DNA from: Planotetraspora mira
GTDB taxonomy: Bacteria > Actinomycetota > Actinomycetes > Streptosporangiales > Streptosporangiaceae
Direction: 5' to 3'
Length of the DNA stretch: 64,000 nt
Assembly: GCF_016863275.1 (NCBI RefSeq)
Contig: NZ_BOOO01000017.1
Coordinates: 62,001 to 126,000 of the forward strand
This document shows, piece by piece, positions 1 through 64,000 of this stretch. Position numbers and translations under genes: made by a program. Position 1 is the stretch's first letter; every line of letters begins with the position of its first letter. The notes beneath the pieces were generated by a model. It was not told the DNA's origin, ran no database searches, and worked only from the letters and a program-made list of their open reading frames with translations.

Positions 1-1
1 G

Positions 2-55
2 TTGCACCCGCTCCGCGAGGTCCCGCACTGGGACTGGCCCACACCGTCCGCATGA
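2..55 (+). CDS. Possible 3' end of a truncated gene
   Basis: An open frame runs in from the left edge and stops at TGA 53-55, giving a tail that reads LHPLREVPHWDWPTPSA. The composition is compatible with a real C-terminus, but only 17 codons are visible, no family can be recognised and the frame could be chance. Nothing else is evident between 56 and 116. Confidence 0.2.
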   Translation: MHPLREVPHWDWPTPSA

Positions 56-116
56 TCCCCGCCCCGCGGGTCACCGCTGTTCGCATGCGTAGAAGGCGGT
101 GACACGGGCGGCGGGG

Positions 117-710
117 TCAGACCGCCCCGGCAGGCCGGGCGCGCACACCGTCGAGGGCGATTCCGAGCACCCGCTCGCGCTGCTCGTCGTCGACGAAGGA
201 CGCTCCGGTGATTCCGCCGACCAGGCGGAGCACGTCGTCGAAGCTGATGTCCGCGCGGGCGTCCCCGGCCTCCTGCGCCCGTGCGAACAGCGGCTCCCCT
301 GCTCCGTACATGATGTCTCTGCACGAGCGGAACATCGCGGATTCGCGGTTGAGCGCTTCGGAGATCGCGGCCTTTGTAGCGACATATCCGACGAAGCGTC
401 GCAACCAGGTGACGAGGGCCTCCCACGGCGGCAGGCCGGCCACCTTCTCGGCCTCACGGCGGAGCCCCTCCACATCGTCGACGTACACCGCGTCGAACAG
501 GTCCTGGCGCGTCGGGAAGTTGCGGTAGAGGGTGCCGATGCCGACGCCCGCCCGGCGCGCGATGTCCTCCAGCGACGCCCCGGTGCCGTGCTGGGCGAAG
601 GCCTCACGCGCCGCGACGAGCAGGGCGTCGAAGTTCCTCCGGGCGTCGGCACGGTGCGGGCGCCGCACCACGTCGGCGGAGCCGGTGCCTGTGATTGTTC
701 TCTCTGTCAC
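117..710 (-). CDS. TetR/AcrR family transcriptional regulator
   Basis: A 197-residue one-component repressor. The N-terminal TetR helix-turn-helix lies at about residues 25-72, with the run LEDIARRAGVGIGTLYRNF followed by the usual TRQDLFDAVY helix; the rest is the helical ligand-binding and dimerisation domain. The GTG start at 710 was chosen because the HTH begins about 20 residues later and because upstream extension would cross the operator cluster. It is divergent from an MFS exporter at 916, the classic arrangement of a drug-responsive repressor and its pump. Three tandem palindromes at 745-802 in the shared gap are its likely binding sites. The ligand is unknown. Family call is firm; the target assignment is inference from neighbourhood. 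Confidence 0.9.
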   Translation of the reverse strand: MTERTITGTGSADVVRRPHRADARRNFDALLVAAREAFAQHGTGASLEDIARRAGVGIGTLYRNFPTRQDLFDAVYVDDVEGLRREAEKVAGLPPWEALVTWLRRFVGYVATKAAISEALNRESAMFRSCRDIMYGAGEPLFARAQEAGDARADISFDDVLRLVGGITGASFVDDEQRERVLGIALDGVRARPAGAV

Positions 711-744
711 AGATGACTCCCAGGTAAGGCGGCCGTTTGTCAGC

Positions 745-802
745 GGAGGCTTGCCTCCGTTATTGTGGAGGCATACCTCCGCTATTGCGGAGGTTCTCCT
801 CC
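745..802. promoter_or_regulatory. Triple palindromic operator between tetR and MFS gene
   Basis: Three copies of GGAGG-N4-CCTCC lie at 745-758, 767-780 and 789-802, exactly 22 bp apart, separated by near-identical 8-bp spacers (gttattgt and gctattgc). Read the other way, this gives two 20-bp sites, 753-772 and 775-794; the second, ACCTCCGC-tatt-GCGGAGGT, is a perfect inverted repeat. A 22-bp period puts adjacent sites on the same DNA face. It occupies the gap between a tetR gene and a divergent exporter, so it is most likely the TetR operator. Confidence 0.75.
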
Positions 803-915
803 ACTTTACAGCCTGGGTCGTCGTCCGCGGATGCCGTGAGAGGCACCGGCGGCCGGCCTCCTCGCCGGCATGCCCCCCCGCGGCCCAGGCGTCATTCATA
901 GTCGAAGGACTCTTC

Positions 916-2364
916 ATGGCAGGCGCCACCTCAACGGCGCGGCGCACCTTCCTGGTGCTGTCCGCCGCCGCCGCCGCATTCTCGATCATGCAGTCGCTGG
1001 TCACCCCGGTGCTGCCGACCATCCAGCACGATCTGCACACCAGCCAGGGCACGGTGACCTGGGTGCTGACGGCGTGGTTGTTGTCCGCGTCGGTCGCGAC
1101 CCCTCTGCTGGGCCGCATCGGCGACATGATCGGCAAGGAGCGCACCCTTCTCGTCGCCCTCGGCGCGATCGCCGTCGGGTGCCTGATCGCCGCGCTCGCC
1201 CCGAACCTCGGGGTGCTGATCGTCGGCCGGGTGGTCCAGGGGCTCGGCGGAGCGGTGTTCCCGGTGTCGTTCGGGATCATCCGCGACGAGTTCCCCCCTG
1301 AGCGGGTGCCTTCCGCGGTCGGCGGCCTTTCCGCCGTCATCGCCGCCGGAGGCGGCCTGGGCATCGTGCTGGCCGGTCCGATCGTCGGAGCGCTGGACTG
1401 GCGGTGGCTTTTCTGGATTCCGATGATCGTCGTGACGGTGACCGCGATCCTCGCCTACAGGTATGTGCCGGAGTCTCCGGTGCGGACTCCGGGGCGCGTC
1501 GACTGGCTGGCCGCGGTGCTCCTGTCGGGGTGGCTGGTGGCGCTGCTGGTCCCGCTCAGCGAGGCCTCGTCGTGGGGCTGGGGGTCGGCCCGGACGATCG
1601 CGTCGTTCGCCGCCGCGGTGGTCCTGTTCGCCCTGTGGATCACGGTCGAGACGAGGTCCCGCAACCCGCTGATCGACATGCGGATGATGCGGCTGCCCGC
1701 CGTGTGGACGACCAACCTCGTGGCGCTGCTGTTCGGCGCGGGCATGTTCTCCGTGTACGCGTTCCTGCCGCAGTTCATGCAGATACCCCGGGCGGCGGGC
1801 TACGGGTTCGGCTCCACGGTCACCGGCGCCGGTCTCCTGATGTTGCCCATGCTCGTGACGATGGCCGTCGGCGGAACGGTCAGCGGCCCGATCTCCCGTC
1901 GCGTCGGAGCCAAGGCCCAACTCGTGTGGGGGTCGGCGGGCAGCATGCTCTCGTGCGCCGCGTTCGCCGTCTATCACGATCAGCCGTGGCAGATCGCCGT
2001 CGCCGGCGGCGTCTTCGGTCTCGGCCTCGGCCTCGCCTACGCCTCGATGACCAACCTGATCGTGCAGAGCGTGCCGGCGAACCAGACCGGCGCCGCCAGT
2101 GGTATGAACGCCAACATCCGCACCATCGGCGGGTCGATCGGCACCGCGGTGGTGAGCTCCGTCATCACGGGTCATCTGGAGCCCGGTGGCCTGCCGTACG
2201 AGTCGGGCTTCACGCACAGCTTCTCGGTGCTCGCCCTGACCTCGGCGGCCGCCGTCGTCGTGGCGCTGTTCATTCCCACCGTGCGCGGGCGCCGGGCGTC
2301 CGCGGCCGCCGTGCGCGAGACCCCGGCCGCCGCACCGGCGTCTGTCGGCGGCGGGAAGGACTGA
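916..2364 (+). CDS. MFS transporter, DHA2-type drug exporter (14 TMS)
   Basis: A 482-residue major facilitator superfamily protein of the size usual for the 14-helix DHA2 drug:H+ antiporters. Motif A (LLGRIGDMIGKERT, about residues 64-77) follows the second helix, and an antiporter motif C-like stretch (GLGIVLAGPIVG) sits in the fifth helix. The start ATG 916 has a GAAGGA ribosome-binding site at 903-908; an upstream in-frame extension would run through the operator. The protein should sit in the cytoplasmic membrane and extrude hydrophobic compounds using the proton gradient. It is divergent from the TetR gene at 117-710 and is presumably repressed by it. The substrate cannot be read from sequence. 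Confidence 0.9.
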   Translation: MAGATSTARRTFLVLSAAAAAFSIMQSLVTPVLPTIQHDLHTSQGTVTWVLTAWLLSASVATPLLGRIGDMIGKERTLLVALGAIAVGCLIAALAPNLGVLIVGRVVQGLGGAVFPVSFGIIRDEFPPERVPSAVGGLSAVIAAGGGLGIVLAGPIVGALDWRWLFWIPMIVVTVTAILAYRYVPESPVRTPGRVDWLAAVLLSGWLVALLVPLSEASSWGWGSARTIASFAAAVVLFALWITVETRSRNPLIDMRMMRLPAVWTTNLVALLFGAGMFSVYAFLPQFMQIPRAAGYGFGSTVTGAGLLMLPMLVTMAVGGTVSGPISRRVGAKAQLVWGSAGSMLSCAAFAVYHDQPWQIAVAGGVFGLGLGLAYASMTNLIVQSVPANQTGAASGMNANIRTIGGSIGTAVVSSVITGHLEPGGLPYESGFTHSFSVLALTSAAAVVVALFIPTVRGRRASAAAVRETPAAAPASVGGGKD

Positions 2365-2365
2365 C

Positions 2366-2393
2366 GGCGCGGGCCGGCACACGGCCCGCCGCC
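2366..2393. terminator. Hairpin between convergent MFS and tetR genes
   Basis: GCGGGCC (2369-2375) pairs with GGCCCGC (2383-2389) around a 7-nt loop, extended by GGC/GCC after a one-base bulge. It begins just after the MFS stop codon and lies before the end of the convergent TetR gene. There is no U tract, as is common in high-GC actinomycetes. Confidence 0.5.
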
Positions 2394-2455
2394 CCCGGTC
2401 CGGCCCCCGCCCGGGGCGGCCGTCCTCCGTCTCCCCTCGGGCGACGTCCTCCGTC

Positions 2456-3037
2456 TCACCCGGCTGGGGCCGGAGGACGTGTCCGCCTGGCGGATTCGAG
2501 CAGCAGGCCGGCCGCCGCCCTGGCCTGTGCCGCCGTTCCGGGATCACGGAGGATTCCGGCGGTCACCATGGCGCCCTCGGCGAGCAGGAGCAGATGGCCC
2601 GCCAGGTCGCGGGGAAGGTGAGCCCCGTCGGTGAGCGTCTCCAGGTATCGGCCGAACGCCTGCTTGTGCCGCCGGGCCTGCGCGGCGACGGTCGCCGACG
2701 TGGCCCCCAGCTCGCCGTAGGAGTTGATCCACGCACACCCGCGGAAGCCGGGCTCGCCGAACCACAGTTCGAGCCAGTCGAAGACGGCGATGATCCGGCC
2801 CTCCGGGTCGTCACACGACTCCACGTGCTCGGCGAGGCGCCGCCGCCAGCTGAGGTCGCGGCGCTCGAGGTAGGCCTCGACGAGCCGGTCCTTCGTGGCG
2901 AACAGCTGGTAGAGGCGCTTGAGCGACACACCCGACAGGCTGCGGATCTCGTCCATGCCCACGGCCTGGATGCCCCTGCCGTAGAACAACTCCTCCGCCG
3001 CGTCGAGCACGTGGTCGCGCGCCGCCTCCCGATCCAC
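2456..3037 (-). CDS. TetR/AcrR family transcriptional regulator
   Basis: A 193-residue TetR-type repressor starting at GTG 3037, which is preceded by a GAGGTG ribosome-binding site. The HTH is at about residues 8-55 (MDEIRSLSGVSLKRLYQLF, then ATKDRLVEAYLERR). The rest is a helical effector domain of normal length. It is divergent from a small NTF2-fold protein gene at 3152, and two GAGAAC-N4-GTTCTC palindromes lie in the gap over its own promoter region, consistent with autoregulation and control of the neighbour. Its ligand is unknown. It is convergent with the MFS gene. Confidence 0.9.
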   Translation of the reverse strand: MDREAARDHVLDAAEELFYGRGIQAVGMDEIRSLSGVSLKRLYQLFATKDRLVEAYLERRDLSWRRRLAEHVESCDDPEGRIIAVFDWLELWFGEPGFRGCAWINSYGELGATSATVAAQARRHKQAFGRYLETLTDGAHLPRDLAGHLLLLAEGAMVTAGILRDPGTAAQARAAAGLLLESARRTRPPAPAG

Positions 3038-3065
3038 TCCATCACCTCGCCCCTGCCTTGACTGA

Positions 3066-3110
3066 GAGAACCAGCGTTCTCTAGGTTAGTGGAGAACGCT
3101 CGTTCTCCAC
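3066..3110. promoter_or_regulatory. Two TetR-type operator palindromes
   Basis: Site 1, GAGAAC-cagc-GTTCTC, is a perfect 16-bp inverted repeat at 3066-3081. Site 2 at 3089-3110 has perfect 9-bp arms, GTGGAGAAC-gctc-GTTCTCCAC when written with its spacer. The two centres are 26 bp apart. They occupy the gap between the divergent tetR (start 3037) and NTF2-fold gene (start 3152), so they are the probable operators of that TetR protein. Confidence 0.75.
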
Positions 3111-3151
3111 GACGGGCATCGTTCCCCCGCACACATCAGAGAGGTGAGGGC

Positions 3152-3610
3152 ATGGCCCAGCGCCCACCATTGCCACCGTTCGACCACAAGACCGCGCTGC
3201 AGAAGGTCCAGGCCGCCGAGGACGCGTGGAACACCCGCGACCCGCAGAGGGTCGCGCTCGCCTACACGCCGGACTCGGTCTGGCGCAACCGCGACGCCTT
3301 CGTGACCGGGCGCGAGGCCATCGTCGAGTTCCTCACCCGGAAGTGGGAGCGCGAACTCGACTACGCGCTGCGCAAGGAACTGTGGGCCTTCGACGGCAAC
3401 CGCATCGCCGTGCGCTTCCAGTACGAGTGCCACGACGCCGACGGCCGGTTCTGGCGGAGCTACGGCAACGAACTCTGGGAGTTCGACGCCGACGGCCTCA
3501 TGGCCCGCCGGGAGGCCAGCATCAACGACGTCCGCATCCAGGAGCAGGACAGGCGCATCTTCGGACCGCGCCCTGACGACGAGCGCGGAGTCCCCTTCCC
3601 GATCCGGTGA
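3152..3610 (+). CDS. NTF2-fold protein, DUF1348 family
   Basis: A 152-residue single-domain protein. The stretch [21 protein letters not shown], followed by a conserved [12 protein letters not shown] region and a [11 protein letters not shown] strand, matches the DUF1348 branch of the NTF2-like (SnoaL-related) cone-shaped fold. No catalytic role is established for this family. A strong GAGGTGAGGG ribosome-binding site at 3141-3150 fixes the ATG at 3152. It is divergent from a TetR gene whose palindromic operators lie immediately upstream, so it is likely induced by the TetR ligand, perhaps to bind or convert it. No signal peptide is visible, so the product should be cytoplasmic. Confidence 0.85.
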
Positions 3611-3634
3611 CGGGACCCCGGCGGTCGCGTCACA

Positions 3635-4468
3635 TCATCGTGCGGCGGCGAGGCCGGCCAGTCTGGCCAGAGCGTGCTCGGACGGACTGCCGGACTCGGC
3701 CTGGAGGACCGCCAGAAGCTGGCCGGGGGTCCGGCAGACCGCGAAGACCTCGAAGGTGAAGGCCATGTCACCGACATCGTCGCGGTGCAGACGGATGGAC
3801 CCGTGGGTTCTGCCCCGCACTTCATGCCGGGCCCACAGCCGGCGGAAGTCGTCGCTTTCGAGCGAGAGCTCCTCGACCAGCTCGTACAAGGACGGATCGT
3901 CGTGGTTCGCCCCCACGGCGGCCCGGAGGTGTGCCACCTTGAACGAGGCCTCCTGCTCCCAGTCCAGATAGAACTCACGGGACGCGGGGTTGAGGAAGGT
4001 CATCCGCATCAGGTTGCCGTTGTGCTCCAGACCCTCATGAAGGGCGGCGTTCAGCGGGTTCTGCGCCAGCACATCCCAACGGCGGTTCACCACGAACGCC
4101 GCCACGTCGTGCTGGCGCTCGATGAAGCGCAGCACCTCCGGGCCGACAGGCTCGCCCCGGCTGCCGATCACCTTCCTCAGCTGACTCGCCCTTCGGTGTG
4201 CCAGCTCGTAGAGGTGCCGGGTGGCCTCGAGGTCGAGCTGGAGCACCCGTGCGAGGGAGCCGAGGACCTGATCCGAGGGATCACGCTCCCTCCCCTGCTC
4301 GAGCCTCACGTAGTAGTCGGTGCTGACACCGGCCAGCCGGGCGACCTCGTCATGGCGAAGCCCGGTCGTCCGCCGCCGGCGGGCGACCGAGTCCATTCCC
4401 GCCTGATCGACCGTCGTGACCTGACGCCTGGCGCGCAAGAACTCGCCGAGAGGGCCTCCACCTGCCAT
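3635..4468 (-). CDS. XRE-family regulator with MmyB-type ligand domain
   Basis: A 277-residue regulator. Residues about 30-85 form an XRE helix-turn-helix with the signature RRRTTGLRHDEVARLAGVS and then YYVRLEQGR. Residues about 105-270 match the MmyB-like transcription-regulator ligand-binding domain common in actinomycetes. In-frame upstream codons exist to 4540, but ATG 4468 was chosen because it begins just ahead of the conserved LGEFLRARR segment; no clear ribosome-binding site precedes it, so a leaderless message is possible. Members of this family often control an adjacent oxidoreductase, but no such neighbour exists here. It is convergent with the NTF2-fold gene, with only 24 bp between the two stops. 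Confidence 0.88.
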   Translation of the reverse strand: MAGGGPLGEFLRARRQVTTVDQAGMDSVARRRRTTGLRHDEVARLAGVSTDYYVRLEQGRERDPSDQVLGSLARVLQLDLEATRHLYELAHRRASQLRKVIGSRGEPVGPEVLRFIERQHDVAAFVVNRRWDVLAQNPLNAALHEGLEHNGNLMRMTFLNPASREFYLDWEQEASFKVAHLRAAVGANHDDPSLYELVEELSLESDDFRRLWARHEVRGRTHGSIRLHRDDVGDMAFTFEVFAVCRTPGQLLAVLQAESGSPSEHALARLAGLAAAR

Positions 4469-4645
4469 GTTCACAATTAATACAAAGGCTCCGCCTCCGA
4501 GCGAGGTCGTGCTGTACCCAGCAGTGCGACACCCACCCATGGGCGCTCACCGCGGACGCACCGCGATCAGGGGCTGACCATCCGCAAGCCGGGTCACCCA
4601 CCTCACGGGGCGGTACATCTAGGCGGGGGGCATGGGCGCCGTTTC

Positions 4646-4684
4646 CGTTTCTCATGGAATCTCGGACGATTTCCATGAGAAACG
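4646..4684. repeat. Perfect 14-bp inverted repeat
   Basis: CGTTTCTCATGGAA (4646-4659) is followed after 11 bp by its exact reverse complement (4671-4684). It lies downstream of the minus-strand permease operon and upstream of the minus-strand XRE gene. On the plus strand the right arm is followed by AAAAAG; neither strand shows a U tract after the stem. It could be a factor-assisted terminator for the permease operon or a large operator for the XRE protein. Confidence 0.7.
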
Positions 4685-4708
4685 AAAAAGCCGCGGCTTC
4701 TCGACGAC

Positions 4709-4752
4709 GGCTGCGGGAGTGACTGGCCACGGCTGCGGGAGTGACCGGCCGC
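4709..4752. repeat. 22-bp tandem direct repeat (two copies)
   Basis: Two adjacent 22-bp units at 4709-4730 and 4731-4752, each beginning GGCTGCGGGAGTGAC, match at 20 of 22 positions. They lie about 50 bp past the stop of the permease operon. No function is apparent; it may be a recent slippage duplication. Confidence 0.7.
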
Positions 4753-4798
4753 GGCCCGTGTCCGCGAGAGTCCGCCGATGACCACAGGGCGCGGCCTG

Positions 4799-7417
4799 TC
4801 ACGGGGCCTGCCCCATTTGCAGGACTCCGGCGACCGCCCGCCCTGTCATCGCGTGTAAACAGGCACCGAGGACGGCGACCGCGGCCACTCCGGCGGCCAG
4901 CAGCGACGGCGTCCCCAGACTGATCGGGAACCCGTCGACCGGCAGGCCGGCGTAGGCGGACAGATCGATGCCGGAGCCGAGTGCGAGCGGAAGCGCGAGT
5001 CCGAGCGCGAGGCCCGCGAGCGAGGCGAGCACGATCAGAGGCGCGATCTCCAGCACGGTCAGGCTCCGCGCCTGCCGCCGGGACAGCCCGGCGGTCCTCA
5101 GGTACGCGAGCGTGCGGGCCCGGTCCGCGGCGCCGATCATCAGCGCGATGACCACCGCCACGAGCGCGTAGCCCGCGAGAGCGACCGTGACGAGGGTGAA
5201 CGCCATCACGATCGTGCTCGTCAGCGGGCTGTCGGCGATCTTGCGCAGAGCGTCGTCGGCGGTCACCACGAGGACCTGCGGATCGTTCACGACCCTGGCC
5301 AGGCTCGCCCGGTCGGCGTCCCCCTTCACCAGCAGCGTGTTGGCGAACGGAACCGTCCCCGACCGCTTCGCCGCGTCGTACGGCAGGACGATCAGCTCGT
5401 CGCCGGCCTCGGCCAGTCCGGGCAGCGCGCTGATCGTGCCCCTGTTGACCGCCGTCATCCGCGCCGGCCAGCCGAGCTCGAACGTCGTCAGGCCGCTGAG
5501 CGACGGCGAGACCAGCGCGGGCACCCCTGCCGACACTCCGGGGGCCGGTGCGGGCACGACGAGCGGGGTGCCCGACGCCATCCGCCGGTAGGCCGCGAGA
5601 TCCACCGCGACGATGCGCACCCTGCGGCCGCCGACGCTGATCTGGGCGATCCCCTTGGCCACCGGCAGCACCTCCTCGACCCCCGGCAGTTCGCGCACCC
5701 GTTCGATGGTCCCGGGCGCGATGTCGGCGTCCCGTTCGATCCGGGCGGAGGCACCGACCTGCCGCCAGGCGGCGGTCCGCTGGGTGTCGCCGATCGCCTG
5801 GGAGACCACCGCCCCGAACACGGAGACTGCCAGCGCGGGCAGCAGGATCAGCACCGCCAGGGCGGCCGCCCCCCTGGCCCTGGCCGCCTGGGCGAGGGCG
5901 AGGAAGGGCACGGCCCGATGCCGTGCCAGCCGGCCGGCCAGGCGGAGCGGATAGGGGTAGCCGCGCTGCGTGACCAGTGCCGCCGCGAGCGTCAGCGCGG
6001 CCGGCACGGCCATCAGGAACGGGTCGCCCGCCTCCGCGGAGCCGCCGGTGAGGCCCCGGGTGGGCAGCAGGTATGCCCCGGCCAGGGCCAGACCGACGAC
6101 CGTCACCTCCGTGACGATCCTGCGCGGCGAGGGCCGCCGCAGGACGGCGTCCTCCCGCCGGCCGTTCAACGGCTCGCGGTAGGACCGGGCGAGCCGTACG
6201 ACGGGGAGGGCGATCGCGGCCAGAGCCGGGATCACGGGCCCGATCAGCGCGGCCGGGGTGACCGGGCCGGGCACCAGGAACGCCAGGCCGTACCCGAGCA
6301 GGACGGCCGGCAGCGCCGCGAGGGCCGCCACGGCGGAACCCGTGCCGACGATCCGGACCGGCCCCGCGCCCCTGGCCCGCATCAGCGTCAGCCCGGCGCG
6401 CATCCGCTCGGTCAGCAACTGCGACGCGAGCACGATGACGCCGACCGAGACCAGCCCGAGCCCGCCGAGGATGAGGAGCATCAGCGTCTGCGCGGTCGCC
6501 AGCTTCCTGAGGAAGCCGGTGAGCAGCGGGGAGAGGCCGGTCTCCAGCGTGTACTGGCCCATCACGGTGGACCTCCCGCCGACCATCCGGTTGTAGACGC
6601 CGAGAGCGTCCACCACGTCCGGGGCGTTGCGCGCGGTCACCGCACCCGTGTCGAGGCCGAGCACCCACGAGTACCGCACGCCGAGACTGCTGTCCATGTG
6701 GGCCAGGCTGTCCGCGCCGGTGAGCCCGGTGACCAACAGCTGGTCGATGTCGCCGCTGGGTCGCAGGCTCACGTGCGGGACGCCCCGGTTGTGCTCCCAG
6801 AACCCGTCCGCGGGATCGACGAGCTCGAAGAACCCGGTGACGCGGGCGGCGAGCCGCCCGTCCGCCCCGAGCAGCAGCGTCGAGCCGACGTGCAGGCCCA
6901 GCTTGTCCGCCGCCTCGTGCACGAGAGCGAGGTCGACCCGGTCGAGGTCCCGCCCGCCGACCCGGACACGCCCGGCGGGCCCCGGCGGGGCTCCCTCGAC
7001 GTAGCGCACGCGGCGGTCGGCCGCCGGCAGCCAGGCCAGGTCGACGAACTGAAAGTCCTGGTTCGGCTCCCCCACCCTGCCGACCACCGGCGTGCCGTAC
7101 GTCGACGCCCCGTAGTGGCCGTTCCCACCGGCCTGGACGACCTTCCGGAGGGCGGGCGGCAGGGCTCCCCGCCATTGGGCGTCCGCGGCGGCGAACCGCG
7201 ACGGGCTGGTGTACAGGTCGCCGATCGGTTGCGGCCAGAACGCCACGTCCAGGTCGACGAGGTCGGCGGTGCTGTCGTCCAGGACGCGGCGGAGGGAGTC
7301 GTCGTACGACTGCTCGAAGGTGCGCGGCAACACCGCCAGCAGCAAGGACGCGGTGAAGGCGAGCAGCGCGAGCGCCGCCGCCGCTCCTCGATGCGCCCGC
7401 AGAAGCGTGAAGGGCAT
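4799..7417 (-). CDS. FtsX-like ABC transporter permease
   Basis: An 872-residue membrane protein. An N-terminal transmembrane helix (about residues 8-30) is followed by a large extracellular domain of roughly 270 residues, a central bundle of hydrophobic helices (about 300-560), a second soluble region, and a C-terminal FtsX-type three-helix domain (about 730-865). This MacB/FtsX-like layout is found in ABC systems that act on lipoproteins, peptides or cell-envelope substrates. ATG 7417 shares one base with the stop codon of the upstream permease gene (TGATG), so the two are translationally coupled. No ATP-binding subunit is encoded on either side, so the pair must use an ATPase from elsewhere or work without one. 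Long antisense open frames across this gene are high-GC shadows. Confidence 0.88.
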   Translation of the reverse strand: MPFTLLRAHRGAAAALALLAFTASLLLAVLPRTFEQSYDDSLRRVLDDSTADLVDLDVAFWPQPIGDLYTSPSRFAAADAQWRGALPPALRKVVQAGGNGHYGASTYGTPVVGRVGEPNQDFQFVDLAWLPAADRRVRYVEGAPPGPAGRVRVGGRDLDRVDLALVHEAADKLGLHVGSTLLLGADGRLAARVTGFFELVDPADGFWEHNRGVPHVSLRPSGDIDQLLVTGLTGADSLAHMDSSLGVRYSWVLGLDTGAVTARNAPDVVDALGVYNRMVGGRSTVMGQYTLETGLSPLLTGFLRKLATAQTLMLLILGGLGLVSVGVIVLASQLLTERMRAGLTLMRARGAGPVRIVGTGSAVAALAALPAVLLGYGLAFLVPGPVTPAALIGPVIPALAAIALPVVRLARSYREPLNGRREDAVLRRPSPRRIVTEVTVVGLALAGAYLLPTRGLTGGSAEAGDPFLMAVPAALTLAAALVTQRGYPYPLRLAGRLARHRAVPFLALAQAARARGAAALAVLILLPALAVSVFGAVVSQAIGDTQRTAAWRQVGASARIERDADIAPGTIERVRELPGVEEVLPVAKGIAQISVGGRRVRIVAVDLAAYRRMASGTPLVVPAPAPGVSAGVPALVSPSLSGLTTFELGWPARMTAVNRGTISALPGLAEAGDELIVLPYDAAKRSGTVPFANTLLVKGDADRASLARVVNDPQVLVVTADDALRKIADSPLTSTIVMAFTLVTVALAGYALVAVVIALMIGAADRARTLAYLRTAGLSRRQARSLTVLEIAPLIVLASLAGLALGLALPLALGSGIDLSAYAGLPVDGFPISLGTPSLLAAGVAAVAVLGACLHAMTGRAVAGVLQMGQAP

Positions 7418-10400
7418 CAGTCCTCCCCGATCCGTACGGCACTGCCCGGCCCGTGCCCGGACAACCGGCGGGCCAGCGCCGCCACGATGGCCAGCAGGGC
7501 CACGGCGACTGCGGCCAGCAGCGCGACCGTGGGAGCCCAGGGGATGTCGAGCGTGACCGCCGGGGTGACCGCGGCCGCCTGTCCGGTGAGCACGATGTGC
7601 GGCACCACCAGCACGGCCATGACGACGGCGATCCCCGTGCCCGCGGCCAGCGACAGGACGACGACGAACGACTGCTCGACGGCGAGCAACCCGAACACCT
7701 GACGGTGGCTGACGCCGATCGCGCGCAACAGGGCGAACTCGGTCGTGCGCTCCCGCGCCACCACCGCGGCGTTGACCAGGAAACCGAGCAGCGCGAAGGC
7801 CACCGCCGACAGGAAGCCGAGCACGAGCGCACCCTGCAGTCCACTCGCCAGCGGGTCGTCACGGAACCGCCGGACGAGGGTCTCTCTGTCCACCACGGTC
7901 TGGTTCCATTCGGGGTGGTGGGCCAGCGCGGCCACGGCGGCGGAGGTGTCACCTCCGCCCGCGCTCAGCCACCACTCGGCGATGGGACGCGGCGCGCGTC
8001 CCTCGGTCAGATCCTGGTAGGCCAGCGTGCGGAGGTCGGTCAGCAGGGCCGGCTCGCCGGGGGCGGTTCCGGGCAACGCCGACGCGATGGCGACGGGCAT
8101 CACGAGCATCGTGGCCCCGCTCATGGTGACGGAGTCGGCCACGCCCACCTTCAGCCCGGCCTTGGCGGCCAGGTCGGCGGTGACCACTATCGGCAGCGCC
8201 CGGGTGCCGGAGGGAGCGCTCGGCATGACGGCCAGCCGCAACGGCTGGGCCGCCGCCTGGGCGGACGGAGGAGACACCCGAACGGTGAAACCGCCTGGTT
8301 CGACCGATTGCTCACCCACACCCGCCCAGGCCGTCAAGGCGTCGGGCAGCGGGACGGCGGCTCCCGTGTCGGTCCGCAGGCCGTCCAGCGCGGGTGTCAC
8401 GGCTGTCAGGTCGCCCGGGTCGGGCAGGTCCAGCAGCAGAGCCTGTACGGCGAGGGGATATGCCGGCCGGCCCGACCTCCCGGCGAGCGCCTGAAGGTCG
8501 AAGCGCACCTCCTGGCCGCCCTCCTCGAGAGAAACGGCGGCCGTCTGCTGGACGGTGCCGAGCGCGTCCACGACCGCCAGTCGCAACCGGACCTCCCCGT
8601 GCGCGGCGCCGGGGGGCGTGAGGCCGAGCCGTACGCGAAGGGACAGGGCGTGCGGCTCGCCGGGAAGCGGGATCGGCGACACCCGCGGGCGGGCGGCGGC
8701 GAGGTCGCGTCCGAGCCGCGGCACCGGGGAGGACACGAGGTCGTCACGCCACAACATGACGCCCCCGAGCCGGTCCGCGTCCATGGCGAGGAGGGTCGCC
8801 TGCGTCCCCGCGAAGTCCACCGTCTCCCGCTGAACGGGAGCGGCCTCGGTCACGCCGGGCAGCGCCCTGTACACCGCGCCCCGGCCGAGCCCGCCGAGCT
8901 CCGGCCATTCGGCGGGCGCGGAGACGCGCAGGTCGGCCCCCGCCTGATGGCGGGCCTGATCCTCCTGGGAGAGACGCCAGGTCGCGGAGGTGGCCAGCGA
9001 GACGACGCCGATGGCGATCGCCATCGTGAGCAGCAACGCGGGGCCCGCGTACCGCAACGGGCGGCGGCTGACCTGCGACGAGCCGAGCACGGGAGTGAGG
9101 CCGCGCCGCCGGGCCGTGAGCCGCTCGGCGATCGCCGACGCCATGGGGATCAGGCGCAGGCCCAGCAGGCCGCCGCAGAGCAACGTCAGGGCGGGTCCCG
9201 TCACGATCAACGGATCGATGCCCAGCCCGCCCGCGGCGGTCGAGGTGACCGGGGCGCCGTACAGTCCGAGCTGCCAGATCGCAAGCGCGGCCGCCGCGAG
9301 CAGAGCCACATCCGCCCCCGCGCGCTGGATGAACCCCCGCCTCTCCCCCCGCCCGCGGGCCGACCGCTCCTCGACGTAGGTGCGGCGCGCGCCGCGCAGC
9401 GCGGGCAGCACCAGCAGGACCGCGCACGCCAGCGCCACCGCGGCGGAGACGAGGAAGGAGGCCGCGTCGGGCACGGGCGCGAGCCGTACGCCTGAGGACC
9501 GGATCCAGGGGACGGCGCCCAGCGCGGCCAGGACCCACGGAGCCAGCAGCGGCGCGATCACCATCGCGGGCAGCGCGACCAGCAGCGCCTCGCCGGCGGC
9601 GAGCAGGCCGAGCCGTACGCCGCCCGCTCCCCGGGTGCGCAGCAGCGCCACCTCCATCCTGCGGTGGTCGGCCAGCAGCCGGGCGGTGAGCGTCAGCGCG
9701 TAGGCGGCGAGCAGCAGCAGTTGGAGGACCGGCACGAGCATCGTGGACCGCGCGACCAGCGCGGCCTGGTCGAGTTGCTCCAGCATGTCCGGCAGGCGGG
9801 TGAACGTGGCGCACGTCGCGCAGTCGCGCCTCAGGTCGTCGCCGAGCGCGGAGACGGAGGCCGCGAGAGTCCGCAGCCGGTCTCTCGGCAGGTCCCGCAG
9901 GTCCGGTTCCGCGAGCCAGGCCGCGGACACGTCGGTCGCGAAATACCGCTGGAAGTCGCCCGGCGCGACCACGAGCGGCCCGTAGGTGGTGTAGTTGCCC
10001 GTCTCGACGCCCCGGCGCAGCAGTTCGTCGCCCTTCCACCGGTCGTCGTACGGGTCGAGCAGGTCGAACACCCCGGCGACCCGCGCGCGCACCGGCTGGT
10101 GGCTGAGCCGCCCGACGACCGTGAAGCCGTCGCCGACGGTCAGGCCCATGGCCTGCGCGGACGACTGGGAGAGCGCGACCTCCAGCTCTCCCGCCTCCCG
10201 AGGCCAGGCGCCCGCGACGAGGCGGCTGCGCCGCTCGATCCCCTCGTAGGTCGCGAATCTGGTCAGGTCGGGCCGCTCACGCCGTTCCTGACCCGGCAGC
10301 GCGTACGAGTCGGACCGGATCGACCGGGTCACGGTGAACGGCAGGTCGCCGTAGGCGTCGCGGGCGTGGGAGCGGACGGCGGCGTCGACCTTCTGAAGGT

Positions 10401-10626
10401 CGCCCGAGCTGATCAGGGTGCTCACCCTGGCCGACGTCGTCGACAACGGGGCCACCGCCATGGCCCGCCGGACCCCGGACTCCGTCACCACCATGGCGTA
10501 GGTGATCAGCGCGACGAGCGCGGTGGTGGCCAGCAGGACGGAGCCGAACGCGGTGAGCAGCAGCAAGGGCTCACTGGAGGCACGCCGGAGCAGCAGTGGC
10601 ACCCGTCGTGCGCGCCCCGGCGCCAT
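7417..10626 (-). CDS. FtsX-like ABC transporter permease (large)
   Basis: A 1069-residue membrane protein and the first gene of a two-permease operon. It has an N-terminal membrane anchor (about residues 18-45), an extracellular domain, a central helix bundle (about 300-560), another large soluble domain, and a C-terminal FtsX-type domain (about 910-1060) with several hydrophobic helices. ATG 10626 was preferred over an upstream ATG at 10683 because it has a GGAG ribosome-binding site five bases away and the upstream start has none. Its stop overlaps the start of the second permease by one base. Substrate is unknown. The size and duplicated membrane bundle resemble actinomycete FtsX-like permeases that normally sit beside a MacB-type ATPase, which is missing here. 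Confidence 0.88.
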   Translation of the reverse strand: MAPGRARRVPLLLRRASSEPLLLLTAFGSVLLATTALVALITYAMVVTESGVRRAMAVAPLSTTSARVSTLISSGDLQKVDAAVRSHARDAYGDLPFTVTRSIRSDSYALPGQERRERPDLTRFATYEGIERRSRLVAGAWPREAGELEVALSQSSAQAMGLTVGDGFTVVGRLSHQPVRARVAGVFDLLDPYDDRWKGDELLRRGVETGNYTTYGPLVVAPGDFQRYFATDVSAAWLAEPDLRDLPRDRLRTLAASVSALGDDLRRDCATCATFTRLPDMLEQLDQAALVARSTMLVPVLQLLLLAAYALTLTARLLADHRRMEVALLRTRGAGGVRLGLLAAGEALLVALPAMVIAPLLAPWVLAALGAVPWIRSSGVRLAPVPDAASFLVSAAVALACAVLLVLPALRGARRTYVEERSARGRGERRGFIQRAGADVALLAAAALAIWQLGLYGAPVTSTAAGGLGIDPLIVTGPALTLLCGGLLGLRLIPMASAIAERLTARRRGLTPVLGSSQVSRRPLRYAGPALLLTMAIAIGVVSLATSATWRLSQEDQARHQAGADLRVSAPAEWPELGGLGRGAVYRALPGVTEAAPVQRETVDFAGTQATLLAMDADRLGGVMLWRDDLVSSPVPRLGRDLAAARPRVSPIPLPGEPHALSLRVRLGLTPPGAAHGEVRLRLAVVDALGTVQQTAAVSLEEGGQEVRFDLQALAGRSGRPAYPLAVQALLLDLPDPGDLTAVTPALDGLRTDTGAAVPLPDALTAWAGVGEQSVEPGGFTVRVSPPSAQAAAQPLRLAVMPSAPSGTRALPIVVTADLAAKAGLKVGVADSVTMSGATMLVMPVAIASALPGTAPGEPALLTDLRTLAYQDLTEGRAPRPIAEWWLSAGGGDTSAAVAALAHHPEWNQTVVDRETLVRRFRDDPLASGLQGALVLGFLSAVAFALLGFLVNAAVVARERTTEFALLRAIGVSHRQVFGLLAVEQSFVVVLSLAAGTGIAVVMAVLVVPHIVLTGQAAAVTPAVTLDIPWAPTVALLAAVAVALLAIVAALARRLSGHGPGSAVRIGED

Positions 10627-10724
10627 GCCCGCTCCAAAGGATCTCGGCTGAAACCCCTGAAGAATAGTCCGGCATGTCCGCATAGATCAGCTATTACGGA
10701 CCGCTTTGTGAAAGTGCCGGGTCT

Positions 10725-10745
10725 GCCGGTCACCGCCGGACCGGC
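10725..10745 (-). terminator. Hairpin after the gntR gene
   Basis: GCCGGTC (10725-10731) and GACCGGC (10739-10745) form a 7-bp stem with a 7-nt loop directly 3' of the minus-strand GntR gene, which ends at 10753. There is no U tract. It probably separates gntR from the permease operon downstream. Confidence 0.45.
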
Positions 10746-10752
10746 CGACGCG

Positions 10753-11490
10753 TCACCGCTTGTCGACCATGACCTCGATGCTGTAGTCCTGCGCCCGGTA
10801 GCTGTGGTCGCCGTACTCCACCGCGTTGCCCACCGCGTCGAAGGCGACGCGCGTCATCGTGAGAACGGGCTCGGAGGGCTTGAGCCCGAGGTGGCGCCGC
10901 TCGGCCGCGGTCGGCGTCCGCGCTCCGATCGTCTGGTGCGCGACGACCGGGCGCACGCCGCGGTCCCGCATCACGGCGTACAGGCCCTCCCCCTCGAGGT
11001 CCTCACGGGTGATGTCGTTGTAGACCGGTGGCAGCCAGTTGTGGAGGATCGCCAGAGGGCGCTCGTCGGACAGCCGCAGGCGAATGATCGACAGCAGCTC
11101 GGCGTCGGCGGGCAGATCGAGCGCTGTGGCCACACGCTCGTCCCGCACGATCTCGTGCTTGAGTACGGTGGTCGCCGGCCGGCCGCCGTCACGTTTGAGG
11201 TCGTCGTAGAGACTGGTGAGCTCGGCGCGCCGGTGCACCTTGCGGTTGGCGACCGTGGTGCCGAGCCCGCGCCGCCGCAACAGGAGGCCCTGGTTGACCA
11301 GCTCCTGTATGGCACGCCGTACCGTCGGGCGCGACAGACTGAGGCGCTCCGCGAGGGCGATCTCGTTCTCGAACGGGTCACCGGGCTGCAGCATGCCACT
11401 GGCGATCGCGCCGCTGAGCTGCTCCGCGAGCTGGTGGTAGAGGGGCACGGGGGAAGAGCGGTCGATCGAGACGCCCACTTGGATTGCCAC
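10753..11490 (-). CDS. GntR-family regulator (HutC/UTRA type), likely inositol repressor
   Basis: A 245-residue regulator with an N-terminal GntR winged helix (about residues 15-82; PLYHQLAEQLSGAIASGML and LSRPTVRRAIQELVNQGLL) and a C-terminal UTRA effector domain (about 95-240; the ERPLAILHNWLPP and YGDHSYRAQDYSIEV strands). The start is GTG 11490. It is divergent from the first gene of a complete inositol catabolic operon, and actinomycete iol clusters commonly have a GntR repressor in this position. A TGTCA...TGACA dyad lies in the gap. The effector is probably inositol or one of its catabolites, which is inference. Confidence 0.9.
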   Translation of the reverse strand: MAIQVGVSIDRSSPVPLYHQLAEQLSGAIASGMLQPGDPFENEIALAERLSLSRPTVRRAIQELVNQGLLLRRRGLGTTVANRKVHRRAELTSLYDDLKRDGGRPATTVLKHEIVRDERVATALDLPADAELLSIIRLRLSDERPLAILHNWLPPVYNDITREDLEGEGLYAVMRDRGVRPVVAHQTIGARTPTAAERRHLGLKPSEPVLTMTRVAFDAVGNAVEYGDHSYRAQDYSIEVMVDKR

Positions 11491-11534
11491 GGGCCGAGTG
11501 TACTCCCGTGTGTGAGAACGACGTTACGAGAATA

Positions 11535-11560
11535 TGTCAGTACAAAGTCTTGACGTGACA
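11535..11560. promoter_or_regulatory. Candidate GntR operator over the iol promoter
   Basis: The dyad TGTCA-N3-CAA-N4-TTG-N3-TGACA is symmetrical over 26 bp. Its right half overlaps TTGACG (11550-11555), a plausible -35 element for the iol operon that starts at 11662; the matching -10 is not obvious. Location between gntR and iolG makes it the best operator candidate in this gap. Confidence 0.5.
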
Positions 11561-11661
11561 TTTGGCGAACGGGCACGCTACCCATCATCGTCGGCTGCCG
11601 AAACAGGGCCTCATGCCACGGCGGGCACAACAAACGACGTAGATCGAAACGGGGATCACGA

Positions 11662-12666
11662 ATGCGCATCGGGCTAGCGGGCGTCGGACGGATAGGCGCC
11701 TTCCATGCCAGGACCTTGGCGGCTCTCGACTTCGTCGACGAGCTCGTCGTGACGGACGCCGACCTCGGGGCGGCCAAGACCGTCGCCGACGAGCTCGGGG
11801 TCGAAGTCGCTCCGGACGCCGAGGCGCTGCTCGCGTCCGGCGTCGACGGTTTCGTGATCACCACGGCGACCCCCGCCCACGCGCCGCTCCTGCGTCAGGG
11901 CATCGCCGCGGGGGTTCCCACGTTCTGTGAGAAGCCGGTGGCGGCCACCCTCGAGGAGACCATCGGGCTCGCCGAGCTCGTCGCGTCCACCGGCGTGCCG
12001 GTGCACGTCGGCTTCCAGCGGCGGTTCGACGCCGGTTACCGGCGGGCGCGGGCGGCGGTGGAGTCCGGCGAGCTCGGATTCGTCCACACCATCCGGGCCA
12101 ACACCCACGACCAGGCCCCGCCGCACGCGTCCTACATCCCGACCTCCGGCGGCATCTTCCGCGACTGCAACGTGCACGACTTCGACATCCTCCGGTTCGT
12201 CTCCGGACGGGAGGTCGCCTCCGTCTACGCGACGGGTGCCAACAAGGGCGCCGACTTCTTCGCCGCGGCCGGCGACGTCGACACCGCCGGGGCGCTGCTG
12301 ACCCTCGACGACGGCACGATCGTCCTGATCTCCTCGACCCGCTACAACGGCGCGGGCCACGACGTCCGCATGGAGGTCCACGGCGAGAAGGGCACGATCG
12401 CCGTCGGGCTGGACCACTCGCTGGCGATGCGCTCCGCCGAGGAGGGCGTCGACTTCCCCAGGGGTCCCCAGAAGTGGTCGTTCATGGAGCGCTTCCTCCC
12501 GGCGTACCAGGCCGAGCTCACGGCCTTCGCGGAGGTCGCCCGTGGTGAGCGGACCTCCCCGTGCACCGTCGCCGACGCGCTCCAGGCCTCCCGCATCGCC
12601 GAGGCGTGCGAGCGCTCCCGGGCGGAGCGCAGGCCCGTCGCCCTTTCCGAGATCGAGGGGATCTGA
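11662..12666 (+). CDS. iolG: Inositol 2-dehydrogenase (Gfo/Idh/MocA family)
   Basis: A 334-residue NAD-dependent dehydrogenase that should oxidise myo-inositol to 2-keto-myo-inositol (scyllo-inosose), the first catabolic step. The N-terminal Rossmann motif is GLAGVGRIGAFHA (about residues 4-16). The conserved EKPVA motif (about 93-97) holds the substrate-contacting lysine. The C-terminal alpha/beta domain includes GGIFRDCNVHDFDILRF with the catalytic Asp/His pair typical of this family. Length matches IolG proteins. It is the first gene of the operon, divergent from gntR, and ends four bases before the next start. Other Gfo/Idh substrates are possible, but the context makes inositol very likely. 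Confidence 0.88.
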   Translation: MRIGLAGVGRIGAFHARTLAALDFVDELVVTDADLGAAKTVADELGVEVAPDAEALLASGVDGFVITTATPAHAPLLRQGIAAGVPTFCEKPVAATLEETIGLAELVASTGVPVHVGFQRRFDAGYRRARAAVESGELGFVHTIRANTHDQAPPHASYIPTSGGIFRDCNVHDFDILRFVSGREVASVYATGANKGADFFAAAGDVDTAGALLTLDDGTIVLISSTRYNGAGHDVRMEVHGEKGTIAVGLDHSLAMRSAEEGVDFPRGPQKWSFMERFLPAYQAELTAFAEVARGERTSPCTVADALQASRIAEACERSRAERRPVALSEIEGI

Positions 12667-12670
12667 GGAC

Positions 12671-13615
12671 ATGACCACTGTGAGCACCCCGAGCACCCAG
12701 CCGTCAGGCGACCGCCGCCCCGTGGCCGACCGCGTCGCCGGAGCACCCATCTCCTGGGGCGTCTGCGAGGTCCCCGGATGGGGTTTCCAGCTCGAACCGG
12801 ACACCGTGCTGCGCCAGATGCGCGAGCTCGGCCTGAGCGCCACCGAGTTCGGCCCTGACGGCTTCCTGCCCGACGACCCCCAGGCCAAGGCGGAGACGCT
12901 GGCCGGCTACGGGCTGAAGGCGGTCGGGCAGTTCGTCCCCGTGATCCTGCACCAGCCGGGCCACGACCCCCTCCCCGACGTCGAGCGCGCCATGGAGGGT
13001 CTGGTCGCGGCCCAGGCCTCCACCGTCGTCATCGCCGCCGCCACCGGCCAGGAGGGCTACGACGACCGTCCGGTCCTCGACGACTCGGGCTGGTCGACCC
13101 TGCTGGGCAACCTCGACCGCATCACCGACGCCGCGGCCGCCCACGGGCTCGTGGCCACGCTCCACCCCCACGTCGGCACGATGATCGAGAGCGGCGAGGA
13201 GACCGAGCGGGTGCTCGCCGGCAGCCGCATCGGCCTGTGCCTCGACACCGGGCACCTCCTCATCGGCGGCGGAGACCCCGTCGGCATCGCCCAGCGCAAC
13301 CCCGAGCGGATCGTCCACACCCACCTGAAGGACGTCCGGGTGGACTGGGCCAAGCGCGTGCAGTCCGGCGACGTGACCTACACCGAGGCCGTGGCCGGTG
13401 GCATGTACGTCCCGCTCGGCGAGGGCGACGTCGACATCAGGGCCATCGTGGCCGCCCTCGAAGGCAGTGGGTATGCAGGGTGGTACGTCCTCGAGCAGGA
13501 CACCATCCTCGCCGCCGCACCGGCCGCAGGAGGGCCGGACCCGGTGGCGGACGTGCGGACGAGCATCGCGCACCTGCTCGCCGTGGCCGGCGACCCGAGC
13601 GCAGCGGAGGCATGA
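12671..13615 (+). CDS. TIM-barrel sugar isomerase/dehydratase (IolE-like)
   Basis: A 314-residue protein of the xylose-isomerase-like TIM-barrel family (AP_endonuc_2). The strand APISWGVCEVPGWG near the N-terminus, the metal-ligand segments LHPHVG and LCLDTGHLL, THLKD, and the final GWYVLEQDT strand carry the His/Asp/Glu residues that bind the divalent metal in IolE, IolH and IolI. Its position between iolG and iolC suggests inosose dehydratase or an inosose isomerase. A second relative (18340-19236) lies in the same operon, so one of the two should be the dehydratase; sequence reading alone does not settle which. ATG 12671 has GAGG only two bases upstream, and GTG 12680 is an alternative start. 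Confidence 0.85.
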   Translation: MTTVSTPSTQPSGDRRPVADRVAGAPISWGVCEVPGWGFQLEPDTVLRQMRELGLSATEFGPDGFLPDDPQAKAETLAGYGLKAVGQFVPVILHQPGHDPLPDVERAMEGLVAAQASTVVIAAATGQEGYDDRPVLDDSGWSTLLGNLDRITDAAAAHGLVATLHPHVGTMIESGEETERVLAGSRIGLCLDTGHLLIGGGDPVGIAQRNPERIVHTHLKDVRVDWAKRVQSGDVTYTEAVAGGMYVPLGEGDVDIRAIVAALEGSGYAGWYVLEQDTILAAAPAAGGPDPVADVRTSIAHLLAVAGDPSAAEA

Positions 13616-13618
13616 CCG

Positions 13619-14584
13619 ATGGCCCCAGCGGCATACGATCTCGTGGCCATGGGCCGGGTCGGGGTGGACATCTACCCCCTCGACTCCGGCGTGGGCCTCG
13701 AGGACGTCGAACGCTTCGGGAAGTTCCTCGGTGGCAGCGCGACCAACGTGAGCGTGGCCGCGGCCAGGTACGGCCGCCGGTCCGCGATCATCACCCGTAC
13801 CGGCCGGGATCCGTTCGGCCGGTACGTTCACCGGGCGCTGCGTGACTTCGGCGTCGACGACACGTTCGTCACGGAGGTCGACGGCCCGCCGACGCCGGTG
13901 ACCTTCTGCGAGATCTTCCCCCCGGACGACTTCCCGCTGTACTTCTACCGCTACCCGACCGCCCCCGACCTGATGATCGAGGCGGACGAGCTGCCGCTCG
14001 ACGCGATCCGTGACGCGTCGGTCTACTGGGCCACCGTCACCGGGTTGTCTCAGGAGCCGTCGCGCGCGGCGCACTTCGCCGCGTGGGAGGCCAGGGGACG
14101 GCGGTCGCACACCGTCCTCGACCTCGACTACCGGCCGATGTTCTGGCCGGACCGCGCCGAGGCCGCCGCACAGGTCGGCAGGGCCCTCGACCACGTCACC
14201 GTGGCGGTGGGCAACCGCGAGGAGTGCGAGGTCGCCGTCGGCGAGACCGACCCGCAGCGTGCGGCGGACGCCCTGCTCGAGCGCGGAGTGGAGCTCGCGA
14301 TCGTCAAGCAGGGCCCCAAGGGCGTGCTCGCCGCGACCGCCGACGAGCGTGTCGAGGTCCCCCCCTTCCCCGTCACGGTCGTCAACGGCCTCGGCGCCGG
14401 GGACGCCTTCGGCGGCGCGCTCGTCCACGGGTTGCGGGGCGAGTGGGATCTGCATCGCATCCTGCAGTTCGCCAACGTGGCCGGCGCCATCGTCGCCTCG
14501 AAGCTCGAGTGCTCCAGCGCGATGCCGTACGAGGCCGAGGTCGAGGCCGTCCTCGCCGGCCAGGAACATGAGGGGGGACGATGA
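13619..14584 (+). CDS. iolC: 5-dehydro-2-deoxygluconokinase (PfkB family)
   Basis: A 321-residue PfkB/ribokinase-type kinase. The N-terminal GRVGVDIYPL and FLGGSATNVSVAAARYG segments contain the sugar-binding glycine-rich loop, and the C-terminal signature NGLGAGDAFGGALVHG carries the catalytic Asp and the anion hole. IolC phosphorylates 5-dehydro-2-deoxy-D-gluconate before aldol cleavage. A GGAGG site at 13606-13610, eight bases upstream, fixes ATG 13619. The stop overlaps the next gene by ATGA, so the kinase and aldolase are coupled. Confidence 0.9.
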   Translation: MAPAAYDLVAMGRVGVDIYPLDSGVGLEDVERFGKFLGGSATNVSVAAARYGRRSAIITRTGRDPFGRYVHRALRDFGVDDTFVTEVDGPPTPVTFCEIFPPDDFPLYFYRYPTAPDLMIEADELPLDAIRDASVYWATVTGLSQEPSRAAHFAAWEARGRRSHTVLDLDYRPMFWPDRAEAAAQVGRALDHVTVAVGNREECEVAVGETDPQRAADALLERGVELAIVKQGPKGVLAATADERVEVPPFPVTVVNGLGAGDAFGGALVHGLRGEWDLHRILQFANVAGAIVASKLECSSAMPYEAEVEAVLAGQEHEGGR

Positions 14585-15480
14585 CGACGACGTCGAGCCG
14601 GGCGGGCATCGCCGAGCTGACCGAGATCCGGGTGCGCGAGCCCGGGCGGATCACCGAAGGGTGGGCCGCGAGGCGACGCCGCGAGCTCGTGGGCGAGGAC
14701 GGCCGGCTGCTCATCGTGGCCGCGGACCATCCGGCCCGCGGCGCACTCGGCGTCCGCGACGACCGCCATGCGATGGCCTCGCGCAGCAACCTGCTGGAGC
14801 GCCTGGCCACGGCGCTGTCCCGCCCGGGCGTCGACGGCGTGCTCGGCACACCGGACATCCTCGACGACCTGCTGCTCATGGGCGCTCTGGACGACAAGGT
14901 CGCCATCGGTTCGATGAACCGGGGTGGTCTGCAGGGTTCGGTCTTCGAGCTCGACGACCGGTTCACCGCCTACACGGCCGAGGAGATCGCGTCCAGCGGC
15001 CTCGACGGCGGCAAGATGCTGACCCGGATCTGCTACGGCGACCCCGGCACCGTCGCGACGCTCGAGGCGAGCGCCCGCGCGGTCACCGATCTGGCCGAGC
15101 AGGGCGTGATGGCGATGGTGGAGCCCTTCCTGTCCGTCCGCCAGGACGGCCGCGTGCGGAACCTGCTCGACCCCGACTCGACCATCACCTCCATCCACAT
15201 CGCGGCGGGGCTCGGCGCGACGAGCCGGCACACCTGGCTGAAGCTGCCGGTCGTCGATGAGCTGGAGCGGGTCATGGACGCGACCACGCTGCCGACCCTC
15301 CTGCTGGGCGGGGATCCGAGCGGGCACCCGGACGAGACGTACGCCGCGTGGGGCCGGGCGCTGGACCTGCCCGCCGTGCGCGGGCTGGTCGTGGGGCGGG
15401 CGCTGCTGTTCCCGCCGGACGGCGACGTCGCCGCAGCGGTCGACATCGCCGCGGGTCTCGTGCACGGGACCAGGCCATGA
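14581..15480 (+). CDS. Class I aldolase of the Cgl0158 family (inositol pathway)
   Basis: A 299-residue protein resembling the DeoC/LacD-type aldolases that replace IolJ in actinobacterial inositol clusters. Recognisable parts are LLIVAADHPARGALG near residue 45, the GGKMLTRICYGD segment with a possible Schiff-base lysine, the TWLKLPVVDE strand with another lysine, and the phosphate-binding end LLLGGDPSGHP...RGLVVGRALLFP. Expected reaction: cleavage of 5-dehydro-2-deoxy-gluconate 6-phosphate to dihydroxyacetone phosphate and malonate semialdehyde. It overlaps iolC and iolB by ATGA at both ends. Role is supported by family and context, not by a unique motif. Confidence 0.82.
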   Translation: MTTTSSRAGIAELTEIRVREPGRITEGWAARRRRELVGEDGRLLIVAADHPARGALGVRDDRHAMASRSNLLERLATALSRPGVDGVLGTPDILDDLLLMGALDDKVAIGSMNRGGLQGSVFELDDRFTAYTAEEIASSGLDGGKMLTRICYGDPGTVATLEASARAVTDLAEQGVMAMVEPFLSVRQDGRVRNLLDPDSTITSIHIAAGLGATSRHTWLKLPVVDELERVMDATTLPTLLLGGDPSGHPDETYAAWGRALDLPAVRGLVVGRALLFPPDGDVAAAVDIAAGLVHGTRP

Positions 15481-16396
15481 GCGACAACGGACGCTGGGTC
15501 CACCCCTTCGGGACCGCCGCCGCGGGCGAGTTCGAGGTGTCGATCGACGACACCCTGGACGGATGGGCGCACACAAGCCTGCGGGTGGCCACGCTGGAGC
15601 CGGCCGGCCAGGTGACCGTCGCCACCGGCGAGGACGAGGTCCTCGTCGTGCCGCTGCGGGGAGGCGCCGAGGTCACGGCGGTCGACCAGGCGGGCGAGCG
15701 GCACGAGGCCCGGCTCACCGGGCGGGAGAGCGTCTTCGCCGGTCCGACCGACGTCGCCTACGTCCCGCGGGGGTCGCGCCTCACCGTGCGCAACCCCGGA
15801 GCGGACCAGGTGAAGGTCGCGCTCTGCGGCGCGAAGGCGGCCAAGCGTGAGGTGCCGCCGCCGTTCCGGCACGTGGCCGTCACCGATGTCCCCGTCGAGC
15901 TCCGCGGAGCCGGTACGGCCTCGCGCGAGGTGCGCAACTTCGGCGTCCCGCAGGTGCTCGACGCCGACTCGATCATCGCCTGCGAGGTCGTCACTCCCGC
16001 GGGCAACTGGAGCTCCTACCCGCCGCACAAGCACGACGAGGAACGTGACGGCGTGGAGACCGAGCTCGAGGAGATCTACTACTTCGAGGTCGGGATCGAG
16101 TCGGGCGGCCCGGCTCAGGGCGCGGACCCCGTCGGCTACCAGCGGGTCTACGGCACGGACGCGCGGCCCATCGACGTCCTCGCGGAAGTCCGCTCCGGTG
16201 ACGTCGTCCTCGTGCCGCACGGATGGCACGGCCCGGCGATGGCGCCTCCCGGTTACGACCTCTACTACCTCAATGTGATGGCCGGCCCCGGCTCGACCCG
16301 GGCCTGGCTGATCTGCGACGATCCCGCGCACGGCTGGGTGCGGGAGTCGTGGGCCCAGCAGGACGTCGATCCCAGGCTTCCGATCGGAGGATTGCG

Positions 16397-16400
<4 letters not shown>
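15477..16400 (+). CDS. iolB: 5-deoxy-glucuronate isomerase
   Basis: A 307-residue bicupin of the IolB/KduI family. IolB isomerises 5-deoxy-D-glucuronate to 5-dehydro-2-deoxy-D-gluconate. The second cupin carries the metal-binding set YPPHKHDEE with a downstream ELEEIYYFEV glutamate and the VPHGWHGP histidine. Length is close to that of other actinomycete IolB proteins. ATG 15477 overlaps the aldolase stop, and the 3' end overlaps iolD by ATGA, so all three are coupled. Confidence 0.92.
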
Positions 16401-18339
<1,939 letters not shown>

Positions 18340-18343
<4 letters not shown>

Positions 18344-19236
18344 GCAGACCGGCGATGATCGGCAGCGCGCCGGACAGCTGGGGAGTGTGGTTCGCCGACG
18401 ACCCCCTGCAGACTCCCTGGGAGCGCTTCCTGGACGAGGTAGCCGCCGCCGGTTACACGCGCATCGAACTGGGACCGTACGGCTACCTGCCCACCGACCC
18501 CTCCCGCCTGCGCGACGAACTCGACCGGCGGGGCCTGACCATGACCGCGGGCACGATCTTCGAGCACCTGCACCGCGCGGACTCGTGGGACAGCACGTGG
18601 AAGGACGTCTCCGCGGCCGCCTCGCTGACCGCCGCCATGGGCGCCGAGCACCTCGTGGTCATCCCCGACTTCTGGCGCGACCCCCAGACCGGGGAGGTCA
18701 TCGAGGACGCGCGCCTCACCGACGAGCAGTGGCCGGCGTACGCCGCGCTGATGAATCGGCTCGCGCGCCGGATCAGGGAGGAGTTCGGCCTGCGGATCCA
18801 GTTCCACCCGCACGCCGACACACACGTGGACACCCACGAGAACGTCGAGCGGTTCCTCCACGAGACGGACCCCGGCCTGGTGAACCTGTGCCTCGACACC
18901 GGGCACATCGCCTACTGCGGCGGCGACAGCCTGAAGCTCATCCGGGACCACCCCGACCGGATCGGTTACGTCCACCTCAAGCAGGTCGACCCCGGAATCG
19001 TCGCGGACGTGCACGAGAAGGGCATCGGCTTCGGCGAGGCCGTACGGATGGGTGCCATGTGCGAGCCGCCGAACGGCGTGCCCGAGATGCCGCCCATCCT
19101 CAATGCTCTGGCGGAACTCGACGCCGAGATCTTCGCCATCGTCGAGCAGGACATGTATCCGTGCCCTGCCGACCAGCCCCTGCCCATCGCGACGCGGACC
19201 CTGGGCTACCTGCAGTCCTGCGGCCCGCTGCGCTGA
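18340..19236 (+). CDS. TIM-barrel sugar isomerase/dehydratase (second IolE/IolI-like)
   Basis: A 298-residue xylose-isomerase-like TIM-barrel protein. Metal-ligand segments are visible: VVIPDFWRD, FHPHADTHVDT, NLCLDTGHIAYCGGD, YVHLKQVDP and IVEQDMYPCP. It overlaps iolD by ATGA, so it belongs to the same coupled catabolic block. It is either the inosose dehydratase (IolE) or an inosose isomerase, complementing the paralogue at 12671-13615. After it comes a 94-bp gap with a small GC-rich dyad (CCACC/GGTGG near 19295-19308) before the transporter genes, the largest break in the operon. Confidence 0.85.
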
Positions 19237-19330
19237 CCCGCTCCACAAGAGGCAAACCATCACGAACCAGTTCATCTAGTTCCTCAGTTCCGCCCCACCG
19301 CGGTGGCGGACGACGAAAGGCAGAACCAAG

Positions 19331-20323
19331 GTGATCCGTACATCTCGCATCTCCGTCATGGTGACCGGCACATTAGCGGCGCTCGTCCTGGCCGCGTGCA
19401 GCTCCAGCGGAGGCAAGCAGCCCGCCGAGGCGAGTGGCGCCGCCAAGGCGGGGGTCGCCGACACCCCCCAGATGACGATCGCCCTCATCACCCACGCGGC
19501 CCCCGGTGACACCTTCTGGGACCTGGTCCGCAAGGGCGCCGAGGCCGCCGCCGCCAAGGACAACGTCGACCTGCAGTACCAGTCGGACCCGGACGGAGCG
19601 AACCAGGCCAACCTCGTCCAGTCCGCGATCGACAAGAAGGTCGACGGCATCGCGGTCACCCTCGCCAAGCCCGACGCGATGAAGGCCAACGTCGAGAAGG
19701 CCGTCCAGGGCGGCATCCCCGTCGTCGCGCTCAACGGCGGCATCGACGACTGGAAGGCCATGGGCATCTCGGGCTACTTCGGCCAGGACGAGAAGATCGC
19801 GGGCGAGGCGGCCGGCGAGCGGCTCAAGGCCGACGGCGCGAAGAAGGCGCTCTGCGTCATCCAGGAGCAGGGCCACGTCGGCCTGGAGGCCCGGTGCGAC
19901 GGCGCGAAGGCCACGTTCCCGGACACCGAGAAGATCTACGTCACGGGCACCGACATGCCGAGCGTCCAGGCGGCCATCACCTCCAAGCTCCAGCAGGACC
20001 CGAGCATCGACCGCGTCCTCGCCCTCGGCGCCCCGTTCGCGCTGACCGCCGTCAAGTCGGTCAAGGACGCCAGCAGTTCTGCCAAGGTCGTCACCTTCGA
20101 CACCAACAAGGACCTCGTGACCGCCATCAAGAACGGTGAGGTCGAGTGGGCGGTCGACCAGCAGCCCTACCTCCAGGGCTACCTCGCGGTGGACAGCCTG
20201 TGGCTCTACAAGGTCAACGGCAACACCATCGGCGGCGGCCAGGCGACCCTGACCGGCCCCGCTTTCATCGACAAGACCAACGTCGCCAACGTCGAGAAGT
20301 TCGCCGCCAACGGCACGAGGTGA
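19331..20323 (+). CDS. Sugar/inositol ABC transporter substrate-binding lipoprotein
   Basis: A 330-residue exported lipoprotein. The GTG start at 19331 has AAAGG ten bases upstream; a positively charged N-terminus and hydrophobic stretch lead to the lipobox LVLAAC with Cys 23. The mature part is a periplasmic-binding-protein type 1 fold like RbsB/IbpA (ITHAAPGDTFWDLVRKGAE; the IDKKVDGIAV segment; FDTNKDLVTAIKNGEVEWAVDQQP with the usual hinge). It delivers ligand to the adjacent CUT2 permease. Being inside an iol operon, inositol is the likely substrate. Confidence 0.9.
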   Translation: MIRTSRISVMVTGTLAALVLAACSSSGGKQPAEASGAAKAGVADTPQMTIALITHAAPGDTFWDLVRKGAEAAAAKDNVDLQYQSDPDGANQANLVQSAIDKKVDGIAVTLAKPDAMKANVEKAVQGGIPVVALNGGIDDWKAMGISGYFGQDEKIAGEAAGERLKADGAKKALCVIQEQGHVGLEARCDGAKATFPDTEKIYVTGTDMPSVQAAITSKLQQDPSIDRVLALGAPFALTAVKSVKDASSSAKVVTFDTNKDLVTAIKNGEVEWAVDQQPYLQGYLAVDSLWLYKVNGNTIGGGQATLTGPAFIDKTNVANVEKFAANGTR

Positions 20324-20331
20324 GCTGACAA

Positions 20332-21387
20332 ATGACTGCTACGGCAACGGAGCCGGGCAGGGCGGGGGCGACCCGGGACGACCGGGTCGCCAGCCGTTCC
20401 CTCGCCGCCCGGTTACTGAGCCGGCCCGAGGTCGGGTCGCTCATCGGCGCAATCGTGATCTTCCTGCTCTTCATGGCGGTGGCGGTCCCCTTCCGCAACA
20501 TCGCCAACGTCGGGACGATCCTCTACGGGGCCTCGACCATCGGCATCATGGCCGTCCCCGTGGGACTGCTCATGATCGGCGGCGAGTTCGACCTGTCCGC
20601 GGGCGTCGCGGCGACCACCTCCGGCCTGTCCGCCTCCCTCATCGCCTGGAACCTGGGCCTCAACGTCTGGGTGGGCGTCATCCTGGCGCTCGTCGTCTCC
20701 GTCGCCGTCGGCGCGTTCAACGGGTGGCTGCTGTTCAAGACCGGCCTGCCGAGCTTCCTCGTCACACTCGGCACCTTCTTCATCCTGCAGGGCGTCAACC
20801 TCGGCGTGACGAGGCTGCTGACCGGCAACGTCGCCACCGCCGACATCAGCGACATGGACGGCTTCGTCAGCGCGCAGAAGGTCTTCGGCTCCGAGATCAC
20901 ACTCGGGCCGGTCACCCTGAAGGTCACCGTCCTCTACTGGGTCGTGCTGACCCTGATCGCGGCGTACGTCCTGCTGCGCACCCGGGTGGGCAACTGGATC
21001 TTCGCGGTCGGCGGCGACTCCGCCGCGGCCCGGGCCGTCGGCGTCCCCGTCAAGGCGACGAAGATCGGCCTCTTCATGGCCGTCGGCTTCTGCGCCTGGC
21101 TGTCCGGCATGCACCTGCTCTTCCAGTTCAACACCGTCCAGTCCGGCGAGGGCGTCGGCAAGGAGTTCATCTTCATCATCGCCGCGGTGATCGGCGGCTG
21201 CCTGCTCACCGGCGGATACGGCTCGGTGATCGGCGCCTCGATCGGTGCGCTGATCTTCGGGATGACCCAGCTCGGCATCAACTACGCCGGATGGAACCCC
21301 GACTGGTTCAAGACGTTCCTCGGGGTGATGCTGCTGCTCGCCACCGTCGTGAACGTGTACGTCAAGCTGAAGGCGGACAGACGATGA
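20332..21387 (+). CDS. Sugar/inositol ABC transporter permease (CUT2)
   Basis: A 351-residue polytopic protein of the RbsC/AraH family with about ten hydrophobic segments from residue 35 on. The family hallmark GGEFDLSAGVAATTSG is present, as is the cytoplasmic EAA-like loop region around VGGDSAAARAVGVPVKATK. It follows the binding-protein gene by 8 bp and overlaps the ATPase gene by ATGA. It forms the membrane channel of the importer. Confidence 0.92.
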   Translation: MTATATEPGRAGATRDDRVASRSLAARLLSRPEVGSLIGAIVIFLLFMAVAVPFRNIANVGTILYGASTIGIMAVPVGLLMIGGEFDLSAGVAATTSGLSASLIAWNLGLNVWVGVILALVVSVAVGAFNGWLLFKTGLPSFLVTLGTFFILQGVNLGVTRLLTGNVATADISDMDGFVSAQKVFGSEITLGPVTLKVTVLYWVVLTLIAAYVLLRTRVGNWIFAVGGDSAAARAVGVPVKATKIGLFMAVGFCAWLSGMHLLFQFNTVQSGEGVGKEFIFIIAAVIGGCLLTGGYGSVIGASIGALIFGMTQLGINYAGWNPDWFKTFLGVMLLLATVVNVYVKLKADRR

Positions 21388-22280
21388 GCTCCGCGACCGT
21401 CGAGCGGCACGACGCCGCGCACTCGGACACCCCCATCCTCACCCTCGACGACGTGGGCAAGAGCTACGGCAACGTGCACGCGCTGCGCGGTGTCAGCCTC
21501 AACGTCCGCCAGGGTGAGGTCACCTGCGTGCTCGGTGACAACGGAGCAGGCAAGTCCACCCTGATCAAAATCATCTCCGGCCTGCACGAGCACACCGACG
21601 GCACGATGACGCTCGACGGCGTCGAGTGCCGTTTCCCGTCCCCGCGCGCCGCCCAGGCCAGCGGGATCGCCACCGTCTACCAGGACCTCGCCCTCGCGCC
21701 CCTGATGTCGGTCTGGCGGAACTTCTTCCTGGGCAACGAGATCCACAAGGGGCTGTTCCGCACACTGGACATCGCCCGGATGAAGCGGATCTGCGACGAG
21801 GAGCTGGCCAAGATGGGGATCATCATCCCCGATCTCGACCGGCCGGTGGGCGGCCTCTCCGGCGGCCAGCGCCAGTGCATCGCGATCGCCAGGGCCATCT
21901 ACTTCGGGGCGAGGGTCATCATCCTCGACGAGCCGACGGCCGCGCTCGGCGTCAAGCAGTCCGGCGTCGTCCTGAGGTACATCGTCAAGGCCCGCGACGC
22001 CGGCCTCGGCGTCATCTTCATCACCCACAACCCGCACCACGCCCACCTCGTCGGCAACCACTTCGTGATCCTCAAGCTGGGCCGCGTGGTGCTCGACGCC
22101 CACCGCGACGAGCTAACGCTGGAGCAGCTCACGACGGAGATGGCGGGCGGCCAGGAGCTCGCGGAGCTGAGCCACGAGCTGCGCGGGGTCGACCCGGGCA
22201 AGGTCGTCACGCCCGCCGAGGTGGAACACGGTCAGGTGGAGGCCCCCGCCCGCCCGCAAGAGGAGGAACCGAGCGCATGA
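21384..22280 (+). CDS. Sugar/inositol ABC transporter ATP-binding protein
   Basis: A 298-residue single-domain ABC ATPase. Walker A is GDNGAGKST (residues 51-59), the signature is LSGGQRQ, Walker B is VIILDEPTAALG, and the H-loop is ITHNPHH. Most CUT2 importers use a double-domain RbsA ATPase; this one has a single domain, as seen in many actinomycete inositol/sugar systems, and would act as a homodimer. The last roughly 45 residues are charged and proline-rich. It overlaps the permease and the following dehydrogenase by ATGA. Confidence 0.92.
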   Translation: MSSATVERHDAAHSDTPILTLDDVGKSYGNVHALRGVSLNVRQGEVTCVLGDNGAGKSTLIKIISGLHEHTDGTMTLDGVECRFPSPRAAQASGIATVYQDLALAPLMSVWRNFFLGNEIHKGLFRTLDIARMKRICDEELAKMGIIIPDLDRPVGGLSGGQRQCIAIARAIYFGARVIILDEPTAALGVKQSGVVLRYIVKARDAGLGVIFITHNPHHAHLVGNHFVILKLGRVVLDAHRDELTLEQLTTEMAGGQELAELSHELRGVDPGKVVTPAEVEHGQVEAPARPQEEEPSA

Positions 22281-23302
22281 GTGCGGCACCCTTGCGGGTC
22301 GGGGTCGTCGGCGTCGGCCTGATGGGCGCCGACCACGCCGAGCGCCTCGTCCACCGCATCGCCGGAGCGGACCTGGTCGCGGTGTCCGACCCCGACACCG
22401 CGAGGGCCGCCGAGCTGGCCGCCCGCTTCGACGGCGTCCGCGCCGTCGGCGACCCGCTCGACCTCATCGCCGACGAGGGCGTCGACGCCGTGCTCATCGC
22501 CTCGCCCGGCTTCGTCCACGAGGAGCAGGTCCTCGCCTGCGTCGAGCGCGGCAAGCCCACCCTGTGCGAGAAGCCGCTGACGATGGACAGCGAGTCGTCG
22601 CTGCGTGTCGTCGAGGCCGAGCGCAAGGCCGGCCGCCCGCTCGTCCAGGTCGGCTTCATGCGGCGCTTCGATCCCGAGTACGCCGAGATGAAGCGGCTGA
22701 TCGACTCCGGCGACCTCGGCCGGATCCTGCTCGTGCACAACACGCACCGCAACCGGAGTGTCGCGGACTCGTTCCGCTCGGAGATGATCGTCCGCGACTC
22801 GCTCGTCCACGAGGTCGACGTCTGCCGGTGGCTCTTCGGCGACGAGATCGAGACGATCACCGTGCTCGCCCCGAAACCCACCGGAGAGGCCGCCGAGGGG
22901 ATCCTCGACCCCCAGGTGGCGATCTTCCGGATGGCCGGCGGCGGCATGGCCACGAGCGAGGTCTTCGTCAACAGCCAGGTCGGCTACGAGGTGCGCTGCG
23001 AGGCCGTGGCCGAGCGGGGCAACGTCACGATCGGCCTCGGGCAGAGCGTGTTCGTCCGCCGCGCCAACCAGTACGGCGGCCGCATCCCGGACGACTTCCG
23101 TGACCGCTTCGCCAGAGCCTACGACGCGGAGGTCCAGGCCTGGGTCGACGCGTCGCGCCGCGGCGAGGTCGTCGGGCCCACCGCCTGGGACGGGTACGCC
23201 GCCACGGCGGTGTGCACGGCCGGCATGGAGTCGCTCGCGACCGGCAGGCCCGTCACCGTCGCCATGGCCGGCCGGGCAGACGTCCTCGGGGGTGACCGGT
23301 GA
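22277..23302 (+). CDS. Gfo/Idh/MocA family dehydrogenase
   Basis: A 341-residue NAD(P)-dependent dehydrogenase with the Rossmann motif GVVGVGLMGADHAE, the EKPLTMD lysine motif (about residues 96-102) and the HEVDVCRWLFGDE catalytic region. It is a second IolG-type enzyme in the operon and could oxidise another inositol stereoisomer (scyllo- or D-chiro-inositol) or a keto-inositol. The AAGAGGAGG site upstream and the ATGA overlap with the ATPase gene fix the start. Its stop overlaps a GTG that opens a short remnant frame. Confidence 0.88.
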   Translation: MSAAPLRVGVVGVGLMGADHAERLVHRIAGADLVAVSDPDTARAAELAARFDGVRAVGDPLDLIADEGVDAVLIASPGFVHEEQVLACVERGKPTLCEKPLTMDSESSLRVVEAERKAGRPLVQVGFMRRFDPEYAEMKRLIDSGDLGRILLVHNTHRNRSVADSFRSEMIVRDSLVHEVDVCRWLFGDEIETITVLAPKPTGEAAEGILDPQVAIFRMAGGGMATSEVFVNSQVGYEVRCEAVAERGNVTIGLGQSVFVRRANQYGGRIPDDFRDRFARAYDAEVQAWVDASRRGEVVGPTAWDGYAATAVCTAGMESLATGRPVTVAMAGRADVLGGDR

Positions 23303-23412
23303 GGCTCGCCCTCGATCCCCAGACCATCCACGACCGCCTCGGCCGACGGGCCGCGCCCCCCGCCTTCGCACCCCCCGGACCACCGGCACACCGCCGACCA
23401 TCCAGCACGTAG
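23299..23412 (+). pseudogene. Probable stub of an iolH-like TIM-barrel gene
   Basis: A GTG at 23299 overlaps the preceding stop (GTGA), as at the real junctions in this operon, and opens a frame beginning VRLALDPQTIHDRLG. This resembles the N-terminus of IolH/IolI-type sugar isomerases, which commonly start with a MRIALDP-like strand. After about 15 codons the frame becomes proline/arginine-rich and ends at TAG 23412, just before mmsA. The simplest reading is a gene lost by deletion that left only its 5' end. A chance frame cannot be excluded. Confidence 0.35.
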
Positions 23413-23419
23413 AAGGACC

Positions 23420-24931
23420 GTGAACACCGTGAGCACCGAACCCGCCCGCATCACCCACCTCGTCGGGGGCCGCCCGTGGGAGGGCACCTCCGAGCGAACC
23501 GGCGAGGTCTTCAACCCCGCCACCGGAGCGGTCACCGGCCGCGTCGACCTCGCGTCCGCCGGCCTCGTCGGCGAGGTCGTGGCCACGGCCGCGGCCGCGT
23601 GGCCGGGCTGGGCCCGCACCTCCCTCGCCAAGCGCACGCAGGTGCTCTTCGCCTTCCGCCAGCTCCTCAACGAGCGCAAGCACGAGATCGCCGCGCTGAT
23701 CACCGCCGAGCACGGCAAGGTCCTCGACGACGCGCTCGGCGAGGTGACGCGGGGCCTCGAGGTCGCCGAGTTCGCCTGTGGCATCCCGCATCTGCTGAAG
23801 GGCGGGTTCAGCGAGAACGCCTCCACCAACGTGGACGTGTTCTCCATCCGGCAGCCGCTCGGCGTCGTCGGCGTGATCTCGCCGTTCAACTTCCCCGCCA
23901 TGGTCCCGCTGTGGTTCATCCCGGTCGCCATCGCCTGCGGCAACGCCGTGATCCTCAAGCCCAGCGAGAAGGACCCCTCGGCGGCCCTCGCCGTGGCCCG
24001 GCTGTGGACCGAGGCCGGCCTGCCCGACGGGATCATGAACGTCGTCCACGGCGACAAGGAGGCCGTCGACACGCTGCTGACCCATCCTGACGTCAAGGCC
24101 GTCTCGTTCGTCGGCTCCACCCCCATCGCCCGGTACGTCTATGAGACCGGGACCGCGAACGGCAAGCGGGTCCAGGCCCTCGGCGGCGCCAAGAACCACA
24201 TGCTGGTCCTGCCCGACGCGGACCTCGACCTGGCCGCCGACGCCGCCGTCAACGCGGGCTTCGGCTCCGCGGGCGAGCGCTGCATGGCGATCTCCGCCCT
24301 CGTCGCGGTCGACACCGTCGCCGACGAACTCGTGGAGAAGATCAAGGACCGGATGAGCAAGCTGCGCACCGGCGACGGCACCCGCGGCTGCGACATGGGC
24401 CCGCTCGTCACCGGTGCGCACCGCGACAAGGTGAGCGGCTACGTGGACGCCGGGGCCGCCGAGGGGGCGACCGTCGTCGTCGACGGCCGCGACGGCGAGT
24501 TCGACGGCGGCGCGGACGGCTTCTGGCTCGGCCCGACGCTCCTCGACCACGTCACCACCGACATGTCCGTCTACCGTGACGAGATCTTCGGCCCGGTGCT
24601 CTCGGTCGTGCGGGTGAAGTCGTACGAGGACGGACTCCGCCTCATCAACGCCAACCCGTACGGCAACGGCACGGCGATCTTCACCAACGACGGCGGCGCC
24701 GCACGGCGCTTCCAGAACGAGGTGGAGGTGGGCATGGTCGGCATCAACGTGCCGATCCCGGTGCCGGTGTCCTACTACTCGTTCGGCGGATGGAAGAACA
24801 GCCTCTTCGGCGACACCCACGCCCACGGCACCGAGGGTGTGCACTTCTTCACCCGCGGCAAGGTCGTCACCTCCCGGTGGCTCGACCCGAGCCACGGCGG
24901 GCTCAACCTGGGCTTCCCGCAGAACGACTGA
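23420..24931 (+). CDS. mmsA: CoA-acylating methylmalonate-semialdehyde dehydrogenase
   Basis: A 503-residue aldehyde dehydrogenase of the MmsA/IolA type, which converts malonate semialdehyde or methylmalonate semialdehyde to acetyl-CoA or propionyl-CoA in an NAD- and CoA-dependent reaction. Diagnostic segments are SPFNFPAMVPLWFIP (cofactor pocket), FVGSTPIARYV, and the catalytic GSAGERCMAIS with Cys 288. Length is typical. It closes the inositol pathway as the last gene before a strong terminator. GTG 23420 has AAGGA very close, and GTG 23429 is an alternative with better spacing. Confidence 0.92.
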   Translation: MNTVSTEPARITHLVGGRPWEGTSERTGEVFNPATGAVTGRVDLASAGLVGEVVATAAAAWPGWARTSLAKRTQVLFAFRQLLNERKHEIAALITAEHGKVLDDALGEVTRGLEVAEFACGIPHLLKGGFSENASTNVDVFSIRQPLGVVGVISPFNFPAMVPLWFIPVAIACGNAVILKPSEKDPSAALAVARLWTEAGLPDGIMNVVHGDKEAVDTLLTHPDVKAVSFVGSTPIARYVYETGTANGKRVQALGGAKNHMLVLPDADLDLAADAAVNAGFGSAGERCMAISALVAVDTVADELVEKIKDRMSKLRTGDGTRGCDMGPLVTGAHRDKVSGYVDAGAAEGATVVVDGRDGEFDGGADGFWLGPTLLDHVTTDMSVYRDEIFGPVLSVVRVKSYEDGLRLINANPYGNGTAIFTNDGGAARRFQNEVEVGMVGINVPIPVPVSYYSFGGWKNSLFGDTHAHGTEGVHFFTRGKVVTSRWLDPSHGGLNLGFPQND

Positions 24932-24941
24932 CCGCTGTGAC

Positions 24942-24976
24942 GTGTGACCTCACCCCGAGCCGGGGTGAGGTCACAC
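24942..24976. terminator. Strong hairpin terminator closing the iol operon
   Basis: GTGTGACCTCACCCC (24942-24956) and GGGGTGAGGTCACAC (24962-24976) form a perfect 15-bp stem with a 5-nt loop, ten bases after the mmsA stop. It sits between convergent genes and can terminate both. No U tract follows. Confidence 0.85.
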
Positions 24977-24999
24977 GGTCATGCGGAGGCGGCCCCCGG

Positions 25000-26169
25000 T
25001 CAGCGGCTCAGCTTGGCCGCGGCCTGGGCCGCGAGGCGCTCGGCCAGGACCTCCGGGGACGTGCCCGCGTCGAGCGCCTCCTCGACGAGCGCGGCCTGGG
25101 TGGGCGGGGCCATGCCCCCGATCGGCCGGTCGCGGTCGAGGTTGGTGGGGAAGGAATAGCCCTCGGCGGTGGCGGCCACGACGTTGGCCAGGGCGCGGCG
25201 ATCCCACCCCGCGGCCTTGCGGGAGAGCAGCGCGGGGTAGACCGCGTTCACCATGCGCTCGCGGTCGACGGTCTCCATGGCCCGCCCGAACGCGGACGAG
25301 ACCTGCAGCAGGTTGGCCATCCGCCTGATGTCCGCCGAGTGGTTCGACCCGGCGGCGTGGAACAGCGCCGGGTTGAAGAAGACCGCGTCGCCCTTGCCCA
25401 GCGGCAACTGGATGTGGTGACCGGCGAAGTAGTCCTGGAACTCCTTCAGCCGGTAGGCGAGGTAACCGAGGCCGTACTTCTGCGAGTGCGGCAGGTAGAG
25501 CGTCGGACCCGACTCCACCGGCATGTCGCAGTGGGCGACCGCGCCCTGGAGGGTCAGCAGAGGGGAGAGATCATGCACGTGCGCGGGATACAGCGCCGAG
25601 ACCTCCGGCGACTGGAAGCCGAGGTGGTAGTCCCGGTGGACCGTCTGCCCCTCTCCCCCGGGGTTGACGACGTTGACCTGGGAGGTGACCTGGTAGCCCG
25701 GGCCCAGCCAGGCGGTGGACACCAGGGCGACGGCGTCGTCGGCGTAGTAGTCGGCGAAGGCCTCCGGATCGGCCACCGCGAGCTTCTCCAGCGCGTTCCA
25801 GACCCGGTCGTTGGCACCGGGCTTGGCGAAGTGGTCGCCGACCGCGACCCCGGACGCCCGCTGTTCCTCGATCATCCGCGTGAACGCCGCGCTGACCCGA
25901 TCGACCACGGCGGGGTCGAAGGCCCCCTCGACGACGACGATGCCGGGCCCCGCCGACAGGGCGTGGGCGATCTCCGCCTGCAGGGGGCGCCCGCCGTCGG
26001 GCTCGGCCGCCGCGCCCCGCAGCACGGCCGCGGCGTACACCGGGACCTCCTGCTCGACGCGGTCGGCGTTCGGATGGTCGGCGCGGTCGGTGCGCGCCTT
26101 GAGCACCTGGAGGAGATCTTCGAGCCGGGCGTCGCCGGCACGCAGCCGGCCCTGTGGAGCGGTGGCCAT
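25000..26169 (-). CDS. Phytanoyl-CoA dioxygenase family protein
   Basis: A 389-residue Fe(II)/2-oxoglutarate-dependent oxygenase-like protein. The double-stranded beta-helix contains VHRDYHLGF (HxD iron ligands) and a distal FFNPALFHAAGSNHS region supplying the third His and the 2-oxoglutarate-binding residues. An AGGAGG site five bases upstream fixes ATG 26169, although the frame is open further upstream. It follows the TauE/SafE gene by 92 bp in the same direction and may belong to the LacI-TauE transcript. The substrate is unknown; relatives act on small lipophilic or sugar-like acids. Confidence 0.82.
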   Translation of the reverse strand: MATAPQGRLRAGDARLEDLLQVLKARTDRADHPNADRVEQEVPVYAAAVLRGAAAEPDGGRPLQAEIAHALSAGPGIVVVEGAFDPAVVDRVSAAFTRMIEEQRASGVAVGDHFAKPGANDRVWNALEKLAVADPEAFADYYADDAVALVSTAWLGPGYQVTSQVNVVNPGGEGQTVHRDYHLGFQSPEVSALYPAHVHDLSPLLTLQGAVAHCDMPVESGPTLYLPHSQKYGLGYLAYRLKEFQDYFAGHHIQLPLGKGDAVFFNPALFHAAGSNHSADIRRMANLLQVSSAFGRAMETVDRERMVNAVYPALLSRKAAGWDRRALANVVAATAEGYSFPTNLDRDRPIGGMAPPTQAALVEEALDAGTSPEVLAERLAAQAAAKLSR

Positions 26170-26261
26170 GGAATCCTCCTGTAGACGACGGAGTCGGCGT
26201 TTCCTCCAGCATGTTGCGGACCGTCGGGCCGTACCAGCGGCGAAGTGCCTCAAGGCGGCCG

Positions 26262-26996
26262 TCAGCGCGCGACCAGGGCCAGCGCGGCGAGGACCGACGC
26301 ACCGAGCACGGCCTGTTCGAAGCGGGCCTGGCTGATCCGCCGCGCCACGTGGAGGCCCGCCCAGCCGCCGACGAGGACCAGCGGCGCGAGGACGAGCGCC
26401 AGGGTCATCGTCTCGGTGTGGAACAGCCCCAGGCTCGCGCTGAAGGGCACCTTGCAGAGGTTCACGCCGAAGAAGAAGAACGCGCCGGTCCCGAGGAAGC
26501 GCCGCTTCTCCACCCCTCGCGCGATGAGGTACAGGGTCATCACCGAGCCCGCCGCGTTCGCGATCATGGTCACGAATCCCGCGGCGAGGCCCGCTCCCAC
26601 CGCGGCCGTCCTCCCGGACGCGATGCCACCGGCCGCCGGAGGGCGCCAGCGCAGCAACAACTGGAGGACGGCCATGATCACGAGCAGTACGCCGATGACG
26701 CGCCGCAGCAGGTCGTCGTCGACCACGGCGAGGAACAGCGCGCCCAGCACGAGCCCGGGCAGCACCGCGGGGATGAGCCGGCGCAGCAGCGACCAGTCGC
26801 AGTCATGGCGGTAGTGCCAGACCGCCATGACGTCCCCGACGAGCAGCACGAGCAGGATGGCCGCCGTCGACTCCCTGGCCGGCATCAGACTGGCGAAGAC
26901 GGCGACCGAGATGGTCGCCAGACCGCCGATCGCGGTCTTGGCGAATCCCACCAGGAGCGCCGCCACCCCGAACAGGACCGCGACGGCCACGGTCAT
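26262..26996 (-). CDS. TauE/SafE family anion exporter
   Basis: A 244-residue membrane protein with about eight hydrophobic helices in two repeated halves. It shows the N-terminal GFAKTAIGGLATISVAVFA motif characteristic of TauE/SafE (formerly DUF81) and the second-half counterpart GFVTMIANAAGSVMTLY. These proteins move sulfonates, sulfite or small organic acids across the membrane. Its ATG overlaps the LacI stop (ATGA), so regulator and transporter are co-transcribed. Confidence 0.88.
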   Translation of the reverse strand: MTVAVAVLFGVAALLVGFAKTAIGGLATISVAVFASLMPARESTAAILLVLLVGDVMAVWHYRHDCDWSLLRRLIPAVLPGLVLGALFLAVVDDDLLRRVIGVLLVIMAVLQLLLRWRPPAAGGIASGRTAAVGAGLAAGFVTMIANAAGSVMTLYLIARGVEKRRFLGTGAFFFFGVNLCKVPFSASLGLFHTETMTLALVLAPLVLVGGWAGLHVARRISQARFEQAVLGASVLAALALVAR

Positions 26997-27994
26997 CGGG
27001 GAGCCCCCGTGGTGGCCCGGACCACCAGGGCCGGCGCCACGACCACCGGGTTCCCCGGCGGCTCTCCTCCATCGAGGCGGGACGCGGCGCGCTCGATGGC
27101 CAGGCGGCCCAGCGCGTCCGCGTCCTGCCGAACGGTCGTCAGGGCGATGTGGGCGTAGGACGCCGCCCGGATGTCGTCGAACCCGACGACCGACAACTGC
27201 TCGGGGACCTTCAGCCCGGCACGGCGGACCGCGTCGACGAACCCGAGCGCGCAGCGGTCGTTGAAGGCCGTCACCGCCGTCGGCCCCTCCCCCGGAGGCA
27301 GGCCCAGCAGCACGGCGGCGGCCCGGGCGCCGTCCTCCTCGGTGAGGCCACCGGGCAGGAGCGGCATCGGGGGAAGGCCGAGGCGGCGCACGGCGCTCCG
27401 GTAGCCCCGGCGGCGCTGCGCCGCCCCCGGCGCCCGGCCTCCGTCCGCGTGGACGATGCGTCGATGGCCGAGCCCGTGGAGATGCGTCACCGCCTGGCGC
27501 AGGCCCTCCGCATCGTCGGTGCGCACCACGTCGACGCCTTCCACGCGCACGTCGCGCAACACGCTGACGGTCGGCAGCCGGCCCGCCAGTTCGGACAGTG
27601 CCGGGGACGGCAGCGCCGAGCCGACCAGGACGATCCCCTCACACCGCTCCGCGAGCAGGGCGCGGACCGCCTCCTCCTCGGAACGGCGCGGGGTAACTCC
27701 GCTCAGCACCACCTCGTAGTCCGAGACGGCCGCCGCGGCGTACAGGCTGTCGATCAGATCGCCGTGGAAGGCGTGGCCGACGCCGAACACGACGCCGAGC
27801 ATCCGGGTGCGGGTCCTGCCCAGACGGCTGGCCCGCCGGTCCGGCTGGTAGCCCAGATCGGCGGCCGCGGCGAGCACCCGCTCGCGGGTGCCCTCCGAGG
27901 CGCCCACCGCGCCGCGGAAGACGATGGAGACCAGCGCCCGGGAAACACCCGCGCGGGCGGCGACGTCCTCCATGGTCGGGCGAGCGACACTCAT
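26993..27994 (-). CDS. LacI-family transcriptional regulator
   Basis: A 333-residue LacI/GalR repressor. The N-terminal HTH (residues about 7-30) reads TMEDVAARAGVSRALVSIVF, followed by the hinge region and a periplasmic-binding-protein-like effector domain (VVFGVGHAFHGDLIDSLY; FNDRCALGFVDAVR; VVGFDDIRAASYAHI). ATG 27994 was chosen over GTG 28003 because neither has a ribosome-binding site and the ATG starts right before the HTH. GAGCGCTC-centred palindromes lie directly upstream and at the divergent gene, so it probably controls both directions. The effector is likely a sugar or polyol. Confidence 0.9.
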   Translation of the reverse strand: MSVARPTMEDVAARAGVSRALVSIVFRGAVGASEGTRERVLAAAADLGYQPDRRASRLGRTRTRMLGVVFGVGHAFHGDLIDSLYAAAAVSDYEVVLSGVTPRRSEEEAVRALLAERCEGIVLVGSALPSPALSELAGRLPTVSVLRDVRVEGVDVVRTDDAEGLRQAVTHLHGLGHRRIVHADGGRAPGAAQRRRGYRSAVRRLGLPPMPLLPGGLTEEDGARAAAVLLGLPPGEGPTAVTAFNDRCALGFVDAVRRAGLKVPEQLSVVGFDDIRAASYAHIALTTVRQDADALGRLAIERAASRLDGGEPPGNPVVVAPALVVRATTGAPR

Positions 27995-28008
27995 GCGGAC
28001 CACTGTAA

Positions 28009-28022
28009 CTGGAGCGCTCTAG
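28009..28022. promoter_or_regulatory. LacI-type operator, proximal site
   Basis: CTGGAGCGCTCTAG is a near-perfect palindrome centred on CG, as expected for LacI-family operators. It lies 15 bp upstream of the LacI start codon, so binding would block its own expression. Confidence 0.65.
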
Positions 28023-28065
28023 TCGCGCGCCCTTGACGAGGCGCCGAGGTCGGCGCGATGCTCGT

Positions 28066-28081
28066 ACTAGAGCGCTCTAGT
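28066..28081. promoter_or_regulatory. LacI-type operator, distal site
   Basis: ACTAGAGCGCTCTAGT is a perfect 16-bp palindrome sharing GAGCGCTC with the site at 28009-28022; the centres are 58 bp apart. It lies 12 bp upstream of the GTG start of the divergent dehydrogenase, downstream of a possible TTGACG -35 element (28033-28038), so repressor binding would block that promoter. Confidence 0.75.
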
Positions 28082-28093
28082 CTAGGAGTCTTC

Positions 28094-29143
28094 GTGCCCT
28101 TCCCCTCCCCTCTTCCCGAGCCGGTGCGCTTCGGGCTCATCGGCGCCGGCCGCATCGGCACCTTCCACGCCACCACGCTCGCCCGGCGCCTTCCGGAGGC
28201 CGAGTTGGTCGTCGTCGCCGACCCCGCGGGCGGGGCGGCGGAGCGGCTCGCCGCACCACTCGGCGCCGCGGCCACCACCGATGTCGACGCCGTGCTGGCC
28301 GACGATCGCGTCGAGGCGGTGGCCGTCACCTCCTCCTCGACCGCGCACGCGGACCTCGTGATCAGGGCCGCCGCGGCGGGCAAGGCCGTGTTCTGCGAGA
28401 AGCCGATGGCGATGACCCTCGACGAGGCGGACGAGGCGATCGCGGCCTGCGAGCGGGCGGGCGTGCCCCTGCAGGTCGGGTTCAACCGCCGCTTCGCCGC
28501 CGACTTCGCCGCGGCCAAGAGGATCGTCGAGGACGGCGGCGTCGGCACGCCGCAACTCCTCCGCTCGCTCACGCGCGACCCCGGCCTGGCGGATCCCGGG
28601 GCGGTCCCGCCGTGGACGATCTTCACCCAGACGCTCATCCACGATTTCGACACCCTCAACTGGTTCAACTCCGGCGCGGCGGCCGTGGAGGTCAACGCCA
28701 TGGCCGACGCCCTCGTCGCACCCGGTTTCCGCTCCGCCGGGCTCCTCGACACCGCCGTGGTGACCATCCGGTTCGGCAACGGCGCGCTCGCCACGGCGGA
28801 GGCGAGCTTCTCCGCGGCCTACGGTTACGACGTGCGCGGCGAGGTCTTCGGCTCCGCCGGGATGGTGACCGTCGGCACCCCGGCCCAGCCTGCCGTACGG
28901 CACTGGAGCGGCGCCGGCGTGGCGGGCCCGACCGTGCGTGCGGACACCGAACTCTTCCCCGACGCGTACGCCGCCGAACTGGCCGCCTTCTGCCTGGCGG
29001 TGCGTGAGGGCACCCCGCCCCTGGTGGGAGGACACGACGCGCGGGCCGCGTTGCGGATCGCGCTGGCGTGCGTCGCGTCGGTCGAACGCGGCGCTCCGGT
29101 CCGCGTCGGCGAGATCGACCGGCCCGAGGAGGCCGCCGTATGA
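28094..29143 (+). CDS. Gfo/Idh/MocA family dehydrogenase (IolG-like)
   Basis: A 349-residue NAD(P)-dependent dehydrogenase with Rossmann motif GLIGAGRIGTFHA, EKPMAMT lysine motif and the TLIHDFDTLNWF catalytic region. An open frame extends upstream to 28058 but that would put the LacI operator inside the gene. GTG 28094 has a TAGGAG site at 28083-28088 and was chosen. It is similar in type to iolG and could oxidise an inositol isomer or a sugar. The ATGA overlap with the next gene indicates a two-gene catabolic operon under the divergent LacI regulator. Confidence 0.88.
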   Translation: MPFPSPLPEPVRFGLIGAGRIGTFHATTLARRLPEAELVVVADPAGGAAERLAAPLGAAATTDVDAVLADDRVEAVAVTSSSTAHADLVIRAAAAGKAVFCEKPMAMTLDEADEAIAACERAGVPLQVGFNRRFAADFAAAKRIVEDGGVGTPQLLRSLTRDPGLADPGAVPPWTIFTQTLIHDFDTLNWFNSGAAAVEVNAMADALVAPGFRSAGLLDTAVVTIRFGNGALATAEASFSAAYGYDVRGEVFGSAGMVTVGTPAQPAVRHWSGAGVAGPTVRADTELFPDAYAAELAAFCLAVREGTPPLVGGHDARAALRIALACVASVERGAPVRVGEIDRPEEAAV

Positions 29144-29991
29144 GCACGCGCGGCAGGCAGGGCCCGTTCACGTTGGCGGTCTGCGCCGAGATGGTCTTCC
29201 GTGAGCTGCCCGTGGCCGAGCGGGTCCGGCGGATCACCGAACTGGACTTCCAGGTCGAGATCTGGGACTGGACCCGCCACGACATCGGCATGCTGGCCGC
29301 CCTCCGCGAGGAGGGGGCCGTCTACTCCTCCATGACCGGCTACGTGCGGGGAGGTCTCACCGATCCGGCCGCCGCGGACGAACTGCTCGCGACCGCCGCG
29401 GAGTCCGTGGCGGTGGCGCGGCGGCTCGGGATCCCGAGGCTCAACCTGCACGGGACCGGCCTCGACGGTGACGGCCTGCCGGTGGTTCCGGCGACGGAGG
29501 TGACCGGCGCGATGTGGCTGGCCGCACACCGCACGCTCGGCCGGATCGCCCGCCTCGGGCAGGAGCACGGGGTCACCTTCGTGCTCGAGAACCTGAACAC
29601 CGCCGTGGACCACCCGGGCGTGCCCTTCGGCCGGGCGGAGGACTGCCTGGCGCTCGTGGAGTCGGTCGGCGGCGACCATCTGCGGCTGATGCTCGACCTC
29701 TACCACGCCCAGATCGGCGAGGGGAACCTCATCGAGCTGTGCCGCCGGGCCCTGCCGTGGATCGGTGAGATCCAGGTGGCGGACGTGCCGGGACGCTGCG
29801 AGCCCGGCACCGGCGAGATCAACTACCCCGCCGTCGCACGGGCCCTGGCGGCCATGGGCTACACCGGCACGATCGGCCTGGAGGGCTGGGCCTCCGGGGA
29901 CGGCACGGCGGCCCTGCGCGCCTTCCGGGACGCCTTCACCGTCGAGTCCTCCGTACGCGGCACGGAGATCACAACCATCCCCTCCGTTTGA
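29140..29991 (+). CDS. Hydroxypyruvate-isomerase-like TIM-barrel protein
   Basis: A 283-residue xylose-isomerase-like TIM-barrel protein. The N-terminal LAVCAEMVFRELPVAER segment and the later VLENLNTAVDHPG, MLDLYHAQIGEGN and IQVADVPGRCEPGTGEINY segments match the Hyi (hydroxypyruvate isomerase) branch, with Glu/Asp/His metal ligands. It probably isomerises a keto-sugar product of the adjacent dehydrogenase. ATG 29140 overlaps the dehydrogenase stop. Its 3' end overlaps the convergent corA gene by 23 bp. Confidence 0.85.
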   Translation: MSTRGRQGPFTLAVCAEMVFRELPVAERVRRITELDFQVEIWDWTRHDIGMLAALREEGAVYSSMTGYVRGGLTDPAAADELLATAAESVAVARRLGIPRLNLHGTGLDGDGLPVVPATEVTGAMWLAAHRTLGRIARLGQEHGVTFVLENLNTAVDHPGVPFGRAEDCLALVESVGGDHLRLMLDLYHAQIGEGNLIELCRRALPWIGEIQVADVPGRCEPGTGEINYPAVARALAAMGYTGTIGLEGWASGDGTAALRAFRDAFTVESSVRGTEITTIPSV

Positions 29992-31015
29992 ACACCATGT
30001 AGAGCACGGCGGAGGCCAGGACCATGGCGACCAGAGCCAGGGGGTAGCCCAGGACCCAGTGCAGCTCCGGCATGTGTTCGAAGTTCATGCCGTACACGGT
30101 GCCGATGAGAGAGGGAGCGAAGATGATCGCCGCCCAGGCCGAGATCTTCTTGATCTCCTCGTTCTGGGCGTAGCTGGCCTCGGTCAGGTGCTTGACCTCC
30201 TCGTTCTGCGCCTGACCGATCAGCGCCGCCTTGATGGTGAGGGTGGTCTGGTAGAACTCGATGACCCCCTGGAGGTACTCCCGCTCGCCGTCGGCCACGC
30301 GGCGGATCCGCTCGAACTGGCCGGCGATGTCGACCACGAGGCGCTGCCCTCCGGGCGAGATCCGCGTGAGACCGGCCATCCCCCCGTAGATCGCGCTGCT
30401 CAGCGCGCCCATGGTCCGTACGGCGAGCAGGCCGTGGCGGGCGCGGAACAGCTCGTTGAGGAACTCTTCGGGTTCGCCGACGTGCCCGCCGGTGACCCGC
30501 TGCTCCAGTCGCCACACGTCGCTGGTCACCGTCTCCACGTACTCCTCCTGGTTGCGGATCAGAGCGGAGACGATCGCGTGGGACAGTTCGAAGGCCGTGG
30601 CGGGCCGCAGGCGCCCGGCCTTGATCCGTGACAGGACGGCCCGGGTCTCGCGCAGCGCGATCTCCGGATCGACCGCCGGGTTGATCGGGCCGTGGACCGT
30701 CACCAGGTAGTTGCGGCCGACGAACTGGTCGAGCTCGATGTAATGCACGTGGCCGCGCTCGCCCCGCTCCGGCGTGTGCAGGACGACGAACACGTGGTCC
30801 AGGTAGGCGTGCATCTTGGGCACCCGGTTGCGTTCGACGCAGTCCTTGACCGCCATGGGATGGAAGGCGAACACCTCCGACAGCACTCGTGCGGCGTCTC
30901 TGTCGCAACTCGGGATGTCCACCCACACCAGGCCGTCCTGCCGGGCGAGCAGCCCCGCCAGTTCCTCGACGGTACGCTCCTCGATCCCCTCGTCACCGAT
31001 CAGGCGCACGTCCAT
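29969..31015 (-). CDS. corA: CorA-family magnesium/cobalt transporter
   Basis: A 348-residue CorA-type channel. A large N-terminal cytoplasmic domain and a long helix are followed by two C-terminal transmembrane helices; the first ends with the ion-selective YGMNFEHMPEL motif (GMN). The protein ends with a positively charged tail (FKRRGWL), as usual. ATG 31015 was chosen because GGAGG lies four bases upstream and the family's N-terminus aligns there; an in-frame ATG at 31114 has a poorer context. It transports Mg2+ along its electrochemical gradient as a pentamer. Its 3' end overlaps the convergent gene by 23 bp. Confidence 0.92.
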   Translation of the reverse strand: MDVRLIGDEGIEERTVEELAGLLARQDGLVWVDIPSCDRDAARVLSEVFAFHPMAVKDCVERNRVPKMHAYLDHVFVVLHTPERGERGHVHYIELDQFVGRNYLVTVHGPINPAVDPEIALRETRAVLSRIKAGRLRPATAFELSHAIVSALIRNQEEYVETVTSDVWRLEQRVTGGHVGEPEEFLNELFRARHGLLAVRTMGALSSAIYGGMAGLTRISPGGQRLVVDIAGQFERIRRVADGEREYLQGVIEFYQTTLTIKAALIGQAQNEEVKHLTEASYAQNEEIKKISAWAAIIFAPSLIGTVYGMNFEHMPELHWVLGYPLALVAMVLASAVLYMVFKRRGWL

Positions 31016-31294
31016 TCGGCCTCCACCCCCGAGCGCAACCGCTGGACCAGACCCCGGCGCCGTGTTGCCCCACTCATTCGATCCTGCCAGGGCGGCCATT
31101 CCCATCTCGGTCATGGACCCCCGAATCCACCCATCATGGAACCTCCCCCGTCAATCGGGCGTAGCGATGCGAGCCGTACCCGTAAGGATCGAATCAAGAT
31201 TCCCGTGGCAAACGACTGATCAGCTCATATTTGGTCCATGACGATGATTTCCTCGTGGCGAGCGGCGGACGTCCGGCAGTGGCACGGCCGCGGC

Positions 31295-31894
31295 ATGGAG
31301 CAGTTCCATCACCCCCGTCCCGCCTGCTTCGGCCACGGATCGTCCCTCCGGCCCACGGAGGAGCGCCGCCTGCTGACGGAGGGTCTCAGCGGAACGGTGC
31401 TGGAGATCGGTGCGGGCGACGGGGTCAAATTCGCCTGCTACCCGAACACGGTCCAGGAGATCGCCGTCGCCGAGACCGATTCCTTCCTGCTCGACACGGT
31501 CCGCCTGAACTGCGAGCGGGGACCGGTCCCGGTCTACCGGGTCGCCGGCGACGTCACCCGCCTCCCGGTGCCGGACGGCGCGTTCGACGCCGTCGTCTGC
31601 TCGCTGATCCTGTGCACCGCGCCCGACCTCGGGCAGTCCCTCGCGGAGGTCAAGCGGGTGCTCAAGCCCGGCGGCGAACTGCGCTTCTACGAGCACGTGC
31701 GGTCGGCCAACCCCCTCGCCGCGGTCGCCGAGAGTCTCGTCACGCCCCTCTGGTCACAGGTGTGCGGGGGCTGCCACCCCGCCAGGGACACGCTGACCGC
31801 CATCGAGACGGCCGGGTTCGTGGTCGATCACGTGTTCCGGTTCTCCGTCCTCGCGGTCAGCCATGTGATCGGCGCCGCCAGGAAGACCGCCTGA
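31295..31894 (+). CDS. Class I SAM-dependent methyltransferase
   Basis: A 199-residue methyltransferase with motif I VLEIGAGDGVKFACYP (about residues 35-50), motif II DAVVCSLILCTAPD and a post-motif LKPGGELRFYEHVRS, matching the UbiE/type-11 group related to phospholipid or thiol methyltransferases. ATG 31295 (MEQFHHP) fits the usual family start; the frame opens at 31238 and neither start has a clear ribosome-binding site. The target molecule is unknown. The 280 bp upstream hold only the likely corA promoter region and a small GAATC-aa-GATTC dyad at 31191-31202. Confidence 0.85.
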   Translation: MEQFHHPRPACFGHGSSLRPTEERRLLTEGLSGTVLEIGAGDGVKFACYPNTVQEIAVAETDSFLLDTVRLNCERGPVPVYRVAGDVTRLPVPDGAFDAVVCSLILCTAPDLGQSLAEVKRVLKPGGELRFYEHVRSANPLAAVAESLVTPLWSQVCGGCHPARDTLTAIETAGFVVDHVFRFSVLAVSHVIGAARKTA

Positions 31895-31926
31895 CGGCCG
31901 GCCACCCGACCGCCGGCGGCGGGAGG

Positions 31927-32148
31927 TCATGTTCTCGGGGTCCCCTGGCCCGGCCTGGCCGGAGCCGCCGCCCGATCACGCAGAGCGGCCGCGCGGACGG
32001 CGAGAGCCTGCGACAACGCTTCGCAGTCGTCGAGGGTGAGCGGAGCCCGCGGCAGGAGATACAGCAGCCCGGCGGGCCCGTCGACGAGGTCGACCGGCAA
32101 CGGGCGGGTGGGCGCTTCGATGGATGTGGTAGTCACAATGGGCGTCAT
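31927..32148 (-). CDS. Small hypothetical protein
   Basis: A 73-residue frame starting at ATG 32148 with a weak AGGCGG site upstream. The middle part, LPVDLVDGPAGLLYLLPRAP followed by LTLDDCEALSQALAVRAAAL, looks like a real folded segment (strand-rich then a helix), while the C-terminus is Ala/Arg/Pro-rich. No family is recognised. It lies 61 bp downstream of the LysR gene on the same strand and may share its transcript. Confidence 0.35.
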   Translation of the reverse strand: MTPIVTTTSIEAPTRPLPVDLVDGPAGLLYLLPRAPLTLDDCEALSQALAVRAAALRDRAAAPARPGQGTPRT

Positions 32149-32209
32149 TCTGCCGCCTGGCACCGACAGAAATCGCGGCATTTGTTCGCGGACCGGCGGC
32201 CGCGCGTCT

Positions 32210-33160
32210 TCAGGCGGGAGCCGTCCCGTGCTGACGGGCGAGCCAGGCCGCGTAGTGCGGGCGTTCGGCGATCGCCTCACGATGCGCCTGCGCCGCGAAC
32301 GCGGTCAGCTCCTCGGCACGCCGGGCGAGCGGGCCGTCGCGGCGCCAGGCCACGAGATGCCGGAGCCACAGCGGATTCCCGGCGAGCGGGCGCACCACGA
32401 TGCCCGGACCGTCCTGCACCGTGGCCTGGCAGGGTGAGACCGCGTGCCCGCCGGCCACCAACTGCCGGATCATCGTCTGCTCGGTCATGCTGTGCGGGAC
32501 CCGTGGGGTGAAGCCCGCCTCCTGACACGCGGAGTAGACGCACTCGGGCCAGCCGACGCCGTCGGGCGGCGAGATCACCCAGTCGTCCCCGGCGAGGTCG
32601 GCCAGACGCACCTCCTGCTCGCCTGCGAGCGGGTGCCCACTGCTCATGAGCACGAAGACCGGCTCGGTCGCCACGAGCCGCATGCCGACCGAGGGGACGG
32701 GGGGCAGTTCGTTTCCCGGGTAGTCGACCAGGGTCGCCGCGTCGAGGCGGCGCGAGGCCAGCAGGTCGAGCAGGAGCCGCGGGGAGTATTCGGTGTGCAC
32801 GGTGATCGACACGCCCGGCACCGCGAAGAGCCGGCTGAGCAGGCCGGACAGCATGGGCGTCACATATCCCCCGATGCGCGCCACGTCCGACTGGTCATCG
32901 TCGGCCCTGACCCCGCTGAGCAGTTCGTCCACGGTGAGCAGGATGGATCTGGCCCGGGTCAGCACGAACTGGCCGAAGGGCGTCGGGGTGATGCCGAGGC
33001 GTCCGCGCCGGAAGAGCTGCCCGCCGAAGGCCCCCTCGACCCGCTGGAGCTGGGCGGTGAGCGCGGGTTGCGACACCCCGACGGCGATGGCGGCCTTGCT
33101 GAGGCTCCCGGCGTCGGCGATGGCGCAGATCACCCGCAGGTGGCGAAGCTCCAGCTGCAC
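32210..33160 (-). CDS. LysR-family transcriptional regulator
   Basis: A 316-residue LysR regulator. The winged HTH is at residues about 4-62 (LRHLRVICAIADAGSLSKAA, then VSQPALTAQLQRVE), followed by the two-lobed substrate-binding domain. A strong AGGAGG site seven bases upstream fixes GTG 33160. It is divergent from a proline iminopeptidase-type hydrolase, its probable target; the 110-bp gap is AT-richer and contains several ATA/TAT half-sites compatible with LysR binding. The inducer is unknown. Confidence 0.9.
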   Translation of the reverse strand: MQLELRHLRVICAIADAGSLSKAAIAVGVSQPALTAQLQRVEGAFGGQLFRRGRLGITPTPFGQFVLTRARSILLTVDELLSGVRADDDQSDVARIGGYVTPMLSGLLSRLFAVPGVSITVHTEYSPRLLLDLLASRRLDAATLVDYPGNELPPVPSVGMRLVATEPVFVLMSSGHPLAGEQEVRLADLAGDDWVISPPDGVGWPECVYSACQEAGFTPRVPHSMTEQTMIRQLVAGGHAVSPCQATVQDGPGIVVRPLAGNPLWLRHLVAWRRDGPLARRAEELTAFAAQAHREAIAERPHYAAWLARQHGTAPA

Positions 33161-33270
33161 AGCAGCCCCTCCTTTCACCCCTATAACGCCAGGAATATAC
33201 CTCTTCAGGATTTGCGGCATATTTCGTAGTTCGCCCAGGGTGGAGCCGAGACCGATAAGAGGAACGCCGC

Positions 33271-34524
33271 ATGCCCGTCACCCACCGCCACTCCGGATAC
33301 GTCTTCACGGACCACACGATCACGGTCCCGCTCGACCACGCCGCCCCAGGCGGCCGGACGATCGAGTTGTTCGCCCGTGAGGTGATCGCCGCGGACCGGG
33401 AGCCTGCGCGCCTGCCCTGGCTGCTCTACCTCGAAGGCGGCCCGGGCAACAGGGCCCCGCGCGAGCTCCCCGCCTGGCTGGAGCGGGCGAGCCGGGACTT
33501 CCGGGTGGTCCTGCTCGATCAGCGGGGCACGGGACGGAGCACGCCCGTCACCCGGCAGACCCTGACCGATCTCGCCGTCTCCGCGGACGACCTGCGCCAC
33601 TTCAGGGCCGACGCCATCGTGCGCGATGCCGAACTGCTCCGGGCCCACCTCGCGGGTGACCGCCCGTGGACCGTTCTCGGCCAGAGCTTCGGCGGGTTCT
33701 GCGCGCTCACCTACCTGTCTCTGGCCCCGGAGGGCCTGCGTGAGGTGATGATCACGGGTGGGTTGCCGTCGCTGACCGCCTCGCCGTACGACGTGTATCG
33801 GGCCGCCTACCCACGCGTCCTGGCCCACAACGACCGCTTCTTCGCCCGCTATCCGGGTGACCAGGAAATCGCGGCAAAGGTCGTGGATCACCTGCGGGAC
33901 GACGAGGTGTCACTGCCGGGCGGCGACGTGCTCACTCCGCGCCGGTTCCAGACCCTGGGCATCACGTTCGGCCAGGAGCGGCGCTTCGACCTCCTCCACC
34001 ACCTGCTGGAGGAGGCGTTCATCGGGAACGGCCGGCTCTCCGACGCCTTCCTGCGCCGGGTCGACTCCGTGGTCTCCTTCGCCGAACGCCCCCTCTACGC
34101 CCTGCTGCACGAGATGATCTACTGCCAGGGCGAGGCCTCCGCCTGGGCCGCACACCGGGCGTCGGCCGCGTTCCCCGAGTTCGACCTGGAGCGGGGCGGG
34201 CCGATCCGGTTCACCGGCGAAATGATCTTCCCGTGGCACTTCGACGAGGACCCCGCGCTGGCGCCGCTGCGCTCGTGCGCCGAGCGACTCGCCGCCTACA
34301 GCGCCTGGCCGCACCTGTACGACCCCGACCGCCTGGCCCGCAACACCGTGCCGGTGGCCGCGGCGATCTACCACGACGACATGTACGTCGACCGCGAGCA
34401 CTCACTCCGTACGGCCGGCGCGGTGGGCGGCCTGGTCCATTGGATCACCAACGAGTACGCCCACGACGGCCTCAGCCGCGGCCCCGCCGTACTAAACCGA
34501 CTGATCCACATGGTCCGCCGCTGA
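33271..34524 (+). CDS. Alpha/beta hydrolase, proline iminopeptidase (S33)
   Basis: A 417-residue alpha/beta hydrolase. The oxyanion motif LEGGPGNRAPREL, the VVLLDQRGTGRSTP segment and the nucleophile elbow GQSFGG are those of S33 proline iminopeptidases, which release N-terminal proline from peptides. The catalytic Asp is expected near VAAAIYHDDMY and His near the VHWITNEYAHDGL segment. AGAGGAA eight bases upstream supports ATG 33271. No signal peptide is visible, so it is likely cytoplasmic. It is divergent from the LysR gene. Confidence 0.9.
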   Translation: MPVTHRHSGYVFTDHTITVPLDHAAPGGRTIELFAREVIAADREPARLPWLLYLEGGPGNRAPRELPAWLERASRDFRVVLLDQRGTGRSTPVTRQTLTDLAVSADDLRHFRADAIVRDAELLRAHLAGDRPWTVLGQSFGGFCALTYLSLAPEGLREVMITGGLPSLTASPYDVYRAAYPRVLAHNDRFFARYPGDQEIAAKVVDHLRDDEVSLPGGDVLTPRRFQTLGITFGQERRFDLLHHLLEEAFIGNGRLSDAFLRRVDSVVSFAERPLYALLHEMIYCQGEASAWAAHRASAAFPEFDLERGGPIRFTGEMIFPWHFDEDPALAPLRSCAERLAAYSAWPHLYDPDRLARNTVPVAAAIYHDDMYVDREHSLRTAGAVGGLVHWITNEYAHDGLSRGPAVLNRLIHMVRR

Positions 34525-34571
34525 CCGAGGCCGGATCTCCCCCGGCCTCCTGACGGCACGGCGGCATCGGT

Positions 34572-34630
34572 CGGCGGGACGTCATCCCCTGCTTCGAGAG
34601 GCGCGGCTCCCCGTGGATGACATCCCGCCG
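34572..34630. terminator. Hairpin between convergent hydrolase and CMD genes
   Basis: CGGCGGGA (34572-34579) pairs with TCCCGCCG (34623-34630), and after one mismatch GTCATCC (34581-34587) pairs with GGATGAC (34615-34621), giving a 15-bp stem and a 27-nt GC-rich loop. It sits between the ends of two convergent genes, so it likely terminates both. Confidence 0.65.
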
Positions 34631-34633
34631 GGC

Positions 34634-35083
34634 TCACCAGGTCTTGCCGGCCTGCTCCCGGATCGTTCGGTTGATCCGGTTGAAGAAGTTGGTCAGCGCG
34701 ATCTCTAGGTTGATCGCGGACAGCTGCCCCTCGTCGAAGTGAGCGGCGGCGGCGTCCCAGATCTCGTCGGTCACCCCTGGCGCGCCGTCCTGGATCCGGG
34801 TGGCGGCCTCGGCCAGCGCGAGTGCGGCTCGCTCCGCCTCGGTGAAGAAGGGCGTCTCGCGCCAGGCGACCACGTTGTGCAGCCGCTCGTCGGTCTCCCC
34901 GTGCTTCTTGGCCGCCGCCACCCCGGCAAAGACGCACGGGCTGCAGCCGTTGATCTGGCTGGCCCGCAGGTGGACCAGCCCGAGCACGAGCGGGTCGACG
35001 CCGCCGGCGTGAATCGCCTTGTAAAGGTGCTGGATCGCCGTCATCACGTCGGGATTCGCCGGGCTCTTCATGCGTGCTTCCAT
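34634..35083 (-). CDS. Carboxymuconolactone decarboxylase / AhpD-like protein
   Basis: A 149-residue all-helical protein of the CMD/AhpD family. The redox motif CSPC (Cys 47 and Cys 50, in QINGCSPCVFAG) is intact and followed by the conserved KHGETDERLHNVVAWRE region. Such proteins act as thiol-dependent peroxidases or related oxidoreductases. GGAG eight bases upstream supports ATG 35083. It is divergent from an ECF sigma factor with a SnoaL-like tail; ECF41-type sigma factors are known to be linked to CMD, oxidoreductase or epimerase genes, so it is probably the sigma factor's target. Confidence 0.9.
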   Translation of the reverse strand: MEARMKSPANPDVMTAIQHLYKAIHAGGVDPLVLGLVHLRASQINGCSPCVFAGVAAAKKHGETDERLHNVVAWRETPFFTEAERAALALAEAATRIQDGAPGVTDEIWDAAAAHFDEGQLSAINLEIALTNFFNRINRTIREQAGKTW

Positions 35084-35123
35084 CGGTCTTGCTCCTTCAT
35101 CGGTTACCTGGGCCCCTCTGGGC

Positions 35124-35142
35124 CCGTCATCACCCATGACGG
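35124..35142. promoter_or_regulatory. Palindrome between CMD and ECF genes
   Basis: CCGTCAT-caccc-ATGACGG is a perfect inverted repeat with 7-bp arms in the 83-bp gap between the divergent CMD and sigma-factor genes. It may be an operator or a short hairpin in the sigma-factor leader. The canonical ECF41 element TGTCACA is absent here. Confidence 0.45.
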
Positions 35143-35166
35143 AGCAGATCCGAGGAAGGTAACAAC

Positions 35167-36051
35167 ATGTCCGATACCAGCCCGGCGGACCCGGTGGGCG
35201 AGGCGTTCGAGGCCCAGCGCGACCGGCTGCGCGCGGTCGCCTACCGCATGCTCGGATCGCACGCCGACGCCGAGGACGTGGTCCAGGAGGCCTGGCTGCG
35301 CCTGGCCCGCCAGGACGCCGCGACCATCCACAACCTCGCCGGCTGGCTGACCACGGTGGTCGGCCGGATCAGCCTCGACGTCCTGCGGTCGCGCCAGACG
35401 CGTCCTGAGGCGTCCTACGACGACCAGTTGCCCGAACTCGTCGTGACGGCTGACGACGGCCCCGCGCCGGAGGACGACGTGGCGCTCGCGGACTCGGTCG
35501 GGCTTGCGCTCCTGGTCGTCCTGGATTCGCTCGGGCCGAGCGAGCGGCTGGCGTTCGTGCTGCACGACCTGTTCGGGGTGCCGTTCGACGAGATCGGCCA
35601 GATCCTCGGCAGGTCCGCCGACGCCGCCAAGATGCTGGCCAGCCGCGCTCGCAGGAAGGTGCGGGAGACCGAGCGACCGACGGCCGCCGGTCGGGAGCAG
35701 CGCGAGGTGGTCCAGGCCTTCCTGGCGGCGGCTCGCCGCGGCGACTTCGAGGGGTTGCTGCGCGTGCTCGACCCTGAGGTGAGGCTGACCGTCGACACCC
35801 CCGACGGTGCGGTCGTCATCCTCGGCGCCACCAAGGTCGCCGAAGGCGCATCCGCGCGAGTCGCCGCCGGTGCGGCCGCGAGAGGGCGAGCAGTGCTCGT
35901 CAACGGCCTTCCCGGGTTCGTCGCCTGGCGCGAGGACGGAACTCCGCTCTCGGTCATGGCGTTCACCGTCGTCGACGGCCGGATCGTCGCCATCACGACC
36001 GTGATCGCCCCGGCCAGGCTCGCGTCGATGAACCTGCCGGATCCGGGGTGA
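35167..36051 (+). CDS. ECF sigma factor with SnoaL-like C-terminal domain
   Basis: A 294-residue extracytoplasmic-function sigma factor. Region 2 (YRMLGSHADAEDVVQEAWLRL) binds the -10 element and region 4 (FDEIGQILGRSADAAKMLASRARRKV) binds the -35. A SnoaL-like NTF2-fold domain (about residues 180-290) replaces a separate anti-sigma factor and should modulate activity, as in ECF41 and related groups. The ECF41 motifs DGGGK and NPDKL are not conserved here, unlike the paralogue at 52312, so it may belong to a sister group. It is divergent from a CMD gene, the expected partner. Confidence 0.9.
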   Translation: MSDTSPADPVGEAFEAQRDRLRAVAYRMLGSHADAEDVVQEAWLRLARQDAATIHNLAGWLTTVVGRISLDVLRSRQTRPEASYDDQLPELVVTADDGPAPEDDVALADSVGLALLVVLDSLGPSERLAFVLHDLFGVPFDEIGQILGRSADAAKMLASRARRKVRETERPTAAGREQREVVQAFLAAARRGDFEGLLRVLDPEVRLTVDTPDGAVVILGATKVAEGASARVAAGAAARGRAVLVNGLPGFVAWREDGTPLSVMAFTVVDGRIVAITTVIAPARLASMNLPDPG

Positions 36052-36271
36052 GTCCGCCGAGCCGACCGGCAAATGCAATTCAATCGCCAACAATGGTCGG
36101 AATGGTCTTTTGTCTGGTCGCGAATTCGCCAGTGAGGTCAGAACGCGCAAATAGTAATTACAGTCACCATTAAGCCATAAATCCAGAGTTATCCCTACTT
36201 GGGATGGGCACGCGGGGCACTGCGGGGCGGATAGTGCAGGCACACTCCGATTTGTCGCTGGAGGTCCCCCC

Positions 36272-38563
36272 GTGCGCATTCCCAGGCCGTTCACGGCCTT
36301 GGCGGCCCTCTCGATGACCGCCGTCTTCCTCACCGTCCCCGCGGCCCAGGCCGGAGCCGACACCACCACCGCTGCCGTCGGCAGCGCGACCGTGGTGCCG
36401 CTCCAGGTCACCGGTGATCCCGCCAAGCGCTTCAACCTGATCATCATGGGCGACGGCTACACCGAGGGCGAGCAGTCCACGTTCGCCGCGGACGCCGATC
36501 ATCACCTCAACGTGTTGTGGTCGATCGAGCCGTACAAGTCGTACCGCAACTACTTCAACGTCTACCGGGTCGACATCGTCTCCGGCGAGTCCGGCGTCGG
36601 CTGCGACCCCGACCTGTCAGCAGGCCGGAAGACCACGCCGTTGAGCATGGGCTTCTGGGGCGGCTGCAACGCGTCCAGCGTCCAGCGGCTGCTGACCCTG
36701 AACAACTCGGCCGCCAACTCCTACGCCAACATGGTCGCGGGAACCCGCAGCGCCAACCGGCAGATCCTGGCGCTGGCCAACAGCGGCACGTACGGCGGCG
36801 CGGGCGGCACCTATGCCACCGCCTCGGGACACAACTCGATGTCGGCCCTGATCGCCCCGCACGAGATCGGCCACTCCCTCGGCGGCCTGGACGACGAGTA
36901 CTCCTACTACTCGCGTGGCGTGGACGGCGGACCGTACGCGGGCGGGGAGCCCTCCTCCGCGCACCACACGTTGCTGACCGAGCAGCAGATGCTCGACCAG
37001 CAGAAGAAGTGGTGGCGCTGGCTCGGCGAGCCCAGCGAGGCCGGCGGCCTCATCGGCAGATACGAGGGCGGCCTGTACAAGAGCAGCGGCGTCTGGCGGC
37101 CGAGCCAGCACTCGATCATGCGGACCCTGGGCTACTACTACGACCAGGTCAGCCGGGAGATCATGACCCAGAAGATCGCGGCCAAGGTCAGCCTCATCCA
37201 GGGCAGCACGCCCACCACCTCTCCTGTCGGCGCCGACCGGGTGCTGTGGGCCGAGCCGATGCACCCCAACACCCATTCGCTCACCACAGCGTGGAGCGTG
37301 GACGGCACTGAGCTTTCCGGCCACGGCACCTCGCTCGATCTGCGCACGCTGAGCCTGTCGCCCGGCACGCACAAGGTGACCGCGACCGTCGCGGATCCGA
37401 CCGGCTTCGTCCGGGACCCGGCCATCCGCACCGCGCTCACCGCGACCCGCACATGGACGGTGGACACGAGCCTGACCACCACCCCCGCGGCGACCGGCCC
37501 CGGCTTCCTGTCGTCCACGCCGACAGGTCTGCCCGTGGCCCGCGAGGAGGTCGTCTACGCCGAGACCACCCACCCCGACGACGGCGTCCCCTCCGTCACC
37601 TGGGCTCTCGACGGCGCGCGTCTCGACGACACCGACGGGGACCTCGACCTGGGAGCCGTACAGCTCACGCCCGGCGACCACACCCTCACCGCCACCTCGG
37701 GCGGCCAGACGCTCACCTGGACCGTGGACGACTCACTGCCCACGACCGAGTACGAACTCTCCGAACCGCTGGCCGGGTCGGGCGACGCCTACGTCTACAA
37801 CGGTCCCTTCACCATGAAGCTCACCGGCCAGGACGACCAGCCCGGATACGTCGTGCGTGAGTCGCGGGTGGACGGTGACGGATGGTTCAACTACTTCGGC
37901 TGGCCGACCTCCGCCGACCTGCCGTGGCAGTTCAGCGAGAGCGGAACCACCATCGACAGCCTCACGTACGGCAAGCTGCCCCGCGGCGCGCACACTGTCG
38001 AATACCGCTCCATCGACGCGGCCGGCAACTACGGACAGCCGAAGAGCTTCAAGGTGACGACCCTCGCGGCGCCGCCGGAGTGCACCACGACGATCACCGG
38101 CCCGCGTAAGGGGGCTCTCGTCGTCACCTCGGGAGTCACCTGCCTGAACGACGCCGAGATCAGCGGCGCTGTGACGGTGCGCCGTGGCGCGTCGCTGGTG
38201 GTGAACGGCGGCACGATCAAGGGCGGGCTCACGTCGTCGTCCGCCGCCCAGGTTCACCTGCTCAAGGCCCACGTCAACGGTTCGATCGCCATCTCCGGGA
38301 CGACCGGGGCGCTGGTGATCGCCGGCTCCGACATCACCGGGGCGGTGAGCCTGACCGGCAACACCACGACTGACCCGGCCGTGGTCACGGGCACCACCAT
38401 CCACGGCGCGATGGCCTGCGCCGCCAACACGCCCACGCCCTCCAACGCCGGAGTGGCCAACGACCTCACCGGTGCCGGCGCCCAGTGCGGCGGCCTCGTC
38501 ACGACGTCCCAGCCCAAGAACCGGAACCTGTCCTACGAGGCGGTCCAGCCCGCGCGAGGCTGA
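36272..38563 (+). CDS. Secreted M64-family metallopeptidase
   Basis: A 763-residue exported zinc peptidase of the IgA-peptidase M64 family. A signal peptide is evident at residues 1-31 (RIPRPFTALAALSM...AQA). The catalytic zinc motif HEIGHSLGGLDDEY starts at His 197 and gives ligands His 197 and His 201 plus a downstream Asp, with Glu 198 as the base. The peptidase domain spans about 45-310; later regions form Ig-like modules (around AWSVDGTELSG and TWALDGARLDD) and a Thr/Gly-rich repetitive C-terminus (about 610-750) typical of secreted actinomycete proteins. GGAGG seven bases upstream fixes GTG 36272. The 220 bp upstream are AT-rich and probably hold its promoter. Confidence 0.9.
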   Translation: MRIPRPFTALAALSMTAVFLTVPAAQAGADTTTAAVGSATVVPLQVTGDPAKRFNLIIMGDGYTEGEQSTFAADADHHLNVLWSIEPYKSYRNYFNVYRVDIVSGESGVGCDPDLSAGRKTTPLSMGFWGGCNASSVQRLLTLNNSAANSYANMVAGTRSANRQILALANSGTYGGAGGTYATASGHNSMSALIAPHEIGHSLGGLDDEYSYYSRGVDGGPYAGGEPSSAHHTLLTEQQMLDQQKKWWRWLGEPSEAGGLIGRYEGGLYKSSGVWRPSQHSIMRTLGYYYDQVSREIMTQKIAAKVSLIQGSTPTTSPVGADRVLWAEPMHPNTHSLTTAWSVDGTELSGHGTSLDLRTLSLSPGTHKVTATVADPTGFVRDPAIRTALTATRTWTVDTSLTTTPAATGPGFLSSTPTGLPVAREEVVYAETTHPDDGVPSVTWALDGARLDDTDGDLDLGAVQLTPGDHTLTATSGGQTLTWTVDDSLPTTEYELSEPLAGSGDAYVYNGPFTMKLTGQDDQPGYVVRESRVDGDGWFNYFGWPTSADLPWQFSESGTTIDSLTYGKLPRGAHTVEYRSIDAAGNYGQPKSFKVTTLAAPPECTTTITGPRKGALVVTSGVTCLNDAEISGAVTVRRGASLVVNGGTIKGGLTSSSAAQVHLLKAHVNGSIAISGTTGALVIAGSDITGAVSLTGNTTTDPAVVTGTTIHGAMACAANTPTPSNAGVANDLTGAGAQCGGLVTTSQPKNRNLSYEAVQPARG

Positions 38564-38585
38564 CGCCGAATTCCACCGAGAACCC

Positions 38586-38615
38586 GCGGGGCGTCCTCAT
38601 CTGAGGGCGCCCCGC
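38586..38615 (+). terminator. Terminator of the M64 peptidase gene
   Basis: GCGGGGCGTCCTC (38586-38598) pairs with GAGGGCGCCCCGC (38603-38615) through 13 pairs including one G-U, with a 4-nt loop. It lies 22 bp after the peptidase stop codon. Confidence 0.8.
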
Positions 38616-38882
38616 GCGCATGCCGAGCCTCCGTCGATATCGGCTGGTGAGCCGCTGAAGCACCCGGCCCATCGCGGTGCCCACCGTCGCGCCGGCCCTG
38701 CGATCGGGCGTCAGGAGCATCGAGACCGTCGCGGCGACATCATCGGAAATCCGGCGTTGACACGCTATTTATGCCTGCGGGCGGACTCGTCATCAGGAAG
38801 GCGTCAACGTCGCTTGCCTGGCGCTTCACGAGCCGACAGAGTGGATTCTCGACCGAATCGGGCACCCGGAAGGGAGGGAAGC

Positions 38883-38969
38883 ATGACACCGCGGATCGCC
38901 TGCACGGAGATCTCCGGCCGCGCGTGCCTTCTCTCCTTGTTTGTGCCCGTTCGATGTCACGTCCCTTGA
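38883..38969 (+). CDS. Possible 28-residue leader peptide
   Basis: A 28-codon frame begins at ATG 38883 after an exceptionally strong ribosome-binding site (AGGGAGGGAA, 38871-38880). The peptide starts MTPRIACTEISGRACLL and contains three cysteines and a hydrophobic centre. Its TGA stop (38967-38969) falls in the loop of the hairpin at 38959-38979, an arrangement reminiscent of attenuation leaders. It lies 254 bp upstream of the TROVE gene. Expression is unproven. Confidence 0.4.
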   Translation: MTPRIACTEISGRACLLSLFVPVRCHVP

Positions 38970-38979
38970 GCCGGGACGT
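38959..38979 (+). promoter_or_regulatory. Hairpin enclosing a stop codon
   Basis: ACGTCCC (38959-38965) and GGGACGT (38973-38979) form a 7-bp stem; the 7-nt loop contains the TGA of the upstream short ORF. A ribosome ending there would open the stem, which is how translation-sensing leaders work. It may instead be a simple terminator. Confidence 0.4.
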
Positions 38980-39185
38980 CCGTACGGGTGGCGGGTCCCC
39001 GTTGCACATTCAGACCGACCCGTTCCGCGCCGTGACCACGATCATGTGATCCGGCGCCGATGGCCTCCCGGTGAACGCCCCAGACAGGCGGACGAGGTTG
39101 CGGCCGGGCATACCCGCGCCTCCTTCGCCGAGCCTCGGGGCTTCACGGAGAAATCCGGTCACTCCATCTCGGGAGGCCCCCCAAG

Positions 39186-39205
39186 GGCGGGAACAGGTTC
39201 CCGCC
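39186..39205 (+). promoter_or_regulatory. Hairpin in the TROVE 5' leader
   Basis: GGCGGGAA (39186-39193) and TTCCCGCC (39198-39205) form a perfect 8-bp stem with a 4-nt loop. It ends 18 bp before the ATG and 7 bp before the GGAG ribosome-binding site, so it may influence translation initiation or be a binding site for the TROVE protein itself. Confidence 0.5.
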
Positions 39206-39223
39206 GATCAATGGAGAAGGGCC

Positions 39224-40633
39224 ATGACCACACCTCACCCCCTCGCGCCTTCGATCACGACCGCCAAGAAGGAACTGTTCCTCCTGGCCGCGCGTACCGT
39301 GGCCGACGACTCCGCACAGGACCCCGGCGATCGCTTCGCCACCCTGGTCGATCAGTTGGCGGTCACCGAGGCGCCATGGGTCCGCGGCCTCATCGACTGG
39401 ACGGGCAGGCAGCCCGCGCTGCGGCGGTTCGGCATCGCGGTCGCGGTCGAGTTCATGCACGCACGGATGGTGGCCGGTCTGGGCGCTCCCGGAGAGAGGC
39501 GCGAACTGATCGACAACCTGCTGACCCGGGCCGACGAGCCGGGCGACCTGCTCGCGCACTGGGTCCGCCGCCATGGCAACTCGATCCCCAAATCAGTCAA
39601 GGCGGGCGTGGCCGACGCCGCCGCGCGACTGTACGACGAAGTCGCGCTCCTCACCTACGACACCGAGGACGCCGCCATGCGCTTCGCCGAGGTGATCGCC
39701 CTCACCCACCCCAAGCCGATCGGCAAGATCCAGAACGAGATCTTCCAGTACGCGGCGCTTCGCCGGCGCGGCTCTCACCCGGTTCCCGACTCGCTGACGA
39801 CGCTGCGCGCACGGGCCCAGTTGGAGGCCGTGCCGGCCGACAGACGTCTTCGCACACTCGACCGGCCCGACGCCGGCGGCGTGTTCGTCAAGGCCGCGAT
39901 GAACTGGCAGCAGGTACGCGACTGGCTGGGCGGGACGATGACCGACAAGGCGTGGGCCGTGGTCGTCCCGCCGATGAGCTACCGGGAGCGACTGGCGCAC
40001 CTGCCCGACTTCGACCGGGCGGGCCTGGCCGACGAGGTCGCCGACTGGATATCGGCTGATCTGGCCGCGCAGAAGTCGGTGAAGCGCGGCCGGGCGCTGC
40101 CGGTGGAGATCCTCACCGCCCACCGCTCCGTCCCCTCGTCGCGCTGGACATGGGCGCTGGAGCAGGCCCTGGAGCACTCCCTGGATCAGGTGCCGGCCCT
40201 GCCCGGGCGCACGGTCATCCTCGTGGACCGCAGCGAGCCGATGTCCGCGCCGGTTTCCGCGACGTCGCCGCTGACGCGAGCGGACGCGTCGGCCGTCTTC
40301 GGCGCCGCCCTCGCGTTGCGGTCCTCCTCCGCCGACCTGGTGGAGTGCGGACGGGTCACCGGACCGGTCACGGCAGGCAGTGGCGACCGGCTGATCGACA
40401 CCGTCGCCCGGTTCGCCGAACCGGGCGGTGGCCAGACGGTGGCCCAGGCTCTGCGCGAGCACGTGCGGGGGCATGACCGGGTCGTCGTCCTCACCCACCC
40501 CGGCGCCGCGGTCGAAGCCGCGGAGGCCGTGACCGTGCCCGGCCACGAGCACATCATCACCGACGTCAGCGACGCCTGGTTCGCCGCCATCCCGCACATC
40601 GAGATGGCGCGCACCGGCGCCTGGCCCTTCTAA
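39224..40633 (+). CDS. TROVE domain protein (Ro60-like RNA-binding protein)
   Basis: A 469-residue protein. Residues about 10-300 form the alpha-helical TROVE repeat ring (FATLVDQLAVTEAPWVRGLIDW, then LRRFGIAVAVEFMHARMV; HWVRRHGNSIPKSVKAGVADA), and residues about 320-465 form a von Willebrand A-like domain (VILVDRSEPMSAP, a variant MIDAS motif). Ro60 orthologues bind misfolded noncoding RNAs and Y RNAs and work with exoribonucleases in RNA quality control or rRNA maturation. GGAG seven bases upstream fixes ATG 39224. The bL37 ribosomal-protein gene follows by 11 bp and a terminator closes both, so RNA-surveillance and ribosomal functions appear co-transcribed. Confidence 0.9.
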   Translation: MTTPHPLAPSITTAKKELFLLAARTVADDSAQDPGDRFATLVDQLAVTEAPWVRGLIDWTGRQPALRRFGIAVAVEFMHARMVAGLGAPGERRELIDNLLTRADEPGDLLAHWVRRHGNSIPKSVKAGVADAAARLYDEVALLTYDTEDAAMRFAEVIALTHPKPIGKIQNEIFQYAALRRRGSHPVPDSLTTLRARAQLEAVPADRRLRTLDRPDAGGVFVKAAMNWQQVRDWLGGTMTDKAWAVVVPPMSYRERLAHLPDFDRAGLADEVADWISADLAAQKSVKRGRALPVEILTAHRSVPSSRWTWALEQALEHSLDQVPALPGRTVILVDRSEPMSAPVSATSPLTRADASAVFGAALALRSSSADLVECGRVTGPVTAGSGDRLIDTVARFAEPGGGQTVAQALREHVRGHDRVVVLTHPGAAVEAAEAVTVPGHEHIITDVSDAWFAAIPHIEMARTGAWPF

Positions 40634-40644
40634 GAGAGATCACC

Positions 40645-40722
40645 ATGTCCAAGCGTGCCCGCAAGAAGCGCACCCGCAGGAACAAGAACGCCAACCACGG
40701 AATGAAACCCGGCCACGGCTGA
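40645..40722 (+). CDS. Ribosomal protein bL37 (actinobacterial, 25 aa)
   Basis: A 25-residue, extremely basic peptide starting MSKRARKKRTRRNKN and continuing with ANHG. This matches the tiny actinobacterial large-subunit protein bL37 known from mycobacterial ribosome structures, which has the same lysine/arginine-rich start and an ANHGKRP-like centre. It is too short for normal gene calling. The ATG lies 11 bp after the TROVE stop with a weak purine-rich leader (AGAGAGAT), and a strong terminator begins 5 bp after its TGA, so it is the last gene of the TROVE transcript. Confidence 0.8.
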   Translation: MSKRARKKRTRRNKNANHGMKPGHG

Positions 40723-40727
40723 TCTCC

Positions 40728-40763
40728 CGAGGGCTCCGGCACGGCGACGTGCCGGAGCCCTCG
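40728..40763 (+). terminator. Strong terminator after TROVE-bL37
   Basis: CGAGGGCTCCGGCAC (40728-40742) and GTGCCGGAGCCCTCG (40749-40763) form a perfect 15-bp stem with a 6-nt loop, five bases after the bL37 stop codon. It delimits the TROVE-bL37 unit from the next gene. Confidence 0.85.
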
Positions 40764-40780
40764 TGGCCGAGAAAGTGATC

Positions 40781-41290
40781 ATGATGCTTCCCGAGCTCTT
40801 CCTTCCGCGTCCGTCCCGCGGCTACCTGTCGCTGGCCGTGGTGACGGCCCTGCTCGGATTCGCGGCGGCGACCAACCTGACCGCCGGGACCTTCGCCGAG
40901 ATCCTCTTCGGTCTCGGCCTCGCCCTCGTCGCGGCGTACCTGCTCGCCCTGGCACTGTGTTTTCCGCTGATGCGCTACGTCGTGTCGGAGACGACGCTGA
41001 CCGCGAAGTACGGCCCGCTGCTCCGCTACCGCATCCGGCTGTCCGACATCACCTCCGTGACGTCCTCCCATCTCGCCCAGGACTCCGCGGCCGCGCTGGC
41101 CATGCCCGGCATCGCCCTGTACGGCATGCGCTGCGCGGGGCTCGGCCGCGTGCGCATGTGCGCGACCCGGCCGTCGAACAACGTGCTCGTGATCGGGACC
41201 AGGGACGGCACGCGCTACGGCGTCACCCCGGCCGACGAACGCGCGTTCCGGGACGCCCTGCGACGCCACGGCGTGCCGGTCGGGCCGTGA
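40781..41290 (+). CDS. Membrane-anchored PH-domain-like protein
   Basis: A 169-residue protein with two adjacent N-terminal transmembrane helices (about residues 15-35 and 40-62, YLSLAVVTALLGFAAA and GLGLALVAAYLLALALC) followed by a cytoplasmic bacterial PH-like domain (VVSETTLTAKYGPLLRYRIRLSDI; VLVIGTRDGTRYGVTPADE). Function is unknown; relatives are generic membrane-associated proteins. ATG 40781 has GAGAAAG at good spacing; the frame is open back to GTG 40763 but that lies in the terminator stem. Confidence 0.75.
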   Translation: MMLPELFLPRPSRGYLSLAVVTALLGFAAATNLTAGTFAEILFGLGLALVAAYLLALALCFPLMRYVVSETTLTAKYGPLLRYRIRLSDITSVTSSHLAQDSAAALAMPGIALYGMRCAGLGRVRMCATRPSNNVLVIGTRDGTRYGVTPADERAFRDALRRHGVPVGP

Positions 41291-41374
41291 GCACCGACCG
41301 GGCCGCTCCCCGCGTCGCGGGACGGGCGAAGATGGGTCTTGTCAGCGATCAGTGCTGATGTTACGTTGCCGAAA

Positions 41375-41388
41375 TCGAATCAGTTCGA
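41375..41388. promoter_or_regulatory. LacI-type operator in its own promoter
   Basis: TCGAA-tcag-TTCGA is a perfect 5-bp-arm palindrome. The 17-bp sequence TCGAATCAGTTCGAAAG (41375-41391) recurs exactly upstream of the binding-protein gene (42492-42508). It sits 16 bp before the LacI start codon, so autorepression is likely. Confidence 0.7.
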
Positions 41389-41403
41389 AAGCAGGAGACG
41401 GCC

Positions 41404-42447
41404 TTGACGGTGACCATCGCCGACGTCGCGCGGCACGCGGGCGTGTCACGCAGCACGGTGTCGTACGTGCTGAGCGGCAAACGGTCGATCTCCGCCGAAA
41501 CCATCAAACGGGTCGAGCGCAGCATCGAGGAACTGCAGTTCCGGCCGCACGCGGGCGCCCAGTCGATCCGGACCCGCCGCACCGGTGTCATCGCGATGGC
41601 GCTGCCCCTCGTCCACGGCCCGCACAACCAGGTGCAGATGCCGTACGTGTGGGCGGCCCTGGCGGCGGCGCGGGAGGCCGGCCTCAAGCTGCTGATGTTG
41701 CCCGACGACGACGGCGAGACCGCCATAAGGGACGCGGTCGGCACGGCGCTGGTCGACGGCGTCATGGTGATGGAGGTGCAGCAGCGCGACCAGCGGGCGA
41801 AACTGCTGCGCTCGCTGAAGTGCCCGGCGGTCCTGGTCGGCACCCCCGACAACCCGCAGGGCCTGCCGTACGTCGACTTCGACTTCGCCGCGTGCGGCCG
41901 GTTGTGCGCCGAGCACCTGCTGGAACTCGGGCACTCCCACATCGGCTTCCTCGGCCAGCCGCCCGAGACCTACCGGCGGGGCGTCGCCTACGCCGCCCAC
42001 GCCCGCGACGGCGCCATGACCGCGCTGCGCGAGCAGGGCGCCCAGGCCACGTGGACCGCGTGCGACCCCTCCTCCGGCGGCGTGGTCGCCGCGCTGGAGG
42101 AACTGCTCGCGGAGGACCCCGAGATGAGCGGCCTGATCGTCTACAACGAGTGGGCGCTCCCGCTGGTGGTCGACCGTCTCGCCTCGCTCGGCCATCGGGT
42201 CCCCGGCGACATCTCGGTCATCGCGATCTGCCCCGACGACGCGGTCGAACGCCTGGCCCATCCGCTGACCACGGTCTCCCTGCCCGTGGAGGACCTGGCG
42301 CGGATCTCCGTACAGCGCCTGGCCGACCTGATCAACGGCGAGCGGCCGCCGTCGGTCACCATGCTGGCACCTGAGCTGAAGGTCAGGGAGAGCACCGGCC
42401 GGCGGCGCGACGCCGCCGCCGGCACCCACCGCCCCACGACGGATTAA
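41404..42447 (+). CDS. LacI-family regulator of the sugar/glycosidase locus
   Basis: A 347-residue LacI/GalR regulator. The HTH (residues 3-25) is VTIADVARHAGVSRSTVSYV, with hinge SISAETIKRVERSIEELQFR, then a sugar-binding effector domain (DGVMVMEVQQRD; IGFLGQPPETYRRG; IAICPDDAVERLAHPLTTV). TTG 41404 has AGGAGA five bases upstream; GTG 41410 is an alternative. An identical operator lies upstream of this gene and upstream of the adjacent ABC importer, so it should control both. The inducer is expected to be an oligosaccharide released by the downstream glycosidases. Confidence 0.9.
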   Translation: MTVTIADVARHAGVSRSTVSYVLSGKRSISAETIKRVERSIEELQFRPHAGAQSIRTRRTGVIAMALPLVHGPHNQVQMPYVWAALAAAREAGLKLLMLPDDDGETAIRDAVGTALVDGVMVMEVQQRDQRAKLLRSLKCPAVLVGTPDNPQGLPYVDFDFAACGRLCAEHLLELGHSHIGFLGQPPETYRRGVAYAAHARDGAMTALREQGAQATWTACDPSSGGVVAALEELLAEDPEMSGLIVYNEWALPLVVDRLASLGHRVPGDISVIAICPDDAVERLAHPLTTVSLPVEDLARISVQRLADLINGERPPSVTMLAPELKVRESTGRRRDAAAGTHRPTTD

Positions 42448-42491
42448 CCCCCCTCCGCTCCACAACAGGGCGAACGTTCAACCGCCGTTCG

Positions 42492-42505
42492 TCGAATCAG
42501 TTCGA
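42492..42505. promoter_or_regulatory. LacI-type operator upstream of the CUT1 operon
   Basis: An exact second copy of TCGAA-tcag-TTCGA, embedded in the same 17-bp block as at 41375. It lies 13 bp upstream of the binding-protein start codon and partly overlaps its ribosome-binding region. Confidence 0.75.
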
Positions 42506-42518
42506 AAGGCAGTCCACG

Positions 42519-43775
42519 ATGACACGCATATCGGGTCCCTCCGTCCGGTTAGCGCGCCGCGCCGCGGCCGTCACCGTCGTCACCGTCACCGCGCTGTCCG
42601 CGACCGCGTGCGGCGACAGCGTCGGGGACACCTCCGGGACCGGCTCGGGCAGCGCCTCGACGCTGACCGAGATCGACTACTACGAGGCCGCGCCTCAGAA
42701 CACCCAGCTGCCGAAGCTGCTGGACGAGTGCGGCGCCCAGGTGGGCGTCAAGATCGAGCATCAGCAGGTGCCGCGCGCCCAGTTCATGCCCAAGCTGCTG
42801 CAGCAGGCGTCGTCGCGCGCGATGCCCGACCTGGCGCTCATCGACAACCCGGACCTGCCCCAGCTGGCCGCGACGGGGGGCCTGCTGCCGCTGTCCGACG
42901 CGGGGCTGACCACGGAGGGGCTGTACCCCTCGATCGTCGAGGCGGGCCAGTTCCAGGACAAGACGTATGGGATCGCGCCCGGCGTCAACGGCCTGGCGCT
43001 CTACTACAACAAGGACGTCTTCACCGAAGCGGGCCTGACGCCGCCGAAGACCTGGGACGACCTGACGAAGGCCGCCCGCGCCCTGACCAAGGGCTCCCGG
43101 TACGGCATCGCGTTCTCCGCGGTGGGCACCGAGGAGGGCAGCTTCCAGTTCGAGCCGTTCTTCTGGACGGCCGGAGCCAGCCTCAAGCAGCTGGACTCGC
43201 CGCAGGCCGTCCAGGCGCTGACGTTGTGGAAGGACCTGGTGGACGGCAAGTCGGCGTCCAAGTCGGTGGTCACCTGGACCCAGGCCGACGTCAACGACCA
43301 GTTCATGGCGGGCAACGCCGCGATGATGGTCAACGGCCCGTGGCAGCTCCCCACGCTGAACGAGAACAAGGACCTGCACTTCGGCATCGTCCCGATCCCG
43401 ATCCCGTCGCCGGAGGCCAAACCCGTCACGCCGCTCGGCGGCGAGGTGTGGACCGTGGGCCACAGCGACCCCGCCCGGGAGAAGAACGCGGTCGCGGTCC
43501 TGAAGTGCCTGCTCAGCCAGGACAAGAGCCTGGAGTGGTCGACCAACGCCGGATACATCCCGAGCAACCAGGCGGCGGCCGAGCAGATGGCCGCCTCCAA
43601 CCCCCAGTTGGCCGCGTTCGTCGAGGAGGTGGCCACCGCCCGGGCACGCACCGCCGAGCTGGGAACCGCGTATCCGAAGGCCAGCGAGGCGCTGTTCAAC
43701 GCGATCCAGGCGTCCCTGGCCGGCGGCACGCCGCCGCAGGAGGCGCTGAGCGCGGCGCAGGACGCCGCGGCCTGA
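42519..43775 (+). CDS. Sugar ABC transporter substrate-binding lipoprotein (CUT1)
   Basis: A 418-residue family-1 extracellular solute-binding protein. The N-terminus is a lipoprotein signal with lipobox SATAC and Cys 31. The mature protein shows the usual LYYNKDVFTEAGLTPPKTWDDL segment, FMAGNAAMMVNGPWQLP, and GGEVWTVGHSD. It captures an oligosaccharide at the cell surface for the two permeases that follow. AAAGG nine bases upstream supports ATG 42519. It is the first gene after the LacI operator at 42492. Confidence 0.92.
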   Translation: MTRISGPSVRLARRAAAVTVVTVTALSATACGDSVGDTSGTGSGSASTLTEIDYYEAAPQNTQLPKLLDECGAQVGVKIEHQQVPRAQFMPKLLQQASSRAMPDLALIDNPDLPQLAATGGLLPLSDAGLTTEGLYPSIVEAGQFQDKTYGIAPGVNGLALYYNKDVFTEAGLTPPKTWDDLTKAARALTKGSRYGIAFSAVGTEEGSFQFEPFFWTAGASLKQLDSPQAVQALTLWKDLVDGKSASKSVVTWTQADVNDQFMAGNAAMMVNGPWQLPTLNENKDLHFGIVPIPIPSPEAKPVTPLGGEVWTVGHSDPAREKNAVAVLKCLLSQDKSLEWSTNAGYIPSNQAAAEQMAASNPQLAAFVEEVATARARTAELGTAYPKASEALFNAIQASLAGGTPPQEALSAAQDAAA

Positions 43776-43788
43776 GAGGACCCCTCTG

Positions 43789-44781
43789 ATGATGGCCGAC
43801 ACCATCCACAGCCAGGCCGCGCCGGCCGGCGGCGTCCGCGTGCGCCCCATCGGAAAGCCGATGGGGCGGAGCGCGGGCGTTCGCGGAGGCCGGGGCGGCA
43901 CCGGCTGGGCCGCCTTCGGTTTCATCGCGCCGGCCTGGCTGTACGTCGCCGCCTTCTACGTTTACCCGCTGGCGGGCAACGTGCGGATGAGCTTCCAGGA
44001 CTACACGGTGACCTCGTTCTTCACCGGACGGGCGCCGTTCGTCGGCTGGCGGAACTACGAGGCGGTCTGGCGGGACCCCGCGTTCGCGAAGACCGTGGTG
44101 AACACGGTGGCGTTCACGGTGGGTTCGCTGCTCTTCCAGTTCGGCATCGGCCTGGCGCTGGCGGTGTTCTTCCAGCGCCGGTTCCCCCTCGGCGGCGTGC
44201 TGCGCTCACTGCTGCTGGTGCCGTGGCTGCTGCCGCTGGTCGTGTCCGGCACGGCCTGGCGGTGGATCATGGAGACCGACTCGGGCGTGCTCAACCAGGC
44301 GTTGATGCAGGCCCACCTCATCGACCAGCCGATCCCGTGGCTGGCCAGCACGAGCGTGAGCCTGCTGTCGGTGACGCTGGTCAACGTCTGGGTCGGCATT
44401 CCGTTCAACATGGTGATCCTCTACGGCGGCCTGCAGGGCATCCCCGCCCACCTCTACGAGGCCGCCGCGCTGGACGGGGCCGGCGCCTGGCAGCGGTTCC
44501 GGCACATCACCCTTCCGCTGCTGCGCCCGGTGACCGCCGTGGTGCTCACCCTCGGGCTCATCTACACCCTGAAGGTGTTCGACGTGATCATGGTGCTCAC
44601 CCAGGGCGGGCCGGCGAACTCCTCGCAGACCCTGACGACCTTCGCCTACGACCTGTCGTTCCAGCGGCTGACGTTCGGTCACGGAGCCGTCGTGGGCAAC
44701 CTGCTCATCGTCGTCGCCGTGGTCTTCGCCTTCGTCTATCTCCGCGCCACCCGCGACGGCGAAGGACGGGCAGCCGCATGA
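43789..44781 (+). CDS. Sugar ABC transporter permease (MalF-like)
   Basis: A 330-residue permease with six main hydrophobic helices after a 40-residue cytoplasmic N-terminus. The EAA loop (EAAALDGAGAWQRFRHITLP) that docks the ATPase is present near residue 222. It pairs with the MalG-like permease, which it overlaps by ATGA. Tandem ATGs (43789 and 43792) follow an AGAGGA site. A strong hairpin in the early coding region (43843-43868) may reduce expression relative to the binding protein. No ATPase gene is in this locus; a shared MsiK-type ATPase is the usual actinomycete solution. Confidence 0.92.
   Translation: MMADTIHSQAAPAGGVRVRPIGKPMGRSAGVRGGRGGTGWAAFGFIAPAWLYVAAFYVYPLAGNVRMSFQDYTVTSFFTGRAPFVGWRNYEAVWRDPAFAKTVVNTVAFTVGSLLFQFGIGLALAVFFQRRFPLGGVLRSLLLVPWLLPLVVSGTAWRWIMETDSGVLNQALMQAHLIDQPIPWLASTSVSLLSVTLVNVWVGIPFNMVILYGGLQGIPAHLYEAAALDGAGAWQRFRHITLPLLRPVTAVVLTLGLIYTLKVFDVIMVLTQGGPANSSQTLTTFAYDLSFQRLTFGHGAVVGNLLIVVAVVFAFVYLRATRDGEGRAAA
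43843..43868 (+). repeat. Perfect 11-bp hairpin inside the permease 5' coding region
   Basis: CGCCCCATCGG (43843-43853) and CCGATGGGGCG (43858-43868) pair perfectly around an AAAG loop. The hairpin lies 54 bases into the permease gene, within codons for VRPIGKPMGRS. Its position between the highly expressed binding protein and the permeases suggests a stability or attenuation role. Confidence 0.7.
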
Positions 44782-45596
44782 CCGCCTTCCGCCGGTACGC
44801 CACGACGGCGGCGGGGGTGCTGATCCTGGCGGTCATGCTCTTCCCGCTGTACTGGATGGTGAACGCGTCCCTGCTGCCCTCCACCGAACTGGTCGGCAGT
44901 GAGCCCGCCTGGCTGCCGATCCACGCCACCTTCGACGGGTACCGCAACGCCCTGTCCAGTCAGGGCGGTCACCTGCTCACGAGCCTCTACGTGTCGCTGG
45001 GCACGGTGGCGGTGACGCTGCTGATCGCCGTCCCCGCGGCGTACGGGCTGGCCCAGCTTCGCGCGGCCGGTGGCAGGCTGCTGGTGTTCGCGCTGCTGAT
45101 CGCGCAGATGATCCCGGGCATCGTGATGGCCAACGCCCTCTACGTCGCCGCGGACGCCCTGCACCTGATCAACTCGCCGCTCGCGCTCATCCTGGCCGAC
45201 TCGACGCTGTCGGTGCCGTTCGCCGTCCTGATCCTGCACGCGTTCATGCGGACGGTGCCCACCGAGGTGCGCGAGGCCGCCGCGATCGACGGCGCGTCAC
45301 GGCTGCGGACGCTTCTGTCGATCATCCTGCCGGTCAGCCGCAACGCCGTGATCACGGCCGGCCTGTTCTCGTTCCTGTTCGCCTGGGCCGACTTCCTGTT
45401 CGGCGTAACCCTCACCTCACGCGACGAGCGGGCACCGATCACGGTCGGCATCTACCGGTTCATCGGCGCGCACATGAGCGACTGGAACAGCGTGATGGCC
45501 ACCGGGGTAATGGCGTCCGTGCCGGTCGCGGTGCTGCTGGTGGTGGCCCAGCGCTACGTCGCCGCCGGCATCACCGCCGGCAGCGTGAAGGACTGA
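44778..45596 (+). CDS. Sugar ABC transporter permease (MalG-like)
   Basis: A 272-residue permease with six hydrophobic helices and the EAA motif REAAAIDGASRLRTLLSIILP near residue 170. The N-terminal LFPLYWMVNASLLP segment is typical of the MalG half. ATG 44778 overlaps the MalF-like stop codon. Together the two permeases form the import channel for the sugar captured by the preceding lipoprotein. Confidence 0.92.
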   Translation: MTAFRRYATTAAGVLILAVMLFPLYWMVNASLLPSTELVGSEPAWLPIHATFDGYRNALSSQGGHLLTSLYVSLGTVAVTLLIAVPAAYGLAQLRAAGGRLLVFALLIAQMIPGIVMANALYVAADALHLINSPLALILADSTLSVPFAVLILHAFMRTVPTEVREAAAIDGASRLRTLLSIILPVSRNAVITAGLFSFLFAWADFLFGVTLTSRDERAPITVGIYRFIGAHMSDWNSVMATGVMASVPVAVLLVVAQRYVAAGITAGSVKD

Positions 45597-45648
45597 CCGC
45601 CGTGGACCGCCCCCCGCCCCGCACCATTGACCGTCGTGGACCGCCCCC
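45594..45648. repeat. 21-bp direct repeat between permease and GH31 genes
   Basis: Copies at 45594-45614 and 45628-45648 share 20 of 21 bases (TGACCG-y-CGTGGACCGCCCCC) with a 34-bp period. The first copy includes the stop codon of the permease gene. It may be a small duplication or paired protein-binding sites; no function is evident. Confidence 0.6.
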
Positions 45649-45696
45649 ACGCTTCCACTCCCACGAATCCTCTGATCTTCCGTGACAGGAGAACCC

Positions 45697-47688
45697 TTGC
45701 CTCGTCCGTTCACCGAGTCCGCGCACCAGCTCATCTGGCGGCGCGGACACGAGGTGCTCGCCATCCAGCCGTGGGGCCGCGACAGCGTGCGGGTGCGCGC
45801 CGGCGTCCACCACATCCTCGACGGCCTGCCCGGCGCGCTCGACGCGGAACCCCCCGCGCCGGACGGCGCACGCGTCGAGATCGGCGCGGATCAGGCCACG
45901 CTGACCTGCGGCATGCTGACGGTCACCGTGACCGCCGAGGGGCTGCTGACCGCCACCCGGTCCGACACCGGCGCCGAGTTGCTGCGCGAGGAGCCGGCCC
46001 ACTTCTGGTGGCCGGGGTCGCGCCACTTCGAGGCGGCCGGCGGCGGTCACCACCGCATCGAGCAGCGGTTCGCCGCCTACGACGGCGAGAGGATCTACGG
46101 GCTCGGGCAGCACGGGCACGGCCGGTTCGACCAGAAGGGCATGGTGCTGGAGCTGCGGCAGCGCAACGGCGAGGTGACGATCCCGTTCGCCGTGTCCAGC
46201 CGGGGCTACGGCCTGCTGTGGAACAGCCCGGCCGTCGGCCGGGTGGAGTTCGCCGCCAACGGCACCCGCTGGGTGGCCGACCAGGCCCGGCAGCTCGACT
46301 ACTGGCTCACCACGGGCGCGACGCCCGCCGAGATCCTGTCCCATTACGCCGACGCCACCGGGCACGCCCCCCGGCTGCCGTCGTGGGCGTCGGGGTTCTG
46401 GCAGAGCAAGCTGCGCTACGAGAGCCAGGAGGAACTGCTGGGCGTCGCCCGCGAGTACGCCCGCCGCGACCTGCCCCTGTCCGTCATCGTCGTCGACTAC
46501 CTGCACTGGCGGCACATCGGCGACTGGGACTTCGACCACGACGCCTGGCCCGATCCCCACGCGATGGTGGACGAGTTGCGGCGCCTCGGGGTGGAGCCGG
46601 CCGTCTCCGTGTGGCCCTCGGTGAGCCCGCTGTCGGCCAACTACGGCCCGATGCGCGAGGCCGGACTGCTGATCGCCACCGAGAGCGGCGCGGCCGTCCA
46701 CGCCGAGTGGCCCGACGGCGAGTCGGACTCCGACATCGGCGTGGCGTTCTACGACGCGACCGACGAGCGGGCCAGGGACTGGCTGTGGGACCAGTTGTAC
46801 GAGCACTACTACAAGGCCGGGGTCCGCATCTGGTGGCTCGACGCCTGCGAGCCGGAGACGCGGCCGGGGCACGCGCACAACCTCAGCTTCGCCGCCGGCC
46901 CGGGGAGCGAGGTGGCCAACCTCTACCCGCGGGAGCACGCGCGCGGCGTCTATGAGCACATGCAGGCGCTGGGCGAGACCGAGGTGCTCTCGCTGTCCCG
47001 CTCGGCCTGGGCGGGCTCGCAGCGCTACGGCGTGGCCCTGTGGTCAGGCGACATCCCGGCCACGTTCGACGCCCTCGCGTCCTCCGTACGGGCCGGGCTG
47101 AACGTCGCGATGAGCGGGATGCCGTGGTGGACGACCGACATCGGCGGCTTCCACGGCGGCGATCCCGACGATCCGGCGTACCGCGAGCTGATCGTCCGGT
47201 GGTTCCAGTTCGGCGCGTTCTGCCCGCTGTTCCGTCTGCACGGCCACCGCGATCCGCGGGTCAACCGCAGCTTCGTCGGCGTGTCCGGTGGCCCGAACGA
47301 GGTCTGGTCCTTCGGCGACGAGGCGCTTCAGGCGATCACGGACATGATGGGCCTGCGCGAGCGGCTGCGGCCGTACCTGCACGACCAGTTGCGCGACGGC
47401 GAGCGCACCGGGCTGCCCCTGATGCGCCCGCTGCTGCTGGAGTTCCCCGGCGACGCCGCCGCCTGGGCCGTCGACGACCAGTTCATGTTCGGCCGCGACC
47501 TGCTGGTGGCCCCGGTCACCGCACCCGGCGCCCGCAGCCGCGAGGTGTACCTGCCCGCCGGAGCCTCCTGGACGCACACCGACACCGGCGTGGTCCATCT
47601 CGGGGGCACCCGGGTCACGGTCGACGCCCCTCTCAACCGGATCCCCCTGTTCGCCCGGGACGACGCCCGGCTTCCCATCCATCCCTGA
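45697..47688 (+). CDS. Glycoside hydrolase family 31 (alpha-xylosidase/alpha-glucosidase type)
   Basis: A 663-residue GH31 enzyme. The N-terminal beta domain ends near GERIYGLGQHGHGRFDQKG; the catalytic barrel carries the nucleophile Asp 382 in WWLDACEPE and the acid/base Asp 452 in WSGDIPATFD, followed by GMPWWTTDIGGFHGG. GH31 retaining enzymes remove alpha-linked glucose or xylose. TTG 45697 was chosen because AGGAGA lies five bases upstream; GTG 45682 has no such site. No signal peptide is visible, so it should hydrolyse imported oligosaccharides in the cytoplasm. It follows the importer and probably belongs to the same regulon. Confidence 0.9.
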   Translation: MPRPFTESAHQLIWRRGHEVLAIQPWGRDSVRVRAGVHHILDGLPGALDAEPPAPDGARVEIGADQATLTCGMLTVTVTAEGLLTATRSDTGAELLREEPAHFWWPGSRHFEAAGGGHHRIEQRFAAYDGERIYGLGQHGHGRFDQKGMVLELRQRNGEVTIPFAVSSRGYGLLWNSPAVGRVEFAANGTRWVADQARQLDYWLTTGATPAEILSHYADATGHAPRLPSWASGFWQSKLRYESQEELLGVAREYARRDLPLSVIVVDYLHWRHIGDWDFDHDAWPDPHAMVDELRRLGVEPAVSVWPSVSPLSANYGPMREAGLLIATESGAAVHAEWPDGESDSDIGVAFYDATDERARDWLWDQLYEHYYKAGVRIWWLDACEPETRPGHAHNLSFAAGPGSEVANLYPREHARGVYEHMQALGETEVLSLSRSAWAGSQRYGVALWSGDIPATFDALASSVRAGLNVAMSGMPWWTTDIGGFHGGDPDDPAYRELIVRWFQFGAFCPLFRLHGHRDPRVNRSFVGVSGGPNEVWSFGDEALQAITDMMGLRERLRPYLHDQLRDGERTGLPLMRPLLLEFPGDAAAWAVDDQFMFGRDLLVAPVTAPGARSREVYLPAGASWTHTDTGVVHLGGTRVTVDAPLNRIPLFARDDARLPIHP

Positions 47689-47742
47689 CCCACCCGGCGC
47701 GTCCCCGGTCCGTCCGCCTCTACCCACCCCCCAGGAGGAGTG

Positions 47743-49971
47743 ATGACCCCCCACGCCCGCCTCCACGCCCGTATCCGCCTCACCCGTCTCATCCGCCGAT
47801 GGCTCGCGCCGGTGCTCGCCGTCGCCGCCGTGGTGGCGATGACCCCGCTGCTCGCGGCGCCCGCCGGCGCCGCGGACGGCACGGTCACCGTCAACCTGGC
47901 CCAGCGCGGCAAGGTTCCGACCCGCGCCGGCGCGGGATTCCTCTACGGACTCGACCAGAACGGGTCCGCACCGGCCGACGACCTCCTGCAGCCGCTGCGG
48001 CCGACCCTCTTCCGGGGCGGCGGCGCCCGCATCGCCGGCCACGGCTGGATCGGCGACGGCTACGCCGCCGGACCTGGCTACCAGGTGCGCCTCACCTCGG
48101 CGCTCGACCAGGCCCGGCGGGTGACGGCCGCCCCGTACGGCGCGGCCTACCACCTGCTCGTCTCCGACGTCTGGGGCGCGGACACCGAACAGCCCGCCGG
48201 CACCGTGTACCCCTGCGACAACGGCGACTGCGCCAACTGGCGGACGTTCGTCGGCAGGCTGGTCGCCGACGTGCGCGCCTCGGGTGTCCCGGTGCGGTAC
48301 GACATCTGGAACGAGCCCGAGGGCACGAGTTTCTGGCCGCGCGGCGTCAACAGCGCCCAGTACTTCCAGATGTGGGACACGGCGGTGAACGAGATCCGGC
48401 GGCTCGACCCCTCGGCCGTCGTCGTCGGCCCGTCCTTCGGCGGCTACAACCGCACCTGGATCAACGACTTCCTGGCCCGCACCAAGGCCGACGGGACGCT
48501 CCCCAACGTGCTGAACTGGCACTTCAGCAGTGATCCCGTGGCCGACGCGACCGACGCCAAGGGCGTGCTGGCCGCGAACGGCATCCCGGCGATGCCGCTG
48601 ACCATGGACGAGTACCTGTTCTCCCAGCAGCAGAACTCCGGCTACCTGGCCTGGTATCTGGACCGGCTGGCGCTGTCGGACATCTCGGCCGCCGCCCACG
48701 CCATCTGGTCGGACTGCTGCGTCGCCGGGACCCTCGACTCCGTCCTGACATCCGGCCGGCAGCCCACCGGGCAGTGGTGGGTCTACCGGGCGTACGCCCA
48801 GATGACCGGCAACCTGGTCGCGACCACGAACGCGAACGGCGTCGCCGTCGCCGCCGCTCTCGACCAGGGGCAGGGACGTGCCGTCGCGCTGCTCGGCAAC
48901 CAGTCCGGGCAGACCGGCACCACGACCGTCGCCGTCAACGGCCTGTCCGCCGCGCCGTGGCTGGTCGTCAACGGCACCGTGCGGGTGAAGGTGGAGCGGA
49001 TCCCGAATCAGAGCCCGCTGTCGGCGCCCTTGACCGTGTCCGAGGGGAACGTCGCCGTCACCGGCGGCGCGATCAGCGTCCCGGTCACCCATGCCTCCGG
49101 CACCGACGCCTACACCATCACCCTGACCCCCGGCGGCGGCGCACCGGGCACCGGCACCGTTACCGTCGACGGCGACACCACCGGCACCGGCGACCTGCAG
49201 TTCCAGTACGGCCCGAACTGGGGCCTGACCACCGGCGTGCCCGACATGTACGCCGGAACGGCCAACTGGAGCCACACCGCCGGAGCAACCGCCACGTTCC
49301 GCTTCACCGGCACCCAGGTGGCTCTGCGTGCCGTACGCGACGTCGACCAGGGCAGGATGACCGTGTCGGTCGACGGAGGGGCCGCGCAGACGGTCGACGA
49401 CTACAGCGCGTCCCGCGACGCCTCCGCCGTCGTATGGACCAGCCCTGTCATGTCCTCCGGCGCGCACACGCTCACGATCGTCAACACCGGCCAGCGCAAC
49501 CCCCAGAGCGGCGGCGTCAACATCGCCCTCGACCGCGCCGACGTCTCCCAGCAGGCCGCCCCGCCGCCGACGACGGTCACCGTGGACGGCGACACCACCG
49601 GCACCGGCGACCTGCAGTTCCAGTACGGCCCGAACTGGGGCCTGACCACCGGCGTGCCCGACATGTACGCCGGAACGGCCAACTGGAGCTACACCGCCGG
49701 AGCGACGGCGACGTTCCGTTTCACCGGCACCCGGGTGGCCCTGCACGCAGTGCGGGACGTCGACCAGCAGATCATCGCCGTCTCGATGGACGGCGGCCAG
49801 GAGACCACCGTCGACGGCTACAGCCCGTCCCGCAACGCCTCCGGCGTCGTATGGACGAGTCCGGTCCTGCCCACGGGCGCCCACACCCTGCGAGTGCGGC
49901 TGACCGGCAACCGCAACGCCGCCAGTTCCGGGTACAACGCGGCGCTCGACAGCGCCGACGTCACCCGATGA
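47743..49971 (+). CDS. Secreted clan-A glycoside hydrolase (GH39-like) with duplicated C-terminal modules
   Basis: A 742-residue exported hydrolase. Residues 1-44 are a long basic, hydrophobic signal peptide ending near PAGAADG. The catalytic barrel (about 45-400) has YDIWNEPEG, where the Glu after Asn is the acid/base of clan GH-A, and a likely nucleophile Glu in LTMDEYLF; overall layout is closest to GH39. Two C-terminal modules of about 139 residues (about 475-603 and 613-742), beginning TVTVDGDTTGTGDLQFQYG, are near-copies and look like carbohydrate-binding jelly-roll domains. AGGAGG precedes tandem GTG/ATG; ATG 47743 was taken. It likely releases the oligosaccharides imported by the upstream ABC system. 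Confidence 0.82.
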   Translation: MTPHARLHARIRLTRLIRRWLAPVLAVAAVVAMTPLLAAPAGAADGTVTVNLAQRGKVPTRAGAGFLYGLDQNGSAPADDLLQPLRPTLFRGGGARIAGHGWIGDGYAAGPGYQVRLTSALDQARRVTAAPYGAAYHLLVSDVWGADTEQPAGTVYPCDNGDCANWRTFVGRLVADVRASGVPVRYDIWNEPEGTSFWPRGVNSAQYFQMWDTAVNEIRRLDPSAVVVGPSFGGYNRTWINDFLARTKADGTLPNVLNWHFSSDPVADATDAKGVLAANGIPAMPLTMDEYLFSQQQNSGYLAWYLDRLALSDISAAAHAIWSDCCVAGTLDSVLTSGRQPTGQWWVYRAYAQMTGNLVATTNANGVAVAAALDQGQGRAVALLGNQSGQTGTTTVAVNGLSAAPWLVVNGTVRVKVERIPNQSPLSAPLTVSEGNVAVTGGAISVPVTHASGTDAYTITLTPGGGAPGTGTVTVDGDTTGTGDLQFQYGPNWGLTTGVPDMYAGTANWSHTAGATATFRFTGTQVALRAVRDVDQGRMTVSVDGGAAQTVDDYSASRDASAVVWTSPVMSSGAHTLTIVNTGQRNPQSGGVNIALDRADVSQQAAPPPTTVTVDGDTTGTGDLQFQYGPNWGLTTGVPDMYAGTANWSYTAGATATFRFTGTRVALHAVRDVDQQIIAVSMDGGQETTVDGYSPSRNASGVVWTSPVLPTGAHTLRVRLTGNRNAASSGYNAALDSADVTR
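49171..49689 (+). repeat. Near-identical duplicated module with 102-bp perfect repeat
   Basis: The 102 bp at 49171-49272 are identical to 49588-49689, an offset of 417 bp (139 codons). The homology continues with silent and conservative changes through each module. Perfect identity over 102 bp, with divergence beyond it, points to recent duplication or ongoing gene conversion. Confidence 0.85.
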
Positions 49972-49976
49972 CCCGT

Positions 49977-50014
49977 CTTCCCCGGTGCGCCGGCCGTACG
50001 GCGCACCGGGGAAG
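49977..50014 (+). terminator. Strong terminator after the secreted hydrolase gene
   Basis: CTTCCCCGGTGCGCC (49977-49991) and GGCGCACCGGGGAAG (50000-50014) form a perfect 15-bp stem with an 8-nt loop, five bases after the stop codon. Confidence 0.85.
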
Positions 50015-50129
50015 GCTCGGACGCGGCCACGAGCGCGACGTCGATGTGGTGGATCCTCCTGGACGGCGAATCCCGGAGAGATCGTCCGGGCGGTGGCTCC
50101 CGCTGAGATCGGTCGCCTAACCTCGTGTC

Positions 50130-51233
50130 GTGACCGTCCACGAGCTTTCTCGTACTGACGCGCGCCGCATCGCCGTGCAGGCGCAGCTCCTGGACAGCTC
50201 GCGGCCTGCCGAGCTGCTCGATGTGGTGCGTCATCTGACCCTGCTGCAGATCGACCCGACCGCCGCCATCGCGCCGAACGCCGACCTCGTCGCGTGGAGT
50301 CGCCTCGGGTCGTCGTACGCACCGGCGGGCTTGACCACGGCGCTTGAGAACCACACGCTGCTCGAGCTCCGGGCGATGATCCGGCCCAGCGAAGATCTCG
50401 CGCTGTACCGCGCCGAGATGGCCGAGTGGCCGGGGAGCGGGAAACCGACCGCATGGCGGGAGTACAACCGCGACTGGGTGCGCGCCAACGACGCGTGCCG
50501 TCTCGACATCCTCGATCGGCTTCGTTCCTCGGGGCCGCTGCCGTCACGCGATCTGCCGGACACCTGCAAGGTGCCGTGGAAGTCGACCGGGTGGACCGAC
50601 AACCGCAACGTCACGCAACTGCTCGAGTTCATGGTGTCGCGAGGCGAGGTCGCCATCGCCGGGCGCGGCGGTCGCGAGCGGCTCTGGGATCTGGCGACGC
50701 GGGTCTACCCCGATGACCCGGTGGTCCCCGTCGACGAGGCGTCGCGCATCCGCGACGAGCGGCGGATGCGTGCTCTGGGCATCGCCCGCGCCCGAGGGCC
50801 GGTGTATCCCGGTGAGCCCGCGGACGTGGGCGAGGCGGGTGAGCCGGCCATCGTCGAGGGGGTCAAGGGCAGGTGGCGAGTCGATCCGGCCCTGCTGGGC
50901 CGGCCGTTCTCGGGACGTGCGGCGTTGCTGTCCCCCTTCGACCGGCTGTTGCACGACCGCAAGCGCGCCGTCGAGCTCTTCGAGTTCGACTACCAGCTGG
51001 AGATGTACAAGCCCGCCGCCAAGCGCCGGTGGGGATACTTCGCGTTGCCGATCCTCTATGGCGACCGGCTGGTGGGCAAGCTCGACGCCACCGCCGACCG
51101 CGCGGCCGGGGTGCTGCGGGTCGACGCGATCCACCGGGACGCCGCCTTCACCGAGACCATGACCGACGAGATCGGTCACGAGATCGAGGACCTGGCTCGC
51201 TGGCTCGGCCTGGACCTCACCTTGCCTCGTTGA
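50130..51233 (+). CDS. YcaQ/AlkZ-family DNA glycosylase (winged-helix)
   Basis: A 367-residue member of the HTH_42 family. It aligns with Escherichia coli YcaQ throughout: the catalytic Q-phi-D motif is LLQID (Gln 40, Ile 41, Asp 42), and the C-terminal SPFDRLLHDRKRAVELFEF with YFALPILYGDRLVGKLDA matches closely. YcaQ-type enzymes unhook interstrand crosslinks and excise bulky N7-alkylpurines; AlkZ relatives give self-resistance in antibiotic producers. GTG 50130 has no ribosome-binding site but a TAACCT -10-like hexamer (50118-50123) lies six bases upstream, suggesting leaderless transcription. It stands alone between a terminator and the epimerase-ECF41 operon. Confidence 0.88.
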   Translation: MTVHELSRTDARRIAVQAQLLDSSRPAELLDVVRHLTLLQIDPTAAIAPNADLVAWSRLGSSYAPAGLTTALENHTLLELRAMIRPSEDLALYRAEMAEWPGSGKPTAWREYNRDWVRANDACRLDILDRLRSSGPLPSRDLPDTCKVPWKSTGWTDNRNVTQLLEFMVSRGEVAIAGRGGRERLWDLATRVYPDDPVVPVDEASRIRDERRMRALGIARARGPVYPGEPADVGEAGEPAIVEGVKGRWRVDPALLGRPFSGRAALLSPFDRLLHDRKRAVELFEFDYQLEMYKPAAKRRWGYFALPILYGDRLVGKLDATADRAAGVLRVDAIHRDAAFTETMTDEIGHEIEDLARWLGLDLTLPR

Positions 51234-51273
51234 GCGCTTCATGACCACTGTGGCCTGAATCACATCCGACGTC

Positions 51274-51300
51274 TGTCACACGAGAGCCCGCCCGCCCGTC
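51274..51300 (+). promoter_or_regulatory. Consensus ECF41 promoter
   Basis: TGTCACA (51274-51280), a 16-bp spacer and CGTC (51297-51300) match the published ECF41 target promoter consensus TGTCACA-N16-CGTC exactly. It lies 58 bp upstream of the epimerase gene whose downstream partner is an ECF41 sigma factor, so the operon is almost certainly autoregulated. Confidence 0.85.
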
Positions 51301-51358
51301 CTGTCGCCGCAATCGAACTTTCCCCGGCCGGCGGCCGGGGCGGAGACATGGAGTGATC

Positions 51359-52315
51359 ATGCGAGTTCTCGTCGCTGGAGCCACCGGAGTGATCGGTCAC
51401 AGGATGGTGCCGCTGCTGACCGCGGTCGGGCACGACGTGGTGGGCCTGGTCCGGCCGGGAGGTGACGCCCGGGCGCTGATGGAGGCGGGCGCCGGGGTCG
51501 TGACCGGGGACGCCCTGGACCGGGAGAGCCTGCACCGGGCGGTCCGCGAGGCGGCGCCCGACGCGGTGGTGAACATGCTCACCGCGATTCCCGCCACGAT
51601 CGATCCGAAGAGACTGTCACGGGATTTCGCGCTGACCAACCGGCTGCGCACCGAGGGCACCGGCAACCTGATCGACGCCGCGAGCGGGGCCCGGATCATC
51701 AGCCAGGGGCTGGCCTACGGCTACCAGCCGGGCGAGGGCCCGGCCGACGAGGACGCCCCGCTGTGGCGGACGGGCACGCCCAAGGAGTTCGTCCCCGTGC
51801 TGGACGCCCTGGTCGAGCTGGAGAGGCTGACCACGCGGGCCGGCGGGCTGGTGCTGCGCCTGGGGCATCTGTACGGACCCGACTCGATCTACGCCGCGGA
51901 CGGCTCGTTCACCCGGCAGGTGCGGGCCGGGAAGGTGCCGCTGGTGGGCGGCGGGAACGCGGTCTTCTCCTTCACCCACGCCGACGACGTGGCGGCCGCC
52001 GTCGCCGCCGCCCTCGACAAGCAGGACGTCACTGGGGTGCTGAACCTGGTGGACGACGAACCCGCGGCCCTCCATGAGTGGCTGCCCCGGCTCGCCGAGA
52101 TCCTCGGCGCCCCGGCCCCCAGGAAGGCGCCCGCCGCGCTCGCGCGGCTGGCCGTCGGAGGCTGGGGGGTGGCCTTCATGAACTGGCTGCGCGGCGCCGA
52201 CAACGCCCGCGCCCGCCTGCGCCTGGACTGGCGGCCGCGGTACGCCTCGGTGCTCCAGGGGTTCGCCGCCGAACTCGGCGGTGAACTCGGCGGTGAAATG
52301 GCCGCGTCCGCATGA
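51359..52315 (+). CDS. NAD(P)-dependent epimerase/oxidoreductase (ECF41-associated)
   Basis: A 318-residue extended SDR-type protein with the N-terminal nucleotide-binding motif VAGATGVIGHRMVPLL and an LRLGHLYGPDSIYAADG substrate-pocket segment. The classical YxxxK catalytic pair is not evident, so it may be an atypical reductase or epimerase. ATG 51359 is supported by GGAG five bases upstream; an in-frame GTG at 51353 is less likely. It is the epimerase class (the E of COE proteins) known to be controlled by ECF41 sigma factors, and it overlaps the sigma gene by ATGA. Confidence 0.88.
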   Translation: MRVLVAGATGVIGHRMVPLLTAVGHDVVGLVRPGGDARALMEAGAGVVTGDALDRESLHRAVREAAPDAVVNMLTAIPATIDPKRLSRDFALTNRLRTEGTGNLIDAASGARIISQGLAYGYQPGEGPADEDAPLWRTGTPKEFVPVLDALVELERLTTRAGGLVLRLGHLYGPDSIYAADGSFTRQVRAGKVPLVGGGNAVFSFTHADDVAAAVAAALDKQDVTGVLNLVDDEPAALHEWLPRLAEILGAPAPRKAPAALARLAVGGWGVAFMNWLRGADNARARLRLDWRPRYASVLQGFAAELGGELGGEMAASA

Positions 52316-53262
52316 GCGTTGACGCCGGCGGGCCCGGCGGGCCCGGCGGGCCCGGCGGGAACAGGAACACACAGGCCGAGGAAGAGGGGCAGGGCATGCG
52401 GACGTCCGCGGAGGTGTTCGAGGAGCACAGGCAGTTGCTCCTCGGCCTCGGATACCGGCTGCTGGGGAGCATGTGGGACGCCGAGGACGTGGTCCAGGAC
52501 GCGTATCTGCGCTGGACGCAGACGGACAGGTCCGAGGTGCGCGAGCCGCGGTCCTTCCTCGTGACGATCGTGTCGAGGCTCGCTCTGGACCAGCTGCGGT
52601 CGGCGCGGGTGACCCGTGAGGCCTACACCGGTCCCTGGCTGCCCGAGCCGGTGGACGGCCAGGCGTTCGGCCCGCTCGACACGGCGGAACTCCGCGACAC
52701 CCTCTCCTACGCGACCCTGCATCTGATGGAGCGGCTGTCCCCGCCCGAGCGCGCGGTGTTCGTGCTCCGGGAGGCGTTCGACCTGCCGTACGACGACATC
52801 GCCGAGATCGTCGGCAGCTCGGCCGCGACGTGCAGGCAGTGGCACCACCGTGCGGCCGAGCGGCTGGCGGACGGCCGGGACAGATTCCACCCGTCGGCCT
52901 CGGACCACGACGAGTTGCTCGGCCGGTTCCTGGCCGCCGCGCGGAGCGGCGACCTGGCCACGCTGACCGAGGTGCTGGCCAAGGACGTCGTCGCCTACAA
53001 CGACGGCGGCGGCAAGGTACGCGCCGCGCTGCGCCCGGTCGTCGGCCGCGCCAAGGTGCTGGCGTTCGTGGCCGGGCTGATGTCGCGCTATCCGATCGAG
53101 GAGGTCCGCGCGGTCGAGGCCAACGGCGAGCCTGCGATCTGGACGGTGATCGACGGTCAGCGGCAGCTCGTCACGTTCGACATCCGGGCCGGCCGCATCC
53201 ACGCCATTTACGCCGTCCTCAACCCCGACAAGCTCTCCCACATTAATCAGGACATCAGCTGA
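52312..53262 (+). CDS. ECF41-family RNA polymerase sigma factor
   Basis: A sigma factor of up to 316 residues. Regions 2 (YRLLGSMWDAEDVVQDAYLRW) and 4 (PYDDIAEIVGSSAATCRQWHHRA) are clear. The SnoaL-like C-terminal domain holds the diagnostic ECF41 motifs DGGGK (in YNDGGGKVRAALRP) and NPDKL (AVLNPDKLSHI), which set the activity of the factor without a separate anti-sigma. ATG 52312 overlaps the epimerase stop (ATGA). ATG 52396 has a better ribosome-binding site (AGAGGGG) and would give a protein of usual length starting MRTSAEVFEEHR, so the Gly/Pro-rich first 28 residues may not be translated. It should activate the promoter at 51274-51300. Confidence 0.92.
   Translation: MSVDAGGPGGPGGPGGNRNTQAEEEGQGMRTSAEVFEEHRQLLLGLGYRLLGSMWDAEDVVQDAYLRWTQTDRSEVREPRSFLVTIVSRLALDQLRSARVTREAYTGPWLPEPVDGQAFGPLDTAELRDTLSYATLHLMERLSPPERAVFVLREAFDLPYDDIAEIVGSSAATCRQWHHRAAERLADGRDRFHPSASDHDELLGRFLAAARSGDLATLTEVLAKDVVAYNDGGGKVRAALRPVVGRAKVLAFVAGLMSRYPIEEVRAVEANGEPAIWTVIDGQRQLVTFDIRAGRIHAIYAVLNPDKLSHINQDIS
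52327..52359 (+). repeat. 9-bp tandem repeat GGCGGGCCC
   Basis: Three full copies of GGCGGGCCC and a partial fourth run from 52327 to 52359. If translated from ATG 52312 they encode Gly-Gly-Pro repeats. Such a tract is prone to slippage and changes length in multiples of three codons, so it would not disrupt the frame. Confidence 0.7.
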
Positions 53263-53322
53263 TTTATCCATATATCGGCCGAATGTAGTAATACGACCTA
53301 TTTCTCGTCATCCCTGGAATCG

Positions 53323-53364
53323 ATTCACCCAACGGGCAATCTCAATTCATCTGAAATTCAGATG
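53323..53364 (+). promoter_or_regulatory. Candidate PHO box and palindrome upstream of phoX
   Basis: TTCA cores, each in ATTCA, occur at 53323, 53345 and 53356, spaced by 22 and 11 bp. The 11-bp phasing of TTCA-containing direct repeats is the hallmark of actinomycete PhoP-binding PHO boxes. The last two form part of a perfect palindrome, CATCTGAA-a-TTCAGATG (53348-53364). The site is 47-88 bp upstream of a PhoX phosphatase gene, fitting phosphate control. Confidence 0.55.
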
Positions 53365-53410
53365 GCGCGTCTTACGGTAAGGGCAATCGTCTCCGATCTT
53401 GGAGGGCCCT

Positions 53411-55480
53411 GTGGCGAACCCTTCTCCCCGAAGGATGCTCCCGCTGTTATCCGCTCCACGCGCGGGCGGGCGCGATGCGATGACATGCCGGTTCCGCTGT
53501 GGCGATGCATGCGCACATGAAGTCCCCAATACCAGCGACAATCCCTATTTCGGCGACATCCTCTCCGGCACGTTCTCCCGCCGCGGCGCGCTCCGGGCCG
53601 GTGCCCTCGGCACGCTGGTCGCGACCGTCGGCGTCGCCGGTGCTGCCGTGCCCGCCGCGGCCGACAGCGGTCACGGATCGGCCTCCGGGCACGGGTACCG
53701 GGACGGCCTCGGGTTCACTCCCGTGGCGCCGAACTCCGCGGACGCGCTGACCGTGGCCGCCGGCTACGTGTCGTCGGTCGTGGTCCGCTGGGGTGACCCG
53801 GTCCTCCCCGACGCGCCCAAGTTCGACTTCGACAGGCAGACGGCCGCGGCGCAGGCGAAGCAGTTCGGCTACAACTGCGACTTCGTGACCTTCTTCCCGC
53901 TGGGACGCGATCGCGGCCTGCTGTGGGTCAACCACGAGTACACCGACGAGAACCTCATGTTCCGCGGGTGGACCAGCGGCGACACCGTGCCGCTGGAGCA
54001 GATCAGGATCGGGCTGGCCGCGCACGGCGGCTCGATCGTGGAGGTCGAACGGGTCGGGCGCACCGGGCAGTGGAAGCTCGTGACCCATGGCCGCCGCCGG
54101 TACAACCGCCGCATCACCGCGCAGACCCGGATGGCCTTCTCGGGTCCCGCGGCCGGCTCGGCGCTGCTGAAGACCGCGGCGGACAAGCGCGGAACCACGG
54201 TGTACGGCACGCTCAACAACTGCGCGGGAGGCACGACGCCGTGGCAGACGGTCCTCACCGGTGAGGAGAACTGGAACCAGTATTTCGTCGGCGGCAACGG
54301 AGTCCCCGAGGCGCAGAAGACCTACCTGACCCGGTACGGCATCAGCACCACCACCGCGATCCCCAGCGGCAACCGCCGCTTCGACCGGGTGGAAGAGCGG
54401 TTCGACCTCGCCAGGCACCCGCAGGAGATCAACCGGTTCGGCTGGATCGTGGAGGTCGACCCGTTCGACCCCGACTCCACCCCGGTCAAGCGCACCGCCC
54501 TGGGCAGGTTCGCGCACGAGGCCGCCACCACCACGCTCACCCGGGACGGCCGCGTGGCCGTCTACATGGGCGACGACGGCCGGTTCGAGTACATCTACAA
54601 GTTCGTCTCCAAGGACCGCTACATCCCGGGCTTCGACCGGCACAACCGGGATCTGCTGGACGAGGGCACGCTGTACGTGGCTACGTTCACCGGCGACAGC
54701 CCCGCGGCCGAGATCGACGGCTCGGGCACGCTGCCGAAGGACGGCGCGTTCGACGGGGCGGGCACCTGGATCCCGCTGGTCAGCGGTGACAAGTCCTTCG
54801 TCCAGGGCATGACGGCCCAGGAGGTCCTCGTCTACACCCGCGTGGCCGCGGACAAGGTCGGCGCGACCAAGATGGACCGCCCCGAGGACATCGAGCGCAA
54901 CCCCGTCAACGGCGCCGTCTACGTCGCGCTGACCAACAACACCAACCGGACCGCGGCCCAGGTCGACGAGGTCAACCCGCGGACGGCGAACAGGCACGGA
55001 CACATCCTGGAGATCGTTGAGAGGAAGAACGACGCGGGCGCGACGTCGTTCGGCTGGTCACTCCCCCTCGTCTGCGGCGACCCCGCGGATCCCTCGACCT
55101 ACTTCGGCGGATACGACAAGACGAAGGTCTCGCCGATCTCCTGCCCGGACAACGTCACCTTCGACGCACAGGGAAACCTGTGGATCTCCACCGACGGCAA
55201 CGCGCTGGGCAAGAACGACGGCCTGTTCGCGATGCCGCTCGCCGGTTCCGAGCGCGGCCACGTGCGGCAGTTCCTGACGGTTCCCTTCGGCGCCGAGACC
55301 TGCGGCCCGCTCATCACCGGAGACCAGCTCAGCGTGTTCGTCGCCGTACAGCACCCGGGTGAGATCACCGGCGCGACCCCCGACAACCCGTCCAGCCACT
55401 GGCCCGACGGCGGGGCCGCCCAGCCCCGGCCGTCCGTCGCGGTGGCCTGGCACAAGCAGGGCAAGAAGATCGGCTCCTGA
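53411..55480 (+). CDS. phoX: PhoX-family secreted alkaline phosphatase (DUF839)
   Basis: A 689-residue PhoX-type phosphatase. The N-terminus has the conserved PNTSDNPYFGDI segment, then a twin-arginine signal with SRRGALRAGALG (Arg 57-Arg 58) and a hydrophobic stretch ending near PAAADSG. The mature protein is a DUF839 beta-propeller with LLWVNHEYTDENLMF, LTGEENWNQYF, and MDRPEDIERNPVNGAVYVALTNN, which carry the residues that bind the Fe/Ca cofactor in this family. It hydrolyses phosphate monoesters outside the cell after Tat export. GGAGGG four bases upstream supports GTG 53411. A PHO-box-like region lies upstream. Confidence 0.92.
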   Translation: MANPSPRRMLPLLSAPRAGGRDAMTCRFRCGDACAHEVPNTSDNPYFGDILSGTFSRRGALRAGALGTLVATVGVAGAAVPAAADSGHGSASGHGYRDGLGFTPVAPNSADALTVAAGYVSSVVVRWGDPVLPDAPKFDFDRQTAAAQAKQFGYNCDFVTFFPLGRDRGLLWVNHEYTDENLMFRGWTSGDTVPLEQIRIGLAAHGGSIVEVERVGRTGQWKLVTHGRRRYNRRITAQTRMAFSGPAAGSALLKTAADKRGTTVYGTLNNCAGGTTPWQTVLTGEENWNQYFVGGNGVPEAQKTYLTRYGISTTTAIPSGNRRFDRVEERFDLARHPQEINRFGWIVEVDPFDPDSTPVKRTALGRFAHEAATTTLTRDGRVAVYMGDDGRFEYIYKFVSKDRYIPGFDRHNRDLLDEGTLYVATFTGDSPAAEIDGSGTLPKDGAFDGAGTWIPLVSGDKSFVQGMTAQEVLVYTRVAADKVGATKMDRPEDIERNPVNGAVYVALTNNTNRTAAQVDEVNPRTANRHGHILEIVERKNDAGATSFGWSLPLVCGDPADPSTYFGGYDKTKVSPISCPDNVTFDAQGNLWISTDGNALGKNDGLFAMPLAGSERGHVRQFLTVPFGAETCGPLITGDQLSVFVAVQHPGEITGATPDNPSSHWPDGGAAQPRPSVAVAWHKQGKKIGS

Positions 55481-55494
55481 ATCCGGCCGCTCGC

Positions 55495-55532
55495 GATGAG
55501 GACCACGGCCCGCCCGGGCCACGGTCCTCATC
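55495..55532 (+). terminator. Terminator of phoX
   Basis: GATGAGGACC (55495-55504) pairs with GGTCCTCATC (55523-55532); inside, after an AC/AC internal mismatch, GGCCC pairs with GGGCC. It starts 15 bases after the phoX stop codon. The rest of the gap to 55696 shows nothing recognisable. Confidence 0.8.
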
Positions 55533-55696
55533 CGGGCGGACCCGGTCAGCCTGCGGTCGGTTCGGTCAGGTTGGCGACCAGGCGCGAGACGAGCACACGT
55601 GTTCTCCCCCATAGGTTCGACCTGCCGACGCGCAATCGAATCGTTCGCCACTACACCGACGAACGCGCAGGCGGCCGATACGCCTTCTCCCCCTGA

Positions 55697-58222
55697 TCAC
55701 GTCTTTGACGTGACCTGCGCGGCAAACCAGTCGAGTAGGGCGACAACAACGTCGAAGACCGCGATGTTGGCCAGCTGGGTTATCTTGACTGAGGGATATA
55801 GCTCCAGCTTTCCCACCGGGATGTCGACGCCGGGCGCGTCGTTGAGCCGTTGCCTCAGGTCTTCGCGCAGAGCCGGGTCGTCGAACGGGGGCCGCCTCTT
55901 GAGCGTGCCGAAGGGAATCGCGAACGTGTCGGCGTAGAAGCGGATTACGTGAATCTGCTTCCCATCAATTCTGATGATAGGTGCGCATGAAGCACCAGCC
56001 GAGGTGCCATGCTGCACCTCTCCTCCGCGCGCTCGCCAATGCTCCAGCACTCGCTGTACCGCGCCCGCCGCCTGAGGTCCGCTCGTCTCATTGAGCTGCT
56101 GAAAGAAACGCTTCTCGCGCTCCTCAACGACCTCGGTATCCAATTCGTCCTCACCGGCCAGCTCGGTCTCCGCAAGGTCCGCTGCCCCGGGAAGTCCCAG
56201 CAGCTCAGCGAGCTCGCGAGCGCTGATGTGCTGTCCAGGATCAGCCTGACCGTTCTCGTTCAGCTCGATTCCCTCAGCCTGCAGGACATCACGAACATCC
56301 CTATCGTCGTCTGGGTCCGTCCAGCGGAAACTTCCCGAAATCTGACCAGACTTGGTGAGCACCCGGTGGGCGTTGAATACCGGAACAGTGGCCAGATGCA
56401 CACCCACGGGAACGGCGTGCGAGCCGATCAGCTCCGCGAGATCGGAATAGGAGGTCCAGGTAGCGGGTGACAGTGCAGCCAGCGCATTGTGCAACAGGGT
56501 CCAGTCGCGTGAAGCTGCGGTGCCCCGGTCGGTCTCCTCGGGACCGGGCCAGATAGAGGTCGCCAGGTCAGCGAGCCGACCGGCTCGAGTGAGGATCTCG
56601 GCCTTGCCCCAATGCTCGGCAGCTGCGATCTCCTGGTTCATCACAAGGCCACTCTGTGCGAGTTGCTTGCGCTTGCGGGCGAAGGGCGTGTTCCCCAGTT
56701 CGGAGTTGTAACCACTGAGTGTGAGATTGCCCAGGGTGTGCACAAGCTGCCGGTGCACCAGGTCAGGGTCGTCACTGCCCCTGGACAGCTCGCTCACCCA
56801 ATCCGCGGTTGGGGTCTGTGGCAGGACATGCTCGATGGTGATCTGCTTTTCAGACAGATCCACCCGTTCCTTACTTCCCAGCGCTTCCTCGAGACGGCGT
56901 AGAACCAGCTTCTGCTGTGCCGGACGGCCCTGCCAGTAAAACGCCCGGTTACGGATCTCCTCACGCAGCTGATCGTCTGATGGCCAGTACAGCCGGGCCG
57001 GCGACAGCGCCGTGCGCACAGTCTGCGGTATCGACGGCTCGTCCGGGGACAGCTGCACGGCGAGCCGCTGGAAGATCCTGTTCAAGTTGTTAGTGGTCAC
57101 CCCGGCGATCAGCCGACGTACCAGAAAACTCTCGACGTAGAGAAGCGTCTCGGCGACCTCGTCATCATCGATGACATCGTCCTCGCGGAACTCCAGCAGC
57201 CGCATCACCAGCGGGTACGCGGTAGTGGCCTGCCAGGCGTCGAGGAACCTCATCCTCTGCGCCGTCGGGGAGTCGCCGACCGGGTCGAGGATCTGTTCCA
57301 GATGCCGGGCACGGCGGTGCAACTCCTTGACGTACTCCTCGACCTTCGCCTCGTCTCCGGCTATCTCGAGCAGGATCCGCTGATGCCCGCGGTAAACGGC
57401 GTTGTATTGCGCCTCGTCCCCTTCCCTGAGCACCAGCACCAGATACATCAGCTGTTCCATGGCCTTAGGCTTCAGCCGCTTCTGGATCGGGCGCCAGAAA
57501 TCGTCGTAGACATGCTGACCCCGCGTGGGCAGGCACATGAACACGTAGTTTCGGATCAGGTCTACCTGGCTCAGCCGCATGCCGGTGTTGTTGATCGACT
57601 CGAAGATCCGAAACGCGTTGTCGTCCTTCTCCACCAGGATCTGCACCAGGTTGAGCCGATCCAACAGCACCGACTCCACCCGCTCGATGTCATGCGGATC
57701 AGCCGGGTCGTCGAACTCCACCAGCATGCTCTTGAAGAACTGGTAGGCGTTGCCGACCAGGCTGCCGGTCCCTTGCTCTTGCACCTGGTCCACGCACGCC
57801 TTGAACGCCGCCCGGTCCCCCTGGGTGGGCAGCAAGCGGTAGCGCATCTCCCCGTGCTGGAACTTGTTGATCAGATGAAGCTCATCGATCCGCTCGCGAT
57901 GCTCTGGGTCTTCCGCCGTCAAGTGATCCCTGATCGCGCACAGTGCAAGCATCAGCGTGGTCAGCCGCTGCTGACCGTCCACCACGATCCACTGTGAACG
58001 ACTCGGTGCCAGATCCGGTCCCGGCGCCAGCACGACCGAACCGAGAAAATGACTCGGGGCGTCTTGTCGGCCATCAGCCAGTATGTCGACCTGAGCTTTG
58101 ATGTCCGCCCACAGTTGGGCAAGCTGATCGCGTTCCCAGGTGTACTGGCGCTGGTACAACGGGACCAGCAGTTGCTGGTCGCCCTGAATGAGCCGACGCA
58201 GGGTGGTCTCGTTCGCCTTCAC
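55697..58222 (-). CDS. DUF262-DUF1524 nuclease fused to an alkyltransferase-like domain
   Basis: An 841-residue defence-type protein. Residues about 5-260 are a DUF262 (GmrS/ParB-like) NTPase with PLYQRQYTWERDQL (21-34) and the key VDGQQR motif (81-86), plus IFESINNTG (207-214). Residues about 440-560 are a DUF1524 HNH nuclease with IEHVLPQ (463-469) and HTLGNLT (495-501). Residues about 575-655 resemble the DNA-binding half of O6-alkylguanine alkyltransferases, but the active-site PCHRV is NAHRV (617-621), so the Cys is Ala as in alkyltransferase-like (ATL) proteins. A further C-terminal domain (700-841) is unrecognised. GmrSD, BrxU and SspE relatives are modification-dependent type IV restriction enzymes. 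GTG 58222 has GGGAG upstream. The gene is visibly less GC-rich than its neighbours, suggesting transfer. No dnd/ssp modification genes are nearby. Confidence 0.88.
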   Translation of the reverse strand: MKANETTLRRLIQGDQQLLVPLYQRQYTWERDQLAQLWADIKAQVDILADGRQDAPSHFLGSVVLAPGPDLAPSRSQWIVVDGQQRLTTLMLALCAIRDHLTAEDPEHRERIDELHLINKFQHGEMRYRLLPTQGDRAAFKACVDQVQEQGTGSLVGNAYQFFKSMLVEFDDPADPHDIERVESVLLDRLNLVQILVEKDDNAFRIFESINNTGMRLSQVDLIRNYVFMCLPTRGQHVYDDFWRPIQKRLKPKAMEQLMYLVLVLREGDEAQYNAVYRGHQRILLEIAGDEAKVEEYVKELHRRARHLEQILDPVGDSPTAQRMRFLDAWQATTAYPLVMRLLEFREDDVIDDDEVAETLLYVESFLVRRLIAGVTTNNLNRIFQRLAVQLSPDEPSIPQTVRTALSPARLYWPSDDQLREEIRNRAFYWQGRPAQQKLVLRRLEEALGSKERVDLSEKQITIEHVLPQTPTADWVSELSRGSDDPDLVHRQLVHTLGNLTLSGYNSELGNTPFARKRKQLAQSGLVMNQEIAAAEHWGKAEILTRAGRLADLATSIWPGPEETDRGTAASRDWTLLHNALAALSPATWTSYSDLAELIGSHAVPVGVHLATVPVFNAHRVLTKSGQISGSFRWTDPDDDRDVRDVLQAEGIELNENGQADPGQHISARELAELLGLPGAADLAETELAGEDELDTEVVEEREKRFFQQLNETSGPQAAGAVQRVLEHWRARGGEVQHGTSAGASCAPIIRIDGKQIHVIRFYADTFAIPFGTLKRRPPFDDPALREDLRQRLNDAPGVDIPVGKLELYPSVKITQLANIAVFDVVVALLDWFAAQVTSKT

Positions 58223-58521
58223 GCCATCTCCCTCGCCGACCGTTTAGTGGTTCAAGCTCCTGCGCAATTCGCAAATCACGCGGAAGCGTAAGCCGCTCCA
58301 CCGTCGTCGGTCAGCCAAACGCACCAGTCCGTCCGGCCGAATCGTCCGTGTCAGCGGGTGTCCCAATGTCACGACAACCCAGGCGAACGGCCATCGGCCG
58401 CCGACCTGATGCCCGTTGTCTCTCTGATCGCCATCACTGCCGAGCAGTTGTCCGGATCGTTCCGCATCGAGCCTCGATGGTGTCTTACGACGGCCCCCTG
58501 TCCGGCGACAGGCTTGGCGAC

Positions 58522-59103
58522 ATGAAACGTGCACTCGTCGTCGTCGACGTCCAGGAATCCTTCCGGCAGCGCCCCAACTGGCGGGCCGTGTCCAACCCCG
58601 GCATCGTGGACCAGGTGAACCGCCTGGTGACCTGGGCCAGAGAGCGCGACGACCTCGTGGTGTGGGTCCTGCACTCCGAGCCGGGCACCGGCACGCCGTT
58701 CGACCCCCGCTCGGGTCACGTCCGGTTGATGGACGGGCTGAAGCCGGAGGAGGACGAGCCGGTGCTCACCAAGACCTCGCACAACGCGTTCACCACCACC
58801 AACCTTCAGCAGATCCTCACGACGGAGGGCATCCGCGACCTGGTCGTGTGCGGCATCCGGACCGAGCAGTGCTGCGAGACCACCACCCGCCTGGCCTCCG
58901 ACCTCGGCTTCGACGTCACCTTCGTCACCGACGCGACCGCGACCTTCCCGATACCGCACCGCGACGCGCCGGAGGACCGGGAACTCGAGGAGATCCTCGC
59001 CGACCCCCGCACCCTGCAGGTGGCCGAGATCATCGCCAGGACGGAGTACGCCCTGGCCGGCCGCTTCGCCGCCATCACGAGCACGACGGCATTGGTAGGC
59101 TGA
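58522..59103 (+). CDS. Isochorismatase-family cysteine hydrolase
   Basis: A 193-residue hydrolase with the expected catalytic triad: Asp 9 (ALVVVDVQESF), Lys 84 (PVLTKTSHNAF) and Cys 117 in GIRTEQCCETTTR. Family members hydrolyse small amides, isochorismate or nicotinamide-like substrates. ATG 58522 (MKRALVVVDVQ) matches the family N-terminus although its ribosome-binding site is weak; in-frame upstream codons lead to the non-conserved MVSYDG. A GlxA-type regulator follows after 7 bp, a pairing often seen in actinomycetes. The 299 bp upstream (58223-58521) hold no recognisable gene, only the presumed divergent promoters. Confidence 0.88.
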   Translation: MKRALVVVDVQESFRQRPNWRAVSNPGIVDQVNRLVTWARERDDLVVWVLHSEPGTGTPFDPRSGHVRLMDGLKPEEDEPVLTKTSHNAFTTTNLQQILTTEGIRDLVVCGIRTEQCCETTTRLASDLGFDVTFVTDATATFPIPHRDAPEDRELEEILADPRTLQVAEIIARTEYALAGRFAAITSTTALVG

Positions 59104-59110
59104 CCAGATC

Positions 59111-60076
59111 GTGCCCCGAGTCGTCTTCCTGCTCCTCCCCCGGCTGCACCTGCTGGACCTCGCCGGTCCGGCCCAGGTGTTCTCGACGGCCGCCGATCTC
59201 GGGTACGGCTACGAGCTGAGCTACGTGGGTGAGCGGGAGGACGTCCCCACCGCCCAGGGCCTGCCGATCCGGGCCCAGGTCACCTGGCCCGAGCTGGACA
59301 CCGGCGACCTGGTCGTGGTGCCGGGCTGGCGAGGGCCGACATTCCGCGACAGCCCGAGGCTCGACCCGGACAGCTCCCGCAGGCTCGCCGAGCATCACGC
59401 GGCGGGCGGCACCGTGGCCAGCGTCTGCGCGGGAGCGGACGCGCTCGGCCGGGCCGGGCTGCTCGACGGCAAGCGCTGCACCACCCACCACGGCCTGCAG
59501 GACGAACTGGCCCGCCGGTATCCCCGGGCGACCGTGGTCCGCAACGTGCTGTTCGTCGTCGACGACCGGGTGGTGACCTCGGCCGGAATCGCCAGCGGCA
59601 TCGACCTCGCGCTGCACCTCGTCGCCGTACGGCACGGGCCGGGGGCCGCCGCGAGGATCGCCCGCGAGATGGTGGTCTACACCCGGCGCAACGGCGACGA
59701 GCGGCAGGCGGGGGCCCTGCGCTACCGCTCCCACCTCAGCGACGTGGTCCACCGGGTGCAGGACCTGATCGACTCCCGCTTCACCGAGCCGCTGCCGCTG
59801 GACGGCCTCGCCACCGCCTCCGGGGTCAGCCCGCGCACCCTGACCAGGATCTTCGGCGAGGCGACCGGGATGACCCCGCTGCGCTACCAGCAGACGCTCC
59901 GGGTGGAACGCGCGGAGCACCTGATCGGCCAGGGCGCGACGGTGGAGTCGGCCGCCCGCGCGGTCGGCTTCCAGGACGCCCGCATGCTCCGCCGCCTCAG
60001 AGCCCGGACGAACCCCTCTGCCGGAAGCTCTGGAGGGGGCTCGGCCGGGAGCGCGTCCATCACGTACGACGCCTGA
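59111..60076 (+). CDS. GlxA-family AraC-type regulator (DJ-1/PfpI + HTH)
   Basis: A 321-residue regulator combining an N-terminal DJ-1/PfpI-like glutamine-amidotransferase fold (VVFLLLPRLHLLDLAGPAQV; nucleophile-elbow SVCAGADALGRAGLLDG; LQDELARRYP) and a C-terminal AraC HTH pair (PLDGLATASGVSPRTLTRIF; VESAARAVGFQDARMLRR). GlxA-type proteins usually sense a metabolite with the DJ-1 half and control neighbouring genes. GTG 59111 starts 7 bp after the isochorismatase stop, so the two genes are co-transcribed, and the hydrolase is a plausible target. Confidence 0.9.
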   Translation: MPRVVFLLLPRLHLLDLAGPAQVFSTAADLGYGYELSYVGEREDVPTAQGLPIRAQVTWPELDTGDLVVVPGWRGPTFRDSPRLDPDSSRRLAEHHAAGGTVASVCAGADALGRAGLLDGKRCTTHHGLQDELARRYPRATVVRNVLFVVDDRVVTSAGIASGIDLALHLVAVRHGPGAAARIAREMVVYTRRNGDERQAGALRYRSHLSDVVHRVQDLIDSRFTEPLPLDGLATASGVSPRTLTRIFGEATGMTPLRYQQTLRVERAEHLIGQGATVESAARAVGFQDARMLRRLRARTNPSAGSSGGGSAGSASITYDA

Positions 60077-60099
60077 CCCGGCGGAGCCTGCTCCGTCTT

Positions 60100-60732
60100 T
60101 CAGTCGAACCGGATGTGCTTCACCCCGGTCCAGGCCCGGCGCAGCCGTCCCCGTAGCGCACTGTCCGTGTTCGAGGCGAGGGTGAGCCCGGTGGCGCCGG
60201 CGATGTGCTCGGCGACCTGCGAGACCGTCAGCCGATCCGTCCAGATCTGCTCGGCGAACTCGGCGTCGTTCAGGCGCCGCAGGCAGTGGTCGAGCTTCGC
60301 GACGGCGAAGCTCTCGCGGCGCAGCGAGGCGTTCTCCCCGGCCACGAACCGCACGACGTTTCCGAAGCCGCGCTCGCGCAGTCGTCGCAGCACCGTGCGG
60401 CGGTCGGCCAGGAGTGCGAAGTGCCGGACGTCGTGACCGCGCTCCCGGAGCCTGCCGACGGTCTCCCCGAAGTACCCCGGCTCCACGACCGTCATCGGAA
60501 CGATCACCGTGCCACTGTGCCGGGTGAGGGCCAGGTCCAGCACCTCGAACACACCCTGTCGCCAGGCCGGCAGGTCCTGGAAGTCTCCGCGCAGACGTGG
60601 AGGCATCATCCGGTGCAGCCCGAATCCGACGTGTTCCGGGTCGCAGATGACGCTGCCGGGAAGCCGCCGTTGGATCTCGTGGGCGGTCTGCGTCTTGCCG
60701 CCGCCGAAGGGGCCGTTGATCCACAAGAGCAT
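60100..60732 (-). CDS. TmrB-like P-loop ATPase (tunicamycin-resistance type)
   Basis: A 210-residue P-loop protein that aligns closely with Bacillus TmrB. The Walker A motif is GPFGGGKT (residues 7-14) within LLWINGPFGGGKTQTAHEI, followed by YDPE-like CDPEHVGFGLHRMMP, the VPMTVVEPGYFGETVGRLRE segment and a TDRLTVSQVAEHIA tail. TmrB confers tunicamycin resistance, probably by ATP-dependent binding of the drug; more generally such proteins may phosphorylate or sequester a nucleoside-type compound. ATG 60732 is chosen at the conserved start. It lies 17 bp downstream of a GntR-TetR regulator on the same strand and is probably co-transcribed. A short CGGAG/CTCCG hairpin (60082-60095) separates it from the convergent regulator gene. 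Confidence 0.85.
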   Translation of the reverse strand: MLLWINGPFGGGKTQTAHEIQRRLPGSVICDPEHVGFGLHRMMPPRLRGDFQDLPAWRQGVFEVLDLALTRHSGTVIVPMTVVEPGYFGETVGRLRERGHDVRHFALLADRRTVLRRLRERGFGNVVRFVAGENASLRRESFAVAKLDHCLRRLNDAEFAEQIWTDRLTVSQVAEHIAGATGLTLASNTDSALRGRLRRAWTGVKHIRFD

Positions 60733-60749
60733 GGGGCAGACCCTAACTC

Positions 60750-61745
60750 TCAGTGTGCCGAGCCGCCTCGCCCACGTTGCTGCTGCTCGATGAGGCGGGC
60801 GAAGCCGTCGAGCAGGGTCCGCAAGCCGAGTTCGAAGAGTTTGTCGCAGTCGAGGTCGTAGCCGCCGTCTTCGGCGAAGGCGTCCATGAGTCTGGCGAAG
60901 GCCGGGTAGCGGCCGGTGGCGGCGATGGAGCCCATGGCAGGGCCGTGGAGCTCCATCCACTGGTCCTCGGACAGACCGGTGACGGCCTGAGCGTGGGTCT
61001 CCCGTTCAAGGTGGACGGCCAGGCCCTGGACGTGGCTGTAGAGCAGCACCTGCAGATCGAGCCTGGTGGTCGGGTCGAAGCCCTGCTCGTCCAGCGCGGC
61101 GAGGATCCGCTCGCCGTGGACCAGCAGGTTCTGTAGCGGCAGCGGCCTGGTGAGGGCGTTGAACTGGGCGAGCCAGGGATGGCGGCGGTACAGCGTCCAC
61201 ATCGCGCGTGCGCTGTCTTCCAGTTGGGCCCGCCAGCCGGCCGGGGGCGGCTGCGCGTACGTGTGCTCGCCGAACGCCGCGTCCGCCATCAGGAGGATGA
61301 GGTCGTCCTTGTCGGCGACGTGGCGGTAGGTCGACATGGTGGCCACGCCGAGCCGGGCCGCGACACCGCGCATCGACAACGCGTTCAGCCCCTCGGCATC
61401 GGCGATCTCGATCGCGGCGCGCACGATGCGCTCGCGCGTCAGTTCCTGCTCGGCCGGCGGCGCCGGGCGTGCCCTGCGACGCGGCCCGTCCTGCGTCGCC
61501 GGACGGGCCTCCTCACCGGCGTCCAGCGGTGCCACGACCGTGCCGACCCGGGGCTGGGCTCGCACGAGCCCCTCCTGGCGCAGGGTGGTCAGCGCTTTCG
61601 TGGCGGTGGCGAGCGCGACGCCCCAGTCCCTGGCGATCTGACGAGTCGACGGCACCCGGTCCCCCGGTGCCAGCCGGCCGGCCTCGATCCGCCGGCGGAT
61701 GTCGGCGACGATGCGCTGATAGGGCGGTTCGATGGTCTCTGTCAC
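60750..61745 (-). CDS. GntR-TetR hybrid transcriptional regulator
   Basis: A 331-residue regulator with two DNA-binding modules. Residues about 5-78 are a GntR winged helix (PPYQRIVADIRRRIEAG; ALATATKALTTLRQEGLV); residues about 100-160 are a TetR HTH (LTRERIVRAAIEIADAEGLN; LSMRGVAARLGVATMSTYRHV) followed by a TetR-type helical effector domain. This GntR+TetR architecture is known in actinomycetes as a repressor of resistance genes. GTG 61745 has AGGAG nine bases upstream. It is divergent from an FAD monooxygenase and upstream of the TmrB-like gene on the same strand. Inverted CTAGTACAG motifs lie in the gap. Confidence 0.9.
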   Translation of the reverse strand: MTETIEPPYQRIVADIRRRIEAGRLAPGDRVPSTRQIARDWGVALATATKALTTLRQEGLVRAQPRVGTVVAPLDAGEEARPATQDGPRRRARPAPPAEQELTRERIVRAAIEIADAEGLNALSMRGVAARLGVATMSTYRHVADKDDLILLMADAAFGEHTYAQPPPAGWRAQLEDSARAMWTLYRRHPWLAQFNALTRPLPLQNLLVHGERILAALDEQGFDPTTRLDLQVLLYSHVQGLAVHLERETHAQAVTGLSEDQWMELHGPAMGSIAATGRYPAFARLMDAFAEDGGYDLDCDKLFELGLRTLLDGFARLIEQQQRGRGGSAH

Positions 61746-61762
61746 CGGCTCGGCTCCTCTCG

Positions 61763-61815
61763 TCTGTTCTAGTACAGACCCTAACATCAGATTCACAAGA
61801 ATCCTCCTGTACTAG
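61763..61815. promoter_or_regulatory. Operator pair between GntR-TetR and monooxygenase genes
   Basis: CTAGTACAG (61769-61777) recurs as its reverse complement CTGTACTAG (61807-61815). The left copy is part of a wider palindrome TCTGT-tctagt-ACAGA (61763-61778). The centres are 38 bp apart. Two operators may suit a regulator with two DNA-binding modules. Confidence 0.6.
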
Positions 61816-61898
61816 GGCAGATTAGCAGGTCAACGCGTTGTCCTATGGCTGCGTACGATGTACATTCAGATCTCGCGTACACCGTAGGAGGAGAACAG

Positions 61899-63008
61899 AT
61901 GAAAACCGTGCTCATCTCTGGAGCGAGCATCGCCGGTCCGGCCCTGGCCTACTGGCTGCACCACCACGGCTTCGCACCGACCGTGGTGGAGCGGGCGCCC
62001 GCACCGCGTATCGGCGGCCAGGCGATCGACATCCGCGGAGTCGCGCTCGACGTGGTCGACCGGATGGACATGCTGACCCCACTGCGGGAGTTGCGCACCC
62101 GCATGCGTGGGATGTCCATGCTGGACGGCGACGGCAACGAGATCATGCGCTCCACCGAGTACGCGGCGAGCAGCGGCCGGCTGGACAGCGACGACATCGA
62201 GGTGCTCCGCGAGGACCTCACCCGGATCCTGCACGAGCGCACGGTCGCGGGCACCGAGTACGTGTTCGGCGATTCGATAGCCGCGATCGAACAGGACGAG
62301 GACGGCGTGCGGGTGGAGTTCGAGCGCGGCCGGCCGCGCACGTTCGACCTCGTGGTGGGCGCCGACGGGCTGCATTCGACGGTGCGGCGACTGGCCTTCG
62401 GCCCCGAGGCCGAGTTCATCCACCACCTCGGCACCTATGTGTCGGTGTTCACCACCGAGAACATCCTGAACCTGGACGAGTGGCAGGTCTGGATCCGCGA
62501 CGGCGACCTCGGCGGCGGCATCTACCCGGCACGGGACAACACCGAACTGCGGGTCAACCTCGGCTTCATGTCCGAGCCCGTGGACTACGACCACCGTGAC
62601 CTGGACGCCCAGCGCCGGCTGGTCGCCGACCGGCTCGCCGGAATGCGCTGGGAGATACCGCGACTGCTCAAGGCCATGTGGCAGGCGCCCGACTTCTACT
62701 TCGACGCGATGGCCCAGATCCGGATCGACTCGTGGTCACGCGGACGGGTGACCCTGCTCGGTGACGCCGGCTACTGCGCCTCACCGCTGTCCGGTCAGGG
62801 CACCAGCCTCGCGCTGGTCGGCGCGTACGTGCTGGCCGCCGAACTGGCCGCGGCCGGCGGGGACCACCGGTCCGCGCTGGCTGGTTACGAGCGGCGCATG
62901 CGCCCGTTCGCCGAGCTCAACCAGGCCCTGGCCACGGAGAACCCGGGCGGCCCCGCCTCCGAGGAGTCGATCGAACGGGCGAAGAACGCGATCTCGCTGG
63001 ACGCCTGA
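61899..63008 (+). CDS. FAD-dependent monooxygenase
   Basis: A 369-residue class A flavin monooxygenase. The N-terminal dinucleotide motif is SGASIAGPALAYWLHHHG, followed by an ERAPAPR ribose-binding Glu, the middle DLVVGADGLHSTVRR (DG motif), and the C-terminal VTLLGDAGYCASPLSGQGTS (GD motif). AGGAGG six bases upstream fixes ATG 61899. Similar enzymes hydroxylate aromatic compounds or inactivate antibiotics (TetX-like). It is divergent from the GntR-TetR/TmrB pair with shared operators, so an inducible detoxification role is plausible. It ends just before a decayed region. Confidence 0.9.
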   Translation: MKTVLISGASIAGPALAYWLHHHGFAPTVVERAPAPRIGGQAIDIRGVALDVVDRMDMLTPLRELRTRMRGMSMLDGDGNEIMRSTEYAASSGRLDSDDIEVLREDLTRILHERTVAGTEYVFGDSIAAIEQDEDGVRVEFERGRPRTFDLVVGADGLHSTVRRLAFGPEAEFIHHLGTYVSVFTTENILNLDEWQVWIRDGDLGGGIYPARDNTELRVNLGFMSEPVDYDHRDLDAQRRLVADRLAGMRWEIPRLLKAMWQAPDFYFDAMAQIRIDSWSRGRVTLLGDAGYCASPLSGQGTSLALVGAYVLAAELAAAGGDHRSALAGYERRMRPFAELNQALATENPGGPASEESIERAKNAISLDA

Positions 63009-63023
63009 CCGGCCTTGCTCGGG

Positions 63024-63336
63024 TTAGGCCGCGTATCCGCCGTCGACGTTGATGGTGGCACCGGTGATGTAGGCGGCGTCGGGACCGGCGAGGTACACGA
63101 CGAGGCTGGCCACCTCGTCGGTGGTGCCGTACCGGTCCACGGCGATGTAGGGCTTGGTGATCGCCGCGAACAGCCCGTCTTGTGCAGGTTGACCGCGACC
63201 GTGTGGTCGTATCCCTCTTCGGTGATCTCCCCGATCGGGCCGACCCCGCTCACCCCGGCGTTGTTGACCAGGATGTCCAACCCGCCCAGCCGCCGGACTG
63301 TCTCGTCGACGGCCTGACGGACGGCGTCGCGCTCGG
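63024..63336 (-). pseudogene. Decayed SDR oxidoreductase fragment
   Basis: On the minus strand, residues matching AERDAVRQAV and then LDILVNNAGVSGVGPIGEI of a short-chain dehydrogenase are visible from about 63336. After VNLHK (about 63175) the frame shifts, and the C-terminal end VASLVVYLAGPDAAYITGAT, then NVDGGYAA, follows to TAA at 63024. The start and Rossmann N-terminus are missing and about 90 central residues, including the YxxxK active site, are deleted. It cannot make a working enzyme. Confidence 0.8.
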
Positions 63337-63735
63337 CCTGTTCTGGGCGAAGGGCTACGACGGGACCACGATGGCCGACCTGTCCTCGGCGATGAACCTG
63401 AAGCCGGGCAGCATCTACGCCGCGTTCGGCTCGAAGGAGGGCCTCTACGAGAAGGTGCTCGACCGGTACGTCACCACGGTCTTCACCTACTCCGACGACG
63501 CCGTGGCCCGGCCGACGGTCCGCGATGTCGTCGAGGCGTGGTTACGCGGCGCCGCCACCGTCACCACGGGCGAGGGCACGACGGATCGCTGCCCGAGGGG
63601 GTCGAGTCGGGGGTCCTGGCCACATACGTCACCGCGCTCTCCCAGGGAATCGCCGTCGAGGCGGCGTCCGGAACTCCGCGCGCCGACCTCGACGCGATGA
63701 TCGACCTGGCCCTCAAGCGGCTACCCTGGGAGTAG
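63325..63735 (+). pseudogene. Decayed TetR-family regulator fragment
   Basis: From about 63328 the plus strand encodes LFWAKGYDGTTMADLSSAMN followed by LKPGSIYAAFGSKEGLYEKV, a TetR HTH lacking its first 10-20 residues and any start codon. The C-terminal end continues in another frame (GSLPEGVESGVLATYVTAL, then ADLDAMIDLALKRLPWE) to TAG 63735, with a central deletion near 63585. It abuts the SDR remnant head to head. Confidence 0.8.
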
Positions 63736-63851
63736 GCTCTCCAAAGTTTTCGCGCGGCCTGTACACGAACGGCGCCAGTCCCCCACTGACGCCCGCCGCC
63801 GAACGACGATCCGTCCCCCCCACGGGTTGGGAGCGCAGAGAGGTGATGCGG

Positions 63852-64000
63852 ATGCGGCAGGCAGCTGTCCTCGACGTCGGCTGTCACAGCGCTCTGCTGA
63901 CCGTGGTCCGCCGGCCGCACGGGCAGACCGGCCTGGAGACGGTGCTGTCCCACAAGGTACGGCTGAGCCTGCACCAGATGCTCGCCCCGGACGGGCAACT
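63852..64000 (+). CDS. Ppx/GppA phosphatase family protein, 5' part
   Basis: A frame open to the right edge starts at ATG 63852 (AGAGAGG eight bases upstream; ATG 63846 is an alternative). It reads MRQAAVLDVGCHSALLTVV, then LSHKVRLSLHQMLAPDG. This matches the N-terminal actin-like lobe of exopolyphosphatase/ppGpp phosphohydrolase proteins, whose phosphate-1 motif is DxGSNS; here it is DVGCHS, so Ser and Asn are replaced. Only 49 codons are visible, so family membership is likely but not certain. Confidence 0.6.
   Translation, partial: MRQAAVLDVGCHSALLTVVRRPHGQTGLETVLSHKVRLSLHQMLAPDGQ

Follow-up and report, generated by a model that had tools for sequence, protein, structure and literature searches.

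How do GmrSD-family enzymes discriminate modified from unmodified DNA? The question is unsettled, and it is raised again by a gene of the soil bacterium Planotetraspora mira whose product carries, behind a GmrSD-type core, a segment resembling the DNA-binding half of the O6-alkylguanine alkyltransferases (AGT) and of the alkyltransferase-like (ATL) proteins. The gene lies in a stretch of 64,000 nucleotides, here called the window, and an earlier note on this DNA had taken the product for a single-chain DUF262-HNH defence protein with a built-in ATL-type reader of modified phage DNA. With a GmrSD subfamily that has a recognisable fold for base binding, the question of discrimination becomes directly testable. 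The features discussed are collected in Table 1, and published work is cited from excerpts of the papers concerned.

Table 1. Features of the GmrSD-family gene and its surroundings (coordinates are those of the window, residues those of the encoded protein)
Feature	Coordinates	Strand	Basis
GmrSD-family gene, 841 aa, GTG start, stop codon included	55697..58222	minus	ORF
GmrSD_N / DUF262 NTPase domain, residues 10-228	57539..58195	minus	Pfam PF03235, E 2.1e-35
DGQQR motif, residues 82-86	57965..57979	minus	alignment of relatives
GmrSD_C / DUF1524 HNH nuclease domain, residues 413-552	56567..56986	minus	Pfam PF07510, E 1.3e-26
ATL-type module (AGT DNA-binding fold), residues 570-688	56159..56515	minus	PF01035; PDB profile search
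V604 at the AGT/ATL arginine finger position	56411..56413	minus	column 37 of profile A1
NAHRV replacing PCHRV, residues 617-621, A618 at the reactive Cys position	56357..56371	minus	alignment
F632-R633-W634 loop motif, aligned with YRW of E. coli Ada	56318..56326	minus	alignment
C-terminal domain, residues 692-841, recurring on other proteins	55700..56149	minus	found in L005 and L176
Inserted cassette, approximate limits, edges good to about 10 bases	55539..58448	.	flank alignment to L161-L163 and L169-L171

The GmrSD core

The first part of the earlier description, a DUF262 NTPase with the sequence VDGQQR (residues 81-86) and a DUF1524 HNH nuclease on one chain, is borne out by the Pfam matches and by motifs that are nearly invariant in the 73 aligned relatives covering the core. 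D82 is found in 72 of these and G83, Q84, Q85 and R86 each in all 73, as is N211, while among the HNH residues E464 is kept in 73/73, H465, N499 and K517 each in 72/73 and N506 in 71/73. The first residue of the ORF is furthermore common to alignments of many relatives, which supports the GTG start. Membership in the GmrSD family is indicated by the presence of DUF262 and DUF1524 on one chain, of DGQQR and of all three GmrD motifs, and the core motifs match the (I/V)DGQQR and GmrD motifs given for the family (PMC4619093).

The protein is also matched by the PADLOC profiles Orf5, HEC-06 and SspE, the best SspE match having an E-value of 8e-24, and by the SspE structure 6jiv in the PDB (E 4e-10). 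In the alignment with PDB chain 20yv, which from the agreement of residue numbers we infer to be EcSspE, R86 corresponds to R133 and Y23 to Y63, and in EcSspE the residues bearing these numbers are required to hydrolyse GTP and to sense phosphorothioate, respectively (PMC13251355). Position 23 is Tyr in 61 and Phe in 10 of the 73 relatives. Many DUF262-HNH relatives match over residues ~1-570 only, and the ATL-type module lies outside their match.

An AGT/ATL fold after the nuclease domain

Residues 579-651 match DNA_binding_1 (PF01035), which is the DNA-binding domain of O6-methylguanine methyltransferases, with an E-value of 1.5e-5 and with 25.2 bits, so that the whole protein falls just below the 27-bit cut-off. 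The match is nonetheless not a chance one, since residues 568-688 alone pass the cut-off (32.2 bits, 9.5e-8) and since 34 of 36 family segments scanned singly match DNA_binding_1 at E<=0.001 (35/36 at E<=10). When the 36-segment profile was compared with all PDB sequences, S. pombe Atl1 (3gva) came first with an E-value of 6.2e-9, followed by the ATL-type protein 2kif of V. parahaemolyticus (3.4e-8) and then mostly by AGT/MGMT chains.

AlphaFold2 gave a mean pLDDT of 47 for residues 560-841 (run with 4 sequences) and of 38 for the full chain (5 sequences), and the models are unreliable for the pocket geometry of the module and for residues 692-841. The ATL stretch of the 560-841 model is partly usable, most of its ten-residue blocks having pLDDT values of 60-85 and the others of 36-50, and in a Foldseek search with this model the first 20 of 37 entries were AGT/ATL structures, with 2kif on top at a probability of 1.00 and none at E<=0.001. 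This low-confidence result agrees weakly with that obtained from the sequence and adds little to it.

The earlier note had described the segment as AGT-like with the reactive cysteine replaced (NAHRV for PCHRV), a description upheld by the PF01035 match, by the profile match to Atl1 and by A618. It had also named a confident ATL fold with intact DNA-binding residues as the support to be sought, and here the fold is found by sequence, and weakly in the low-confidence model, whereas the DNA-binding residues are not all intact.

Lost and kept residues of the module

A search of 175 loci with profile A1 of the module gathered 94 distinct segments (E<=1e-5), and in this set, which was retrieved with a Cys-less query or profile and in which Cys-bearing forms may be under-sampled, the reactive position holds Cys in 9 segments, Trp in 10 and neither in 75. 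The latter include one AGT misread by the alignment (L108) and one fragment (L089), and 65 of them, the window's own included, sit on GmrSD-type chains, several as partial ORFs. Neither Cys nor Trp stands at the reactive position in any of these 65 GmrSD-linked modules, 53 of which have Ala there. Cys being found in 0/65, the module is not a repair enzyme, and a reading of the window protein as AGT/MGMT was rejected, as the nucleophilic Cys of PCHR(V/I) is missing and NAHRV is found instead. In ATL proteins the reactive Cys is likewise replaced, usually by Trp.

Other positions are well kept. The Trp at W589 and the Arg at R620 are each present in 65/65 GmrSD-linked modules, the base-flipping Tyr position (Y592) is Tyr or Phe in 56/65, and the Phe and Trp of the FRW loop are found in 50 and 51 of the 65. 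The arginine finger, on the other hand, is Arg in 5/65 GmrSD-linked modules as compared with 17/17 among those AGT/ATL sequences of the set that stand alone, of which 9 are of the Cys and 8 of the Trp type. The two remaining rows of the Trp type belong to McrB proteins (L130 and L132), and their finger may be kept, since Lys and Arg stand one column past the finger position. Five members of the family (L046, L071, L072, L074 and L075) have a degenerate module. Since the arginine finger is absent, the module cannot simply be regarded as an O6-alkylguanine-reading ATL, and we can conclude, as far as its residues tell, that it is ATL-like without being an ATL. The ATL analogy of the earlier note therefore holds for the fold, the loss of Cys and the presence of Tyr592, but fails at V604.

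Recurrence of the module in other defence-type proteins

The ATL-type module also occurs together with an AAA_5 domain in three McrB-type proteins, L159 (8343-10448), L130 (4983-7511) and L132 (14395-16476), where it is matched by profile A1 with E-values of 3.5e-25, 2.3e-12 and 2.5e-11, respectively. It precedes the AAA_5 GTPase domain in all three, and upstream of it a weak Mrr_N match is found in L159 (E 0.0071, below cut-off) and none is listed in L130 and L132. By eye only, the stretch between module and AAA domain has an EVE-like look. An McrC gene adjoins each McrB-type gene, with a PF10117 match of 9.6e-55 in L159 and with 54% and 51% identity to the L159 McrC for the McrC ORFs of L132 and L130, and the distance from the McrB-type gene to the GmrSD-ATL gene is ~4.0 kb in L159, 1.4 kb in L130 and 3.1 kb in L132. 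Of the 36 regions that have a GmrSD-ATL gene at their centre, 3 contain an McrB-type gene with the module.

Furthermore, two proteins (L079 and L080) have the architecture Mrr_N-ATL-HEPN_RiboL-PSP, in which DNA_binding_1 scores above its cut-off (34.4 and 37.9 bits) and the Mrr_N (0.0011 and 0.00039) and HEPN (1.1e-5 and 1.6e-5) matches all lie under theirs; a PADLOC search with both proteins gave no match at E<=0.001. The GmrSD chains themselves vary as well. In L004 a RAMA domain (2.4e-15) is followed by the module, in L043 the module is followed by DUF4268, and in L047, L048, L068 and others the module is found near the C-terminus and the last domain of the window protein is missing. A RAMA-then-ATL arrangement can by eye also be seen in L060 and L084-L086. 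Finally, L083 is a stand-alone copy of the module of 115 aa. On a module tree of 93 columns and 92 rows, made by a quick method, the GmrSD-ATL rows need 5 label changes, of which the starred branches force only 1, and the McrB and HEPN modules fall outside the main group with weak support; the columns are too few for a single origin of the module to be provable from this tree.

The C-terminal domain

The earlier note had left an extra C-terminal domain unassigned, and it stays so, since residues 692-841 gave no Pfam match and no credible match in the PDB (best E 0.33). The domain is conserved, with G42, F80, R86, F89, N103, P119, L126 and W141 (segment numbering) invariant in 25 sequences. It also ends the congener protein L005, which has a weak HEPN_RiboL-PSP match (E 0.0011, below cut-off), and the 396-aa protein L176 on a gammaproteobacterial plasmid (tblastn 2e-6), and because of these two occurrences it is a shared module too. 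The N-terminal half of L176 has the look of a PD-(D/E)XK nuclease, by eye and with no tool support. In L043 the place of the C-terminal domain is occupied by DUF4268; a relationship between the two was rejected, since a profile comparison made without L043 gave nothing (the C-terminal alignment A6 excludes L043, which alignment A2 had included).

Insertion, distribution and neighbourhood

The gene has a GC content of 62.1%, and all of 280 overlapping stretches of equal size from the rest of the window lie above this value. The cassette in which it lies consists of this one gene in ~2.9 kb, with 62.3% GC against 71.0% in the rest of the window. Its insertion site is empty in three of four congeners, where the flanks are 37, 66 and 159 bases apart, and in the fourth the flanks are on different contigs. 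Viewed by eye, the cassette edges displayed no terminal repeats or integrase. The window copy stands alone between two genes, presumably PhoX-like and isochorismatase-like; some relatives have N6 methylases, McrBC or CRISPR genes in their vicinity.

A conserved operon partner was looked for in 41 regions, made up of 36 centred on a GmrSD-ATL gene (the window included) and five around other module carriers, and was rejected, the most widespread neighbour family being present in 5/41; this figure excludes the gene's own family, into which the clustering had merged the three McrB genes because of the module common to both. The isolation of the gene and its lower GC content, which had been read as signs of horizontal transfer, are thus corroborated, and the empty congener sites point the same way.

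Matches running from residue <=2 to >=834 are found in 38 of 297 Streptosporangiaceae genomes, the own genome included, and in the own genus one of four other genomes matches, by way of the C-terminal domain only. Among 1152 matching plasmid records a single one, a Streptomyces plasmid, reaches a query coverage of at least 80%, and type I-E CRISPR-Cas genes are found within the same 18.5-kb stretch of it. A phage origin was considered and rejected, since the nine matching phage records all lie within residues 1-562 and none covers 80%; the scanned viral contigs yielded no relative.

A possible function in sensing modified DNA

Judging from the sequence, we favour with moderate confidence the explanation that the gene encodes a solitary, horizontally acquired GmrSD-family type IV restriction endonuclease in which the ATL-fold module is the specificity part. 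The module would bind DNA and use the former lesion pocket, of which Tyr592, the FRW loop and the HR of NAHRV are kept, to hold a base that is modified or a site that is disturbed. Upon binding, NTP would be turned over by the DUF262 domain, which would thereby license cleavage by the HNH domain, in the manner of SspE once it has sensed phosphorothioate. Since the arginine finger is gone, base capture would probably follow a route other than that of AGT/ATL. Plain O6-alkylguanine damage seems an unlikely ligand, since such damage would mark the host's own DNA too, and a nuclease answering it would endanger the chromosome, so that a phage modification is favoured over damage. The domain at 692-841 would probably be a second part with a role in sensing, regulation or assembly, and one common to other immunity-like proteins.

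The main support for a reader role is architectural and suggests such a role by the presence of the module at reader-type positions of unrelated proteins. The notion stems from the position and exchange of the module, from the kept loop residues and from the fact that the N-terminal parts of McrB are specificity parts (PMC11090510). In addition, the structure of BrxU, a GmrSD homologue, is described as having no obvious modified-base pocket (PMC8565348), which leaves room for an added reader. The proposal in the earlier note of a reader for a modified phage base is made more likely by the swapping of the module into McrB, Mrr_N-HEPN and RAMA-GmrSD proteins, but its analogy with O6-alkylguanine-reading ATLs has suffered from the missing finger.

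It may alternatively be argued that the module is a general winged-helix arm which holds DNA and positions the nuclease, while the modification is sensed by the DUF262 domain as in SspE. The many DUF262-HNH relatives whose match stops short of the module count against a reader role, and so does the tyrosine Y23, as counterpart of the phosphorothioate-sensing Tyr of SspE, since sensing could then lie in the DUF262 domain instead, and a holding function would also agree with the absence of the finger in most members, with the existence of degenerate modules and with the sequence-unspecific binding of the AGT HTH (PMC10779285). However, P-x-Y-Q-R is kept throughout these DUF262 proteins, and Y23 is hence presumably not diagnostic; the HR and FRW residues, kept in most members, should be needless for mere holding, and in McrB and HEPN proteins, into which it has been swapped, the module occupies places where specificity parts sit. 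We therefore regard a mere holding function as rather unlikely. That the enzyme is instead a damage-triggered nuclease, whose core would cut once the module has detected lesions of the O6-alkylguanine kind, either as a repair incision comparable to that of archaeal ATL-EndoV or as suicide, appears improbable, even though ATL-EndoV and AGT-EndoV fusions exist (PMC10779285) and ATLs are the nearest fold relatives by profile: the GmrSD core with its PADLOC matches, the patchy distribution and the empty site all fit mobile defence better, the finger is missing, and L111, an ATL of the Trp type, and the PCHRV alkyltransferases L112 and L116 are already present in the own genome. A phosphorothioate-sensing effector of the SspE type would explain the SspE profile matches, but we regard it as highly improbable. 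In the 41 regions there is no conserved neighbour family, and hence no sign of an ssp or dnd cluster accompanying the gene, and no DndC match (TIGR03183, E<=0.001) was found in the own genome, in a search that had no positive control and put 0/14 control genomes over the cut-off.

A wider reading can tentatively be put forward, in which the AGT/ATL fold would be an interchangeable immunity reader cassette of at least three unrelated effectors, the GmrSD NTPase-HNH, McrB/McrC and the Mrr_N-HEPN RNase. Having lost its Cys, and in most GmrSD members also its finger, it would sense phage base modification by a capture different from that of AGT/ATL, the modification being perhaps located on the purine 6-position edge. 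Such a cassette, if real, would form a reader class beside SRA, EVE/PUA, RAMA, NEco and HARE-HTH, and a shared reader would furthermore offer a handle for defence genes missed by present catalogues, as the Mrr_N-ATL-HEPN proteins were by PADLOC.

Relation to known systems

The combination of GmrSD and PF01035 is in itself already known since 2015, when Machnicka et al. reported PF01035 in several GmrSD homologues, mainly from Streptomyces (PMC4619093). Their homologues are of the same architecture class, and PF01035 is there described as a domain from 6-O-methylguanine repair proteins; the missing Cys, the missing finger and a use outside GmrSD are not mentioned in the excerpts of that paper. 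The loss of Cys, the loss of the finger and the reuse in McrB and HEPN proteins were likewise not met in a search of the open-licence literature, which makes for weak evidence of absence; the term alkyl does not occur in PMC11090510, PMC12839542, PMC10853773, PMC12704722 and PMC10952713, nor does the term MGMT in the first four.

With the GmrSD enzymes, including Eco94GmrSD and BrxU, the window protein shares the single-chain DUF262 + DUF1524 build (PF03235 + PF07510), DGQQR and the GmrD motifs, but it differs from Eco94GmrSD and BrxU in the additional ATL-type module and C-terminal domain, and it is known from sequence alone. SspE (6jiv, 20yv) resembles it in having DUF262 + DUF1524 and in the aligned Arg of DGQQR, whereas the ATL-type module is outside the match and no dndC was found in the own genome (again without a positive control). 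The ATLs S. pombe Atl1 (3gva) and V. parahaemolyticus 2kif are the best PDB profile matches of the module and likewise have the Cys replaced and a Tyr at Y25. The window module differs from them in having Ala for the usual Trp, Asn for the Pro before it and no arginine finger, and furthermore in its invariant Trp589, its FRW loop and its fusion to a nuclease; AGT-EndoV and ATL-EndoV fusions have been described (PMC10779285) and are therefore a precedent for joining this fold to a nuclease. Finally, the McrBC systems with an ATL-type module (L130, L132 and L159) carry a related module in a known modification-dependent restriction machine, although their effector is a different one (GTPase + McrC) and L130 and L132 have Trp at the Cys position.

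Genomic setting of the GmrSD-ATL genes and their relatives

The hairpin just ahead of the insertion edge in the window, which is likewise present in the congener G003, resembles a transcription terminator belonging to the upstream gene, and the insertion may have taken place at this spot. Among relatives of the GmrSD-type gene carrying the ATL-type module, the reading frame is interrupted near residue 455-465 at three loci (L003, L033 and L067), and these genes are candidates for decayed or switchable copies. An HNH_2 protein, assigned by Pfam on the L131 copy, is found near three GmrSD-ATL genes (L131, L132 and L134).

Coordinates of the features discussed
Feature	Locus	Position
Hairpin	window	55495-55532
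Broken-frame GmrSD-ATL gene	L003	6001-8536
HNH_2 protein	L131	7422-8357
Mrr_N-ATL-HEPN_RiboL-PSP protein, ~637 aa	L079	2835-4751
Mrr_N-ATL-HEPN_RiboL-PSP protein, ~637 aa	L080	2346-4259
Stand-alone ATL-type protein, 115 aa	L083 / L140	9549-9896
Protein with 692-841 domain	L176	5266-6456
McrB-type gene, ATL-type module ahead of AAA_5 domain	L130	4983-7511
McrB-type gene, same arrangement	L132	14395-16476
McrB-type gene, same arrangement	L159	7162-10448

The two domains in other proteins

The domain at residues 692-841 recurs on a Candidatus Methylocalor cossyra plasmid, in a protein adjoined by annotated transposition genes (TniB, two transposases and a PinE recombinase); the N-terminal half of this protein appears PD-(D/E)XK nuclease-like by eye.

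The HEPN-linked ATL proteins, for which PADLOC gave no match at E<=0.001, are candidate unlisted defence proteins. The stand-alone protein represents the same kind of ATL-type module, and its weak PADLOC match to DruL4 (5e-4) hints that an ATL-type module may occur in a Druantia protein. By eye, an apparent HEPN/nucleotidyltransferase toxin-antitoxin pair and an apparent AbiE-like pair adjoin it.

The McrB-type ATL genes lie 1.4-4 kb from a GmrSD-ATL gene and are adjoined by an McrC gene in all three loci, and the modules of L130 and L132 carry GWHR, as do true ATLs.
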